Of a DNA stretch of 64,000 nucleotides, positions 1 to 64,000 are shown one piece after another (the first letter of the stretch is position 1; each line of letters opens with the position of its first letter). The stretch comes from Minwuia thermotolerans. GTDB taxonomy: Bacteria; Pseudomonadota; Alphaproteobacteria; Minwuiales; Minwuiaceae. Position numbers and translations under genes: made by a program. Under the pieces are notes generated by a model. The model was not told where the DNA came from. It was given only the letters and a program-made list of their open reading frames with translations, and searched no databases. The stretch is taken from the NCBI RefSeq assembly GCF_002924445.1, contig NZ_PIGG01000031.1, forward strand, positions 62,001 to 126,000, read 5' to 3'.

Positions 1-578
1 TGTCCGAGATCATGAAGCAGCCGGTCTTCTGGGTGGCCGCAGGCTCCGGCATGGCAGGCTTCGGCGTCATGAGCCTGATCATGACCGCGACGCCCCTGGC
101 CATGGTGGGCTGCGGACTCGCCGACACCCAGGCCTTCACCGTGATCCAGTGGCACGTGGTGGCGATGTTCGCCCCCAGCTTCTTCACCGGTCACCTGATC
201 AGCCGTTTCGGCGTTCTGCGAATCATCGCCGTCGGCGGCGTTCTGAACCTGATCTGCGTCGCCACTGCGCTTTCGGGCCTCGAGTTCCTGCATTTCTGGT
301 CCGCACTGGTGCTTCTCGGCATCGGCTGGAACTTCATGTTCGTCGGCGGCACGACCCTGCTGGCCGAGTGCTACGAGCCCGAGGAAGCGCCCCGCGTGCA
401 GGGGCTCAATGACTTCCTGGTCTTCGGCATGGTTGCCGTTTCCTCGTTGAGTTCCGGCCAGTTGCTCGAGTTCATCGGCTGGAACGCGGTGACGCTGACC
501 GCCGTCCCGGTGATCGGACTCGCCCTGGCCGGCGTCTTCTGGCTGATGGCCACGCGGCGGGGCATGCGCCGCGCCTGA
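1..578 (+). CDS. MFS transporter, C-terminal part (gene starts before the window)
   Basis: The frame is open from base 3 and reads through to a TGA at 576-578, so this is the 3' end of a larger gene; the first in-frame ATG at 12 is an internal Met. About 190 residues remain. They form several hydrophobic helices with short polar loops and the stretch SEIMKQPVFWVAAGSG near the window edge, typical of the second half of major facilitator superfamily exporters. An internal GHLISRFG resembles the loop motif between MFS helices. It is an inner-membrane transporter; substrate cannot be read from this fragment. The gap of 165 bases to the next gene shows no terminator. Confidence 0.75.
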   Translation, partial: SEIMKQPVFWVAAGSGMAGFGVMSLIMTATPLAMVGCGLADTQAFTVIQWHVVAMFAPSFFTGHLISRFGVLRIIAVGGVLNLICVATALSGLEFLHFWSALVLLGIGWNFMFVGGTTLLAECYEPEEAPRVQGLNDFLVFGMVAVSSLSSGQLLEFIGWNAVTLTAVPVIGLALAGVFWLMATRRGMRRA

Positions 579-743
579 CCGCGCCTGCGGCTCCCGCATG
601 GGACTGCCGCAATCTTGCGCATCTGTTGCGCTGGACGGGCGGTTTTGGCATATAGCCGCCACTCTCGACGGCAGGGCCGCGTGTTCGGAGGGGTTTCGAG
701 GCCACCCTGCCATTCGTTTCCGTTCGACAGGGGACATACAGAA

Positions 744-2849
<2,106 letters not shown>

Positions 2850-2878
2850 GCGGACGGACCACGGTCCCGAAACAGAAG

Positions 2879-2914
2879 GCCCCGCGGGAGCGATCCCGCG
2901 GGGCTTTTGCTTTT
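2879..2914 (+). terminator. Rho-independent terminator after hppA
   Basis: Perfect 11-bp stem (2879-2889 with 2894-2904), loop GCGA, followed by TTTTGCTTTT at 2905-2914. It lies between hppA and the convergent GST-like gene and is oriented to end hppA transcription. Confidence 0.92.
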
Positions 2915-2936
2915 CCGGTGCTGCCGGCGGCGGCGT

Positions 2937-3695
2937 TCAGAGAACTGCCGGCGTCTCCAGATATTCGTCGTAGATGCGGTCGCGGTGCGCCATCAGTTCG
3001 CCGGAGGCCGCCGCCTTCACCTCTGCGGGCGCCGTCTCCCACATCTGGCGGAAGCGCGGGTGCATGGGCAGCTTCTCCTCGGGCAGCGGCGCCAGCAGAT
3101 TCGAGAACACGGCCCAGTAGATATCGACCGCGGTCAGGCTGTCGCCCACCAGAAAGCGCCTGCCCGCGATCCGCGCCGACAGCCCTTCGAGGATCTGGAT
3201 GACGCGGCCACGATAGTCCTCCTCTTCCCGGTAGCCGTATTTCCCGGCGAGGAACTTGCCCACCTTGGGGTGGAAGCCGCTGGCGCCCTCGCTCGCGAAC
3301 CCCTCCCCGACAAGGAGATTGCGGGCCGCCCAGCCCAACCCCATCTCGCCGCAGATCTCGTGGGCCAGCCCCATGACAACGGCGCGGCCCTCGAAATCGG
3401 CGGGCAGCAGCGGCGTATCAGGCGCGAGGCGTTCAGCCAGCAGCAGGATCCCTGCCCAGCCGGTGCGCAGCGGCTCGTCATCATAGGCCACGACGGGTGC
3501 CGACGAATCGCCCGCCCACTGGGCAATGGCGTTCTCGGGATCGTCTTCCGACTGCCCCGCGTACTGGCAGTCCAGTCCCTTGACGTGAAAGATGCCCTTG
3601 GCCGCCTCTGTCCAGGGGCTCGGCACGGCGCGCAGGCACGCCATGCGCAGCCCGGACATCGCCCGGGCCTCGGTGATGGATACGAATCTCGACAT
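2937..3695 (-). CDS. Glutathione S-transferase-fold protein
   Basis: A 252-aa probably cytosolic protein. The C-terminal half carries the helical GST signature FLVGDSLTAVDIYWAVFSNL, containing the N-capping S/T-x-x-D motif typical of this fold. The N-terminal half fits a thioredoxin-like domain with SAPVVAYDDEPLRTGWAGI in the place of the usual glutathione-binding segment, but I see no clear catalytic Cys/Ser/Tyr at the N terminus. It is therefore a GST-like protein of unknown substrate. The ATG at 3695 is preceded by GGAGGG at good spacing. It converges on hppA and lies downstream of flaF, with which it may share a transcript (gap 63 bases), although nothing ties it to flagella. Confidence 0.7.
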   Translation of the reverse strand: MSRFVSITEARAMSGLRMACLRAVPSPWTEAAKGIFHVKGLDCQYAGQSEDDPENAIAQWAGDSSAPVVAYDDEPLRTGWAGILLLAERLAPDTPLLPADFEGRAVVMGLAHEICGEMGLGWAARNLLVGEGFASEGASGFHPKVGKFLAGKYGYREEEDYRGRVIQILEGLSARIAGRRFLVGDSLTAVDIYWAVFSNLLAPLPEEKLPMHPRFRQMWETAPAEVKAAASGELMAHRDRIYDEYLETPAVL

Positions 3696-3758
3696 GTGAA
3701 AACCCTCCCCGGTTCAGACCTTCGGTCTAGCCCAGGGAGAGCCGGTATGGAACCGCGA

Positions 3759-4118
3759 TCAGGCGGCGGCGGGCCGCTGCGCCAGACCTTCCATGATGGT
3801 GCGGTTCACCGCCACGAGGTCGTCGACGCTTTCCTGGCCGCGCATCACGGCACTGGAATGACGGTCTACCCACAGCGCCAGCGAGATGATCGAGGCGCGG
3901 GTCGATTCCGGCAGCGAGTTGCCGTCCCGTGAGCAATCCGCCATCAGGGTCGACCACAGCCGCTTGTTGCGGTGGATCGCCTCGATGACGCCATTGTCAT
4001 GACGGGGCAGATCCTTGACCTCGATCAGCCGCCGCGTGATTTCGGCGAACAGGCGGTATTCGGTATCGCGCGGCGTCTCTACGACACGCTGCGCATTGCT
4101 ATACGCTCGCAGGCTCAT
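3759..4118 (-). CDS. flaF: Flagellar biosynthesis regulator FlaF
   Basis: A 119-aa cytosolic protein with the FlaF-family pattern: MSLRAYSNAQRVVETPRDTE at the N terminus, then a helical body with NKRLWSTLMADC and ALWVDRHSSAVMRG. In Caulobacter, FlaF promotes flagellin translation or secretion and acts opposite FlbT. Its start overlaps the end of flbT by 20 bases, so the two are translationally coupled. The partner position next to flbT makes the assignment firm. No flagellin gene lies beside the pair in this window. Confidence 0.9.
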   Translation of the reverse strand: MSLRAYSNAQRVVETPRDTEYRLFAEITRRLIEVKDLPRHDNGVIEAIHRNKRLWSTLMADCSRDGNSLPESTRASIISLALWVDRHSSAVMRGQESVDDLVAVNRTIMEGLAQRPAAA

Positions 4119-4503
4119 AGCTCAGTCTCTCTCTTTCGAAGTCGAGCAGGCGGCGGCACAGCGTCAGACCCTTGTAGTACTGACGGTCCATCACGCACTG
4201 GCTGATGGCGACACAATTCGCCAGGGCGTCAGCATCCGTGACGACCCCCATGAACTCCGACATGCGCAAGACGAATTCTTCGTAGAACCGCGGCCGGACC
4301 TTTTCGTCGAGATACATCGACATGATGGCGAAGTAGATTCGCTTCGCCGGTGTGTCGACGCGCTCGGGCTTCAGGATGTCCTTCTCCCGCAGGATCGACG
4401 CCTTGTTGTGCAGGACGAGGGTCGCGCGGCGGTCGCCATTGGCGATGACGGCGCCGTTGATGACGAATTTCTCGCCGGGCTTCAGGGTGAGTTTCAGCGC
4501 CAT
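4099..4503 (-). CDS. flbT: Flagellin translation regulator FlbT
   Basis: A 134-aa protein. FlbT binds flagellin mRNA and represses its translation until the hook is complete (known from Caulobacter and Brucella). The N terminus MALKLTLKPGEKFVINGAVI and the following NGDRRATLVLHNKASILRE match the FlbT family closely. I placed the start at 4503 because this is where family homology begins; the frame stays open upstream but encodes an Arg/Pro-rich stretch unlike FlbT. It overlaps flaF by 20 bases and is divergent, across about 220 bases, from a FlmG-like glycosyltransferase, which links flagellin synthesis and glycosylation. Confidence 0.93.
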   Translation of the reverse strand: MALKLTLKPGEKFVINGAVIANGDRRATLVLHNKASILREKDILKPERVDTPAKRIYFAIMSMYLDEKVRPRFYEEFVLRMSEFMGVVTDADALANCVAISQCVMDRQYYKGLTLCRRLLDFERERLSYEPASV

Positions 4504-4724
4504 GTTGCGATCCGGCCGGTCGCCCGGCCCTCCCGAGACAGTTGAACATCCATGACGGCCGCGGGCACGGCCATCGATGCGGAATCTGCGCGGGTGCGGT
4601 TGATTTATCGTTAACGCCGAACGGGTCTGGGGACGGGCGCAGAACCAGGTATTGGTTAGGACAATCTTTACCGTGGGCACCGTTTGATGCGGCTCGATCC
4701 AGTAACAACGGATGACCGTTTCCC

Positions 4725-6497
4725 ATGGCCCGACACGCCCATCTGACCAAGTCCGAACCGCTGCAACGCCCCAAGGTCGGCCGGACCATCATGCAGGGCG
4801 ACACGATCCAGATCCTGGACGCGATCGCCCGCGTCGATGACGACCGCACGCCGACCAGGGCGGAACTGAAACGCGCGATCCAGCATCTCGCCAAGGCCGG
4901 CAAGCTGTCAAACATGAACAAGTTCGTGGAGGCCTCGGCCGAACTGCTGCAGGCCCACCGGCTGGACCCGCACAACGCCGACACGTTGCTGGTGCTGGGC
5001 AACAACCTGCGCCATGCCGGCAACGTCCAGGCCGCGATCCATGTCATGGAGAAGGCCCTGAAGGCCGCCGGCGAGGATCTGGAGCTGTTGTACGGCATCG
5101 GCCTTCTGGCCCAGGATCTGGGCATGCTGGACGCTGCCGAGCGCATGTACGCCATGGTCATCCAGCGTAACCCCGACGATCCCCGCGGTCATACGGCGCT
5201 GGCCGCGGTCAAGCGCGGCAAGGGCGAGTACGACCTGGCCATCGACACGCTGAAATTCGCCATCGAGCAGTCGCAGCAGGATCCCACGCTCTGGCAGGCG
5301 CTGGGCGTCACGGTGGCTGAAGCGCGCGGCGCCGATCATGCGCGGCCGTTTTTCGAGGAGTCGCTCCGGCTCAATCCCGACTACGACCTCGCCTGGTCGA
5401 ACATGGGCCATGCCTATTCCGCCGAGGGACGCTTCGCGGAGTCCCTGCCCTTCCTGGAGAAGTCGGTGGCGCTCCGCCCCGACGACCCCGACACGCGGTT
5501 CTCCTACGCTTCCTCCCTGCTCGGCGTCGGGGAGCTGGAAAAGGGCTGGGCCGAATACGAATGGCGCCTGGACCGGCGGCGCAAGGATTCGGTCGTCTTC
5601 GTCCACGATCTGCCCCGCTGGCAGGGCGAGGACATTTCGGACAAGACCATCCTGATCTGCGACGAACAGGGCATCGGCGACGCCATCATCTTCGCCAGCG
5701 CCTATCAGGACGTCATCGAGCGCGCCGGCCACGTCATCATCGAGTGCGACCGGCGACTTGTGACCTGGTTCCAGCGCTCCTTCCCCGAGGCAACGGTCCA
5801 CCGTCACGTCACCTTCCGCTCCAACGCCAAGATCCACCGTCACTATGGCTGGCTGCGGGAAGACGGCGTGCCGCAGCCGGACCTGTTCATCCCCTCCGGT
5901 TCGATCTTCCAGCTGGTGCGCGGCGATGTGGCCAGCTTCGCCCGCAACGGCGCCTACCTGAAGCCCGACCCGGAACGGGTGGCATTCTGGCGCTCCCGTT
6001 TCGACGCCATCGGCGACGGCCCGAAGATCGGCATCTGCTGGTCCGGCGGCTTCATCACGCCGATCCGCGCCAAGGGCTACATGTCATTGATGGACTTCCA
6101 GCCCTTCTTCGACCTGCAGCAGAAGGGCGGCCATTTCGTGAACTGCATGTACAAGGACGCGCGCGAGGACTGCCGCCGCCTGGCCGACGAGAAGGGCGTC
6201 ATCCTGCACGACTGGGACGATATCGACCGCCGCGACCAGTTGGACGAGGCCGCCGCCTATACCGCCGCCCTCGATTACATGGTTTCGATCTCCTCCTCGC
6301 CGGTGGCCATCGCCGGCGCGATGCAGATTCCTGCGATCACCCTGCTGCACAAGCACGACCGCTTCCATTTCGGCGCCGGCGTCGAGCCCTGGTTTCCGAC
6401 CACGGATATCTTCGTCGCCGACCGGCCCGACGCATGGCCCGCCGTGCCCTGCGCTGCGGCCCGCAGACGCGCCGGCGAGAGGCTGGAACTGGACTGA
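4725..6497 (+). CDS. TPR-domain glycosyltransferase, FlmG-like (flagellin glycosylation)
   Basis: A 590-aa cytosolic protein with two parts. Residues about 55-282 are tandem tetratricopeptide repeats, recognisable from units such as ALAAVKRGKGEYDLAIDTLK and AWSNMGHAYSAEGRFAESL. Residues about 305-590 form a glycosyltransferase-like domain with ILICDEQGIGDAIIFASAYQ and a late nucleotide-sugar-type segment with SISSSPVAIAGAM. This layout matches Caulobacter FlmG, which binds flagellin through TPRs and transfers pseudaminic acid onto it. It is divergent from flbT/flaF and heads a run of nonulosonic-acid-type genes, so flagellin modification is the best inference. The ATG at 4725 has only a weak ribosome site; an internal Met at codon 23 is possible. 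Confidence 0.8.
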   Translation: MARHAHLTKSEPLQRPKVGRTIMQGDTIQILDAIARVDDDRTPTRAELKRAIQHLAKAGKLSNMNKFVEASAELLQAHRLDPHNADTLLVLGNNLRHAGNVQAAIHVMEKALKAAGEDLELLYGIGLLAQDLGMLDAAERMYAMVIQRNPDDPRGHTALAAVKRGKGEYDLAIDTLKFAIEQSQQDPTLWQALGVTVAEARGADHARPFFEESLRLNPDYDLAWSNMGHAYSAEGRFAESLPFLEKSVALRPDDPDTRFSYASSLLGVGELEKGWAEYEWRLDRRRKDSVVFVHDLPRWQGEDISDKTILICDEQGIGDAIIFASAYQDVIERAGHVIIECDRRLVTWFQRSFPEATVHRHVTFRSNAKIHRHYGWLREDGVPQPDLFIPSGSIFQLVRGDVASFARNGAYLKPDPERVAFWRSRFDAIGDGPKIGICWSGGFITPIRAKGYMSLMDFQPFFDLQQKGGHFVNCMYKDAREDCRRLADEKGVILHDWDDIDRRDQLDEAAAYTAALDYMVSISSSPVAIAGAMQIPAITLLHKHDRFHFGAGVEPWFPTTDIFVADRPDAWPAVPCAAARRRAGERLELD

Positions 6498-6504
6498 GGC
6501 GACG

Positions 6505-7197
6505 ATGCAGGACCTCATACCGGTTATCGTGCAGGCGCGGACGGGCTCGCAACGCTGCCCCGCCAAGGTTATGCGCGCCGTGGCCGGCCGGCGGCTGATC
6601 GACTACACCCTGGACGCGCTGGAACGCTGCCGCAGCGCCAGGCCGCTGATCGTGGCGACGTCCGACGATCCCCTGGACGACGCGCTGGCCGCCCACTGCA
6701 CGGCGCGCGGGACACCCGTGATCCGCGGCCCCCTGCTGGACGTGGCCGGCCGCTTCCGATGTGTCCTGGAACGCTTTCCCGTCCGGGCCTTCGTGCGGAT
6801 CTCCGGCGACAGCCCGCTGATCGACTACCGCATCGTCGACCGCGCTGTGGAACTGTTCCGCGCCGAACGGCCGGACCTCGTGTCCAATGTCGTCGAGCGC
6901 ACCTTCCCCAAGGGACAGTCCATCGAGGTCATCGACAGCGCCATTTTCCTCGGCGCCGAGAGCCGCATGCACGATCCCGCGGACCGCGAGCACGTGACGC
7001 CGTGGTTCTACCGCCCCGAGTCGGGCTATCGCATCGTCACCATCCGCGCCGACACTGACGCGAGCGCCACGTCGATGGTCGTCGACACCGAGGAGGAGTT
7101 CCAGCGTTTCCGGCAGGTGGCCCGCGAACTCTCCGCCCCCGCCTGGCGCTATCATTGGCACGAACTGGCGCCGAAACTGGAAGAGCGCAGCGCATGA
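6505..7197 (+). CDS. SpsF-like cytidylyltransferase (CMP-sugar activation)
   Basis: A 230-aa nucleotidyltransferase. The N terminus IPVIVQARTGSQRCPAKVM is the nucleotide-binding loop of the CMP-KDO/CMP-sialic acid synthetase fold in its SpsF (spore coat polysaccharide) branch, and SGDSPLIDYRIVDRAVEL carries the conserved metal/substrate acidic residues. Expected role: activation of the nine-carbon sugar made by the NeuB homologue as its CMP derivative, giving the donor for the TPR glycosyltransferase upstream. It starts 7 bases after that gene and its TGA overlaps the ATG of the next one (ATGA), so the three are co-transcribed. Assignment to CMP transfer rather than another nucleotide is inferred from the family and neighbours. 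Confidence 0.78.
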   Translation: MQDLIPVIVQARTGSQRCPAKVMRAVAGRRLIDYTLDALERCRSARPLIVATSDDPLDDALAAHCTARGTPVIRGPLLDVAGRFRCVLERFPVRAFVRISGDSPLIDYRIVDRAVELFRAERPDLVSNVVERTFPKGQSIEVIDSAIFLGAESRMHDPADREHVTPWFYRPESGYRIVTIRADTDASATSMVVDTEEEFQRFRQVARELSAPAWRYHWHELAPKLEERSA

Positions 7198-8201
7198 CCC
7201 CCCCCATCGCCGCGGGCGTGATCGGCCTCGGCGTCGGCGAACGCCACATCGCGGGCTATGAGCGCCATCCGGGCTGTCGCGTGACCCGCCTCGCCGACTT
7301 CTGCCCCGACAAGCGCGCCGACGTCGCCAGCCGCCATCCCGAGCGGCCGATCTCGGCGGACGCGGATGCGGTACTGGACGACCCGGAAATCGCCATCGTC
7401 TCCATCGCCAGCTACGACCAGCATCATTTCGAACAGGTCGTCCGCGCCCTCGACGCCGGCAAGCATGTCTTCGTCGAGAAGCCGGTCGTCCTGCGCGAGG
7501 ATCATGCCCGCATCGTCCGCGACAAGCTGCGCGAGAAACCGCATCTGAAACTGTCGTCGAACCTGATCCTGCGCCGTTGCCCCCGCTTCCGCTGGCTGAA
7601 GGCGGAGATCGAGGACGGCCGCTTCGGCGAGATCTTCCACATCGACGCCGACTACCAGTACGGCCGACTCCACAAGCTGCTGGGCGGCTGGCGCGGCGAC
7701 TTGCCGGGCTATTCGCTGGTGCTGGGCGGCGCGGTGCACATGATCGATCTCGTGCTCTGGCTGACCGGCGACCGCGCCGTGGAAGTCCAAGCCTATGGCA
7801 ACCGCATCGCCACCCGCGGCAGCGGCTTCGCCAATCACGATCTGGTCCAGGCGATCGTGCGCTTCGAGAGCGGCATGGTGGCCAATATCGGCTGCAATGG
7901 CGGCTGCGTGAAGCCCCACTTCCACAAGCTGGAGGTCTACGGCACCGCGGCCAGCTTCGTTAACCGTTTGGAAAGCGCGTTTGTTTACCGTTCCCGTGAT
8001 CCCGGCATGGAGCCGGAGGCGATCACGGAGGCTTATCCCGGTGTCGACAAGGGCGATCTTCTGCACGATTTCGTGGACGCGGTCATCGAAGACCGTGAGC
8101 CGGAGGTAGGCGTCGATGGGATATTCAGCGCCCTCGCCGTCTGCTTCGCCATCGAACGCGCCGTCCACAGCGGACGCGCGGAGCCCGTCCGCTCCTTCTG
8201 A
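7194..8201 (+). CDS. Gfo/Idh/MocA-family oxidoreductase
   Basis: A 335-aa NAD(P)-dependent sugar oxidoreductase. The Rossmann start AAGVIGLGVGERHIAGYERH, the EKPVVLREDHA motif with its catalytic-region Lys, and LGGAVHMIDLVLWL (the His of the GGxxxH motif) are all present. I used the ATG that overlaps the previous stop (7194) because the Rossmann strand begins right after it; the open frame further upstream is only the shadow of the preceding gene. Family members oxidise or reduce ring hydroxyls of nucleotide sugars, so here it probably shapes a precursor of the nonulosonic acid. The exact substrate cannot be told from sequence. Confidence 0.85.
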   Translation: MTPPIAAGVIGLGVGERHIAGYERHPGCRVTRLADFCPDKRADVASRHPERPISADADAVLDDPEIAIVSIASYDQHHFEQVVRALDAGKHVFVEKPVVLREDHARIVRDKLREKPHLKLSSNLILRRCPRFRWLKAEIEDGRFGEIFHIDADYQYGRLHKLLGGWRGDLPGYSLVLGGAVHMIDLVLWLTGDRAVEVQAYGNRIATRGSGFANHDLVQAIVRFESGMVANIGCNGGCVKPHFHKLEVYGTAASFVNRLESAFVYRSRDPGMEPEAITEAYPGVDKGDLLHDFVDAVIEDREPEVGVDGIFSALAVCFAIERAVHSGRAEPVRSF

Positions 8202-9351
8202 ACCGAAGGAAATCCACTTCGGGCGCCCGATCCTGGGCGAGGAGGAGCGCCGCGCGGTGCTCGACGTGCTCGACAGCCCGCAGCTCGTCCACGGCCCCCG
8301 CGCCGTCGCCTTCGAGAATGATTTCGCCGGCTGGTGCGGCGGCGGCGAGGCGGTCAGCGTTTCCTCCTGCACCGCCGGCCTGCATCTCGCCTGGTTCCAG
8401 ATGGGTCTCGGTGAAGGCGACGAGGTGATCGTTCCCGCCCAGACCCACACCGCCACGGCCCACGCCGTCGAGTATGTCGGCGCGAAGCCTGTCTTCGTCG
8501 ACGCCGAGCCGGTCACGGGCAACGCCGACCTGGAACAGATCGAAGCCGCCATAAACGAGCGCACCAAGGCGATCTCCGTGGTGCACTATCTCGGCATGCC
8601 GGTCGACATGCGCCGCCTGAACGCGATCGCGTCGAGGCACGGCCTGCCGGTCATCGAGGACGCGGCGCTCGCCATCGGCTCCACTGTCGACGGCATCCAC
8701 GCCGGCCTGCTGGGCGATCTCGGCTGCTTTTCCTTCTATCCGGTCAAGCACATGACCACCGCCGAGGGCGGCATGGTTCTGACCCGCGATGCCGGCATCG
8801 CCGAGCGCATCCGCCGCCAGAAGGCCTTCGGCCTGGACCGCACGGTAGTCGAACGCGCCGAGCCCGGCGTCTACGATGTCACCCAGCTCGGCTTCAACTA
8901 CCGCATGAACGAGCTCCAGGCGGCCATCGGCATCGAGCAGATCAAGCGTCTCGAGGGCTTCCTCGCCGCGCGCCACCGCAACTACTGGCATCTCGAGACG
9001 GGCCTGAAGGAAATCGACGAACTCGATCTCCTTCGCTCCAGCCATGACGGCCTGGAAAGCAGCCACTACTGCCTGAGCGCGATCCTGAAGGGCCCCGCCG
9101 AGGGCCGCCGTTCGGAGATCGTGGCGGCGCTGAAGGCGCAGGGCGTCGGCAGCTCGGTCTACTACCCCGGCCCAGTCCCGGCGCTCGGCTACTACCGCGA
9201 CAAGTACGGCCTGAAGGCCGAGGATTTTCCCAACGCGACCCGCATCAGCCGCCAGTCGATCGCGCTGCCGGTCGGGCCGCACCTGGACGAGGACGACATG
9301 GACCGAATTACGCAAGCGATGAAGAGGGCGATCCACGATGTCTGCAACTGA
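8116..9351 (+). CDS. DegT/DnrJ/EryC1 PLP-dependent sugar aminotransferase
   Basis: A 411-aa PLP enzyme that adds an amino group to a keto sugar. The motif CFSFYPVKHMTTAEGGM contains the PLP-binding Lys (K211), and EDAALAIGS carries the cofactor-contacting Asp region. The fold proper begins at about residue 31 (KEIHFGRPILGEEE). The ATG at 8116 lies 86 bases inside the upstream gene, but it has GGAGG at suitable spacing, and there is no ATG, GTG or TTG between it and the domain, so the enzyme seems to carry a 30-residue Ser/Pro/Ala-rich extension. In pseudaminic or legionaminic acid synthesis the equivalent enzyme (PseC/LegC) makes the 4-amino sugar. Its stop overlaps the next gene by 14 bases. 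Confidence 0.88.
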   Translation: MGYSAPSPSASPSNAPSTADARSPSAPSEPKEIHFGRPILGEEERRAVLDVLDSPQLVHGPRAVAFENDFAGWCGGGEAVSVSSCTAGLHLAWFQMGLGEGDEVIVPAQTHTATAHAVEYVGAKPVFVDAEPVTGNADLEQIEAAINERTKAISVVHYLGMPVDMRRLNAIASRHGLPVIEDAALAIGSTVDGIHAGLLGDLGCFSFYPVKHMTTAEGGMVLTRDAGIAERIRRQKAFGLDRTVVERAEPGVYDVTQLGFNYRMNELQAAIGIEQIKRLEGFLAARHRNYWHLETGLKEIDELDLLRSSHDGLESSHYCLSAILKGPAEGRRSEIVAALKAQGVGSSVYYPGPVPALGYYRDKYGLKAEDFPNATRISRQSIALPVGPHLDEDDMDRITQAMKRAIHDVCN

Positions 9352-10429
9352 TCATCCCCTGAAGGGGCGCAAGGTCGCCATCATCGGCGGCGCCGGCTTC
9401 ATCGGCCACAACATGGCGCTGACCATGAAGCGGGCCGGCGTCGACGTCGCCGTCGTCGACAGCCTGGGCGTAAACAACTACTACGCCATCGAGCGGGAGC
9501 GGTACACGAACCCCAACGGCGAGATCTATCTCAACTTCATCAAGCAGCGCATGAACCTGCTGCACGAGGCGCGCGTGCCTTTCGTGGAGATGGACGCCCG
9601 CGACTATCACGGTCTGTCGGAGACGATGGAGGACCTGAACCCGGACGCCATCATCCACCTGGCCGCAGTGGCGCACGCCAACCGCTCCAACAAGGATCCC
9701 TACTCCACATTCGACCACTCGCTGCGCACGCTGGAGAACGCCCTCGACGTGGCCCGCTCATCGCGGCTGAACGTCGACCGGTTCGTCTACTTCTCCTCGT
9801 CGATGGTCTACGGCACCTTCGCCGACGGCGTGGTCGACGAGGAAACCTCGTGCAACCCGCTCGGCATATACGGCGCGCTGAAGTTCGCGGGCGAGAAGAT
9901 GGTGATCGCCTACAATCAGGTCTTCGGACTGCCGTTCACCATCATCCGCCCCTCGGCGCTCTATGGCGAGCGCTGCGTCAGCCGCCGGGTCGGCCAGGCG
10001 CTGATCGAGAACGCGCTGCGCGGCAACACGCTGACCATCAACGGCGACGGCTCCGACTGCCTGGACTTCACCTATGTCCAGGACCTGATCGGCGGGGTCA
10101 TGGGCGCGCTGACCTCGAAGGACGCGGCCAACGAGATCTTCAACCTGACCTATGGCGACGCGCGCTCGCTCAATCAGATGGTCGACATCATCCGACAGCA
10201 TTTCCCCGGCATCGACGTGAAGCACAATCCGCGCGACAGCCTGATGCCGGAACGCGGCACGCTGAACGTCGACAAGGCGCGCTCGCTGATCGGCTACGAT
10301 CCGCAGTATCCGCTGGAGCGGGGCTTCGTCGACTACATCGACTGGTACAAGGCGAACTGGGACCAGCTCAACCAGGGCGGCGTCGATGCCGGCCAGGTCG
10401 TCTATCTGACCCGCCGCGCCTGGGCATGA
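9338..10429 (+). CDS. NAD-dependent epimerase/dehydratase (extended SDR)
   Basis: A 363-aa extended short-chain dehydrogenase acting on a nucleotide sugar. It has the NAD-binding GGAGFIGHNMAL near residue 17, the FVYFSSSMVYG strand and the catalytic YGALK. The serine-rich SSSMVYG motif resembles epimerases more than 4,6-dehydratases, which carry an Asp-Glu pair in this strand. It overlaps the aminotransferase by 14 bases and its stop overlaps the next ATG, within the glycosylation operon. Likely substrates are UDP-GlcNAc-derived sugars, by analogy with the neighbours; the reaction (epimerisation, reduction or dehydration) is not settled. Confidence 0.85.
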   Translation: MSATDHPLKGRKVAIIGGAGFIGHNMALTMKRAGVDVAVVDSLGVNNYYAIERERYTNPNGEIYLNFIKQRMNLLHEARVPFVEMDARDYHGLSETMEDLNPDAIIHLAAVAHANRSNKDPYSTFDHSLRTLENALDVARSSRLNVDRFVYFSSSMVYGTFADGVVDEETSCNPLGIYGALKFAGEKMVIAYNQVFGLPFTIIRPSALYGERCVSRRVGQALIENALRGNTLTINGDGSDCLDFTYVQDLIGGVMGALTSKDAANEIFNLTYGDARSLNQMVDIIRQHFPGIDVKHNPRDSLMPERGTLNVDKARSLIGYDPQYPLERGFVDYIDWYKANWDQLNQGGVDAGQVVYLTRRAWA

Positions 10430-11124
10430 ACGACGCCCCGGCAATGGCGCTGCAGCCCGATTCATGGCTGAGCGGAATGATCGGGAAACCGGCCTGGCAC
10501 CTCACGCCGACCGGCCGGGAACTCGATCGCGTGCCATTGCCCGGGGACGGGCCCTGCTTTGTCGACGTCAAGGCGCCGGCCAACGACGTCGAAACCGTGG
10601 GTCGCGTGGAGAATGCCGGATTCCGGCTGGTCGACACCAATCTGCAGCTCGAGCGGCCGGCCTGGCCGGTGGCCCGCAGCCGCACCGGGCGCTTCGCCAT
10701 GCCCGACGACCGGGCCGCCGTGGAACGGCTGGCCGAAAGCGCCTTCACCTATTCGCGCTTCCATCTGGATCCGCTCATCCCGCGTTCGACGGCCGACCGG
10801 ATCAAGCGGGCCTGGGCGGGGAATTATTTCGACGGCAGGCGCGGCGACCACATGGTCGTCTCGGAAATCGACGGCGAGATCGCCGGCTTCCTGCAGCTTT
10901 TCCAGCAGGGCGACCTGCTGGTCATCGACCTGGTGGCCGTCAACAGCCGCTTCCGCGGCCGCGGCCTGGCCTCCGACATGCTGGCCTTCGCCGAATCGAC
11001 AATCCCGGATCTCGGCCGCGTGAAGGTCGGCACCCAGGCCGCCAATGCGCGGGCCCTGCACGCCTACAGCCGCGACAAGTTCCGGATCATCTCCGCCACC
11101 TACGTTTTCCATTATCACGGGTAG
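10426..11124 (+). CDS. GNAT-family N-acetyltransferase (PseH/LegH-like role)
   Basis: A 232-aa protein whose C-terminal half, residues about 95-232, is a GCN5-type acetyltransferase: VAVNSRFRGRGLASDML is the acetyl-CoA-binding R-x-x-G-x-G/A loop. The N-terminal 90 residues are not a recognised domain and resemble the non-catalytic half of other sugar N-acyltransferases. In pseudaminic and legionaminic acid pathways a GNAT enzyme acetylates the 4-amino group, and this gene sits between the epimerase (ATGA overlap) and the nonulosonate synthase (5-base gap), so that role fits. A different acyl donor is possible because a dedicated AMP-ligase/carrier protein ends the operon. Confidence 0.75.
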   Translation: MNDAPAMALQPDSWLSGMIGKPAWHLTPTGRELDRVPLPGDGPCFVDVKAPANDVETVGRVENAGFRLVDTNLQLERPAWPVARSRTGRFAMPDDRAAVERLAESAFTYSRFHLDPLIPRSTADRIKRAWAGNYFDGRRGDHMVVSEIDGEIAGFLQLFQQGDLLVIDLVAVNSRFRGRGLASDMLAFAESTIPDLGRVKVGTQAANARALHAYSRDKFRIISATYVFHYHG

Positions 11125-11129
11125 AGCCC

Positions 11130-12143
11130 ATGCGGATCGCCAGCCACGACACCGACCAGCGCGCCTTTGTCATCGCCGAAGTCGGCAACAACCACGAGGG
11201 CGATTTCGGCCTGGCGAAGGAAATGGTCCATCTCGCCGCCGACGCCGGCGTCGACGCCGTCAAGTTCCAGACCTTCCGCACGGAGCAGTTCATCGCGGCC
11301 GAGGACGCCGTCCGTTTCCAGCGCCTGAAGGGCTTCGAACTGAGCTACGACCAGTTCGCCGCACTGGGCGAACTGGCCCGGGCCGAGGGCCTTTCCTTCA
11401 TCTCGACGCCGCTGGACATGGAAAGCGCTGCCTTCCTGGACGGTCATGTCGACGCCTTCAAGATCGCCAGTTCCGATAACAATTTCTGGCCGCTGATCGA
11501 CTTCGTCGCCGGCCGGGAAATGCCTACCATCTTCTCGACCGGGCTTGCCGACATGGCCCTGGTTCGGCAGGCCGCGGACAGGATTCACGGCCTCTGGGCC
11601 GACCGTGGCGTGGCGCCCGGCCTGGGCGTGCTGCACTGCGTCTCCGCCTATCCGACCCCGCCCGAGGCGGCCAATGTCCGCGCCGTCGCGGCCATGCAGG
11701 CCGCCCTGCCCGATTGCGCCGTGGGCTATTCCGACCACACCCAGGGAATCGACGCAGCGGTCGTCGCCGTCGCAATCGGCGCGCGCATCGTCGAGAAGCA
11801 TTTCACTATCGCGCATGACCATTCCGACTTCCGCGACCATCAGCTCTCCGCCGATCCCGCGGAAATGAAGGCGCTGGTGGAGCGCATCCGCCTGACCGAG
11901 ACCCTGCTTGGCGACGGCCGCGTGGCCATGGCCGATTGCGAGCGCGACGCGGCGCCGCTGATCAGGCGCTCCATCGCGGCGAAGAAGCCGCTCCACCCCG
12001 GCCATGTCGTCGGCGAAGACGACCTGGTCTGGGTCCGTCCCGGCGACGGTTTCCCCCCCGGCGAGGAAGACCGCGTCATCGGCCGCACGCTGACCGCGGC
12101 CATGGCCCCGGGCCAGCGCTTCGCGCCCGATCTGCTGGCCTGA
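11130..12143 (+). CDS. neuB: NeuB-family nonulosonic acid synthase
   Basis: A 337-aa TIM-barrel enzyme that condenses phosphoenolpyruvate with a six-carbon amino sugar to make a nine-carbon acid. Family marks: FVIAEVGNNHEGDFGLAKEM with the metal/PEP site, DAVKFQTFRTEQF, FISTPLD, LHCVSAYPTP and VEKHFTI. The C-terminal 60 residues form the antifreeze-like SAF domain (SIAAKKPLHPGHVVGEDD). Sequence alone does not separate NeuB, PseI and LegI; the neighbouring aminotransferase and GNAT favour a diamino acid (Pse or Leg type) over plain sialic acid. The ATG at 11130 follows the acetyltransferase stop by 5 bases. Confidence 0.93.
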   Translation: MRIASHDTDQRAFVIAEVGNNHEGDFGLAKEMVHLAADAGVDAVKFQTFRTEQFIAAEDAVRFQRLKGFELSYDQFAALGELARAEGLSFISTPLDMESAAFLDGHVDAFKIASSDNNFWPLIDFVAGREMPTIFSTGLADMALVRQAADRIHGLWADRGVAPGLGVLHCVSAYPTPPEAANVRAVAAMQAALPDCAVGYSDHTQGIDAAVVAVAIGARIVEKHFTIAHDHSDFRDHQLSADPAEMKALVERIRLTETLLGDGRVAMADCERDAAPLIRRSIAAKKPLHPGHVVGEDDLVWVRPGDGFPPGEEDRVIGRTLTAAMAPGQRFAPDLLA

Positions 12144-12149
12144 CCGCCG

Positions 12150-13973
12150 ATGTGCGGCATCGCCGGACATATCGGCCCGGTCGCGCCGCCACCGCCGCGC
12201 ATTCAGGCAGCCTTCCGCGCCCTGCACCGGCGCGGCCCGGACGCGCGCGGGCTGTTCCAGACCCATGAAGGCGCCGCTGCGGTCACGCTGCTGCACACCC
12301 GGCTCGCCATCATCGACCTCGACCGGCGGTCCAACCAGCCCTTCCGCCGCGGCGGCCTGACCCTGGTCTTCAACGGCGAGATCTACAACCACGTCGAACT
12401 GCGCCGGGAGCTCGAGGCGCTGGGCGCGCGCTTTGTCACGCGTTCCGACACCGAGGTGCTGCTGGAAGCTTACCGTCGCTGGGGCGAGGGCTGCGTCGAC
12501 CGGCTGGAAGGCATGTGGGCCTTCGCCATTCATGACGCCGATCGCCACCGGCTGTTCGTCTCCCGCGACCCGTTCGGCGAAAAGCCGCTGCTCTGGCGCA
12601 ATGGCCCCGACGGCTTCCACTTCGCCTCCGAGATCGCCGGCCTGGCCGCACTGAGCGGCGAACGGCCCGAGGTCGAGCGGGAGACCGTGCGCCGCTTCCT
12701 GGTGAACGGCTACAAGTCCCTCTACAAGTCCGACGCCCTGTTCCACCGCGGGGTGAAGGAGCTGCCGCCCGGCTGCAATCTCACCGTCGGCGGCAATGGC
12801 GACGTCGAGATCGCGCGCTACTGGCGGCCCCGCTACACACCTGACGCCGCCTTGACCTTCGCGGAAGCCGTGGAAGGCGTACGCCATCATCTCTCGGAGA
12901 GCATGCGCCTCAGGCTCCGCGCCGACGTGCCCATCGCCTTCTGCCTGTCAGGCGGCGTCGACAGTGCGGCGCTGGCCTCCTTCGCGGCAAAGCATCACGG
13001 CGCGGACGTCGCGACCTTCTCCATCATCGATCCCGACCCGCGCTACGACGAGAGCGGCAACATCCGCGCGACTGTGGACGACCTGGGCTGCCGCCACCGC
13101 GAGATCCGCCTGTCGCAATCGTCGGACCTCGACCGTTTCGCCGAGCTCGTCGGCTATCACGGCAAGCCCGTGGCCACCGCGTCCTATTACGTCCACAGCC
13201 TGCTGTCGGAGGCGATGCGGGAGCAGGGCTTCAAGGTCGCCGTCTCCGGCACCGGCGCGGACGAGTTGGTCACCGGCTATTACGACCACTTCAACCTGCA
13301 CCTGCACGCCATGCGCAATCACCCCGACCGCGCGGCGCGGCTGCAGGACTGGCAGACGCATCTCGCGCCGATCGTGCGCAACCCGCACCTGCAGAATCCC
13401 GGACTCTACGACGCCGACCCGGACTTCCGCGGCCACATCTACCTCAATGCGGATGTCTTCTCCGACTATCTGACCGAGCCCTTCCGGGAGGACTTCACCG
13501 AGGAACCGCTCTCCGGCGACCTGCTGCGCAACCGCATGCTGAACGAGCTATGCGTCGAGGCCGTGCCGATCATCGTCCGGGAGGACGACCTCAATTCCAT
13601 GCGCTCCTCGATCGAGAACCGCAGTCCCTATCTGGACCGCGCCCTCTGCGACTTCGCCTACACCATCCCGCCCGAGCACCTGATCCGCGACGGCTACGCC
13701 AAGGCGCCCCTGCGCGAGGCGGCGAAGGACGTGCTCAACGACACGGTTCGCCTGGACCGGCACAAGAAGGGGTTCAATGCCGCCTTCCGCAGCCTCTTCG
13801 ATCTCGACACCCCGAAGACGCGGGAGCGCATCCTGGACGACGGCCCGATCTTCGACATCGTCCGCCGCGAGAAGGTCGAGGAAGCCATGGGCCGCGCGGA
13901 GCTGCCCAACAGTTTCTCGAAGTTCCTCTTCTCCTTCGTCTCCGCCAAGCTGTTCATGGAGCAATGGGCATGA
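12150..13973 (+). CDS. asnB: Asparagine synthase-like, glutamine-hydrolysing amidotransferase
   Basis: A 607-aa two-domain enzyme. Cys2 after the start Met is the glutamine amidotransferase nucleophile (MCGIAGHIG), with FNGEIYNHVELR and the RSDTEVLLEAY loop of class II glutaminases; the second half has the ATP pyrophosphatase loop SGGVDS at 267-272. Ordinary AsnB makes asparagine, but paralogues in surface-glycan loci amidate carboxylates or supply ammonia. It overlaps the next gene, a sugar amidotransferase, by four bases (ATGA), and such pairs are common in glycan loci, which argues for a sugar or acyl-group amidation role. Bulk asparagine synthesis cannot be excluded. Confidence 0.85.
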   Translation: MCGIAGHIGPVAPPPPRIQAAFRALHRRGPDARGLFQTHEGAAAVTLLHTRLAIIDLDRRSNQPFRRGGLTLVFNGEIYNHVELRRELEALGARFVTRSDTEVLLEAYRRWGEGCVDRLEGMWAFAIHDADRHRLFVSRDPFGEKPLLWRNGPDGFHFASEIAGLAALSGERPEVERETVRRFLVNGYKSLYKSDALFHRGVKELPPGCNLTVGGNGDVEIARYWRPRYTPDAALTFAEAVEGVRHHLSESMRLRLRADVPIAFCLSGGVDSAALASFAAKHHGADVATFSIIDPDPRYDESGNIRATVDDLGCRHREIRLSQSSDLDRFAELVGYHGKPVATASYYVHSLLSEAMREQGFKVAVSGTGADELVTGYYDHFNLHLHAMRNHPDRAARLQDWQTHLAPIVRNPHLQNPGLYDADPDFRGHIYLNADVFSDYLTEPFREDFTEEPLSGDLLRNRMLNELCVEAVPIIVREDDLNSMRSSIENRSPYLDRALCDFAYTIPPEHLIRDGYAKAPLREAAKDVLNDTVRLDRHKKGFNAAFRSLFDLDTPKTRERILDDGPIFDIVRREKVEEAMGRAELPNSFSKFLFSFVSAKLFMEQWA

Positions 13974-15121
13974 GCGTCCGTTTCTGTCAGAGCTGCGTCC
14001 TGCCCGACAGCCGTCCCGGCATCGAGATCGGCGCGGACGGGGTCTGCAATGCCTGCAAGGGCCACAGCGACAACCGTTCGAGCATCGACTGGGCCGGGCG
14101 CGGCCAGGCCCTGGAACGGCTCTTCCGCGGCGCGAAGGCGCGCAAGGCGGCCTATGACTGCATCGTCCCCGTCTCCGGCGGCAAGGACAGCTTCTGGCAG
14201 GTCGCCAAGTGTCTCGAGATGGACATGAAGGTGCTCGCCGTGACCTGGCGCTCGCCGGGCCGCAACGCCCTGGGCCAGGCCAACCTGGACCGGTTGGTGG
14301 CGCTGGGTGTCGACCATATCGATTTCTCGATCGATCCGTCCGTCGAGGCGCGGTTCATGAAGAAGACGCTGATCGAGACCGGGTCCAGCGCCGTGCCCAT
14401 GCACCTCGCCATCTTCGCCATCCCCATGCGGATCGCCGTGCAGATGCGCGTGCCGCTGATCGTCTGGGGCGAGAGCCCGTTCATGGAGTATGGAGGGCAG
14501 AAGGGCGACAGCGACCTGGACCTGTTGAACCACGCCTGGCTGAAGCGCCACGGCATCCTGCAGGGCCGGGAGGCGCTGGACTGGGCCGGCGACGAGCTGA
14601 CCACCGCCGAGCTGGCGGCCTACTGCCCGCCCGCGGAGGAGGAGTTCCGGCAGGCGCAGGTCCGCTCCATCTTCATGGGCTACTATCTGCAGTGGGATCC
14701 GGCCGAGAGCCTGCGCGTCGCCGAGGCCAATGGCTTCCGCCGCCGCCCCGAGGGCCCCAAGATCGGCCTCTACGACTATGCCGACATCGACTGCGACTTC
14801 ATCTCCGTCCACCACTGGTTCAAGTGGCCGAAATTCGGCTTCACGCGGCTGTTCGACAATCTGGCGCTGGAGATCCGCAATGGCCGGATGAGCCGCGACG
14901 AGGCACTGGCCATCATCGGGCGGCTGGGCGATCAGCGGCCCGACGCCGACATCGCCCGCGCCTGCGATTTCATGGGACTCTCGGCGGCCGAGTTCGCCGC
15001 ACTGGAGGAAAAGTTCCGCGACCATGATGTCTGGACGGCGCGCGACGGCCGCTGGATCATTGACGGCTTCCCCGTCGAGAGCCGGGACTGGCCGGCTGTG
15101 CCGATGGAGCGCGCCGCATGA
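13970..15121 (+). CDS. N-acetyl sugar amidotransferase (PseA/WbpG type)
   Basis: A 383-aa enzyme of the family that converts an N-acetyl group on a sugar into an acetamidino group: PseA in Campylobacter makes acetamidino-pseudaminic acid and WbpG acts in Pseudomonas O-antigen. Two CxxC pairs (C6/C9 and C26/C29) look like a zinc site and VSGGKDS at 68-74 is the ATP pyrophosphatase loop. ATGA overlap with asnB gives the start at 13970; an in-frame ATG two codons earlier is also possible. No HisH/HisF-like ammonia partner is nearby, so the AsnB-like neighbour may supply nitrogen. This suggests that the final nonulosonic acid carries an amidino group. Confidence 0.85.
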   Translation: MSVRFCQSCVLPDSRPGIEIGADGVCNACKGHSDNRSSIDWAGRGQALERLFRGAKARKAAYDCIVPVSGGKDSFWQVAKCLEMDMKVLAVTWRSPGRNALGQANLDRLVALGVDHIDFSIDPSVEARFMKKTLIETGSSAVPMHLAIFAIPMRIAVQMRVPLIVWGESPFMEYGGQKGDSDLDLLNHAWLKRHGILQGREALDWAGDELTTAELAAYCPPAEEEFRQAQVRSIFMGYYLQWDPAESLRVAEANGFRRRPEGPKIGLYDYADIDCDFISVHHWFKWPKFGFTRLFDNLALEIRNGRMSRDEALAIIGRLGDQRPDADIARACDFMGLSAAEFAALEEKFRDHDVWTARDGRWIIDGFPVESRDWPAVPMERAA

Positions 15122-15462
15122 GGCTGGCGGAAAGGAATCCCCCGCGTGTGTTCGAGCCCGCGCCCGGCATTGCCATCAGCGACTGCGGCGATGTCGAGCT
15201 GCGGCCGGACGAGCAGGTCACGCTGGTGACCGAGGCCGGCAAGCGCATGGATGTGGCTGCCAGGGATTTCGGCTTCTACGCCACGCCGTCCGTGAACGGC
15301 CGGCTGAAATCGGAGGGCTTCAAGACGGCCCTGGTCCGCAATGCGCGCGGGCAGGTCTACGTCATGGTCGTCGACAGCGACCGTATGGCGGATTTCGACC
15401 GCTATTGCGCCTCGGAGCGGCAGACGGTGCTGGAGTGGCTGGATGAACGCCCCCTGGACTGA
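15118..15462 (+). CDS. Unknown 114-aa protein in the glycosylation operon
   Basis: No family is recognised. The predicted protein is soluble, mostly beta-like, without signal peptide, membrane segment or cysteine-rich motif; a conserved-looking core is DFGFYATPSVNGRLKSEGFK followed by TALVRNARGQVYVMVVD. It begins with an ATGA overlap on the sugar amidotransferase and overlaps the ligase gene by 20 bases, so it is translated as part of this pathway and its codon use matches its neighbours. It could be a small carrier-associated or structural subunit of the enzyme before or after it. No function is claimed. Confidence 0.7.
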   Translation: MRLAERNPPRVFEPAPGIAISDCGDVELRPDEQVTLVTEAGKRMDVAARDFGFYATPSVNGRLKSEGFKTALVRNARGQVYVMVVDSDRMADFDRYCASERQTVLEWLDERPLD

Positions 15463-17995
15463 GGACACCATCCAGGGCGTGCTCGCCGCCAACCGGCTGC
15501 GCGAGGACGGGCGCCCGTTCCTGACGTTGATCGAGGCGGACGGGCGCGAACGCGTCTTCACCTATTCCGAACTGCTGGAGCGCGCCGAATGCTGGGCTGC
15601 GCATTTCGCGGGCCACGGAATCGTTCAGGGTGACCGCGTTGTCGTGATCCTGCGCCACAGCGTCGACCTCTACGCCGCCTATATCGGCGCGCTGCTGCTG
15701 GGCGCGGTGCCGACCATGTTCGCCCACCCCTCGCCCAAGCTCTCGGAGGCCGTCTATTTCGAGACCATCGGGACGCTGCTCACCGGCAGCCGCGCCAGGG
15801 CGCTGGTCACCTATGACGAACTTGCGCCGAAGCTGACGCCGCTGGTGAACAGGATCGGCAGCTTCGAGCATCTGGCGACGCCCGACGACATCGACCCGGA
15901 ACACCGCGATCATCCCGCACCTTCAGTGGCGCCGGACGACGCCGCCTTCCTGCAATACTCGTCGGGCACGACGGGACTGAAGAAGGGCGTCGTCATCAGC
16001 CACCGCGCCCTGCTCTGGCAGATCCGGACCTATGGCGAGACCATCGGCGCCGACGAACGCGACACCATCGTCTCCTGGCTGCCGCTCTATCACGACATGG
16101 GCCTGATCGCGTGCTTCTTCCTGCCGCTGATCCGCCGCTGCCGGCTGGTCGCCATGTCGCCGTTCGACTGGGTACAGAGGCCCGGCCTGTGGCTCGACGC
16201 GGTGACAAGACACAAGGGCACGCTCGGCTGGCTGCCGAACTTCGCCTACGCCTTCATGGCGAGGAATGCGCCGGAATACGATTGGGAGCTGTCGAGCCTG
16301 CGCGGCGTGGTCAATTGCTCGGAGCCGGTGACCGCAGCGGCGCACGCCGCCTTCCTCGACCGCTTCCGCGCCCACGGCTTCCGCGAGGATGCGCTGGCCG
16401 CCTCCTACGCCATGGCCGAAGCGACCTACGCCGTCACGTCGGGCGGCTTCGGCGAACCCCTCCGGTCGGTCGAGCGGGATGGACGCCGGCTCGTCTCGTC
16501 CGGCGTTGTGTTGCCGGGCACCGAGGTCCGCATACTGGGCGATGATGGGCAGGTGCTGCCCGACGGCGCGACAGGCGAGATCGAGATCCTCTCGCACTCG
16601 CTCTTCCGCGAATACGATGGCAACCTGGAGGCGACGGCCGAGGCGCTGAAGGATGGCCGGTATCTCAGCGGCGATCTGGGCTGCCTGTTGGACGGGCATC
16701 TCTACGTCACCGGCCGCAAGCGCGACCTGATCATCATCGGCGGCAAGAACATCTACCCTCACGACATCGAGGCGCTGGCCGAAGGCGTGGACGGAATCAC
16801 GCCGGGCCGGAGCGTCGCGCTCGGCGAGGCCGACGACGCCGCCGGCACGCAGCATCTGCTGGTGCTGGCCGAAAGTGACCGCCCCGAAGCCGATTGGGCG
16901 GGCCTGTCGGAAACCGTAAGGGCCACGGTCGCCGCGGCCACCGAGGTCAGTCCGCGCGCCGTCCATATCGTGCCGCCGCGCTGGCTGAGGAAATCGACCT
17001 CCGGGAAGCTGGCCCGCAGCGCCAATCTGGAGCGCTACCGCGCCGAGTTCGCGCCGAAGCCCGCGGCCCCGGCCATCGCCCCGGCTACCACGCTGGAGCG
17101 CGTCCGCCAGGTGGTGAACGGCCAGATCCTGAGCGCCGGGCGAGCGGAGGATCACGAACCGCTGATCCGCTCCGGCCGCATCGACAGCTTCTCAATCGTC
17201 AATCTGGTGCTGGAAATCGAGCGGGCCTTCGACATCCGCCTGCCCGAGAGCGTGGCCGCCGACCCGGATGCCCTCGACACGATCGCCGCCATCGCAGCGA
17301 CCGTCGAGCGCCTGAAGGACGGCGGCATCGGCGGCGAGACCGCCTTCGACTTCGGCCCCGACGACGTGCCCATGCGCGCCGACGGGCCGGTCGCGCTTTC
17401 GTCGCGCCGACCCGGCTTCTGGACCTGGTACTACCGCTTCCGCCTCCGGACCCTCGGCGTCCGCCATGGCCGGGGCCTCCGTGTACTGGGCCCGCTCCTG
17501 CTCCGGCTCGAGGGAAATCCGCGCAATCTCAGCATCGGCGACGGGGTCACGATCATGCCCTGGGCCGATCTGAAGGTGCGCGAGAACGGGAAAATCACCA
17601 TCGGTGACGGCTGCGCCATCGACACCATGGCCCGGCTGGTGGCGGCGAACGACGCCGAGATCCGCCTCGGCGACCGCGCCCAGATCGCCTTTTCCTCGAT
17701 CATCAACGCCGGCGAGAACGTCACCATCGGCCGCGACACGGCGACCGCCGGCCACTGCACCATCATCGCTTCCGAGCACAACTATCGCGGGCGCGAGCCC
17801 ATCATGCACCAGGGCTACCGGCATGAACCGGTGCTGATCGGCGCCGACGTCTGGCTGGCCTCCAACGTGCTGGTCACGCCGGGCGCGAAGATCGGCAATG
17901 GCGCGGTGATCTCGGCGCGATCCACCGTGACGGGCACGATCCCGCCCTATGCGCTGGCCGCCGGCGTGCCCGCGCGGGTGATCGGCGCGCGCTGA
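15443..17995 (+). CDS. Three-domain AMP-ligase / acyl carrier / left-handed beta-helix acyltransferase
   Basis: An 850-aa cytosolic fusion. Residues 1-540: adenylate-forming ligase with phosphate loop YSSGTTGLKKG (172-182), the LPLYHDMGL motif (213-221) typical of fatty acyl-AMP ligases, YLSGDLG (407-413) and the catalytic-loop TSGK (Lys at about 522). Residues 550-625: carrier protein; S582 in GRIDSFSIVNLVLEIE is the likely phosphopantetheine site. Residues 690-850: hexapeptide repeats of a left-handed beta-helix acyltransferase, with SEHN (777-780) near the probable active His and the end PYALAAGVPARVIG. The inferred scheme is activation of an acid, loading on the internal carrier and transfer to a sugar amine. 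It overlaps the 114-aa gene by 20 bases and ends the operon. Confidence 0.85.
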   Translation: MNAPWTEDTIQGVLAANRLREDGRPFLTLIEADGRERVFTYSELLERAECWAAHFAGHGIVQGDRVVVILRHSVDLYAAYIGALLLGAVPTMFAHPSPKLSEAVYFETIGTLLTGSRARALVTYDELAPKLTPLVNRIGSFEHLATPDDIDPEHRDHPAPSVAPDDAAFLQYSSGTTGLKKGVVISHRALLWQIRTYGETIGADERDTIVSWLPLYHDMGLIACFFLPLIRRCRLVAMSPFDWVQRPGLWLDAVTRHKGTLGWLPNFAYAFMARNAPEYDWELSSLRGVVNCSEPVTAAAHAAFLDRFRAHGFREDALAASYAMAEATYAVTSGGFGEPLRSVERDGRRLVSSGVVLPGTEVRILGDDGQVLPDGATGEIEILSHSLFREYDGNLEATAEALKDGRYLSGDLGCLLDGHLYVTGRKRDLIIIGGKNIYPHDIEALAEGVDGITPGRSVALGEADDAAGTQHLLVLAESDRPEADWAGLSETVRATVAAATEVSPRAVHIVPPRWLRKSTSGKLARSANLERYRAEFAPKPAAPAIAPATTLERVRQVVNGQILSAGRAEDHEPLIRSGRIDSFSIVNLVLEIERAFDIRLPESVAADPDALDTIAAIAATVERLKDGGIGGETAFDFGPDDVPMRADGPVALSSRRPGFWTWYYRFRLRTLGVRHGRGLRVLGPLLLRLEGNPRNLSIGDGVTIMPWADLKVRENGKITIGDGCAIDTMARLVAANDAEIRLGDRAQIAFSSIINAGENVTIGRDTATAGHCTIIASEHNYRGREPIMHQGYRHEPVLIGADVWLASNVLVTPGAKIGNGAVISARSTVTGTIPPYALAAGVPARVIGAR

Positions 17996-17998
17996 CGC

Positions 17999-18487
17999 TC
18001 AGCCGAGCGGCAGGCTGCGGATGTGGTTGGTCCAGCCGTGCTCCAGGGCCTCGAGCCGCACCAGCAGCGCCGCCAGATCATTGCCTTCGGCATCGAAGAC
18101 GTCGGCGAAATCGGCCTCCAGCCCGGCGATCCTCTCCGACAGCGCGCGGCCTGTCCGTGTCAGGCGGACAATCGTCGCGCGGCGGTCCTGGGACGACTTG
18201 AACTGCTCGATATAGCCGGCCTCGACCAGATTCTTGAGGTTGTAGGAGGCGTTGGAACCCTGATAGTAGCCGCGCTCCGTCAGGGTGCGGACGTTCACCT
18301 CCGCGTCGCCGATATTGGTCAGAAGCAGAGCCTGGACGGCGCTGATGTCGGCGATGCCGAGGCGATCCAGCTCCGCCCGGATCACGTCCAGATAGAGGCG
18401 GTGAAGACGCTCGATCATACGGGTTACGGCACGGTAGGCGCGGCCCGGATCGCGGGTCATGCTGTCCGGCTGATGGCTTTCGGCCAT
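17999..18487 (-). CDS. MarR/winged-helix transcription regulator, LdtR-like
   Basis: A 162-aa DNA-binding protein. The recognition-helix region contains RGYYQGSNASYNLKNLVEAG and then a wing with SSQDRRATIVRLTRTG, the pattern of alphaproteobacterial LdtR-type MarR regulators (LdtR controls an L,D-transpeptidase and stress tolerance in Liberibacter). The Met at 18487 is the start where the homologous helix-rich N terminus begins; the frame upstream crosses the divergent promoter region. It converges on the glycosylation operon with only 3 bases between the stops. A CtrA-like half-matched box lies just upstream of its start. Confidence 0.8.
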   Translation of the reverse strand: MAESHQPDSMTRDPGRAYRAVTRMIERLHRLYLDVIRAELDRLGIADISAVQALLLTNIGDAEVNVRTLTERGYYQGSNASYNLKNLVEAGYIEQFKSSQDRRATIVRLTRTGRALSERIAGLEADFADVFDAEGNDLAALLVRLEALEHGWTNHIRSLPLG

Positions 18488-18503
18488 GAAGTCGCTCCGG
18501 CGG

Positions 18504-18518
18504 TTAAGCGAACGGTAA
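18504..18518 (-). promoter_or_regulatory. CtrA-like box between the LdtR-like and receiver genes
   Basis: On the minus strand the bases read TTAC-N7-TTAA followed by CCG, one base off the CtrA consensus TTAA-N7-TTAA. It lies in the 86-base gap between two divergent genes. A short motif can arise by chance, but a similar box with almost the same spacer lies before the DUF2336 gene nearby. Confidence 0.3.
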
Positions 18519-18573
18519 GATGATGGTGGCAGCGTTTCCTTAACAAGCCCCTGCCCCAACCAGGCCATCAATC

Positions 18574-18972
18574 ATGAGTACGCGCGATATCGGTGGGATG
18601 GAAGACGGCGCCGCCACGCCGAGCGTCGTCGTGATCGACGACGACAGGGCCGGCGGCGAAATCATCGGCCGTTTCATCGCGGGTTCCGGATTCACGGTGC
18701 GTGTCGAATCGAACGTCTTCGCCGGTCTGCACGCGGTCCGCCGGGCGCAGCCGACGGTGGTCCTGCTCGACATCCAGCTGCCGGGCATCGATGGCATCGA
18801 AGCGGCCGCTATGGTCCACCGCTACGCGCCGGCGGCCAAGGTCATTTTGATGTCGGGATTCCCCGAGCAGCTCTCCAAGGCGAGCCGGGATTCGCTGGCT
18901 GCGTTCGCCATTCTGGAAAAGCCGCTGCCGCTTCCCGCGATCGTGGATTTCGTCCGCCGCGCCGTCGGGTGA
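18574..18972 (+). CDS. Single-domain response regulator
   Basis: A 132-aa receiver domain with no output domain. The acidic pocket D22-D24, phosphoacceptor D66 (VVLLDIQLPGIDG), the switch Ser94 in ILMSGF and the conserved Lys116 in LEKPLP are all present, so it should be phosphorylated. Receiver-only proteins act as phosphorelay shuttles or bind partners such as flagellar motor or kinase proteins. Its kinase is not adjacent; the hybrid kinase near 30 kb is too far to infer a pairing. It is divergent from the LdtR-like regulator and followed by a DUF2336 gene. Confidence 0.9.
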   Translation: MSTRDIGGMEDGAATPSVVVIDDDRAGGEIIGRFIAGSGFTVRVESNVFAGLHAVRRAQPTVVLLDIQLPGIDGIEAAAMVHRYAPAAKVILMSGFPEQLSKASRDSLAAFAILEKPLPLPAIVDFVRRAVG

Positions 18973-19000
18973 TGCCCGTCACGCAATTGAAATTGCATGC

Positions 19001-19015
19001 TTATTCGTTCGTTAA
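19001..19015 (+). promoter_or_regulatory. CtrA-like box and inverted repeat upstream of the DUF2336 gene
   Basis: TTAT-N7-TTAA followed by CCC, one base off the CtrA consensus. The spacer TCGTTCG is almost the same as in the box near 18.5 kb. A perfect inverted repeat GCAATTGAAATTGC (18983-18996) sits directly before it. Together they suggest promoter or operator DNA, which argues against the ATG at 18997 as the start of the downstream gene. Confidence 0.3.
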
Positions 19016-19062
19016 CCCTTGCCGCATATCGTGGAAAGCAGATCGCACGACTGGAGCATCTG

Positions 19063-20199
19063 GTGTTGAATCCGGCGCAGAGAGCCAAACCTGACGTCAA
19101 GGCGTTGTTTGATCTGGCTCAGCGCAAGAGCCGGGAAGGCCGCGCGCGTCTCTACGAGGATGTCTGGAACCTGTTCGAAACGGACGGCGACGCCCTGTCC
19201 GACAACGAACGGGGAATCATGACCGACATTCTCCGCCGCCTGAGCCATGACGTGGAAATGACGGTGCGCCGGCGGCTGGCCGAGAAACTCGCCGCCGACG
19301 ACAACGCTCCGCCGGAACTGGCGGCCATGCTCGCCAATGACCAGATCGAGGTCGCCTACCCCATTCTGATGGACTGCCGCGCGCTGCGCGACGCCGATCT
19401 CGTCGAGATCGTCCGCCACCGCACGCTGCAGCACCAGTTGGCGACCGCCATGCGCGCCGACATCTCCGCCGAGGTCAGCGATGCGCTGGCCAGGCATGGC
19501 GGCGAGGACGTGGTCGTCGCCCTGCTGGAGAACAGCAGCGCACAGATCTCCGAGGTGCTGTTGGAGCATCTGGTGGCCGAATCGGAACGCGTCGATCGCT
19601 ACCAGAAGCCGCTGCTGCGCCGGCCGGACCTGCCCAAGCCGCTGGCCAAGCGGATGTACGCCTGGGTTTCCGCTGCGCTGCGCCAGTACATCCTCGACAA
19701 CTACAAGTTCGACCAGGCTTCCCTGGACGAAACGATGCTGAACGCCATGAACGAGGCGGTTCGCGCCAACAACGGCGAAGACGAGCCGCGCGACCCCTCG
19801 GAGCGGCTGGTGGAACGGCTCTACAACGCCGGGCAGCTCAACACGGGCTTCGTCATGAAATCGCTTCGTCAGGGCGAGGTCAGCCTGTTCGAATTCGCCC
19901 TGGCCCGGCTCTGCGGTCTGCGCGTCGAACTGATGCGGCGGCTGGTCTACGAACCGGGCGGCGAGGCCTTCGCCATCGCCTGCCGGGCGCTGGACATGGA
20001 CCGGCAGGTCTTTCTGACCATGTACGACCTGACGCGCGCAGCGCGCGGCTCGCTCACGCGCAGCCACTCGGAGGAACGCCAGCGTCTGCACGATCTCTAT
20101 CACGACATCTCGTTCGAAAGTGCGCTCGCCGTCGTGCGCCGATGGCGCCAGGATCCGGACTATCTGGCCGCGCTCAACCAGCTCGCCCACCAGAAGTAG
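19063..20199 (+). CDS. DUF2336 domain protein
   Basis: About 378 aa, rich in alpha-helical repeats. The DUF2336 pattern is clear: [20 protein letters not shown] near the start, [20 protein letters not shown], then the HEAT-like segment with [23 protein letters not shown]2336 proteins are widespread in alphaproteobacteria, and their biochemical role is unknown. I prefer the GTG at 19063 (GGAG about 7 bases upstream, homology starts directly after) over the in-frame ATG at 18997, which has no ribosome site and lies inside probable promoter DNA. Its neighbour, a lone receiver protein, hints at a signalling link, but that is inference only. Confidence 0.8.
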
Positions 20200-20279
20200 C
20201 CTGGCCGCCCACGCCTTTACACGCCGGGTCCGCCGCGCAATATAGCGGACTGGACCTGAGCAATCGGAAGGGCGAACCA

Positions 20280-21269
20280 TTGATCGACCCGTTCGGCAGA
20301 ACGATCAGCTATCTCCGCGTCTCCGTGACGGACCGCTGCGATTTCCGCTGCGTCTACTGCATGTCGGAGAACATGACCTTCCTGCCCAAGTCGGAAGTGC
20401 TGAGCCTGGAGGAACTGGACACCCTCTGCTCGGCTTTCGTCGCCAAGGGCGTACGCAAGCTGCGCATCACCGGCGGCGAGCCGCTGGTGCGCCGCGATGT
20501 CATGACCCTGTTCCGCAATCTCGGCCGGCATCTGGAAAGCGGCGCGCTCGAGGAACTCACGCTGACATCGAACGGCAGCCAGCTTCACCGCTTCGCCGAC
20601 GAACTCGCCGCCATCGGCGTGCGGCGCGTCAACGTCTCCATCGACACGCTGGACCCCGAAAAATTCGAGCGCATCACGCGCTGGGGCAAGCTGGACAAGG
20701 TGCTGCGCGGCCTCGAGGCGGCGCAGAAGGCCGGGCTGCACGTGAAGATCAACACCGTGGCGCTGAAGGGCATCAACGAGGACGAGATTTCCTCCATGGT
20801 CGACTGGTGCGGCCGCCACGGCCACGACCTCTGCCTGATCGAAACCATGCCGCTGGGCGACATCGACGGCGACCGCACCGACCAGTATCTGCCGCTTTCC
20901 ATGGTCCGGGCGCGTCTGGCGCAGGACTGGACGCTGCAAGACACCGACTACAAGACCGGCGGCCCCGCGCGCTACACCCTCGTGAAGGAGACCGGCCAGC
21001 GGCTGGGCTTCATCACCCCGATGACCCACAATTTCTGTGAGAGCTGCAACCGGGTGCGGCTGACCTGCACCGGCACGCTCTACATGTGTCTTGGCCAGGA
21101 GGATGCGGCCGATCTGCGGGCGCCGCTGCGCGCCGACCCGAGCGGCAGGGCGCTGGATCAGGCCATCGACGAGGCCATCGGGCGCAAGCCGAAAGGCCAT
21201 GATTTCATCATCGACCGCCGCCGCTCTGCGCCTGCGGTCGGCCGGCACATGAGCGTCACCGGCGGCTGA
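20280..21269 (+). CDS. moaA: GTP 3',8-cyclase MoaA (molybdenum cofactor synthesis)
   Basis: Radical-SAM enzyme for the first step of molybdopterin synthesis. C20, C24 and C27 (CDFRCVYC) bind the SAM iron-sulfur cluster; a second cluster uses [19 protein letters not shown] near the C terminus; TGGEPL is the SAM motif; the protein ends in the GG pair needed for activity. I placed the start at a TTG (20280) because GGAAGGG precedes it by 7 bases, the protein then begins [20 protein letters not shown] as homologues do, and the length becomes 329 aa, the family norm. The frame open upstream runs inside the DUF2336 gene. No other moa genes are in the window. Confidence 0.95.
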
Positions 21270-21404
21270 ACCCGGGCCGTTTGACGGCGACGCGCCCCAC
21301 GTGGGCATGTATCTTGCTGAAATTCCTGTGCGGATCGTGCGCTGTGCCAGCAGGGCACAGGGCGCGCCGCGCCTGAACGCAGACGCCCGGGGTCCCAACG
21401 CGCC

Positions 21405-23195
21405 ATGATCGCGCGCCGCATCATACCGAAGTTCCTGTCGGTGACGGAAAACGTCAGCCGGGGCATGACCGTTGCCGGTCTGGCCCATGGCGCGGCACTC
21501 GGCGTTCTGATCGTGGCCGCGCCCCAGCTCTTCGACCGCGATCTCGACCGTTTCGCGTCGCCGATCTCGATCCAGATCTTCGAGGGCGTCTACCAGCAGC
21601 CTGAGCCGCAGAACGTGCTGCGCATCGAGCCGGATCTGCCCGCGGCCATCTCTGTGGAGACCGCCATCGAATCCAGCGACCCCGACCCGCCCGAAGGCGC
21701 GGTCCCCAGGCCGGAGAATGCGCCCGAGATCGCCCTGCCCGATGTGCGCCCGGCCGCGATCGAGGCCGCCCGCCGCGCGCCCCGTCCGGCGGACGCCGGC
21801 GCCGCCCCCGAGCCCGCCGCGCCGGGCGACGTCGCCCTGATCTACGAACGCGGCGCGCCGCTGACCCCGGACGAGGAAAGAGGACAGCGAGAGACACCTG
21901 ACGCATCGCGCCTGCAGGACCGCGAGCGGCTGCCCGAGAACGCGCGCGCGATCGAGGCCGAGATCCGCCGTCTGGAAGCCATGAAGGCGCAGGCCGTGGT
22001 CGAACAAAAACTCGCCGCTGCCCGCAAGCAGGAGGCTGCGGCGCGCAACGCCGAGGAGCGGCTGGCGGCCATGCAGCGCCGGCTCGAGCGGCTGCAGATC
22101 GCCAGGGCCGAAGCGCGCGTGCCCCGGATCGAGCCGCCCGATCGCGCGGCTCCGGAAGCCCCGCGCGAGGTCGCCCAGGACGCGCGGACGCGCGCCACCC
22201 TCACACCCGATGCGGCGATGCCGGAGAAGGCGGCGGAAGTCCTGGAACGCTCCGAGAGGCGCGAAAAACAGGATGACGCACTGACACCGGCCGAACGGGA
22301 AAGGGCGCGCCAGGCCGTCGAGCGTTATCGCAAGGCCGCCCAGGAAGGCATTCCCGCCGCGGAGATGAACCTCGCCCGCGCCCTCGACCGCGGTGATGGC
22401 GTCGAGAAGGATCGCGCCAAGGCCCGCTCAATCATGGAGGACCTCGCCGAGAAGGGCTACGAGCCGGCCCAGATCGAACTGGCGAAGAAGCACCTGACCG
22501 GCGATGGTGTGGAGGAAAGTCGCAAGAAGGCCTACATCCTGCTGAAGAACGCTGCGGAGGAGGACAACGTGGTGGCCCGCCGCGCGCTCAGGGCGCTGCG
22601 CGACGAGATGAGCCTGGAGGAGCGCCAGCAGGCTGAGCGGGAAGCTGCCAACCGGCGGCGGAAGATCGAACAGCAGCACGCGGAGAAGCGTCTGCCGCCG
22701 GCGCGCCAGAAGGCGCTGGACGAAAACCTGCGCGAGGCCGTCGACCACGGGAATATCGGCAAGATGGAGACGCTGCTGCGCGCCGGCGCCGATCCCAACG
22801 CGATCGATGCTTCCGGCCGGGACGCCATCATCGCCGCCGCCTGGCGCGGACGCGAGATGGTGGTGGAATTCCTGATCGAGAAGGGTGTCGACATCGACAC
22901 AGTCGATCTGGATGGCCGCACCCCGCTTGCATGGGCCGCCATCAATGGCTACGTGCATATCGTCGAGGATCTGCTGGCCCACGGCGCCGACCCGAACGCC
23001 CGTGACGACACGGGCACGACGCCGCTGATCCGGGCGGCGTGGAATGGCCACTTCGAAGTCGCCGAAACGCTGCTGAACGGCGGCGCCAACCCCTTGATCG
23101 AGGATCGGCAGGGCAAGACCGCGCTCGACCGGGCGCAGGAAGAATCCTGGCCCCGCGTGGTCCGGCTTCTGGAAGGACGCATCTCGGCCAACTGA
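21405..23195 (+). CDS. Membrane-anchored Sel1 and ankyrin repeat protein
   Basis: A 596-aa protein with unusual order. Residues 21-41 are one hydrophobic segment after a short positively charged start, and the anchor plus following strand (HGAALGVLIV, then ISIQIFEG) resembles TonB/TolA N termini, so the rest probably faces the periplasm. Residues 60-180 are Pro/Glu/Ala-rich, 180-235 a charged coiled coil, 305-398 Sel1-like repeats (MNLARALDRGDGVEKDRAKA and a second unit), and 437-590 ankyrin repeats (LLRAGADPNAIDASGRDAI, LLAHGADPNARDDTGTTPL). The function is unknown, probably a protein-binding scaffold at the envelope. It starts 135 bases after moaA and 25 bases before mgtC. Confidence 0.8.
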   Translation: MIARRIIPKFLSVTENVSRGMTVAGLAHGAALGVLIVAAPQLFDRDLDRFASPISIQIFEGVYQQPEPQNVLRIEPDLPAAISVETAIESSDPDPPEGAVPRPENAPEIALPDVRPAAIEAARRAPRPADAGAAPEPAAPGDVALIYERGAPLTPDEERGQRETPDASRLQDRERLPENARAIEAEIRRLEAMKAQAVVEQKLAAARKQEAAARNAEERLAAMQRRLERLQIARAEARVPRIEPPDRAAPEAPREVAQDARTRATLTPDAAMPEKAAEVLERSERREKQDDALTPAERERARQAVERYRKAAQEGIPAAEMNLARALDRGDGVEKDRAKARSIMEDLAEKGYEPAQIELAKKHLTGDGVEESRKKAYILLKNAAEEDNVVARRALRALRDEMSLEERQQAEREAANRRRKIEQQHAEKRLPPARQKALDENLREAVDHGNIGKMETLLRAGADPNAIDASGRDAIIAAAWRGREMVVEFLIEKGVDIDTVDLDGRTPLAWAAINGYVHIVEDLLAHGADPNARDDTGTTPLIRAAWNGHFEVAETLLNGGANPLIEDRQGKTALDRAQEESWPRVVRLLEGRISAN

Positions 23196-23220
23196 ACCGG
23201 CGCAAGATCGGGAGTGGACG

Positions 23221-23724
23221 ATGGAAGAGTTTCTGCAGACGGACTACATCCCGGTCGGCGAAGCGTTGCTCCGCGTCCTCGCCGCCGCCGGCTGCGGCTT
23301 CATCCTGGGTCTGGATCGGGAACTGAAGAAGAAGCCGGTCGGCCTGCGCACCTACATGCTCGTCGCCGTCGGTGCGGCCGCGTTCACCATCGCGGGCATG
23401 GAACTCGCTCACCAGGATGCGCCGGTCAACAACCGGATCGATCCCGGCCGCGTCATCGAAGGCATCATCGGCGCCTTCGGCTTCCTCGGCGCCGGCGCCA
23501 TCATCAAGTCGGGCGACGACCGGCTGTCGGGCATGGCCAGCGGCGCAGCCACCTGGGTGACCGGCTCGATGGGCGTGGCCTGCGGCCTCGGCCTGTTCTG
23601 GCTGGCCCTGCCGCTGGCGCTCGGCGCCGCGGCCGTCCTGTTTGTCCTCGAATTCATCCAGGGCCGAACGGAAGCGATGAAGAACCCCAACTACCGCAAG
23701 GCCGGCGGCAAGCACTTCCGCTAG
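23221..23724 (+). CDS. MgtC/SapB family inner-membrane protein
   Basis: A 167-aa protein with four to five hydrophobic segments. GLDRELKKKPVGLRTYMLVA and GFLGAGAIIKSGD are the MgtC-family signatures. MgtC proteins affect magnesium homeostasis and inhibit F-type ATP synthase in some pathogens; many relatives have unknown roles. The C-terminal regulatory domain of Salmonella MgtC is absent, as in most family members. It starts 25 bases after the Sel1/ankyrin gene, so both may be co-transcribed. Confidence 0.88.
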   Translation: MEEFLQTDYIPVGEALLRVLAAAGCGFILGLDRELKKKPVGLRTYMLVAVGAAAFTIAGMELAHQDAPVNNRIDPGRVIEGIIGAFGFLGAGAIIKSGDDRLSGMASGAATWVTGSMGVACGLGLFWLALPLALGAAAVLFVLEFIQGRTEAMKNPNYRKAGGKHFR

Positions 23725-23824
23725 AGCGGACCAGTAAGATATTGAATCCACTGGCATGCTCGGCTTGAGGTGGCTGTACCGGGGTCAAGTCCCATCACGC
23801 CAGAGGAATTCGTCTCCACATGGC

Positions 23825-23911
23825 GTCACCCCCGCCTCCGTGCGGGGGTCCGGAGCGGCTTCGCCGCCATTAGATGATCTGACCGGATACCCGCACGTTG
23901 GCGGGCATGAC
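23825..23911. repeat. Intergenic palindromic repeat, family A, copy 1
   Basis: An 87-base element in the gap between mgtC and the convergent aminotransferase. The ends are imperfect inverted repeats (GTCACCCCCGCC and GGCGGGCATGAC). Inner hairpins include GCGGCTTCGCCGC and CCCGCACGTTGGCGGG. It aligns without gaps to the copy at 43182-43268, with 15 differences. The rest of the 225-base gap shows no gene. Confidence 0.85.
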
Positions 23912-23949
23912 ACCAGGCGGCAACGCGATTCAATCAATGCTGGTCCGCG

Positions 23950-25110
23950 TCAGGCGAACCGGGTCGCCAGCTTTTCCGAAGCCGCATCGAGTATGTCGTC
24001 CTGCTTGGAGAAACAGAAGCGCACGAAGTTCGACGGCGCCTCCGCGCCGGCGTAGAACGCGCTGACCGGCACCGCGGTGACGCCGGCCTCCTTCGTGATC
24101 ATCTCGCAGAACGCGACGTCGCCATCGGCGAAGCCCAGCCCCCGGATATCGGCGTTCAGGAAGTACGTGCCCTGACAGGTCGCGGGCTGGAATCCGGCCG
24201 CCACCAGCCCCTCGGCAATGCGGTCACGCTTGGCCTGCATCACCGCCGCCAGGCCGGCGAAGTAGCTGGCTTCCTTCTCCAGGCCGTAGGCGACGGCGCG
24301 CTGCAGGTTGGGCGGTGTGGTGAAGGTCAGGAACTGGTGCGCCTTGGCGATGCGCTGCAGCAGTTCCGGCGCCGCGGTGGCGTAACCGACCTTCCAGCCG
24401 GTCAGTGAGAACGTCTTGCCGGCCGATCCGATCTTGACCGCCCGGTCGCGCATGCCCGGCAGGGTGATCAGCGGAATGTGCGCCAGCCCGTCGAAGACGA
24501 TGTGCTCGTAGACCTCGTCGCAGACGGCGTAGGCGTCATGGGCCAGAACCAGTTCGGCGATCAGGTCCAGCTCCGCACGGCTGAACGCCTTGCCCGCCGG
24601 ATTGAGCGGGTTGTTCAGCAGGATCAGCTTGGTCCTGTCGGAGAACGCGGCCCGCAGCCGGTCCTCGGGCAACTTCCAGTCGGGCGGCGACAGGCGCACC
24701 AGCTTCGGGACGCCGCCCGCCCGGCGGATCATGGGCAGATAGGAATCGTAGAGCGGCTCGAAACAGACGACCTCGTCGCCCGGCTCGATCAGCGCCAGGA
24801 AGCATGCGGCCAGCGACTCCGTCGCGCCCGAGGTGACCATCGTCTCCGCCTGCCAGTCGACATCCAGGTCATAGAACCGCTTCCCGTGGGATGCCACCGC
24901 CTGGCGCAGTTCCGGTACGCCGAGCATCGGCGGATACTGATTGGGCCGGTCTTCCAGCGCCTCGGCGGCGACGCGCCGGACGTCCTCCGGGCCGTTGTCG
25001 TCAGGAAAGCCCTGGCCGAGATTGATCGAACCGTGCTGCATGGCCAGACGGCTCATCAGTTCGAATACGGTCACCCCGTATTCGCCGAGGATCGAGTTGC
25101 CTTGTTTCAT
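23950..25110 (-). CDS. Class I/II PLP-dependent aminotransferase
   Basis: A 386-aa fold-type I aminotransferase. The PLP Lys lies in SAGKTFSLTGWKVGYATA, the Asp contacting the pyridine N in AVCDEVYEH, and LLNNPLNPAGKAFSR is the NPxNPxG substrate loop. The C-terminal NFVRFCFSK carries the carboxylate-binding Arg. The pattern resembles methionine/kynurenine aminotransferases (YbdL, KAT II types), but the amino acid substrate cannot be told. It starts 1 base after the stop of the giant coiled-coil gene, so it is probably the last gene of that operon, although no functional link is evident. Confidence 0.88.
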   Translation of the reverse strand: MKQGNSILGEYGVTVFELMSRLAMQHGSINLGQGFPDDNGPEDVRRVAAEALEDRPNQYPPMLGVPELRQAVASHGKRFYDLDVDWQAETMVTSGATESLAACFLALIEPGDEVVCFEPLYDSYLPMIRRAGGVPKLVRLSPPDWKLPEDRLRAAFSDRTKLILLNNPLNPAGKAFSRAELDLIAELVLAHDAYAVCDEVYEHIVFDGLAHIPLITLPGMRDRAVKIGSAGKTFSLTGWKVGYATAAPELLQRIAKAHQFLTFTTPPNLQRAVAYGLEKEASYFAGLAAVMQAKRDRIAEGLVAAGFQPATCQGTYFLNADIRGLGFADGDVAFCEMITKEAGVTAVPVSAFYAGAEAPSNFVRFCFSKQDDILDAASEKLATRFA

Positions 25111-25111
25111 G

Positions 25112-28100
25112 TCAGTGTCTTGCAGGTCTGCTTGTCATGGGCGTGCGGTCGAGCGCGGCACATAGCACGCGGTAGAGCTTTCCGACATCCGCGCTGAGAA
25201 AGACCGATGAGAGCAGCCCCTGGCTGTCTGCCTCGTCCACCGCCTGCAGCAGGGATTCGTACTCGTTGACGTACATGTCCACGTGACGGCGGAACTCGCC
25301 GTCTTCGGCATAGGCGCGGGCTATCCGCTTGCGCTGGCCACGCTCGGCCAGCCGGCGGGCGAACAGACCGCGGTCGCCCTTGCGGAAGGCGCGCCATTGC
25401 CGGTCGTCGACCGTGTCGCCGAGCATCGCATGCATGTCCACGGACAGTGAATGCAGCCCTTCCGAGACCATGGCCGCGGAGCGCAGGAAGCGCTTGTCGC
25501 GGTCGATCCGGATGTCCTCGCGGACGCGCCGCGCCGCTTCCGCCGCCCTTTCCGCCGCCGACTGCAGCTTTTCCGCCTGCCCTTCGAAGGCACGAGCGGC
25601 CAGTCCGGACTGGATGGTCACGGCCTGGGAGGCGCCGGCGACGGCTGTCGCCTGCTCGCCCAGCAGGCGGCGCGCCCGGTCCGCCGCCTTCTCCGCGAGC
25701 GACACGGACTCGGCGAACGCCTCGCGCTGGCGGGTCATCGCCGTGTCCGACTTCTCGGCCGTCTCGGTCAGCGCCCGGCCCGCCTCGCCGGTGCGCTCGA
25801 CCTCCTCGGTCATGGCGCGGACCGTCGCGACCAGATCCTCGTTCAGCCTGGCCGAGGCGGCGCCGAGCGTCTCGATCCTGGTTTCGAAGGCCTCCGATTT
25901 CTGCTGCAACTCGGACAGCGCGACGGCGATGGTCCCGGTCAGTTCCCGGCCGCCTTCCGCCGCGCTCTCGCGCATCGCCTGCAGCCGTTCGGCCTCCGCC
26001 TCGAAGCCGGCGCGCAGTGTCTCCGCCGCGCGTGTCGCCGCTGCCTCGGCCTCCGATACGGCGGCCAGGCGCGACTGAAGCAGGGCTTCCAGTTCGCTGC
26101 CGCGCTCACCCAGCGTCGCCGCGACCTGCTCGCTCTTTTCGACCTGAACCTCCAGGCGGCGGGTCACCTGTTCGGCGCTGGCGCCCGCAGCCTCGCCCGC
26201 ATTGACGAAAGCGGACATCCGCGCCCGGGCCTGTTCGAGCTCACCGGCCAGACGCTGGGCATTCGCGGTGACTGTCTTGGCCAGCCGCTCGTGCTCGGCC
26301 GCGAAGGCGTCCCGCTCCTCCGACAGGCGCCGTGCCCGCTCCAGGCTTTCCTCGGACGTCCGGACAAGATCTTCCCGCATCGACGCGCTGGCGTCGGCCA
26401 GCCGCCCGGCGGCGATCTCCACCTCGCCGGCCTTGGGCAGCGCCGCCGCCATGGCGCTCGCCGCCTCTTCCATCGCGGCGCTGGCGGACTTGGCGGAGTT
26501 CTCGCCGGAATTCGCCGCTTCGGCAATGCGCTCCGCGGTCCGCTCGAGCATGGCCTGGGACGCCTGATTGCGATCGGTGAGCGCCTGCATCTGCCGCGCG
26601 ATCGCCTCTGCCTTTTCCAGGTTCGCATCGGCGGCGCTGTCGGCCGTGGCGCTGAGCGCGGTGGCCCTGAGTTCGATCTCGTCGGCGGCGCCGAGAACCC
26701 GGCCGGAAACCGCGCCGGCCCGCTCGTCCAGCCCGTCGATCTCCTGCTGCAGCCGGGCGGTCAGATCCATGATCCTGTCGCGCACGCGTTCGGCTTCCTC
26801 GGTCAGCGCGCCGCTGCCGACCTCCAGGCTTTCCGCGGTGATACGGGCCAGTTCGCTCGCTTCGGTGACCTTCCGGGCAAGGCCCGAAAGCGATGCCGAA
26901 AGCGCCTCGTCGGCGCCGCCGGCATGTTCCTGCAGCCGTTCCAGCACCCCTGCAATGCGGTCGCCCTCCCCGGCCAGCCGTCCGGCGGCCTCCGTCATCT
27001 GCCGCTGCATGCCGTCGGCGGTCTCGCCCAGGCGGCTGCCGTTCTCCTCCAGCGACTGCGCCGTCCGGTCGCCCAGTTCGGCGATACGCACGATCTCGCG
27101 GCCAAGCACGGAAGACGAATCGGTGACATCGCTCAGCAGGGCACGGACATCGCGCGTGCGTTCCCCGGCCCCTTCGGCGCCGGCGCGAGCGGCGGCGTCC
27201 AGACTGTCGACAGCCGCTTCCAGCTCGCCGATCCGCTCAGCCAGCCGCCCGGCGGCGCCATCCGCCGTGGCCGCCGCCGCCGACAGTTTCAGTTCCAGTT
27301 CCGCCGCGGCGCCGCTCAGATTCTCGCCCAGATCCGAGCTGATCTTCTGCAGGCCGGTTTTCTCCGTCTCCAGGCTGCCGACAGCGCGCCGGGTTTCGTC
27401 CACTGCCCGCTGGAGCCCGCCTATGACGCCTTCCAGTCTGGCCGCCGTCTCCCCGTCCAAGCCCTCGGCCAAAGCGCGGAGTCGGCCGGCCATCCCTTCC
27501 AGTCCCTCGGTGCGGTCGCGCCAGAGATCCACGAACACGCCGAAGGCATCCTCCGTCTCCCGCGCCTGTGCGCCAAGCCGCCCCTCGACCGCAACCAGCC
27601 GTTCCGCCGAGAGCGCAGCGCGTTCCTCCAGACGGCCCGAAGCTTCCTCGAGGTCCCCCGAACGCGCGGTCAGTTCCGCGGTCACCGCCCGGCTGCGTCC
27701 CTCCAGGACGTCCAGGTTCTCCTCGATGCTGTGGCGGATCGCGGCGGCCAGACCCCGCACCTGACCATCCAGCGTCGACATGTTCTCGCCCGCGCCGCCC
27801 ACGGCCTGCTCGATGTCCTTGAGCAGCAGGGCCAGTTCGGCGACCGATTCTGACAGCCGCGCCGAGGCCCGGTCGGATGCGCCCGTGGCCTCGTCCACCG
27901 TCGCCCGCATGGCTCCCGTCCGACTCTGAAGGTCAGACATGAATGCCGACAGATCGTCCGACAGCCTGGCAAAGGATCCGCCCGCCGCCGACGTCGCATG
28001 CTCCACCCGGTCGGCGACCTGTTCCAGGCGTTCGGCCGCCCCCTGTTCCGCGGCCAGCGCCGCCGCGGCGATCCGCGCCGCGATGTCTTCCAGTTCGCCG

Positions 28101-29953
28101 GTGCGCAGGGTCACGACGTCGCCCAGTTGCGCCAGACGTTCGTCAACGCGGTCGCCGGCGCTCACCAGCGAACGCGCCGCGCCCTCGATCGACTCCACCG
28201 ACTGCCGGGCGCGTTCCTCGCTGCCTTCGGCACCGCGGGCGACCTCGTCCAACGCTTCGCCCAGGCTGCGGACGGCGGCCTGGCCGCGTTCTGCCAGGTC
28301 CCGCAGACCGGCATCGCTGCGCGCGGCTTCCAGCCCGACTTCCTCCAGCGCGGCAGACAGTTCGGCTACGCGCGCCGAGAGCCGCGCCGACGTCTCCCGA
28401 CCCTTCTCCCCGGAGGCTTCGGTCCGCTGCTCCAGGAAGGCGATCTGCTTCTCCAGGTCGCGGGCGGTCCCGGCGAGCCCGCCGGAGACCGCGGCCAGCC
28501 GTTCGGCCGACCGCTCTGTCGCCGCTTCGGCGAAGCTGGCGACCTCGCGGACGCGCTCCTCCAGACCGGCCATGCCTTCCTCGACCACGCCCGACAGATG
28601 CGAAACGGTGGCGTCGATCCGCTCCTGCGCGGTAGACAACCTGACGTCGGCGGCTTCGATCTGCCGACCCGCAGCGGCGAAGGCTGCGCCGGCTTCGGTC
28701 ACATGGGCTGCGGCCCCTTCGGTGCGATCTGCAGTCGCGGACGCCGTCTCGCCTGCGGCCTCGGCATGCTCGCGGAACAGGTCGACCGCGGCCCGGGCCT
28801 GTTCGACCGCGGCCAGCAGCGCCTGCTCCGCTTCCCCGGCGCCGACATTGATGCTGTCGAGGGAGCCCGCCAGTTCGGCCATCCGCCTGTCGACGCGGCC
28901 TGCCGCCTGATCGGACGCCCGCATGGCCCCCGAGGCCAGTTCGCCCAATTCCTCGAGCCGATCCCGCGTGGTCTGATCCAGATCGCCGATCAGGGTGCGG
29001 ATCTCGCCGGCAGCGGTCCGCACCCGTACAAGACTGTCATCGACGCCCTTGCCGACCGCTCCGGACTGATCGGCCGTCCGCGCCATCTCCTGGGAAAGCG
29101 CCTCGATCCTGGCCTTGAGATCCTGTGTGGCGCCCGCAATACGGCGCACCGTCTGGTCGCTCTCTTCGCGCAGACGTCCGAGCGGCTGATCGATGGAATG
29201 GCCGATCTGCTCTGCTCTTCTGGCCACGATTTCAACGGTTTCCCCGGCAGCCTTCACCTTGGACTCCAGGGCGGCGCCGATCTCCGCCGTGCGCCGTTCG
29301 GCCAGGGCCACGGTCGCGCTCAGATTGCCGCTCTCGGTCCGGCCCAGCTCGCGCACCCGTTCGCCGACGCGCTCGAACTCCGCCAGCAGCCGGTTCTGTT
29401 CCGCCAGAGCATCGCTCAGCAGCGCGGAGACATCGTCGGCCCGGCCGCCGGCGGCAGCGGCGTTGCGCGACAGCGCCTCCGCCCCGGCGCCGATGCGTGT
29501 GTCCAGGGATTCCACGCGGGCGAGCGCATTGGACAGTTCCGACTCGACGGTCTGGCTCAGCCGGCGCAGCGAAAGCGCCACCGCGTTCAGTTTCGCCTCC
29601 GCCTCGGCGTTCGGACCGCTGATATCGGACAGCACTTCCAGAAGGGCGGCTCGGCTGCGGCCCGCCTCGACGCTCCGCCAGTAGAGGAAACCGGCCAGCC
29701 ACAGGAACAGCGGCGGCGTGAAGGCCGCAAGCACCAGCAACGCCACTTCGTGCGGCAGCATCAGGCCGAGCGAGCCGAAGCCCACCGACCAGGCGATGTA
29801 GCGCCAGACCAGGACCGCCCAGACAACGGTCGCACCGCCAAGAACCACGGCGGTGACGCGCCGGACCCTGCCGATATCCGCGGCTGCAGCCTCGTCCGCC
29901 GCCTCCGCGCGAACCGCTTCCTCTTCCGAACGTCCCGACCATTTCAGCAGCAT
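25112..29953 (-). CDS. Giant two-TM coiled-coil protein, GPR/TipN-like polar scaffold candidate
   Basis: A 1613-aa protein. Residues 33-55 and 68-91 are two membrane helices; almost all of the next 1400 residues are Ala/Glu/Arg-rich, apolipoprotein-like coiled coil with few aromatic residues. The last 120 residues are different and ordered: RFLRSAAMVSEGLHSLSVDM, then WRAFRKGDRGLFARRLAER and a final LLSSVFLSADVGKLYRVL. This layout and tail resemble, from memory, the rhizobial growth-pole-ring proteins (GPR, RgsE), and the layout also fits Caulobacter TipN, all polar organisers. The start at 29953 has AAGGAG. It follows the hybrid kinase gene by 4 bases, so both are likely one operon. A chemoreceptor is unlikely because no HAMP or MCP hairpin motif is seen. 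Confidence 0.75.
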   Translation of the reverse strand: MLLKWSGRSEEEAVRAEAADEAAAADIGRVRRVTAVVLGGATVVWAVLVWRYIAWSVGFGSLGLMLPHEVALLVLAAFTPPLFLWLAGFLYWRSVEAGRSRAALLEVLSDISGPNAEAEAKLNAVALSLRRLSQTVESELSNALARVESLDTRIGAGAEALSRNAAAAGGRADDVSALLSDALAEQNRLLAEFERVGERVRELGRTESGNLSATVALAERRTAEIGAALESKVKAAGETVEIVARRAEQIGHSIDQPLGRLREESDQTVRRIAGATQDLKARIEALSQEMARTADQSGAVGKGVDDSLVRVRTAAGEIRTLIGDLDQTTRDRLEELGELASGAMRASDQAAGRVDRRMAELAGSLDSINVGAGEAEQALLAAVEQARAAVDLFREHAEAAGETASATADRTEGAAAHVTEAGAAFAAAGRQIEAADVRLSTAQERIDATVSHLSGVVEEGMAGLEERVREVASFAEAATERSAERLAAVSGGLAGTARDLEKQIAFLEQRTEASGEKGRETSARLSARVAELSAALEEVGLEAARSDAGLRDLAERGQAAVRSLGEALDEVARGAEGSEERARQSVESIEGAARSLVSAGDRVDERLAQLGDVVTLRTGELEDIAARIAAAALAAEQGAAERLEQVADRVEHATSAAGGSFARLSDDLSAFMSDLQSRTGAMRATVDEATGASDRASARLSESVAELALLLKDIEQAVGGAGENMSTLDGQVRGLAAAIRHSIEENLDVLEGRSRAVTAELTARSGDLEEASGRLEERAALSAERLVAVEGRLGAQARETEDAFGVFVDLWRDRTEGLEGMAGRLRALAEGLDGETAARLEGVIGGLQRAVDETRRAVGSLETEKTGLQKISSDLGENLSGAAAELELKLSAAAATADGAAGRLAERIGELEAAVDSLDAAARAGAEGAGERTRDVRALLSDVTDSSSVLGREIVRIAELGDRTAQSLEENGSRLGETADGMQRQMTEAAGRLAGEGDRIAGVLERLQEHAGGADEALSASLSGLARKVTEASELARITAESLEVGSGALTEEAERVRDRIMDLTARLQQEIDGLDERAGAVSGRVLGAADEIELRATALSATADSAADANLEKAEAIARQMQALTDRNQASQAMLERTAERIAEAANSGENSAKSASAAMEEAASAMAAALPKAGEVEIAAGRLADASASMREDLVRTSEESLERARRLSEERDAFAAEHERLAKTVTANAQRLAGELEQARARMSAFVNAGEAAGASAEQVTRRLEVQVEKSEQVAATLGERGSELEALLQSRLAAVSEAEAAATRAAETLRAGFEAEAERLQAMRESAAEGGRELTGTIAVALSELQQKSEAFETRIETLGAASARLNEDLVATVRAMTEEVERTGEAGRALTETAEKSDTAMTRQREAFAESVSLAEKAADRARRLLGEQATAVAGASQAVTIQSGLAARAFEGQAEKLQSAAERAAEAARRVREDIRIDRDKRFLRSAAMVSEGLHSLSVDMHAMLGDTVDDRQWRAFRKGDRGLFARRLAERGQRKRIARAYAEDGEFRRHVDMYVNEYESLLQAVDEADSQGLLSSVFLSADVGKLYRVLCAALDRTPMTSRPARH

Positions 29954-29957
29954 CGGT

Positions 29958-32249
29958 TCAGTCTCCTTCGGCAGTGTCGCCCGGCGGCAGACTCGCGGCG
30001 CGGTCCGCATGCTCCTGCAGGATCGAAATCAGTTCCGCGGCGTCCAGCGGCTTGGCCAGATAACGGTTCATGCCTGCGTCCATGCAGCGCGAGATATATT
30101 CGTCGCCCGGATGGGCCGTCATCGCGATAATCGGAATGGCGCCGGCGGCGCCCGGCATCTGCCGGATGGCGCGGGTCGCGCTCAGGCCATCCATTTCCGG
30201 CATCTCGACGTCCATCAGTACGAGGTCATAGGGCAGCGTGCGCAGGGCCTGCAACGCCTCGCGGCCGCCGCCCGCTACCACGGCCTCGTGGCCGGATATC
30301 TCCACGATCGAGGCCGCGAGCTTCTGGTTCACGGCGACATCGTCGACCACCAGAACGCGCAGGCGCGCGCCGGAGGCGGCAACGGTCCGGCGCGGACGGG
30401 CGCTCTCGTCCGCCGCTTCGGCCGGTCCGCCCGCCAGCGCCCGATGGTATCGGGCGCGGCGCACCGGCTGCAGCAACCGCGCATCGAACAGGGCGTCTTC
30501 GGCCTCAGGCACCGCCTCGACGACGCCCACCGGCACGGTCAGGACCAGCCGGCAGCGCTTCAGGGCGGCATCCGCCCGCACCCGCGTCGCCAGATCCCCC
30601 GCGCCGCCCTTCACGCGCCAGTCGATCACGGCGACCGAATCGCCGCCGGCGGCCCGCAGCTGACGGAGTCCCTCCGCCGGGTCGTCCGTGGATCGCACCG
30701 CCGCGCCCCAGCATTCGGCATAGCGGGCGGCAACTTCGCGCACCACGCCGGACGGACCGACCAGAATCACCTTGACACCATCGAGGGAGTCGGGGGCTTG
30801 CGCCTGCTTGCCGGATCGTATCGGCAGGTCGACGCGGAAGGTCGAACCGCCGCCATCCTCGCTTTCGACCGAGATCTCGCCACCCATGGCGTCCACCAGG
30901 CGGCGTGAGATCGCGAGCCCGAGTCCCGTGCCGCCGAACCGTCTGGAAATGCCGCCCGCCTGGCTGAACGGGCGGAACAGGCGGGGCAGAACGTCGGCGG
31001 GAATGCCGATGCCGGTATCGGTGACTTCGATGCGCAGCATGGCGCGCGACTGCGGCGCCAGCGTCGCCGTCAGCGTGACCGAGCCCTCCTCGGTGAACTT
31101 GATGGCGTTGCTGAGCAGGTTGAGCAGCACCTGGCGCAACCGTCCGGCGTCGGCGGTCAGGATGTCCGGCACCTCCGGGGCGATGTAGCTGGCCAGTTCG
31201 AGCCCGCTGGATTGCGCCCGTTCCGCCATCAGGCCGACGGTCCCTTCGATGGTTCGGGCCAGTTCGAAAGGACTGTCGTCCAGTTCCACCCGGCCCGATT
31301 CGAACTTGGTCAGGTCCAGGATGTCGTTGATCAGGTTGAGCAGCGCGTCCGCCGATTCCTTGATGATGTCGGCGTAGGAGCGCTGTTGCGGGTCGAGCTT
31401 CGTGCCCTGTAGCAATCCGGTCATGCCGATGATGCCGTTCATCGGGGTGCGGAGTTCATGGCTGATCGTGGCGAGGAATTCGGATTTGGTGCGGTCGCCG
31501 GCCTCCGCCGCCTGCCGGGCGGTCTCCGCCGAACGGTGGGCCGCCTCCAGCCTTTCGATCAGGTCCGTGTTCTGGAACCGGAGCGAGAAGGATTCCCTGA
31601 ACCGCTTGTTGAGGATGCGCAGCCAGCCCAGCAGCACCGCGAAGCCCAGCAGACCCATGGCGGCTGTGGCCATGCCGAGTTCGTCACCAGTCAGCGCGAG
31701 CATGAGCAGCAGCGGCGCAACCGTCGGCACGGCGAGCGCGATGAAGGCCGGCGGATAGAGCGCCCTGTGGACGATGGCGGCAAACAGCGAGCCGAAGGTG
31801 AGCAGGGCCAGAAACGCCTGATGCGGATAGGAACCGGGGTCGAAATAGCCCGCCAGGCAAGAACCCCAGATCACCCCGACCACAGCGGAAAGCGCGACAT
31901 ACCGCAGGCCCCAGGCCTCGGCGTTTTCCGGCGCGGTGCCTGCCGCCTCGAACGCCTTTCGCAACCGGTCGCCGGCGATCGTGAACAGGGCCGCGCCGAC
32001 GATCAGGACGATTGTCGGCCACAGTGCGCGGTCGACGAAGACGGTGCCGAGAATCGCGACCAGAATGAAGGGACTGACCCGCAGCCGGGATGAATCGCGG
32101 ATCAGTTCCGCGATCATGGCCGCGCGGATGCGGGAATCGCGGTCGAGGGACGACGAATCGCCCGCGCTTCCCGCCGGCCGCCGCGGCGTCGCGTCGACGG
32201 CCGAAAGCGCACTATCGCCGATGTTCTGCGAAGCGCCGACGCTGTCCAT
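29958..32249 (-). CDS. Hybrid histidine kinase with two receiver domains
   Basis: A 763-aa inner-membrane sensor. The N-terminal 215 residues contain about six hydrophobic segments and no recognisable periplasmic sensor. Then come HisKA with H264 (FLATISHELRTPMNGI), the ATPase domain (LLNLLSNAIKF, DTGIGIP, GGTGLGLAI), receiver 1 (about 490-605), and receiver 2 (about 630-745) with phosphoacceptor D680 in LMDVEMPEMDG. Receiver 1 lacks the acidic pair on its first strand (ILVGPS), so it is probably a pseudo-receiver. I start at the ATG at 32249; the frame opens at a TTG six codons upstream. The next gene, the giant coiled-coil protein, begins 4 bases after the stop. Confidence 0.88.
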   Translation of the reverse strand: MDSVGASQNIGDSALSAVDATPRRPAGSAGDSSSLDRDSRIRAAMIAELIRDSSRLRVSPFILVAILGTVFVDRALWPTIVLIVGAALFTIAGDRLRKAFEAAGTAPENAEAWGLRYVALSAVVGVIWGSCLAGYFDPGSYPHQAFLALLTFGSLFAAIVHRALYPPAFIALAVPTVAPLLLMLALTGDELGMATAAMGLLGFAVLLGWLRILNKRFRESFSLRFQNTDLIERLEAAHRSAETARQAAEAGDRTKSEFLATISHELRTPMNGIIGMTGLLQGTKLDPQQRSYADIIKESADALLNLINDILDLTKFESGRVELDDSPFELARTIEGTVGLMAERAQSSGLELASYIAPEVPDILTADAGRLRQVLLNLLSNAIKFTEEGSVTLTATLAPQSRAMLRIEVTDTGIGIPADVLPRLFRPFSQAGGISRRFGGTGLGLAISRRLVDAMGGEISVESEDGGGSTFRVDLPIRSGKQAQAPDSLDGVKVILVGPSGVVREVAARYAECWGAAVRSTDDPAEGLRQLRAAGGDSVAVIDWRVKGGAGDLATRVRADAALKRCRLVLTVPVGVVEAVPEAEDALFDARLLQPVRRARYHRALAGGPAEAADESARPRRTVAASGARLRVLVVDDVAVNQKLAASIVEISGHEAVVAGGGREALQALRTLPYDLVLMDVEMPEMDGLSATRAIRQMPGAAGAIPIIAMTAHPGDEYISRCMDAGMNRYLAKPLDAAELISILQEHADRAASLPPGDTAEGD

Positions 32250-32348
32250 ACCGACGCCCACTCCCAAGCGCTGCCCCCTGACCGGTCAAGGTGTCACGAC
32301 CGGCCGCCAAGGGCAATCTTCCGGGGCGCGGGGCGGCCCGGGCGCGCC

Positions 32349-33107
32349 TCACCAGGCGGTGTAACCGCCATCGACGACCATTTCGGCGCCGGTGACGAAC
32401 CGGCTCTCGTCGGACGCAAGATAGACCACGGCGTGGGCGATGTCGGCGGGCTCGCCCAGATGGCCGACCGGATGCCGGCTGGCGATGTAGGCCATGACCT
32501 GATCGGGCTCGGGACGCTTGTTGACGGCATTCACCACCATGGGCGTCTCGATGTAGCCCGGATGGATCGAGTTGACCCGGATCGTCAGCCCCGCCTGTGC
32601 GGCTTCGACCGCGGCCGACTTGCTCAGCAGCCGGACCCCGCCCTTCGATGCGCAGTAGGCCGCCGTGCCGGCGTTGCCCACCAGCCCGAGGATCGAGGAG
32701 ATGTTGATCACCGAACCGCCAGGCCGCATGCGGCGGAAAGCGAGCCGGGTCCCGAGAAAGACCGAATCGAGATTGACCGACTGCACGCGCCGCCACTGGG
32801 TGAGCGTGGTCTCGGCCAGGGGCCGGTTCTCACCCAGGCCTGCATTGTTCACCAAAACGTCGAAGCCGCCGAAGGCCTCTTCCGCCTCGTCGGCCACCTC
32901 GTCCCAGCGCCCTTCGACAGTGACGTCCTGCGCCAGGGCCAGGACTCCCCCGCCCGCATCCGCAATCTCGGCGGCAACGGTATCCGGCGCGGCCAGGTCG
33001 GTGACGACAAGGCGGGCGCCCTCGGCAGCGCAGCGCAGTGCGGATTCCCGGCCCAGCCCGGAGGCCGCGCCGGTGATCCAGATGACCTTGCCGTCGAGCC
33101 GGCCCAT
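32349..33107 (-). CDS. Short-chain dehydrogenase/reductase
   Basis: A 252-aa classical SDR. It has the TGAASGLGRE cofactor loop, NNAGLG, the catalytic Ser in VINISSILGLVG, YCASK with the catalytic Tyr and Lys, and HPGYIETPM. The Asp after the second strand (VVTDLAAP) favours NAD over NADP. It starts 1 base after the racemase stop, so the two form a pair and probably act on the same branched or sterol-like acyl-CoA substrate; that is inferred from position. Family members oxidise secondary alcohols such as hydroxyacyl-CoA, sterols or cyclic alcohols. Confidence 0.87.
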   Translation of the reverse strand: MGRLDGKVIWITGAASGLGRESALRCAAEGARLVVTDLAAPDTVAAEIADAGGGVLALAQDVTVEGRWDEVADEAEEAFGGFDVLVNNAGLGENRPLAETTLTQWRRVQSVNLDSVFLGTRLAFRRMRPGGSVINISSILGLVGNAGTAAYCASKGGVRLLSKSAAVEAAQAGLTIRVNSIHPGYIETPMVVNAVNKRPEPDQVMAYIASRHPVGHLGEPADIAHAVVYLASDESRFVTGAEMVVDGGYTAW

Positions 33108-33108
33108 G

Positions 33109-34263
33109 TCAGCGGACAGCGCCGGAGGCCTTCAGCCGTTCGATCTCATCGCCGGTAAAGCCCCACTCGGTCAGCACCTCGTCGGTGTTCTGACCCGGAT
33201 CGGGCGCGACCGTCGGCCGGCCGTTGGGCGTGCGGGAGAAGCGCGGCGCGGCGTTCGGCTGCACCACCCCGTCTATGTCGATGAAGGTCTCGCGCGCCTT
33301 GTTGTGCGGATGCTCCGGCGCTTCGTCCATATCCAGAACCGGCGCGAAACAGACGTCGGAACCTTCCATGATCTCCGTCCATTCGTCGCGGGTCTTCGTC
33401 CTGATGACCTTCCCGAGCTTTTCCGAATATTCGGGCCATTTTTCCGGGTTCATCTGCTCCGACATCTCCGCGGGGTCGATGCCGGTCTTCTCGAGCAGTT
33501 CGGCGTAGAACTTCTTCTCGATGGAGCCGATGGAGACGTACTTGCCGTCCTTCGTCTCGTAGACGTCGTAGAAATGCGCGCCGGTGTCCAGGATGTTGGA
33601 GCCTCGCTCCTGCTTCCAGCGCCCGGCCGCCTTCATGCCGTAGATCGCAGTCATCAGGTTGGAGGCGCCGTCGATCATCGCCGCGTCGACCACCTGGCCG
33701 TTGCCGGATTCCCTGGCCTCGATCACCGCAGCGAGACAACCGAAGGCGAGGTAGAGCGCACCGCCGCCGAAATCGCCGACCAGGTTGAGCGGCGGCACCG
33801 GCCCGCTGTCGCTGCGCCCGATGGCGTGCAGCGCGCCGGTGAGCGCGATGTAGTTCATGTCATGTCCGGCCGCGTGTGCGATCGGCCCTGTCTGGCCCCA
33901 GCCGGTGACGCGGCCGTAGACCAGCTGCGGATTGCGCGCCCAGCATTCGTCGGGCCCCAGGCCGAGACGCTCGGTGACGCCCGGACGCATGCCCTCGATC
34001 AGGATGTCGGCCTTCTCGACCAGGCTGAGCACCGTCTCGACGCCTTCGGAGGTCTTGAGATTCGCCGCCACCGACCGCTTGGAACGGTTGAGCAGGTCCC
34101 ACTTGTTGCTGCCCCGGTCAATGCCGAGATCCGCCGCCTCCTGGCGGTCGATGCGGATGACGTCGGCGCCCAGATCGCCGAACAGCATGCCGCACATCGG
34201 CCCCGGGCCGATGCCCGCCAGTTCGACTACCTTGATCCCGCTGAGGGGTCCCTGACCGCGCAT
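33109..34263 (-). CDS. Alpha-methylacyl-CoA racemase (class III CoA-transferase fold)
   Basis: A 384-aa enzyme that inverts 2-methylacyl-CoA esters for beta-oxidation of branched chains. The start MRGQGPLSGIKVVELAGIGP and the ADVIRIDR segment are characteristic. The likely catalytic His lies in AGHDMNYIALTGALHAIG and the Asp in LNLVGDFGGG, the pair known from mycobacterial MCR. GGAGG precedes the ATG at 34263 by about 9 bases; the longer open frame is not supported. It is followed immediately by an SDR gene. CoA transfer between acids is the alternative, but the GHD and GDFGG motifs favour the racemase. Confidence 0.9.
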   Translation of the reverse strand: MRGQGPLSGIKVVELAGIGPGPMCGMLFGDLGADVIRIDRQEAADLGIDRGSNKWDLLNRSKRSVAANLKTSEGVETVLSLVEKADILIEGMRPGVTERLGLGPDECWARNPQLVYGRVTGWGQTGPIAHAAGHDMNYIALTGALHAIGRSDSGPVPPLNLVGDFGGGALYLAFGCLAAVIEARESGNGQVVDAAMIDGASNLMTAIYGMKAAGRWKQERGSNILDTGAHFYDVYETKDGKYVSIGSIEKKFYAELLEKTGIDPAEMSEQMNPEKWPEYSEKLGKVIRTKTRDEWTEIMEGSDVCFAPVLDMDEAPEHPHNKARETFIDIDGVVQPNAAPRFSRTPNGRPTVAPDPGQNTDEVLTEWGFTGDEIERLKASGAVR

Positions 34264-34347
34264 GATTGTTTCCTCCCCGTGCAAACCACTTGCTGAGGCG
34301 GAGAGTGCCCGCTTATCGGGCCCCACTCAAGGCGGCTTTCGCGCGCC

Positions 34348-35670
<1,323 letters not shown>

Positions 35671-35829
35671 TCAGGCGAAACCGAGGCGCTGCAAGAGGTA
35701 AACCAGCAGGGCGAAAATGACAAAGGCGATCATGGGCGCGCGGGCAAAGCGCCACACCTAGCGCCAGTCCGGCGGGCCCTTGCGGAAACGCGGCGACTCG
35801 CGGTGGGGCTGGCGCGGGCGGCGGTCCAT
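35671..35829 (-). CDS. Possible small membrane ORF between kdsA and eno, with an in-frame TAG
   Basis: Four bases after the kdsA stop, an ATG at 35829 opens a 23-codon Arg/Pro-rich frame (MDRRPRQPHRESPRF and on) that ends in TAG at 35758-35760. The same frame continues at once with GTG and 28 codons ending in TGA, containing one membrane helix, MIAFVIFALLVYLLQRLGFA. Read through the TAG, it would be a 51-residue protein with a basic N terminus and a single TM segment. The options are two tiny cistrons, a readthrough product, a decayed gene, or chance. Neither start has a good ribosome site. No known family is recognised. Confidence 0.3.
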
Positions 35830-35833
35830 CGCC

Positions 35834-36685
35834 TCAGAGCGACTTGGCGAGCCCGTCGAAACGCTTCAGCGTGGCGATCAGACCCTCGAGCTGGTCCAGC
35901 GGCACCATGTTCGGTCCGTCCGACGGCGCGTGGTCCGGGTCCTGATGGGTCTCCATGAAGATCGCCGCGACCCCCACGGCGGCTGCGGCCCGCGCCAGAC
36001 AGGGCACGAAGCGCCGGTCGCCGCCGGAACTGCCGCCCTGCCCACCCGGCTGCTGCACCGAGTGCGTGGCGTCGAACACCACCGGGCAGCCGGTCTGTTC
36101 CGCCATGATCGGCAGGCTACGGAAATCGGTGACGAGCGTGTTGTAGCCGAAGCTGGCGCCGCGTTCGCAGACCGAGACGTTGCCGTTGCCGGTGGAGCGG
36201 ATCTTGTCGACCACGTTGACCATGTCCCAGGGCGCCAGGAACTGGCCCTTCTTCACGTTGATGGCGCAGCCCGTCTCCCCGGCGGCGAGCAACAGGTCCG
36301 TCTGGCGGCAGAGAAAGGCCGGAATCTGCAGCACGTCGACATGCGGCGCGACCTCGGCGCACTGGGCCTCGCTGTGGACGTCGGTCAGCACCGGCAGGCC
36401 GATATCACGGCGGATCTCGTCGAAGATCGCCAGCGACTTCTCCAGTCCCAGGCCACGCCTGCCCTTCAGGCTGGTGCGGTTGGCCTTGTCGTAGCTGGTC
36501 TTGTAGATCACCGGCACGTCGAGCCGGCGGCCGATCTCCCGGATCGCCTCCGACATCATCAGCGCGTGATCCCGGTCCTCCAGCTGGCAGGGCCCCGCGA
36601 TGATGACGAGCGGCAGGTCGTTGCCCATCTCCACCGCCCCGGCGGTCATCCGGCCCGGTGTCGGCGTCTTCGCGGTATCCGCCAT
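35834..36685 (-). CDS. kdsA: 2-dehydro-3-deoxyphosphooctonate aldolase (KDO-8-phosphate synthase)
   Basis: A 283-aa enzyme that condenses PEP with arabinose-5-phosphate to form KDO-8-phosphate for lipopolysaccharide. Marks: PLVIIAGPCQLEDRDHA, YKTSYDKANRTSLKG, DVHSEAQCA, and AINVKKGQFLAPWDM. C33 in AGPC indicates the metal-dependent class; metal-independent enzymes carry Asn here. It starts 10 bases after the pyrG stop. Its presence shows that the cell has a KDO-containing outer membrane. Confidence 0.97.
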   Translation of the reverse strand: MADTAKTPTPGRMTAGAVEMGNDLPLVIIAGPCQLEDRDHALMMSEAIREIGRRLDVPVIYKTSYDKANRTSLKGRRGLGLEKSLAIFDEIRRDIGLPVLTDVHSEAQCAEVAPHVDVLQIPAFLCRQTDLLLAAGETGCAINVKKGQFLAPWDMVNVVDKIRSTGNGNVSVCERGASFGYNTLVTDFRSLPIMAEQTGCPVVFDATHSVQQPGGQGGSSGGDRRFVPCLARAAAAVGVAAIFMETHQDPDHAPSDGPNMVPLDQLEGLIATLKRFDGLAKSL

Positions 36686-36695
36686 GGCGTTGTTC

Positions 36696-38411
<1,716 letters not shown>

Positions 38412-38741
38412 TTAATCGGATTGCGGGACAGCCGGACCTTCGGGCTGCGCGGGTGCGGCAGGGGCCTGCTGCTGCACCGGCTGGTCGAGAATCGATCCCG
38501 ATTCGTCCTTGCCCCCGACCAGGATGGCCAGGATGATCGACGTGGCGATGAACATCGCCGCCAGCACCGCCGTGGTCCGCGTCAGCAGATTCGCCGTGCC
38601 CCGGCCGGACATGATGCCGCCCATGCCGCCGCCCGATCCGCCACCGATGCCGAGCGCACCGCCTTCGGACCGCTGCATGAGGATGACGCCGACCATCGCA
38701 ATGGCGATCAGGACGTGGATGACGGTGATGATGGTAAGCAT
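38412..38741 (-). CDS. secG: Protein translocase subunit SecG
   Basis: A 109-aa inner-membrane component of the SecYEG channel. It has two hydrophobic helices (about 3-21 and 54-74) separated by the Gly-rich loop with QRSEGGALGIGGGSGGG. The C-terminal tail is Pro/Ala/Gln-rich, which is common in alphaproteobacterial SecG. It lies 92 bases downstream of tpiA, as expected for this lineage. Confidence 0.94.
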   Translation of the reverse strand: MLTIITVIHVLIAIAMVGVILMQRSEGGALGIGGGSGGGMGGIMSGRGTANLLTRTTAVLAAMFIATSIILAILVGGKDESGSILDQPVQQQAPAAPAQPEGPAVPQSD

Positions 38742-38833
38742 GGGCTGCGGAAATTCCGGGCTGACTTGGGGCTGGGGCGGCTTTTACACACTATCAGATC
38801 GGATGCAATGCCCGGCTGGTCAAGCGGCCGGCC

Positions 38834-39577
38834 TCAGACCTTCGCCGCCGCGGCGATGGCAAGGAAATCCTCGGCCTTCAGACTGGCCCCGCCGACCAGC
38901 GCGCCGTCGACCCCGTCGACCGCCAGCAGCGCCCCGGCATTGTCGGGCTTGACGGAACCGCCATAGAGAATGCGCAGGTCGTCGGGGAAGAAATCCTCGG
39001 CCACGGTGCGGATATGCCGATGCACATGGGCCACGTCCTCGGCCGTCGGCGTGTGTCCCGTACCGATCGCCCAGACGGGTTCGTAGGCGATCACCGCGTT
39101 CTCCCGCGTCGCCCCCGACGGCATCGACCCCCGGAGCTGGTGCGAGAGCACGAGTTCGGTTTCCTCGGCCTGCCGCTGCGCCTCGGTCTCGCCGATGCAG
39201 ACGATGGCGACGAGGCCCGCCTCCAGCGCGGCTTCGGCCTTTGCGCGGATCAGGTCGTCGTCCTCGCCGTGGTCGATGCGCCGTTCCGAATGGCCGACGA
39301 TGACATGGCTGCAGCCGATGTCCTTCAGCATCCAGGCGGAGATGTCGCCGGTGTGCGCACCCTTCTCGGCGATATGGCAATCCTGGCCGCCCAGCGCCAC
39401 GCGGTCGCGGATCCCGGCTTCCTCCAGCGCCCGCGCCATGATCGGGATCAGCGTCGCCGGCGGACAGATCAGAAGTTCCGCACCGCCGGCGCGTCCGATA
39501 CCATCCGCCAGCGCCCTGACCTGCTCCGCGGCGTCAGCGGCAAGTCCGTTCATCTTCCAGTTGCCGGCAATCAGCAT
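38834..39577 (-). CDS. tpiA: Triosephosphate isomerase
   Basis: A 247-aa glycolytic TIM-barrel enzyme. Catalytic residues are visible: K8 in AGNWKMN, H96 in VIVGHSERR and E166 in [11 protein letters not shown]; the phosphate-binding ILYGGSVK is also present. I start at the Met of [10 protein letters not shown] (39577) because AGGGGG lies about 7 bases upstream; a Met two codons earlier is equally in frame but would sit directly on that site. The gene is divergent from ppiD across about 150 bases, where I see no other gene. Confidence 0.97.
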
Positions 39578-39728
39578 CACCATACCCCCTGCTGGATCCA
39601 TATGGAGTGCATAGCGCGGATCGCGCCCGAGGTCACCCGTCGCAAGGGCGCGCGGCGGTTGCGGGGCGCGCGGGGCGCGACTAATGTCCGCCAGCCGAAT
39701 TCCAAGCGCGGAGCCGCGAGACAGCACC

Positions 39729-41624
39729 ATGATGCAGAAGACGCAAAAGGGCATGGCCAAATGGGTCGTCCGGGCCCTGCTGGTCCTCCTGATCCTCAGC
39801 TTCGCGCTGTGGGGTCTGAACGACTTTGTCGGAACGGCCCCGAATGCCCCGGTGGCCACCGTCGGCGACCGCGAGATCGAGAGCCAGCGCTTCGTCAACG
39901 AGGCGCAGCGGCGGATCCAGTTTCTCTCCCAGCAGCAGAACCGGCCCATCGATCCGGAACTCGCCATCCAGATCGGGCTCTACAATCAGGTCCTTTCGGG
40001 GATGGTCGACAACGCTGTCCTGGCCGAGGAAGCCGAGGAACTCGGTCTTGGGGTAACCGACGATGCAGTGGCCATCGAGATCCGCAACGACCCGGGGTTC
40101 ACGGGCCCGACCGGGAACTTCGACCGCTTCCGCTTCGAGGAAACCTTGCGCCGCGCCGGCTTTTCAGAGGGCGAGTTCGTCGAGAGCCTGCGGCAGGACA
40201 TGCTGAACCGGCAGATCGAGTCGACCATGACCGCGGGTCTGGCCCAGGGCCCCGCCCCGATGGCGCGCGCCATCCTGGCCTGGCAGCTCGAAAGCCGGGA
40301 CCTGCGCATCCTCAGGCTGCCCAATGATGCTCTGGCCACCGCGCCGGAGCCGGACGAGGCCGCATTGCGGGCCTATCACGAGGCCAACCCTGTCCCCTTC
40401 ACCGCGCCGGAGCGCCGTTCGGCCCGCATCATCCTGGTGCGGCCGCAGGATCTGGCCGAGAACATCGAAGTCTCCGAAAGCGAGATCGAAGAATCCTATC
40501 AGGCCCGGCTGGCGGAGTTCACCCGCCCGGCCAGCCGCGCCGTGAAACAGGCGATCTTCGCCGACGAGGCCGCCGCCGAAGATGTGCTGGCGCGGATCAA
40601 CGAGGGCGTGGCCTTCGACAAGGCCGTCGAGGATGCGACCGGCTCCGCGCCGATCGATGTCGGCCGCATCGGACCCGGAGACCTGCCCGACCGCGTGGCC
40701 GAGGCCGCCTTCGCCGCCGGGGAAGGCGAGGTTGCCGGACCGGCGCAGAGCGATTTCGGCTGGCACCTGGTTCACGTCACGGAGGTCACCGAGGAGGACG
40801 TCCAGCCGCTTTCCGAGGTGCGGGATGCCGTGGCGCAGGATCTGAAACTGGACCGCGCCATCGGCGATCTGATCGGCATCTCCAACCGCATCGAGGACGA
40901 ACTGGCCGGCGGCGCAAAGGTTGCCGAGGTCGCCGATATCCTGTCGCTGAAGATGATCGAACTGCCGCCTGTGACCCGCCAGGGCCTGACCCTGGAAGGC
41001 GGGAACCCCTCCGAGGGCCTGCCTTCTGCGGCGCTGGAGGAACTGTTCGCTGCCGAACCCGGCGACGACCTGGCGGCGCAGGAACTGGACAACGGCGCGA
41101 TCCTTCTGGTGCAGACGATGGAAGTGGTCCCGCCCGCCCTGCAGCCCTTCGAGGAGGTGCGCGGCGAGGTTGCTGCCGCCTGGCGGCGCGAACAGCTTGC
41201 CGAACTGGCTGCCGCCGAACGCGCGAAGCTGGAACAACGCCTGGAGGGCGGCGAGAGCCTGGAGGACATCGCCGGCGGCTTCGAGGCCGAAGTCGAGACC
41301 GCCGAGGGAGTCACCCGTCAGGCCGGCGCCCCGGACCTGAGCGGCGAACTGCGCGACGCCGTCTTCGCCCTGGAGGCCGGCCAGTCGGCCGGCGGCGGCA
41401 TCCGCGGCGCACAGGTTCTGGTCACAATCGACGCGGTCGAGGAAGCCGATGTCACCGAAAACGGCGACCGGACCGCAGCCCTCGCGGAAGTGATCGGCGA
41501 GTCATTCTCGGAAGACGTGCGCCAGACCCTGCTGCAGACGCTCCGTGACGAACACGGCGTCTCGATCAACCAGCGCGCCTTCACCAACGCCGTGGACCCC
41601 AACGGCATCTATCTCGAACAGTAG
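39729..41624 (+). CDS. ppiD: PpiD-like periplasmic folding factor (peptidyl-prolyl isomerase family)
   Basis: A 631-aa protein anchored by one N-terminal helix ([18 protein letters not shown]) with the bulk in the periplasm. A SurA/PpiD-type N domain (about residues 45-200) is followed by a parvulin-like region (about 225-345, [17 protein letters not shown] and [10 protein letters not shown]). As in many alphaproteobacterial PpiD proteins, the parvulin domain is divergent and may not be catalytic. PpiD stands near the Sec channel and helps newly exported proteins. The tandem ATG at 39729/39732 starts just before the membrane anchor. It precedes trpE by 20 bases. Confidence 0.88.
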
Positions 41625-41644
41625 CCTGCCATCGGAACCCTTCC

Positions 41645-43162
41645 ATGAGCTTCACGCCGACCCTTGAGGATTTCCGGACGGTCCATGACGAAGGCCGCGG
41701 CCAGGTCGTCTACACGGAGATCGTCGCCGATCTGGAGACCCCCGTTTCGGCCTTCATGAAGCTGACAGACGGCCGTCCCAACTGCTTCCTGCTGGAATCG
41801 GTGGAGGGCGGCGCGATCCGCGGCCGCTATTCCTTCATCGGCCTGAAACCGGACCTGATCTGGCGTGCCCACGGCGACAAGGCGGAGATCAACCGCTCCG
41901 CCCGCTTCGACCCCGAGGCGTTCGAACCCTGCGCGGAGCCGACGCTGGAAAGCTTCCGCAAGCTGCTGGCCGAGATCCACATCGACCTGCCGCCCGAACT
42001 GCCGCCGATGTCGGCGGGACTGTTCGGCTACATGGCCTATGACACGGTCAAGCTGATGGAGCGCCTGCCCTCGGGCAACCGCGACGCGCTGGGTGTGCCG
42101 GATGCGCTGTTCGTGCGCCCGACGGTGATGGCGATCTTCGACAGCGTGCGCGACATGGTCACGATCGTGACCCCGGTCTGGCCCGAGGAGGGCGTAAGCG
42201 CCAGGCAGTCCTACGCCAGGGCCTGCGAGCGGCTGGCGGATTCGGTGGCCGATTTCGATCGCGCCCTGCCCCACAGCCGCGCAGGCGCCGACGAACTGGC
42301 GGAACTGCCGCCGCCGACGTCGAACACGACGCGCAGCGAGTATCACGCGATGGTCGAGAAGGCGAAGGAGTACATCCGCGCCGGCGACATCTTCCAGATC
42401 GTGCCGTCCCAGCGCTTCGAGGTGCCGTTCACCCTGCCGCCGCTGGCGCTCTACCGCGCGCTCAGGCGCACCAACCCCTCGCCCTTCATGTATTTCCTCG
42501 ATTTCGGCGATTTCTCCGTCGTCGGCTCCAGCCCGGAGATCCTGGTCCGCGTCCGCGACGGCCGGATCACGCTGCGCCCGCTCGCCGGCACCCGGCCCCG
42601 CGGCGCGACGCCGGCTGAGGACGCGGCACTGGCCGAGGAACTCCTGTCCGATCCGAAGGAGCTGGCCGAGCACCTGATGCTGCTCGATCTGGGCCGCAAC
42701 GACGTTGGCCGCGTGGCGAAGATCGGCACAGTCAACGTGACCGAGAAGTTCGTCATCGAACGCTACAGCCACGTCATGCACATCGTCTCCAATGTGGAGG
42801 GCGAACTGGACGACAGCCACGACGCGCTCGACGCCCTGATCGGCGGCTTTCCGGCCGGCACGGTCTCCGGGGCGCCGAAGGTCCGGGCGATGGAGATCAT
42901 CGAGGAACTGGAAAAGGACAAGCGCCATCTCTACGCCGGCGGCATCGGCTATTTCTCGGCCGGCGGCGCCATGGACACGGCGATCGTGCTGCGCACCGCC
43001 GTGGTCAAGGACGGGGTGATGCACGTCCAGGCCGGCGGCGGCGTTGTCGCCGACAGCGACCCCGAAGCCGAGTATCAGGAGACGGTGAACAAGGCCAAGG
43101 CGCTGATGCGCGCCGCCGAGGAAGCCGTCCGCTTCGCCGCGCGTTCGGGGAACATGCGGTAG
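41645..43162 (+). CDS. trpE: Anthranilate synthase component I
   Basis: A 505-aa enzyme that makes anthranilate from chorismate in tryptophan synthesis. LLESVEGGAIRGRYSFIGL carries the tryptophan feedback-binding LLES; the chorismate-enzyme core shows QIVPSQRFEV, LAGTRPRGATPAEDAAL and DLGRNDVGRVAKIG. It normally needs TrpG as glutamine amidotransferase. In many alphaproteobacteria ppiD-trpE is followed by trpG, trpD and trpC, but here the run is cut after trpE by a palindromic repeat and an opposing gene, so trpG must be elsewhere. Confidence 0.96.
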   Translation: MSFTPTLEDFRTVHDEGRGQVVYTEIVADLETPVSAFMKLTDGRPNCFLLESVEGGAIRGRYSFIGLKPDLIWRAHGDKAEINRSARFDPEAFEPCAEPTLESFRKLLAEIHIDLPPELPPMSAGLFGYMAYDTVKLMERLPSGNRDALGVPDALFVRPTVMAIFDSVRDMVTIVTPVWPEEGVSARQSYARACERLADSVADFDRALPHSRAGADELAELPPPTSNTTRSEYHAMVEKAKEYIRAGDIFQIVPSQRFEVPFTLPPLALYRALRRTNPSPFMYFLDFGDFSVVGSSPEILVRVRDGRITLRPLAGTRPRGATPAEDAALAEELLSDPKELAEHLMLLDLGRNDVGRVAKIGTVNVTEKFVIERYSHVMHIVSNVEGELDDSHDALDALIGGFPAGTVSGAPKVRAMEIIEELEKDKRHLYAGGIGYFSAGGAMDTAIVLRTAVVKDGVMHVQAGGGVVADSDPEAEYQETVNKAKALMRAAEEAVRFAARSGNMR

Positions 43163-43181
43163 AGTCGTCTGACCACACTCC

Positions 43182-43268
43182 GTCACCCCCGCCCCTGTGC
43201 GAGGGCCCGGTGCGGCTTCGCCGCGAGTCAATGAATTGACCGGATGCCCGCACGAAGGCGGGCAAGAC
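43182..43268. repeat. Intergenic palindromic repeat, family A, copy 2
   Basis: An 87-base element ending exactly one base before the stop codon of the convergent thioesterase gene. It matches the copy at 23825-23911 along its full length with 15 differences. Inverted-repeat ends (GTCACCCCCGCC, GGCGGGCAAGAC) and the inner GCGGCTTCGCCGC hairpin are kept. It fills the gap between trpE and the thioesterase. Confidence 0.85.
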
Positions 43269-43757
43269 CTATTTCTCCGGAACCGGAAACGCCTTCGCGT
43301 AGTCGGCGAGCTTCGCCTTCCAGTCCGCCGGCATGGCCTGGGCGGCAATGGCGCCGGGGCCGACATGGCGGATGTGGACGCCCGTCAGCTTGCCGGTGAA
43401 ACAGACGTCGCCCGCCATGGTGCGGGAAATGAAATGCAGATCGAAGGACGACGCGCCCAGCCTGCCCACGTGGACGGCGATGTCGATGGCCTGCCCCGCC
43501 GGCACCGGCTTCAGGAAGTCCATCGAGGCGTGGACCATGGGGGTGCCGGTGCCGCTTTCCGTCTGCATGTCCCGCCAGTGGCGGCCGGTGAGCGCGATGA
43601 AGAAATCCTCCGCCGCCTCGACCATGTAATCCAGATAGGTCCCGGTGTAGACGATCCCCGCCGGATCGGAATCGCCCCAGCGGACCAGACGGCGGACGGT
43701 GAAGGGCGCGCGCGCGACCACCTGGGGCGTGCGCGGGTCGGTCGTATTGTCTTTCAA
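43269..43757 (-). CDS. 4-hydroxybenzoyl-CoA thioesterase-like hotdog protein
   Basis: A 162-aa hotdog-fold acyl-CoA thioesterase. VRWGDSDPAGIVYTGTYLDY carries the D-x-D-P-A-G-I motif (D29/D31) with the catalytic Asp of the 4-hydroxybenzoyl-CoA and YbgC-type families. The start is probably a TTG at 43757, since AGGA lies about 8 bases upstream and no ATG or GTG occurs before the conserved motif. The true substrate is unknown; aromatic or short acyl-CoA are both possible. It is divergent from the betaine aldehyde dehydrogenase gene. Confidence 0.83.
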   Translation of the reverse strand: MKDNTTDPRTPQVVARAPFTVRRLVRWGDSDPAGIVYTGTYLDYMVEAAEDFFIALTGRHWRDMQTESGTGTPMVHASMDFLKPVPAGQAIDIAVHVGRLGASSFDLHFISRTMAGDVCFTGKLTGVHIRHVGPGAIAAQAMPADWKAKLADYAKAFPVPEK

Positions 43758-43837
43758 ACCGGATTTCCTGTTGCGGCGAGCGGTCGGGCGATGATCCTAT
43801 CGCCGCCTTCCGGCGGAGCAAGGAAAGGCGCAAGGCC

Positions 43838-45334
43838 ATGGCGGCAGACCAGACCCATTACGGTCCGAACACTACCCTCGGCGTGCAACAGCTCTTCATC
43901 GGCGGCCGCTACCGGCCCGGCACGGCGGAAATCAGCTTCGAGAACCTGAATCCGGCCACGAACCACGTCATCTGCGAGGTCGAGATGGCCTCGGCCGAGG
44001 ACGTCGAGGCCGCCGTCGAGGCCGCGCAGGAAGCCTTCCTCATCTGGTCGGCGACGCCGGCGCGGGAACGGGCGAAAGTGCTGCTGCGTGCGGCGGCCAT
44101 CCTCCGCGAGCGCAACAGGGAACTGGCGCGGCTGGAGACGCTGGACACCGGCAAGCCCATCGCCGAGACCGCCGAGGTCGACGTCATCACCGGCGCGGAG
44201 ATGCTGGAGTACTATGCCGGCCTGGCGCCGGCGATACACGGCGAGCACCATGATTTCGGTCCCGACGCCTTCGCCATGGTGCGCCGCGAGCCGCTGGGCG
44301 TCTGCGCCGGCATCGGAGCATGGAACTATCCCATCCAGATCGCGCTGTGGAAGTCGGCGCCGGCGCTGGCCTGCGGCAACACGATGATCTTCAAGCCCGC
44401 GGAGCTGACGCCAGTTTCGGCGCTGAAGCTCGCCGAGATCTATCTCGAGGCCGGGCTGCCGCCGGGCGCCTTCAACGTCGTCCAGGGCGACGGCCGCGTC
44501 GGCCAGCTTCTCTCACGCCATCCCGGAATCGCCAAGATCAGCCTCACCGGCGAGGTCGGCACGGGCCGCAAGGTCATGGCCGACGCCGCGCAGACGCTGA
44601 AGGGCGTGACGCTGGAGCTGGGCGGCAAGTCGCCGCTGATCGTCTTCGACGACGCCGATTTCGACGGCGCGGTCGACGCCGCCATGTCGGCGAATTTCTA
44701 CTCGGCCGGCGAGGTCTGCTCCAACGGCACCCGCGTGTTCGTCCAGCGCCGCATCTACCGCCGCTTCCTGGAAAGCCTGGAGGACAAGGTCGCCCGCATT
44801 CCGCTCGGCGACCCGTTCGACCCGGCGACGCGTATCGGCGCACTGATCAGCGCCGGCCATCTGGAGAAGGTCATGGGCCATATCGAGGCGGCGCGGCGCT
44901 CCAACGCGCTGCACGTCGTCGGCGGCCACCGCCCGGAAGACCCCGCCCTTGCCGCGGGCAATTTCGTCCATCCGGCGGTCTTCGCCGAGTGCACCGACGA
45001 CATGAGCTTCGTCCGCGACGAGATCTTCGGCCCCGTCATGGCGGTGCTGCCCTTCGAGGAGGAGCACGAGGTCGTCGCCCGCGCCAACCACACGCCCTTC
45101 GGCCTGGCCGGCGCAGTCTTCACCACGGACTTCGCCCGCGCCCACCGCGTCGCCAACGCGCTGCAGGCCGGCACGGTCTGGATCAACGACTACAACGTGA
45201 CGCCGCCGGAAGTGCCCTTCGGCGGCCACAAGCAGTCGGGCGTCGGCCGGGAGAACGGGTTGGAAACCATCGGCCACTTCACCCAGACGAAGACCATCTA
45301 CGCCAATCTCGGCAGGGTCGCGCCGTACTTCTGA
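43838..45334 (+). CDS. betB: Betaine aldehyde dehydrogenase-like NAD(P)+ enzyme
   Basis: A 498-aa aldehyde dehydrogenase. It has WNYPIQIALWKSAPALACGN, catalytic E260 in LELGGKSPLIV, nucleophile C294 in GEVCSNGTRVF, and the C-terminal PFGGHKQSGVGREN. The GIGAWNYPIQIA and GEVCSNGTRVFV patterns match BetB, which oxidises betaine aldehyde to the osmolyte glycine betaine. Related 4-trimethylaminobutyraldehyde dehydrogenases are hard to separate by eye. No betA, betI or transporter lies beside it, so the osmotic role is inferred from family only. Confidence 0.85.
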   Translation: MAADQTHYGPNTTLGVQQLFIGGRYRPGTAEISFENLNPATNHVICEVEMASAEDVEAAVEAAQEAFLIWSATPARERAKVLLRAAAILRERNRELARLETLDTGKPIAETAEVDVITGAEMLEYYAGLAPAIHGEHHDFGPDAFAMVRREPLGVCAGIGAWNYPIQIALWKSAPALACGNTMIFKPAELTPVSALKLAEIYLEAGLPPGAFNVVQGDGRVGQLLSRHPGIAKISLTGEVGTGRKVMADAAQTLKGVTLELGGKSPLIVFDDADFDGAVDAAMSANFYSAGEVCSNGTRVFVQRRIYRRFLESLEDKVARIPLGDPFDPATRIGALISAGHLEKVMGHIEAARRSNALHVVGGHRPEDPALAAGNFVHPAVFAECTDDMSFVRDEIFGPVMAVLPFEEEHEVVARANHTPFGLAGAVFTTDFARAHRVANALQAGTVWINDYNVTPPEVPFGGHKQSGVGRENGLETIGHFTQTKTIYANLGRVAPYF

Positions 45335-45351
45335 ACACCCGGAATCACGGC

Positions 45352-45418
45352 GTCCTGGGGCTTGACCCCAGGACCCGGTCCTTTGGTTCGCCGGGCCCCT
45401 GGATCGAGTCCAGGGGCA
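45352..45418. repeat. Intergenic palindromic repeat, family B, copy 1
   Basis: Two perfect hairpins: GTCCTGGGG-cttga-CCCCAGGAC (45352-45374) and CCCCTGGA-tcgag-TCCAGGGG (45396-45416). It lies between the convergent betB and ABC-exporter genes and could also work as a two-way terminator. The rest of this 138-base gap shows no gene. Confidence 0.85.
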
Positions 45419-45472
45419 ACAAATCAGGACGGTTCCACCAAACACGGAAACGGTCCCATGAGACCGTTCGAA

Positions 45473-47296
45473 CTATTCCGCGGCGCTGACCGCACCTTCG
45501 CCGTCCTGCGCCCGCTCGGCCTGCTGGCGCCGCCACATGTGAGCGTAGAGGCCATTGCGGGCGATCAGTTCATGATGCTGGCCGCGTTCGGCGATGCGTC
45601 CGCCGTCCAGCACGATGATCTGGTCGGCGTTGACCACCGTCGAGAGCCGATGCGCGATCATCAGCGTCGTCCGGCCCTGGGAGACGCGGGTCAGCGCCTT
45701 CTGGATCTCCCGCTCCGTCGCCGTGTCCAGCGCCGAGGTCGCCTCGTCGAAGATCATCACGCCGGGATCCTTGAGCATCATCCGCGCGATGGCGACGCGC
45801 TGCTTCTCGCCGCCGGAGAGCTTCAGGCCGCGTTCGCCGACGATGCTGGCCAGCCCGTCGGGCAGGCTGTCGATCAGGGGGCGGAGCTGGGCCGCGTCGA
45901 TCGCCGCGTTCATCTGCGCGTCGCCGGCCTCCAGATCGCCATAGCGGATGTTGTGCTCCAGCGTGTCGTTGAACAGCACCACGTCCTGGGGCACGACGCC
46001 CAGGGTCCGGCGCAGCGACGCCTGGGTAACGTCGCGGATGTCCTGTCCGTCGATCAGGATGCGGCCGCCGGTGACGTCGAAGAAGCGGAACAGCAGCCGC
46101 GTCAGCGTGGACTTGCCGCCGCCGGATTCGCCGACCACGGCAATGGTGTGGCCGGGCGGCACCTCGAAGGAAACGCCATCCAGCACCGTCCGCCGCGGAT
46201 CGTAGCCGAAGGTCACGTTATCGAACTCGATATGCCCGCCGCGGAAGGCGAGCGGTTTCGCGTCCGGCGCATCGCCGACCTCGATCTCCCGGTCCAGCAG
46301 GCCGAACATCTTCTGCATGTCGACCAGGCTCTGCTTCACCTCGCGGTAGACCATGCCCAGCATGTTGAGAGGCATGTAGAGCTGGATCAGGAAGGCGTTG
46401 ATCAGAACGAAATCGCCGATGGTCATGGAACCGTCGGCGACGCCCCTTGCCGCCAGCACCATGACGATGACCAGGCCCGTGGCGACGATGAGGCCCTGCC
46501 CGGTGTTCAGGAAAGCCAGGCTGACCTGGCTGCGCACCGCCGCCTTCTCGTAGCCCGCGAGCCGATTGTCGAAGCGCTCGACCTCGTAGGGTTCGTTGGC
46601 GAAATAGCGCACGGTCTCGAAGTTCAGCAGGCTGTCGACGGAGCTGGCATAGGCCTCCTCGTCGCGTCGGTTCATCTCCCGGCGGATGCCGATGCGCCAC
46701 TCGGTCACCAGAAAGGTAAAGGCGATGAAGGCGATCACAGTGGCGAAGGTCGCGACGGCGAACCAGAACTGGTACTCGATCACCAGAATGCCGAGAAAGA
46801 TCACCGCCTGGCCGACCACGGGGACGACGTTGAACAGCGCCATGCGCAACAGGAAATCGATCGCCTTGGCGCCGCGGTCGATGAGCTGATGCAGGGCGCC
46901 GGTGCGGCGTTCGGTATGGAAGCGGTAGCTGAGCTCGTGCAGACGCTGGAAGACGCGGCGCGCCACCCGCCGCGCGGCCCGCTGCCCGACCGCGGAGAAG
47001 ATGCCGTCGCGGGCCTGCGCCAGACCCTGCTGCAGGACACGGCCTAGGCCATAGGCCACCACGAAGGCGATCGCCGCCCCGATGGCAATATTCTCCGCAT
47101 CCAGCGAGTCCACGGCGTGCTTGAGCAGGAACGGCACCGTCGCGCCGGCCGCGATGGAACCGGCCAGGAAGCAGGCGGCAAGAACGATGCGCAGCTTCGG
47201 CCGCCAGTCGTCCTTCGGCCAGAGATAGGGCAGCAACCGGCGCAGCACGCTCCAGTCGGGCGGGCCGGACGGCGTGCCGGATACGGTGTTCCTCAA
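45473..47296 (-). CDS. ATM1/HMT1-type ABC exporter (membrane-ATPase half-transporter)
   Basis: A 607-aa homodimeric inner-membrane exporter. The N-terminal half has six helices and the Atm1-type loops RFHTERRTGAL and NFETVRYFANEPYEV; the ATPase half has GESGGGKST, the signature LSGGEKQRVAIAR and VMIFDEATSALD. Bacterial Atm1 proteins export glutathione-linked metals or sulfur compounds. I place the start at a TTG (47296): GGAAGGAGG ends four bases upstream, while the open-frame ATG at 47323 has no ribosome site and reaches toward a palindromic repeat. It is a stand-alone gene between two repeat elements. Confidence 0.9.
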   Translation of the reverse strand: MRNTVSGTPSGPPDWSVLRRLLPYLWPKDDWRPKLRIVLAACFLAGSIAAGATVPFLLKHAVDSLDAENIAIGAAIAFVVAYGLGRVLQQGLAQARDGIFSAVGQRAARRVARRVFQRLHELSYRFHTERRTGALHQLIDRGAKAIDFLLRMALFNVVPVVGQAVIFLGILVIEYQFWFAVATFATVIAFIAFTFLVTEWRIGIRREMNRRDEEAYASSVDSLLNFETVRYFANEPYEVERFDNRLAGYEKAAVRSQVSLAFLNTGQGLIVATGLVIVMVLAARGVADGSMTIGDFVLINAFLIQLYMPLNMLGMVYREVKQSLVDMQKMFGLLDREIEVGDAPDAKPLAFRGGHIEFDNVTFGYDPRRTVLDGVSFEVPPGHTIAVVGESGGGKSTLTRLLFRFFDVTGGRILIDGQDIRDVTQASLRRTLGVVPQDVVLFNDTLEHNIRYGDLEAGDAQMNAAIDAAQLRPLIDSLPDGLASIVGERGLKLSGGEKQRVAIARMMLKDPGVMIFDEATSALDTATEREIQKALTRVSQGRTTLMIAHRLSTVVNADQIIVLDGGRIAERGQHHELIARNGLYAHMWRRQQAERAQDGEGAVSAAE

Positions 47297-47330
47297 CGAT
47301 CCTCCTTCCGTCGACCACAACATTTGCCGG

Positions 47331-47425
47331 TTCTGGGGCTCGACTCCGGGACCCGGTCAGGCGTCACGTCGAGACCTGGCTCCGGGATCAAGGGCCCGCC
47401 CCGGACATTATCCGGAGTCCCGGAG
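47331..47425. repeat. Intergenic palindromic repeat, family B, copy 2 (degenerate)
   Basis: It starts with TTCTGGGGCTCGACTCCGGG and contains a later GGGATCAAGGGCCC part and CCGGACATTATCCGG, so the same layout as the other two copies but with broken arms. It lies between the ABC-exporter start and the first crotonase stop. Its right boundary is approximate. Confidence 0.6.
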
Positions 47426-47468
47426 CGGGCAGCGATATCCTTCACAACTGTCGCTCCGCCCGCGTAAT

Positions 47469-48263
47469 TCAACGCCCGGTATAGCGCGGCGGGCGTTTCT
47501 CGAGGAACGACTGCACGCCTTCCTTGTAGTCCTCGCCGGTCATGGAGAGACAGAACTGGTCGGCGTCCATGAAGCTGACGGCGTGGTTGAGCGCCTTGGC
47601 GGCGACGTCGACGTCCTTCTTGCACATGCGCACCTGCACCGGGGGCAGGCTGGCGATGCGTTCGGCCATCTCCAGTGCCTTGTGCAGCGCGCCGCCCTTC
47701 GGCGCCACCTCGTCGGCCAGACCCCATTCCAGCGCCCGTTCCGCGCCGACCTTCTCCGCCATCACGACGAGGCGTTTGGTCCGGGCGGGCCCGCAAAGGT
47801 TCACGAAGCGCGGCACCGAGTTCCAGCTCATGTTCATGCCGCGCTCGATCTCGGAGACGTAGTAGGTCGCCCCCTCTCCCATGACGCGGAGGTCGAGGGA
47901 ACAGGCCAGCGCCACCCCGCCGCCGACGCACCAGCCTTCGACGGCGCAGATGGTCATCTGTTCCAGCTCCTCCCAGGCGCGGCAGAGCCGCGGCCCGCGC
48001 TGGATCGAGCGCCGCCTGGCCAGCAGGCCGGCCTCGGCGCGCTGCTCGGCGACCGGATCCTTCAGGTCGAACCCCATGGAGAAATTGTCGTCGCGGCCGG
48101 CCAGCACCACGACCGAGCTTTCCAGATCTTCGTCCAGATGGCGGGCGATGTCGGTCAGTTCCTTCATCAGGGCGTCCGACAGGGGATTGGCCGCAATGCC
48201 CCTGTCGAAACGGACGATGACGATGCGCCCCCGACGCTCGATCGTCGAAAACTGCAGTTCCAT
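47469..48263 (-). CDS. Enoyl-CoA hydratase/isomerase family protein (first crotonase)
   Basis: A 264-aa crotonase-fold protein. The CoA-binding and oxyanion segments are FSMGFDLKDP and VEGWCVGGGVALACSLDLRV. The usual PGxGG stretch near the catalytic Glu is replaced by MNMSWNSVPRFVNLCGP, so the reaction may not be plain hydration of enoyl-CoA; isomerase, hydrolase or decarboxylase activity is possible. The C-terminal SFLEKRPPRYTGR is common for the family. No beta-oxidation partner gene is adjacent. Confidence 0.8.
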   Translation of the reverse strand: MELQFSTIERRGRIVIVRFDRGIAANPLSDALMKELTDIARHLDEDLESSVVVLAGRDDNFSMGFDLKDPVAEQRAEAGLLARRRSIQRGPRLCRAWEELEQMTICAVEGWCVGGGVALACSLDLRVMGEGATYYVSEIERGMNMSWNSVPRFVNLCGPARTKRLVVMAEKVGAERALEWGLADEVAPKGGALHKALEMAERIASLPPVQVRMCKKDVDVAAKALNHAVSFMDADQFCLSMTGEDYKEGVQSFLEKRPPRYTGR

Positions 48264-48331
48264 GATTTCCTCCCCGCGCGTTCAGGCTAGATTGCGGCTC
48301 AGCCTAGTCCAATCAGCGGAGGAAAGAAGCC

Positions 48332-48619
48332 ATGGCCGCTTATGTGATCGCCCGCGTCAACGTCACCGATCCGGAGAAGTACGAGAACTACAAGGCGCTG
48401 GCGCCCGCCGCCATCAAGAAGTACGGCGGCGAGTACCTGGCCCGCGGCGGCGCGCTGGCGACGCTGGAGGGCGACGAGGAGACCCGCCGCGTGGTCGTGC
48501 TCCGCTTCGCCGACATGAAGGCGGCGCAGGCGTTCTACGATTCGCCGGAATACCAGGCCGCCAAGAAGGAACGCGAAGGCGCCGCCGACGGCCAGTTCAT
48601 CGTCGTCGAGGGGCTGTAG
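48332..48619 (+). CDS. DUF1330 family protein
   Basis: A 95-aa dimeric alpha-beta barrel-type protein. MAAYVIARVNVTDPEKYENY, then KYGGEYLARGG and RVVVLRFADMKAAQAFYDSP, is the DUF1330 pattern. Function is unknown for most members. AGCGGAGGAAAG precedes the ATG at 48332 at good distance. It is divergent from the first crotonase gene by 68 bases and is followed by a palindromic repeat. Confidence 0.9.
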   Translation: MAAYVIARVNVTDPEKYENYKALAPAAIKKYGGEYLARGGALATLEGDEETRRVVVLRFADMKAAQAFYDSPEYQAAKKEREGAADGQFIVVEGL

Positions 48620-48626
48620 CTTCCTT

Positions 48627-48703
48627 GTCGTCCCTGGGCTCGACCCAGGGACCCAGCGGAAAGTGACGGCGGATCTGGGCCCCTGGATCACGTCCCGGGG
48701 CGC
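48627..48703. repeat. Intergenic palindromic repeat, family B, copy 3
   Basis: Perfect hairpin TCCCTGGG-ctcga-CCCAGGGA (48631-48651) and a near-perfect one at 48680-48700 (CCCCTGGA-tcacg-TCCCGGGG). It sits between the ends of the convergent DUF1330 and second crotonase genes. Confidence 0.82.
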
Positions 48704-48718
48704 CATCTCCTTTCCAGC

Positions 48719-50670
<1,952 letters not shown>

Positions 50671-50705
50671 CCCTTTGTTCGCCATGGCGGGCGAGACTGC
50701 GCGCC

Positions 50706-51314
50706 ATGACAGGGAGCCACAGATTCCGCGCGCCCGCGCTGAAATCCACCATTGCAGCCGTCGGCTGGTTCCGCTTCGCGGCGGAGCAGGACGGCATCAG
50801 GCTGCAGCCGCGCAAGCTGCAGCTTCTGCTGTACATGGCGCAGGGGCTCTACGCCGCCGCCAATGACGGCCGCGCGCTGATGCCGAGCCGATTCGTCGCC
50901 AGTGCCCTGGGCCCCTGCGACCCCAATCTCTATCCCGTGCTGGAGCAGGGCGGCGAACCCGACCGGCCCAAGGAGATCGATGACCGCGCCGAGGCCTGCC
51001 TGAAACTCATCTACCGGAAGTTCGCCAGGTCGCCGGTCGAGCAGCTCGACGCTTTCATCGAGACCGATGGCATCTTCTCCGATGTGCGCCAGGCCGCGCC
51101 GGATGCGGAAATTCCGCTGGACATGATGGCCGACGCCTATCGCCGGACCTTCATCCAGCCCGCCGCGCGGGAAACCGAACGCCGCCCCGCCGCCCCGGTG
51201 AAGCCGCCGCCGGCGGCGAACGAGGAACGCCCCGAACTGCCCGACGGGGTGCCCAGGGTCATCACCGGCGGCAAGGCCGTGAAGCGCTGGGCTCCGAAAC
51301 GCCGGATTTATTGA
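50706..51314 (+). CDS. Possible divergent Panacea (DUF4065)-like protein
   Basis: A 202-aa protein of uncertain family. Residues about 15-85 resemble the Panacea/SocA fold: an early helix, then PRKLQLLLYMAQGLYAA in place of the usual LQKLLYFAQGWHLA, followed by LMPSRFVASALGPCDPNLYP in place of the LF-E-FEAW-GPV-P-LY part. Panacea proteins often neutralise toxins (SocA/SocB in Caulobacter). The C-terminal third is Pro/Glu-rich and basic at the end, without a domain. No toxin-like partner is next to it; it lies between hemB and an SDR gene, so toxin-antitoxin function is unproven. Confidence 0.5.
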   Translation: MTGSHRFRAPALKSTIAAVGWFRFAAEQDGIRLQPRKLQLLLYMAQGLYAAANDGRALMPSRFVASALGPCDPNLYPVLEQGGEPDRPKEIDDRAEACLKLIYRKFARSPVEQLDAFIETDGIFSDVRQAAPDAEIPLDMMADAYRRTFIQPAARETERRPAAPVKPPPAANEERPELPDGVPRVITGGKAVKRWAPKRRIY

Positions 51315-51367
51315 CGGCCGCCGCCGGGTTATGACTCCCCCACAGGGTTCCAGGGGGAGAACACGGA

Positions 51368-52156
51368 ATGGCCGAAAGAAAGGGACGGCTTGCCGGCCGG
51401 CGGGCGTTGATCACGGGGGCCAGCCGCGGCATCGGCGCATCGATCGCGGAACGCTATGCCGAGGAAGGCGCGGACCTCATGCTGGTCGCGACCGGCCTGC
51501 CGCAGCTTGGGGACATTGCTGCGAAGGCTGCCGCCCACGGCGGCAAGGTGGAAACGCTGGCGGCCGATGTCAGCGACCGCGCCGCGGTGGCGGCCATGAT
51601 CGAAACCTGCGTCGACCGGCTCGGCGGCCTCGACGTGCTGGTCAACAACGCCGGGGTCTACAAGGCCAGCCGCTTCATCGACTACGAGCCCGAAACCTTC
51701 GACCGGATCATGCAGGTCAACACCTATGGCGTCTTCCACGCCATGCAGTTCGCGCTGCGCCACATGCAGAAGGCCGGCGGCGGCAAGATCGTCAACATCG
51801 CCTCGACCGCCGGCAAGTGGGAGTCCCTCAACCAGGGCGCCTACAACACCTCCAAGCATGCCGTGGTCGGCATGACGCGCTGCGCCGCCCTTGAGCACGC
51901 AAAGGACCGCATCACCGTCAACGCCATCTGCCCGGGCTTCGTGAATACCGACATGATCGACCAGTTCGACGACCACGCCGAGATCCTGGGCATGCCGGTC
52001 GAGGAACTGCAGACGATGCTGGTGAACCGCGTGCCCATCGGCCGCATGCTGGAGCCGGTCGAGATCGCGCATATCGCGGTCTATCTGGGCTCTGGCGAAT
52101 CCGACGGCATGACCGGCCAGACCATCACCATTTCGGGCGGCATGCGCATGGGCTGA
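51368..52156 (+). CDS. Short-chain dehydrogenase/reductase
   Basis: A 262-aa classical SDR. TGASRGIGASIAERYAEEGA is the cofactor loop, NNAGVYK the NNAG motif, IVNIASTAGK the catalytic Ser strand, and YNTSKHAVVG the Tyr-Lys pair; PGFVNTDMID follows. The overall pattern is like 3-hydroxybutyrate dehydrogenase or 3-oxoacyl reductases, but no specificity residue is decisive. It starts 53 bases after the Panacea-like gene and ends at a two-way hairpin shared with rpsD. Confidence 0.85.
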   Translation: MAERKGRLAGRRALITGASRGIGASIAERYAEEGADLMLVATGLPQLGDIAAKAAAHGGKVETLAADVSDRAAVAAMIETCVDRLGGLDVLVNNAGVYKASRFIDYEPETFDRIMQVNTYGVFHAMQFALRHMQKAGGGKIVNIASTAGKWESLNQGAYNTSKHAVVGMTRCAALEHAKDRITVNAICPGFVNTDMIDQFDDHAEILGMPVEELQTMLVNRVPIGRMLEPVEIAHIAVYLGSGESDGMTGQTITISGGMRMG

Positions 52157-52162
52157 ACGAGA

Positions 52163-52190
52163 AGCGGCGCCGGATCGCTCCGGCGCCGCT
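52163..52190. terminator. Two-way stem-loop between SDR and rpsD
   Basis: Perfect 12-bp stem (AGCGGCGCCGGA with TCCGGCGCCGCT) with a TCGC loop, between the convergent SDR and rpsD genes. The T-run is weak on both sides (TTCTCGTT on the minus side), so termination strength is uncertain. Confidence 0.7.
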
Positions 52191-52221
52191 CTCGAAACAT
52201 TGCGGGCCCGAAGGCCGCTGG

Positions 52222-52842
52222 TCAGCGCGAGTAGTACTCGATGACCAGATTCGGCTCCATCTGCACCGCGTAGGGCACGTCGGCCAGCTTGGGCACGCGG
52301 GTGTACTTGCCGGTCATCTTGTTGTGGTCGACCTCGACATAGTCGGGGGTCTCGCGCTCCGACGACTCCGCGGCGTCCAGCACCAGGTTGATCTGGCGCG
52401 ACTTCTCGCGGACCTCGATCACGTCGCCCGGCTTGCAGCGATAGCTCGGAATGTTCACCCGCTGGCCATTGACGTTGACATGGCCGTGGTTGACGAACTG
52501 GCGCGCCGCGAACACGGTCGGCACGAATTTCATGCGATAGACCAGCGCGTCGAGGCGGCTCTCCAGCAGGCCGATCAGGTTCTCGGAGGTGTCGCCCTTG
52601 CGGCGCACGGCCTCGCCATAGACCCGGCGGAACTGCTTCTCGGTGATCGAACCATAGTAGCCCTTGAGCTTCTGCTTGGCGCGAAGGTGCAGACCGAAGT
52701 CGGAGACCTTCTTGCGCTTGCCCGCCTGCCCGTGCTGGCCGGGACCGTAGTCGCGGCGGTTGACGGGGCTCTTCGGACGGCCCCAGAGGTTCTCGCCCAT
52801 GCGGCGATCGATCTTGTATTTCGCGCTGATACGCTTCGACAT
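52222..52842 (-). CDS. rpsD: 30S ribosomal protein S4
   Basis: A 206-aa ribosomal protein that nucleates 30S assembly. The N terminus [30 protein letters not shown] and the S4 RNA-binding domain with [12 protein letters not shown] and [20 protein letters not shown] are characteristic. It lacks the Cys-containing zinc motif found in some S4 paralogues. In alphaproteobacteria rpsD often stands alone outside the alpha operon, as here. The 95-base gap upstream to trmJ probably contains its promoter. Confidence 0.98.
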
Positions 52843-52937
52843 CGGTTGCCTTCTGCCGTTCGGTCAAATCACAGATGAACGCGGCCGGTGCGTTCCGGTC
52901 GCGGGAGGCCGTGCTATAGGACCGGGGCTGCGGGCTG

Positions 52938-53750
52938 TCAACCGCCCTTTTCCCCGCCCTTTGCGCCCCTTGTGCCCTGACGGTGGCCGGAGAGACTGCG
53001 GACCACGCCGAACAGCGTCCTGACCTCCTGCTCACGCAGATCCGCACGGTGAAACATCGCCCGGATGTTCCGCAGCATGGTGGGCCGCTTATCGGCGATG
53101 CGGTGGAAGAAACCGGCCGCGTCGAGCTCCGCCGAAAGGAAATCGAGGAAGGCGGTCATCTGCGCGGCTTCGGCCACGGGCCCGGCCTCCTCCGGCGCCG
53201 GAGGCATGGTGGTCGCTTTGCCCGCCGCAAGGGCGGCAAGCCGCCATTCGTAGGAGACGAGCAGTACCGCCTGGGCCAGGTTGAGGGAGGAAAACGCCGG
53301 GTTGGCCGTGACCTGGACGACCGCCCGCGCCAAGGCCACGTCGTCATTGTCCAGGCCCGCCCGCTCACCGCCGAACAGGATGCCGACCCGCTCGCCCGCG
53401 CGCACGCGCCCGACGCCGGTATCCGCAGCCTCCCTCGGTGTCACCACGGGCTTCGCCATCTCCCGCCCCCGCGCCGTGGTGGCGTAGACGTGGTGCAGAT
53501 CGGCGATCGCTTCCTCGGTGGTCTCGAACAGCCGCGCATGCTCCAGCACTTCGTCGGCGCGGGAGGCCATGGCGCGGGCCGATTCGCTGGGCCAGCCGTC
53601 GCGCGGCGCGACCAGGCGCATCTCGCCCAGGCCGAAGTTCAGCATCGCCCGCGCTGCCGCGCCGATATTCTCGCCCATCTGCGGCCGCACGAGAATGATC
53701 GCCGGCTGCGGCAAGGCGGAATCCCTGAAGCGGCGGTCGGTGCCGGCCAT
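52938..53750 (-). CDS. trmJ: tRNA (cytidine/uridine-2'-O-) methyltransferase TrmJ-like (SpoU family)
   Basis: A 270-aa SAM-dependent RNA 2'-O-methyltransferase of the SPOUT class. PAIILVRPQMGENIGAAARA is motif 1 with the catalytic Arg/Asn region, VGILFGGERAGLDNDDVALA and SSLNLAQAVLLVSYEWR form the trefoil-knot SAM site. TrmJ methylates position 32 of tRNA. The C-terminal 90 residues include an Ala/Pro-rich stretch and a basic tail that may aid RNA binding. It starts 12 bases after the cimA stop, so it belongs to the nadE-gltX-cimA-trmJ run. Confidence 0.9.
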   Translation of the reverse strand: MAGTDRRFRDSALPQPAIILVRPQMGENIGAAARAMLNFGLGEMRLVAPRDGWPSESARAMASRADEVLEHARLFETTEEAIADLHHVYATTARGREMAKPVVTPREAADTGVGRVRAGERVGILFGGERAGLDNDDVALARAVVQVTANPAFSSLNLAQAVLLVSYEWRLAALAAGKATTMPPAPEEAGPVAEAAQMTAFLDFLSAELDAAGFFHRIADKRPTMLRNIRAMFHRADLREQEVRTLFGVVRSLSGHRQGTRGAKGGEKGG

Positions 53751-53762
53751 GCGCGATTCGGT

Positions 53763-55382
<1,620 letters not shown>

Positions 55383-55415
55383 CGCATTCACTTCGCCAGC
55401 GAAGTCCCTGGTGGA

Positions 55416-56762
55416 TCAGGCTGTTTCGCCCCGAAGGCGCCGCACGGCCCGGTCGCGGCCGATGAGGGGTAGCAGCTTTTGCATCTCCGGTCCATGTTCC
55501 CGGCCGGTCAGCGCCAGCCTGAGCGGCAGGAACAGCGCCTTGCCCTCGCGGCCGGTTTCGGCCTTCAGGACGTCGGTCCAGGTCTTCCAGCTTGTCTCGT
55601 CCAGTTCGCCTTCCGGCAGCAGACCGGCGGCATCGGCGCAGTAGTCCGGCTCCTCGATCGTCGGCACGATGGCCTCCTCGACCCGGTCGATCCAGCCCTG
55701 GAAGTCGTCGAAGCTGTTCAGATTGCCGCGAACGGCCTCCCAGATGGCGAGGACGGCCGGCCGGTGATCGCCCAGCCTCCGCGCAGCCTCGTCGGGTTCC
55801 AGCCCGTGAACGAACTGCGCCGACAGGCGTTGCAACTCGGCCATGTCGAAGCGCGCGGCGGCGCGGCCGAAGGCCGAAAGGTCGAACGCTTCCGCCGCCG
55901 CCCCGTTGCTGCGGAACAGTTCGACCGGTTTCGACGTACCGAGCCGCGCCAGCAGACTGACAATGGCGACCGGCTCGATACCCGCCTCACGCAGCGCCGC
56001 GACGGTCAGGCTGCCGGCGCGCTTCGACAGCGGCGCGCCATCGGTGTCGACCAGCAGCGCGAAGTGCCCGAAGGCCGGCGCCTCGTGGCCCAGTGTTTCG
56101 AAAATCTGGATCTGAGCCGCGGTGTTGGCGACGTGGTCCTCGCCGCGGATGACATGGGTGATCCCGAACTCGCCATCGTCGACGGTCGAACTGAGCGTGT
56201 AGAGGGGCCGCCCGTCCTCCCTGATCAGCACGGGATCGGAGAGCGAGGCGGCGTCCACCTCCTGGCGCCCGCGCACCAGGTCGTCCCAGACCACCCGCTC
56301 CTGGGTCAGCAGGAACCGCCAGTGCGGCCGCCGCCCCTCCGCCTCCAGGGCGGCGCGCTGCTCGTCGGTGAGGCGCAGCCCCGCGCGGTCATAGACCGGC
56401 GGCCTGCCCGCAGCGCGCTGCAGCCCGCGCTTGCGCTCCAGTTCCTCCTGCGTCTCGTAGCAGGCGTAGAGGCGCCCCTGTCCTTTCAGCGCCTCTACGG
56501 CGGCGGCGTAGCGTTCCGTCCGTTCCGACTGCCGGGCGAAACGGTCCCAGCGCAGTCCCAGCCATTTCAGATCCCGTAGGATGTCTTCCTCGTAGGCGGT
56601 CTCCGACCGGCCGCCGTCGGTGTCGTCAATCCGCAGCATGAAGTCGCCGCCATGATGACGCGCGAACAGCCAGTTGATGACCGCGGCCTTGATGTTGCCG
56701 AGGTGAAGCTGGCCCGTCGGGCTGGGCGCGAAGCGAACGCGGGGCATCGAGATTTCGGCCAT
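55416..56762 (-). CDS. gltX: Glutamyl-tRNA synthetase, short type
   Basis: A 448-aa class I aminoacyl-tRNA synthetase. The HIGH-type motif is PSPTGQLHLGNIKAAVINWL and the KMSKS-type motif is PLSKRAGSLT. FMLRIDDTD is the glutamate-binding region. It is slightly shorter than the usual 470-490 aa. Alphaproteobacteria often carry two GluRS forms, one of which can charge tRNA-Gln; whether this is GluRS1 or GluRS2 cannot be settled by eye. It begins 2 bases after the nadE stop, indicating co-transcription. Confidence 0.95.
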   Translation of the reverse strand: MAEISMPRVRFAPSPTGQLHLGNIKAAVINWLFARHHGGDFMLRIDDTDGGRSETAYEEDILRDLKWLGLRWDRFARQSERTERYAAAVEALKGQGRLYACYETQEELERKRGLQRAAGRPPVYDRAGLRLTDEQRAALEAEGRRPHWRFLLTQERVVWDDLVRGRQEVDAASLSDPVLIREDGRPLYTLSSTVDDGEFGITHVIRGEDHVANTAAQIQIFETLGHEAPAFGHFALLVDTDGAPLSKRAGSLTVAALREAGIEPVAIVSLLARLGTSKPVELFRSNGAAAEAFDLSAFGRAAARFDMAELQRLSAQFVHGLEPDEAARRLGDHRPAVLAIWEAVRGNLNSFDDFQGWIDRVEEAIVPTIEEPDYCADAAGLLPEGELDETSWKTWTDVLKAETGREGKALFLPLRLALTGREHGPEMQKLLPLIGRDRAVRRLRGETA

Positions 56763-56764
56763 GT

Positions 56765-58423
56765 CTATCCGGCCTCCCTGAAGGCGTTGGTGATGGGAAA
56801 CCGGCGGTCGCGGCCGAAACTCCGGGTGGTCACCTTGACCCCGGGCGCAGTCCGGCGGCGACGATGCTCGGCGCGATGGAACAGGTATTCGACATGGCGC
56901 ACGACAGCCGCGTCATGGCCCCGTTCGAGCACCTCGCGGGCCGACATCTCGCCTTCGATCAGGCATTCGAGTATGTCGTCCAGCTCGTCGAAGGCCGGCA
57001 GTTCGCCGGCGCCGTCCGCAATCGACGGCTGCGCCGCTGCGGGCATATCGATCAGGCTCTGCGGCAGCACCCGGCCATCGGGTCCCAGCCCGCCGGCGGG
57101 CCGGTTGGCGTTGCGCCATTCGGCCAGAGCCTTCACCGTCGTCCTGTAGAGATCCTTGAGCACGCCGAAGTCGGCGAATTCATCCTCGTGGAGCGTGTCG
57201 AGCCCGACCGAGATTTCCGACTTGTTGCCCGTGCCGAGCAGCAGGTAGCCACTGCGTTCGGCCAGCGCGGCCAGCATCGATCCCCGCGTCCGCGCCTCGA
57301 GATTGCGGTCGGCGGTGTCGGGCACGCCCCGGCCGAAAGCCGGCCCCAGCGCGACGTCGAGCGCGGCGACGCCGTCGGCGATCGAACAGGTATCGAGCCT
57401 GATGCCCAACAGCGCCGCCACCGCCTCCGCGTTCCTGCGGCGGTCCGCATCCGTCATCTCGGATGTCAGCATTGCGCACCAGACCCGTTCGGGTCCGACA
57501 GCATCGACCGCGATGGCGGCGCTGAGCGCCGTGTCGATGCCGCCCGACAGACCAAGGACCACGCCCGGGAAGGCGTTCTTCTCCGCGAAATCCCTCAGCC
57601 CCAGCATAACCGTACGGTAGATGGCCTCGACATGTCCGAGAGGGGTCGCATCGCTCCCGGGCGCGCAGCGCCAGCTCTCACCGTCGCGCCGCCAGTCCGT
57701 GACGCAGAGCATCGGCTCGAACTCCAGCAGGCGGACGGGGGTTCGGAGGTCGGCGTCCAGAACGAACGAGCCGCCATCGAAGACGAGCTCGTCCTGCCCG
57801 CCGACCAGGTTGAGATAGACCAGCGGCAAGCCCGTTTCGGTGACCCGCGCCACGGCGCCGTTGATGCGCAGATCGGGCTTGGTCACGTCGAAGGGCGAGC
57901 CGTTGGCGACGATCAGAATTTCCGCGCCGGTCTCTTGCAGACACTCGGCCACGTCCGGCGACCACATGTCCTCGCAGATCATCACACCCAGCCGGACCCC
58001 GCGGCAGGACAGCGGCCCGGGAAGCGGTCCTTCGGCGAACTGCCGCTTCTCGTCGAAAACGCCATAGTTGGGCAGGCGGTGCTTGAACGTCGTCGCCTGC
58101 ACGCCGCCGCCGTCGAGCATCATCGCCGCGTTGTGGAGAGAACCCTCGGTGCGCCAGCAGCCTGTCATCAGCATCGCCGGTCCGCCATCGCCGGTTTCCG
58201 ACGCCAGATCCTCGACCGCCCTGATGGCTGCCGACCGGAAGGATGGCTGAAACAGCAGGTCTTCGGGCGGATAGCCGGTGACGAACATCTCCGGAAAGGC
58301 GATCAGGTCGGCCCCGGCAACGGCGGCCTCGGCGCGCAGCCTCCGCGCGAGCGCGATATTGCCGGCGATGTCGCCGACGGTCGGATTGGCCTGCGCCAGT
58401 GCTATTCTGAGTGTGTCCGGCAT
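56765..58423 (-). CDS. nadE: Glutamine-dependent NAD+ synthetase
   Basis: A 552-aa two-domain enzyme that turns nicotinate adenine dinucleotide into NAD+. The N-terminal nitrilase-type glutaminase has the triad E45 (FPEMFVTGYPPEDLL), K114 (KHRLPNYGVFDEKR) and C150 (VMICEDMW); the synthetase domain has the ATP loop LGLSGGIDTAL (290-300) and GTGNKSEISVG. Several usual substrate-loop motifs differ: SGGIDS reads SGGIDT, the segment after GNKSE lacks the YGDMAGGF pattern, and the PPSAEL loop is replaced by DMPAAAQPS. The end PGVKVTTRSFGRDRRFPI is standard. It may be a diverged enzyme or a paralogue. Confidence 0.88.
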   Translation of the reverse strand: MPDTLRIALAQANPTVGDIAGNIALARRLRAEAAVAGADLIAFPEMFVTGYPPEDLLFQPSFRSAAIRAVEDLASETGDGGPAMLMTGCWRTEGSLHNAAMMLDGGGVQATTFKHRLPNYGVFDEKRQFAEGPLPGPLSCRGVRLGVMICEDMWSPDVAECLQETGAEILIVANGSPFDVTKPDLRINGAVARVTETGLPLVYLNLVGGQDELVFDGGSFVLDADLRTPVRLLEFEPMLCVTDWRRDGESWRCAPGSDATPLGHVEAIYRTVMLGLRDFAEKNAFPGVVLGLSGGIDTALSAAIAVDAVGPERVWCAMLTSEMTDADRRRNAEAVAALLGIRLDTCSIADGVAALDVALGPAFGRGVPDTADRNLEARTRGSMLAALAERSGYLLLGTGNKSEISVGLDTLHEDEFADFGVLKDLYRTTVKALAEWRNANRPAGGLGPDGRVLPQSLIDMPAAAQPSIADGAGELPAFDELDDILECLIEGEMSAREVLERGHDAAVVRHVEYLFHRAEHRRRRTAPGVKVTTRSFGRDRRFPITNAFREAG

Positions 58424-58580
58424 GCGGCTTCTCTAGACCACATCCGAAGGCTGCGGAACAGCCCGCGCGGACGCCGATGTCACGGCAATGCAGCATTACG
58501 GGGGTATCAACAGGCGCTGAAAGCGTCGGCCGAAGGGGATCGCACCGGCGCCCGCTGTCCGTCCATCATTGGAGACCACG

Positions 58581-60488
58581 ATGTCAGAGCAGAAGCTGGC
58601 TGAAATCTCGTTCGACGAGTTCGACGAACTCAACAATCCGCCCCCCGAGACGACCGGATTCGACCGGATCGTCGCACGCCGCTATTCGCGCCGCGGCCTT
58701 CTCGGCGGCGCCGCGGCATTGGGCGCGACGGCCATGTTCCTGGGCACTTCTGCGCTCACCCGTCCGGCGCACGCAGCAGGCCGCTTCGGGTTCGCGCCGG
58801 TCGAGGCCAGTACGCTGGACACGATCACGCTGCCAGAGGGCTACAACTGGCACACGGTCGCCGTCTGGGGCGAGCCGATGTGGTCGGACGCGCCCGAATT
58901 CGACCACGCCACACGCGGCAGCGCCGACAGCCAGGTCCGCGCCTTCGGCGACAACAATGACGGCATGGCGCTGTTCACCCGCGACGGCCGCTACATTCTC
59001 GCGGTCAACAACGAGTACACGAACCGGAAGGTCATCTGGGGTAATCGGGAAGAGGGCAAGCCCGCCGACGAGGACGACATCCTCAAGGGCATGCTGGCCC
59101 ACGGTGTCTCGGTCGTCGAGATCGCCCGGCAGGACGGCAAGTGGTCAATCGTCAGGGACAGTGCGTTCAATCGCCGGATCACGCCTCAGACGCCTATGGA
59201 GATCACCGGCCCGGCACGCGGTCACGACCTGATGAAGACCGCCGCCGATCCGGCCGGCGTCCGGGCGCTCGGCACCTGGAACAACTGCGGCAACGGCCGC
59301 ACGCCCTGGGGCACCTACCTGACCTGCGAGGAGAACTTCAACGGTTACTTCTCGTCCTCCGAGGAAATCCAGGACCAGAAGCCGGTCGCGCTGCCCGAAG
59401 GTTTTGCGCGCTACGGCATCGGCCCGAAGGACTGGGGGTATGGCTGGGCGCTGGTGGACGAGCGTTTCGACATCGCCAGGCATCCGAACGAGCCGAACCG
59501 GGCCGGCCACGTCGTCGAGATCGATCCCCTCGACCCGGCCTCGATGCCGAAGAAGCGGACCGCCCTCGGTCGCTTCAAGCACGAGAACGCCGAACTTGTC
59601 GTCGCCAATGACGGGCGCGTTGTCGTCTATCTCGGCGATGACGAACGCGGCGAGTTCATCTACCGCTTCGTCTCCGACGGCAAGTACGTGGCTGGCGGCG
59701 ACAACGCCGACCTGCTGGAAAACGGCAGGCTGTACGTCGCCAGGTTCCATGACGACGGCCGCGGCGAGTGGCTGGAACTGACGCCTGAGACCACCGGTAT
59801 GAAGTCCCGGGCCGAGATCTGCATCCACACCCGGCAGGCGGCCTCGGCGGTGGGCGCCACGACGATGGATCGTCCCGAATGGGTCGCGGCCAATCCGCTG
59901 AAGGCGGAGGCCTATTGCTGCCTGACCAACAACAAGAACCGGGCCGCCAAGCCGAATGCCGGCGGCGATCCGACCCCGGTCAACGGCCCGAACCCGCGCG
60001 CGGCCAACAACTACGGCCAGATCGTCCGCTGGGCGCCCGACAACGAGGACCACACGGCTAACACCTTCTCCTGGGACCTGTTCGTCATGGCCGGTAATCC
60101 GGCCGTCCACACCGACGCCCATGCGGGCTCCAGGAACGTCACGGAGGAGAACAAGTTCAACTCGCCCGACGGTCTCGCCTTCGATTCCACGGGCCTCGTC
60201 TGGATCCAGACCGACGGCAACTATTCCAGCGAGGGCGACTTCGCCGGCATGGGCAACAACCAGATGCTGATCGGCGATCCGGCCAGCGGCGATATCCGCC
60301 GCTTCATGGTCGGCCCGAAGGAGTGCGAGGTCACGGGCTTCGCCTGGACGCCCGACCGCCGCACGGTCTTCATCGGCATCCAGCATCCGGGCGAGAAAGG
60401 CAACAGCCACTGGCCCGAGGGCGGCGACGCCGTCCCGCGCTCCGCGGTCATTGCGATCCGCCGCGACGACAACGGTGTGATCGGCTGA
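58581..60488 (+). CDS. PhoX-family phosphatase (DUF839), Tat-exported
   Basis: A 635-aa probable periplasmic alkaline phosphatase. Residues about 30-65 form a Tat signal: YSRRGLLGGAAALGATA followed by a hydrophobic stretch and ARPAHA-like cleavage region. The mature part has PhoX-family segments: GYNWHTVAVWG, NNEYTNRKVIWG, TPWGTYLTCEENFNGYF and GLVWIQTDGNYSSEG. PhoX enzymes use calcium and iron to release phosphate from esters. The ATG at 58581 has GGAG 6 bases upstream; the TTG four codons earlier is not a likely start. A strong terminator follows. Confidence 0.9.
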   Translation: MSEQKLAEISFDEFDELNNPPPETTGFDRIVARRYSRRGLLGGAAALGATAMFLGTSALTRPAHAAGRFGFAPVEASTLDTITLPEGYNWHTVAVWGEPMWSDAPEFDHATRGSADSQVRAFGDNNDGMALFTRDGRYILAVNNEYTNRKVIWGNREEGKPADEDDILKGMLAHGVSVVEIARQDGKWSIVRDSAFNRRITPQTPMEITGPARGHDLMKTAADPAGVRALGTWNNCGNGRTPWGTYLTCEENFNGYFSSSEEIQDQKPVALPEGFARYGIGPKDWGYGWALVDERFDIARHPNEPNRAGHVVEIDPLDPASMPKKRTALGRFKHENAELVVANDGRVVVYLGDDERGEFIYRFVSDGKYVAGGDNADLLENGRLYVARFHDDGRGEWLELTPETTGMKSRAEICIHTRQAASAVGATTMDRPEWVAANPLKAEAYCCLTNNKNRAAKPNAGGDPTPVNGPNPRAANNYGQIVRWAPDNEDHTANTFSWDLFVMAGNPAVHTDAHAGSRNVTEENKFNSPDGLAFDSTGLVWIQTDGNYSSEGDFAGMGNNQMLIGDPASGDIRRFMVGPKECEVTGFAWTPDRRTVFIGIQHPGEKGNSHWPEGGDAVPRSAVIAIRRDDNGVIG

Positions 60489-60521
60489 GTTCCCTTCCCA
60501 CTGAAGGAAAACGCAGCAGAA

Positions 60522-60553
60522 GGCGGCGGGTTCCGGCCCGCCGTCTTTTTTTT
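60522..60553 (+). terminator. Rho-independent terminator after the PhoX gene
   Basis: Stem 60522-60530 with 60537-60545 (one G-U pair), loop TTCCGG, then eight T (60546-60553), 33 bases after the PhoX stop. It separates PhoX from the convergent pncA. Confidence 0.93.
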
Positions 60554-60588
60554 GCCGCCCAGCGGGAATTTGACGGGTGTCGACTGCC

Positions 60589-61209
60589 TCAGGCGGCCCT
60601 GTCGAACTCCACGCCCGCCGCGCGCATGTCGTGGAGCGCCTTGTCGAGCGAGCCATCGAGGTCGATGGCCCGGCAGCCTTCGAGCACGACAGTGACCTCG
60701 AAGCCGAGTCGGCGGGCGTCCAGCGCCGACCAGGCGACGCAGAAGTCGGTCGCCAGCCCGGCCATGACGATCCGCTCGAAACCGCGTTCCCGGCAATAGC
60801 CGCCAAGGCCTGTGGGTGTCCGCTGATCGTTCTCGAAGAAGGCGGAGTAGCTGTCCAGATCGGGGCGATAGCCCTTGCGCACGATCACCTCGGCCCGGCC
60901 GATGTCGAGATCGGGGTGGAACGCGGCGCCGCCGGTACCCTGCACGCAGTGATCGGGCCACAGCGTCTGTGGCCCGTAGGGCGCATCGATGCTCTCGAAG
61001 GGCGCACGGCCCGCGTGATGGGTGGCGAAGGAGAAATGGTCCGCCGGGTGCCAGTCCTGCGTCGCGGCGACATGTTCGAACTGGCCGGCGAGTCTGTTGG
61101 CGACAGGAACGACCGAATCGCCATCGGCAACGGCGAGTGCACCGCCGGGGCAGAAATCGTTCTGGATATCGATCAGCAGCAGGAGGTCGCGCGCAGTGTC
61201 GAACGCCAT
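60589..61209 (-). CDS. pncA: Nicotinamidase
   Basis: A 206-aa [19 protein letters not shown] enzyme that hydrolyses nicotinamide to nicotinate for NAD salvage. The triad is visible: D14 (LLIDIQNDFC), K112 (VRKGYRPDLD) and C157 (GLATDFCV); metal ligands D52, H54 and H58 lie in QDWHPADHFSF. I prefer the ATG at 61209; a GTG two codons earlier is possible. It starts 10 bases after the RAM-domain gene. Its product feeds the route completed by NadE, whose gene lies about 2 kb away but on a separate transcript. Confidence 0.95.
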   Translation of the reverse strand: MAFDTARDLLLLIDIQNDFCPGGALAVADGDSVVPVANRLAGQFEHVAATQDWHPADHFSFATHHAGRAPFESIDAPYGPQTLWPDHCVQGTGGAAFHPDLDIGRAEVIVRKGYRPDLDSYSAFFENDQRTPTGLGGYCRERGFERIVMAGLATDFCVAWSALDARRLGFEVTVVLEGCRAIDLDGSLDKALHDMRAAGVEFDRAA

Positions 61210-61219
61210 CTCCACCGGC

Positions 61220-61462
61220 TCAGGAAAACGCCTTGAAGGTGATCGTGGTGAACGTGTCCTTGATCCCCGGCAACCGCTGGATACTCTCGCAGACGAAGTG
61301 GCCGATATCCTGCTCGTCGCTGAGATAGCACTTCATCAACAGGTCCCATTCCCCTGAAACGGAATGAACTTCCGAGACCTGCTCGATCTCCTGGATGGCC
61401 GCATCGGCGACGTCGTAGCTCTCACCGAGCTGGCACTTCACCCAGATGAAGATCGTCTGCAT
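61220..61462 (-). CDS. Stand-alone Lrp/AsnC ligand-binding (RAM) domain protein
   Basis: An 80-aa protein equal to the C-terminal sensor domain of Lrp/AsnC regulators, without the helix-turn-helix: IFIWVKCQLGESYDVADAAI, then VHSVSGEWDLLMKCYL and TTITFKAFS. Such proteins form octameric rings that bind amino acids and may modulate full-length Lrp family members. It lies 12 bases after the helicase stop and 10 bases before pncA, so the three are likely one transcript; no amino-acid operon is near. Confidence 0.9.
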   Translation of the reverse strand: MQTIFIWVKCQLGESYDVADAAIQEIEQVSEVHSVSGEWDLLMKCYLSDEQDIGHFVCESIQRLPGIKDTFTTITFKAFS

Positions 61463-61474
61463 CGACCGTCCCGA

Positions 61475-63151
61475 TCAGTTGGCGTCGCGCTGGTTCCGCA
61501 GGGGCCTCTGCAGAAACGCAGGCACATGATCGCCCAGACCCTTGGGCGTGTCACCCCGGTTCTGCTGGCGTCCCTTGCCGGCCGGCGGATCGGCCCGGCG
61601 CGCGGCGCGGCTGTCGCCGTCACCGTTGGGCAGCGCAGGCTCCTTCGCGGGCTCGTCCGCCGCCTCGGCCTTGGGCGCCCGGCGCTTGCGCTTCGGTTTG
61701 GCTTCGGCCTCGGAATCCGCTTCGGGCGTCGCCGCGGTCTCGTCCTTCCTGGCCGCAGAACGGCGCTGGCGCTTCGGCTTCGCCTCGGCTTCGGCTTCTG
61801 GCTTCGCCTTGGCTTCGGCTTCCGGCTTCGCCTCGACTTCGGCCTCCGGCGCCGCCACGGCCTCGTCCTTCTTTGCAGCCTTGCGCCGCTGGCGCTTTGG
61901 CTTGGCCTCCGCTTCCGGCCCCGGCGCGGATTCGGCCGCTTCCTTCTTCGAGGGCGAACGGCGCCGGCGCGAGGGTTTCGCTTCGGCCTCGGCCGCCTCC
62001 CCGCTCTGGGCCGGCGCAGCGCCGGCCTTGTCGATGCCCTGGGAGTCCACTTCGGCGATCGGCTTCTTGATCAGCTGCACGATGGCGTTGAGCTGCTTTT
62101 CCTCGCGCGGGGTCACCAGCATGAACGCCTTGCCGCGCATGCCGGCGCGGCCCGTGCGGCCGATGCGGTGGACGTAGTCTTCGGCATGGAAGGGGACATC
62201 GAAGTTGAAGACGTGGCTGAGGCCCTGGATGTCGAGACCGCGCGCCGCGACGTCAGAGCAGACCATGAACCGCGCCTTGTCGGTCTTGAACTTCTCCAAG
62301 GTCGCCATGCGGTCGGCCTGGTCCATGTCGCCGTGCAGCGCGACAGCGTCATAGCCGTGCTTCTGCATCGACTTGAGCAGGGTCTTCACGTCGATCTTGC
62401 GGTTGCAGAAGATCAGCGCATTACGGACGTTTTCCGCCTCGATCAGCTCGAACAGGGCCGCGCGCTTGTCGTCGTCGCGGGTGCGGAAAATGCGCTGTTC
62501 GACGGTTTCCGCCGGCGAGGCCGGCGGCGCCACCTCGACCTCCTTCGGGTCGGTCAGGAACTTGTCGGCCAGCCTGCGGATCGGCTTCGCCATGGTGGCG
62601 GAGAAGAAGAGGGTCTGCCTGTTGGCGGGCAACAGGGAGACGATCTTCTCGACATCGGGGATGAAGCCCATGTCCATCATCCGGTCGGCTTCGTCGATGA
62701 CGAGGAACTGCACGCCGCGGAGCATCATCATGCCGCGGTCGAACAGGTCCAACAGGCGGCCGGGCGTGGCGATGATGATATCGCAGGTGCCTTCCAGGTC
62801 GGCTTCCTGCTCACGGGAATTGACGCCGCCGATCACCAGCGCGCGCTTCAGCCCGTGATGTTCGGCGTAGACATCGAAACTGTCGGCGACCTGTGCCGCC
62901 AGTTCGCGCGTCGGCTCCAGCACCAATGCGCGCGGCATGCGGGGCTTGGAGACCCCCTGCGCCATCACGTCGATCATCGGCAGCAGGAAAGCCGCCGTCT
63001 TGCCGGTTCCCGTCTGCGCCGTACCCAGCAGGTCGCGGCCCATCAGGACATGAGGAATGGATTTTTGCTGGATCGGGGTCGCTGTGCGATAGCCGGCGGC
63101 GTCTACCGCGCGGCAAACCTCGTCACTGAGGCCCAGATCCCTGAACGTCAT
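61475..63151 (-). CDS. DEAD-box RNA helicase (RhlE-like) with repetitive basic/acidic tail
   Basis: A 558-aa ATP-dependent RNA helicase. Motifs: Q motif region GYRTATPIQQKSIP, Walker A AQTGTGKT, PTRELAAQV, TPGRLLD, VIDEADRM, FSATM, FCNRKIDVK, ARGLDIQG and HRIGRTGRAG. Residues about 395-540 form a low-complexity tail of repeated EAEAKPKRQRR-type units alternating with acidic stretches, typical for disordered RNA-binding tails. The last residues HVPAFLQRPL are an ordered end. Likely roles are ribosome assembly or mRNA turnover, especially in the cold. The gene is divergent from a hydrolase gene at about 157 bases. Confidence 0.94.
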   Translation of the reverse strand: MTFRDLGLSDEVCRAVDAAGYRTATPIQQKSIPHVLMGRDLLGTAQTGTGKTAAFLLPMIDVMAQGVSKPRMPRALVLEPTRELAAQVADSFDVYAEHHGLKRALVIGGVNSREQEADLEGTCDIIIATPGRLLDLFDRGMMMLRGVQFLVIDEADRMMDMGFIPDVEKIVSLLPANRQTLFFSATMAKPIRRLADKFLTDPKEVEVAPPASPAETVEQRIFRTRDDDKRAALFELIEAENVRNALIFCNRKIDVKTLLKSMQKHGYDAVALHGDMDQADRMATLEKFKTDKARFMVCSDVAARGLDIQGLSHVFNFDVPFHAEDYVHRIGRTGRAGMRGKAFMLVTPREEKQLNAIVQLIKKPIAEVDSQGIDKAGAAPAQSGEAAEAEAKPSRRRRSPSKKEAAESAPGPEAEAKPKRQRRKAAKKDEAVAAPEAEVEAKPEAEAKAKPEAEAEAKPKRQRRSAARKDETAATPEADSEAEAKPKRKRRAPKAEAADEPAKEPALPNGDGDSRAARRADPPAGKGRQQNRGDTPKGLGDHVPAFLQRPLRNQRDAN

Positions 63152-63308
63152 TGGATTACTAATACCGGAACTCCTTCGGACGCGTGGCCCCGGAAACGCA
63201 TTGTCCGTCGGGCCCGCGGCGGTTTAACTCTGAGCAAACCGTTCTGAGAGGTGACGTAATGATGGCGCTATCCCTTGTCAATCGCGGACTTCAAGGGCGT
63301 ATGGACGC

Positions 63309-64000
63309 ATGAGCAGGGCGAATGTCGTGCTCGTTCCAGGCCTGCTCTGCACCGAACGGCTGTGGCGCGACCAGGTGGCCGCGCTGGAGCCGGCGGCGGA
63401 CATCGTCATTCCCCGCCACGACCTGGATGACAACATGGCCGCGATCGCAAGGCGGGTGCTGGACGCCGCGCCGGAGCGATTCGCGATCGCGGGGCTATCC
63501 ATGGGCGGCTACATCGCCTTCGAAATCTGGCGTCAGGCGCCGGAGCGCGTCGAGCGCCTGGCGCTGCTGGACACCCGCGCCAGCGGCGACACGGCCGAAG
63601 AAACGCAGCGGCGAAAGGATCTTCTGGAACTCGCGCACAAGGGCCGCTTCACCGGAATCCACGAAAGGCTCATGCCCCTGCTGATCCACGAGGACCGGTT
63701 GAAGGAGACGGACCTGACCGCCGCCATCGCCGGCATGGCCGAGGAGACGGGACGCGACGGCTTCGTCAACCAGACGAAGGCGATCATGGCGCGCCCCGAC
63801 AGCCGGGAGACCTGCCGGACGGTCGACGTCCCCACCCTGGTGCTCTGCGGACGCCAGGACGCGGTCACCCCGCTCGCCATGAGCGAGGAAATGGCCGGCC
63901 TCATTCCCGGCGCGAAGCTGGAGGTGATCGAAGACTGCGGCCACATGTCGGCCATGGAACGCCCCGAGGCGGTCAACGCCGCGCTGGAGCGGTGGCTGGC
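63309..64000 (+). CDS. Alpha/beta hydrolase (runs off the window end)
   Basis: About 230 residues are seen and the frame is still open at base 64000, so the 3' end is missing, though the fold is nearly complete. The nucleophile elbow GLSMGGYIAF holds the catalytic Ser, LVLCGRQDAVTPL the acid Asp, and EDCGHMSAMERPEAV the His. The start is the ATG at 63309 (MSRANVVLVPGLLC), with AAGGGCG upstream. It resembles small esterases of the MhpC/BioH type, but the substrate is unknown. The ATG at 63301 is out of frame. The 157-base gap to the helicase shows no gene. Confidence 0.85.
   Translation, partial: MSRANVVLVPGLLCTERLWRDQVAALEPAADIVIPRHDLDDNMAAIARRVLDAAPERFAIAGLSMGGYIAFEIWRQAPERVERLALLDTRASGDTAEETQRRKDLLELAHKGRFTGIHERLMPLLIHEDRLKETDLTAAIAGMAEETGRDGFVNQTKAIMARPDSRETCRTVDVPTLVLCGRQDAVTPLAMSEEMAGLIPGAKLEVIEDCGHMSAMERPEAVNAALERWL

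Follow-up and report, generated by a model that had tools for sequence, protein, structure and literature searches.

The last gene of a sugar cassette in Minwuia thermotolerans joins an acyl-AMP ligase-like region, a carrier region and an acyltransferase region, which raises the question of what such a chain transfers, by which route and to which acceptor. The initial annotation of the 64,000-nucleotide stretch of contig NZ_PIGG01000031.1 analysed here (the window) had proposed a chain of 850 residues that activates, carries and delivers an acyl group to a sugar amine without coenzyme A (CoA). The open frame is intact at 15443–17995 (Table 1), and its start is supported by alignment, the MNAPW N-terminus being conserved in every orthologue. 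All three proposed domains were recovered by independent methods, the domain search placing Pfam AMP-binding, PP-binding (phosphopantetheine carrier) and Hexapep matches at residues 34–391, 569–620 and 797–831, respectively. The fusion is under purifying selection in all of them, with dN/dS values against the Minwuia locus L032 of 0.17 for the ligase domain, 0.11 for the carrier and 0.15 for the acyltransferase. A structure model of the full-length chain was obtained with a mean pLDDT of 76.7.

Table 1. Features of the fusion gene, its cassette and related fusions; coordinates are those of the window unless a locus is named.
Feature	Position	Strand	Evidence or remark
FlaF flagellin secretion protein	3759..4118	-	PF07309, 1e-33
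FlbT flagellin regulator	4099..4509	-	PF07378, 6e-44
TPR protein of 590 aa, candidate flagellin glycosyltransferase with a layout like that of FlmG	4725..6497	+	TPR in N-terminal half
Cytidylyltransferase, candidate CMP-sugar synthase	6505..7197	+	PF02348
Gfo/Idh/MocA oxidoreductase	7194..8201	+	profile match
DegT/PseC-like sugar aminotransferase	8116..9351	+	profile match; start uncertain
NAD-dependent sugar epimerase/dehydratase	9338..10429	+	profile match
GNAT acetyltransferase, WecD/RffC-like	10426..11124	+	profile match
NeuB-type nonulosonic acid synthase	11130..12143	+	PF03102, NeuB_NnaB
Asparagine-synthase-like amidotransferase	12150..13973	+	profile match
WbuX-type N-acetyl sugar amidotransferase	13970..15121	+	TIGR03573, above its cut-off
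Conserved 114-aa protein	15118..15462	+	overlaps fusion gene by 20 bases
Whole fusion gene, FAAL-ACP-LbH acyltransferase	15443..17995	+	850 aa, intact open frame
FAAL domain	15443..17047	+	residues 1-535; Pfam AMP-binding, FAAL NCBIfam models, best Foldseek matches FAALs
FAAL-specific helix PFDWVQR	16160..16180	+	residues 240-246, aligned with EcFAAL T252-R258
FAAL-specific insertion site	16448..16486	+	residues 336-348; shortened; alignments
Acyl carrier domain	17090..17332	+	residues 550-630; Pfam, NCBIfam, model
S582 codon, expected phosphopantetheine site	17186..17188	+	invariant DSF motif
Linker, carrier to beta-helix domain	about residues 628-690		low pLDDT, disordered/flexible in model
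Hexapeptide (left-handed beta-helix family) O-acyltransferase domain	17510..17992	+	residues 690-850; homology
H779, candidate catalytic histidine	17777..17779	+	invariant; aligned with TGH histidine of galactoside acetyltransferase
FAAL-ACP didomain + SGNH/GDSL	L031 (G405) 9424-12435		Pfam 1.7e-9
FAAL-ACP didomain + C-terminus without Pfam family	L029 (G129) 4180-7029		short GSS-type motifs
FAAL-ACP didomain + C-terminus without Pfam family	L030 (G356) 10508-13408		short GSS-type motifs

Fatty acyl-AMP ligases (FAALs) are defined by a CoA pocket filled by bulky residues, a FAAL-specific helix and a second pocket with prolines along its wall (Patil et al., PMC8460268), which in EcFAAL correspond to W224, M231 and F279, to the helix T252–R258 and to P107/P226 (PMC8460268). 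The adenylation domain of the fusion, which matches Pfam AMP-binding with an E-value of 1.3e-61 and has fatty acyl-AMP ligase models among its best NCBIfam matches, carries W212, M219 and F267 at the three CoA-blocking positions of the alignment and P96 and P214 at those of the pocket prolines, with P240 in addition replacing Thr252. The FAAL-like motif LPLYHDMGL, already pointed out in the initial annotation, lies at residues 213–221. In the structure model, where pLDDT is mostly 80–96 over this domain, a helix is predicted at residues 240–245, within the FAAL-specific helix. A Foldseek search with the full model gave the Synechococcus Ols FAAL as best match (E 3.8e-43), and FAALs accounted for 22 of the best 24 structures, ahead of CoA ligases, the remaining two being McyG. 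Three CoA-ligase-like paralogues from the M. thermotolerans genome that aligned properly (L003, L004 and L007) have neither the Trp, nor the Met, nor the FAAL-specific helix; L002, L005, L006 and L008, whose reading frames had been misplaced, were left out of this comparison. Reading the domain as a CoA ligase was rejected, given its blocked CoA pocket and the presence of the helix. By its sequence hallmarks and predicted fold, the adenylation domain is thus a FAAL and not a CoA ligase, and this anatomy supports the CoA-independent activation proposed at the outset.

The FAAL-specific insertion is approximately 15 residues shorter in M. thermotolerans and in L032 than in the Minwuia loci L014, L015 and L018 and in distant relatives. 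Since the insertion is less important than the helix for CoA rejection (Patil et al., PMC8460268), we do not read its shortening as a loss of FAAL character. The shortening is restricted to this species and L032, the rest of the genus keeping the full insertion. A second, stand-alone FAAL, about 37–38% identical, is present in the same genome (L033, G000 contig C24, 4412–6037 and 8683–10191) and clusters with an asparagine-synthase-like gene.

The carrier assignment, likewise borne out, rests on sequence evidence because the structural matches of this domain are weak: Foldseek returned DltC, PltL and glycine-carrier proteins with probabilities of 0.75–0.99 but E-values of about 0.5–2. The Pfam PP-binding model scores 19.0 bits in the window protein, just under its cut-off of 20.8, and exceeds this cut-off in the orthologues of L014 (26.8 bits) and L015 (22.6 bits), while the isolated carrier stretch matches DltC and ACP models. 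S582, which the initial annotation had placed in the phosphopantetheine position, is conserved without exception across the five full-length orthologues, and the predicted helix II (582–596) starts with it, as in carriers. Phosphopantetheinylation of this serine would allow delivery of the acyl group within the chain, a proposal that the domain anatomy, as predicted, supports.

The identification of the C-terminal domain as a hexapeptide acyltransferase holds, with a Pfam Hexapep match at 7.5e-10, WbbJ as the best NCBIfam model (5e-22), followed by WcaF and others including galactoside O-acetyltransferase, and clear similarity to solved O-acetyltransferases. A profile of the carrier and acyltransferase regions matched those acting on maltose (2.9e-28), galactoside (1.7e-26) and polysialic acid (9.6e-20), the last match spanning the whole helix (residues about 690–849). 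H779 is kept also in two stand-alone WbbJ-like relatives encoded by the same genome. Homology supports the beta helix, but the model, of middling confidence here (pLDDT mostly 64–86), does not confirm its handedness; left-handed beta-helix structures were absent among the Foldseek matches listed. By homology, the domain therefore belongs with those hexapeptide acyltransferases that are sugar O-acetyltransferases.

This family relationship bears on the acceptor, for which a sugar amine had been put forward. Nonulosonic-type sugars are known to bear unusual N-acyl groups, 3-hydroxybutyryl among them, and after the same loading steps the beta-helix domain could acylate an amine like the LegH/PglD/VioB-type N-acyltransferases, leaving an unusual N-acyl group on a nonulosonic acid. 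The domain does match the NeuD/PglB/VioB family, although weakly (36.8 bits), and the profile that recognised the O-acetyltransferases gave much weaker matches with N-acetyltransferases (QdtC, 3.6e-11; perosamine N-acetyltransferase, 3e-9). The cassette moreover encodes a GNAT acetyltransferase that can serve the amine and is more likely to carry out N-acylation. Given these family relationships and the available GNAT enzyme, we favour O-acylation and consider transfer to an amine rather unlikely, with the caveat that this ranking rests on family closeness and that hexapeptide enzymes change acceptor easily.

The gene context supports the sugar pathway suspected by the initial annotation, as the fusion is the last gene of a tight cassette for nonulosonic acid, headed by the TPR protein and with several overlapping start and stop codons. 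A point against this reading is that the cassette lacks the hydrolysing 2-epimerase with which nonulosonic acid synthesis usually proceeds, one PF02350 protein being encoded elsewhere in the genome. The cassette also contains no ketoacyl-ACP reductase gene, no PKS/NRPS gene and no other evident user of acyl-ACP. A longer NeuB frame (10464–12143) was discarded, its N-terminal 220 residues being the GNAT gene read in another frame and not a domain. The asparagine-synthase-like amidotransferase directly 5' of WbuX perhaps forms with it an ammonia-supplying pair for an acetamidino sugar (12150–15121, + strand). The 114-aa protein encoded between WbuX and the fusion, possibly a partner of this pair, is 79–96% identical across orthologous Minwuia loci; neither Pfam nor NCBIfam matched it, and PHROGs gave nothing convincing. 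Further downstream, 3' of moaA, the window encodes a 596-aa protein with ankyrin and Sel1 repeats (21405–23195, + strand).

In Caulobacter, FlmG (glycosyltransferase domain 309–596) attaches nonulosonic acid to flagellin (PMC7591256), and the TPR protein of the window resembles it in size and layout. Three flagellin-family matches above cut-off were found in the genome. Because the nonulosonic-acid cassette lies beside flaF and flbT and contains the FlmG-like TPR protein, flagellin glycosylation with a nonulosonic acid is the likely setting of the fusion. The loading module might instead feed the beta-helix domain for a non-flagellar substrate, such as a lipid or a sugar of LPS or capsule, and the nearest families, WbbJ and WcaF, do modify surface polysaccharides. 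Such a role is unlikely, as gene overlaps and strict conservation tie the fusion to NeuB, WbuX and the TPR protein at five further loci of the genus, whose cassette order is the same, and flaF and flbT adjoin the cassette both here and in L032. Least probable is a CoA-dependent acetyltransferase merely fused to a FAAL-ACP that serves another enzyme: characterised sugar O-acetyltransferases of the hexapeptide kind use acetyl-CoA, but the fusion and its linker are conserved across the genus and the cassette offers no evident alternative user of acyl-ACP.

Taken together, these observations incline us, if only by a little, to propose that the fusion is a self-contained, CoA-independent O-acyltransferase for a sialic-, legionaminic- or pseudaminic-like nonulosonic sugar used on flagellin. 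In the order of steps that we infer, the FAAL domain would convert a free carboxylic acid and ATP to an acyl-AMP, CoA not being usable, and the acyl group would then pass to the phosphopantetheine arm on S582 of the chain's own carrier domain. The carrier arm would cross the flexible linker to the beta-helix domain, where H779 would assist the attack of a sugar hydroxyl on the thioester, and the TPR protein encoded at the head of the cassette would finally attach the acylated sugar to flagellin.

Each part of this arrangement has known counterparts. The fusion shares its CoA-rejecting hallmarks, its fold and a fused carrier with FAALs and FAAL-ACP didomains (EcFAAL 3PBK, FadD32, Ols FAAL 7R7E); those, however, feed PKS/NRPS lines, whereas in Minwuia the carrier precedes an acyltransferase of the sugar type and, in M. 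thermotolerans, the insertion is shortened. E. coli Aas also combines activation and acyl transfer in one chain and acts on lipids. The beta-helix domain and the candidate catalytic histidine are shared with WbbJ, LacA and the polysialic acid enzymes NeuO/OatWY, which are stand-alone and acetyl-CoA dependent, whereas the Minwuia domain is fused to a carrier. LpxA and LpxD are beta-helix acyltransferases that acylate a sugar nucleotide with groups delivered by ACP; their ACP is free, and their sequence match to the Minwuia domain is weak (28.5 bits). In Pls/PosA-type NRPS enzymes, A-T domains are followed by hexapeptide-like acyltransferase folds; membership of the fusion in the terminal-domain family of these enzymes (TIGR02353) was rejected (22.7 bits against a cut-off of 423.1).

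Comparable sets of genes occur unfused. Group II flagellin glycosylation islands of Aeromonas (pseudaminic acid) contain separate ACP and AMP-dependent synthetase genes together with a ketoacyl-ACP reductase (PMC7874193), and the O1-specific genes of Yersinia ruckeri, in strains additionally equipped with a cluster for legionaminic acid, include an AMP-dependent synthetase and an acyl carrier (PMC5552943). These are the same kinds of genes as in Minwuia, where they are fused, and one Minwuia chain appears to do, without CoA, what other bacteria seem to split among separate enzymes. The statement of the initial annotation that no enzyme with this exact order was described agrees with the open-licence literature, in which we found no description of a FAAL-ACP-hexapeptide enzyme, in a nonulosonic acid cassette or otherwise, but FAAL-ACP didomains and FAAL-lysophospholipid acyltransferase fusions are already on record (PMC8460268). 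The latter likewise unite activation and transfer in one chain; their acyltransferase acts on lipids and is no beta-helix sugar enzyme.

Matches to the fusion are present in six of the seven Minwuia genomes, one of them gapped, and full-length fusions were found in Minwuia only. The complete gene is syntenic in four other genomes of the genus and is interrupted in a fifth (L016, the sixth Minwuia genome counted with this one), where what looked like a frameshift is a run of Ns marking an assembly gap and not a mutation. The acyltransferase domain alone, searched at an E-value of 1e-20 in 190 genomes of the class, gave matches only in Minwuia. Searches of 385 genomes of the class, 398 of the phylum and 48 of a second class yielded further strong FAAL-carrier relatives only in G129, G356 and G405; the thresholds were strict (1e-100 to 1e-110) and may have excluded fusions of greater divergence; a gammaproteobacterial contig (L017) provided a fourth, and the plasmid collection a single stand-alone FAAL relative. 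The C-termini of these four FAAL-carrier relatives are not hexapeptide. That of G405 is of the SGNH/GDSL type, and in G129 and G356 the short GSS-type motifs, judged by eye only, suggest SGNH. The G129 fusion is flanked by two TPR proteins on one side and by an adenosine deaminase on the other.

SGNH domains are reported to act with membrane acyltransferases in the O-acylation of bacterial surface sugars (PMC7448272, PMC12148441), which makes a common loading module with swappable delivery domains a reasonable idea. We tentatively raise the possibility, which we regard as doubtful at present, that FAAL-ACP is a general module for CoA-free acyl loading, combined with interchangeable sugar-acylating domains: a beta helix in Minwuia and SGNH/GDSL in other proteobacteria. 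If true, such a plug-in module would give bacteria a way, separate from PKS/NRPS metabolism, to decorate the sugars of their surface.

Should the proposed role of the Minwuia fusion be correct, it would allow a single chain to furnish a bacterial sugar with a chosen acyl group independently of CoA, and could serve as a compact enzyme for producing acylated sialic-acid-like sugars. It would also add protein glycosylation to the lipid and natural-product roles of FAALs, and it offers a testable route to undescribed flagellin modifications in Alphaproteobacteria.
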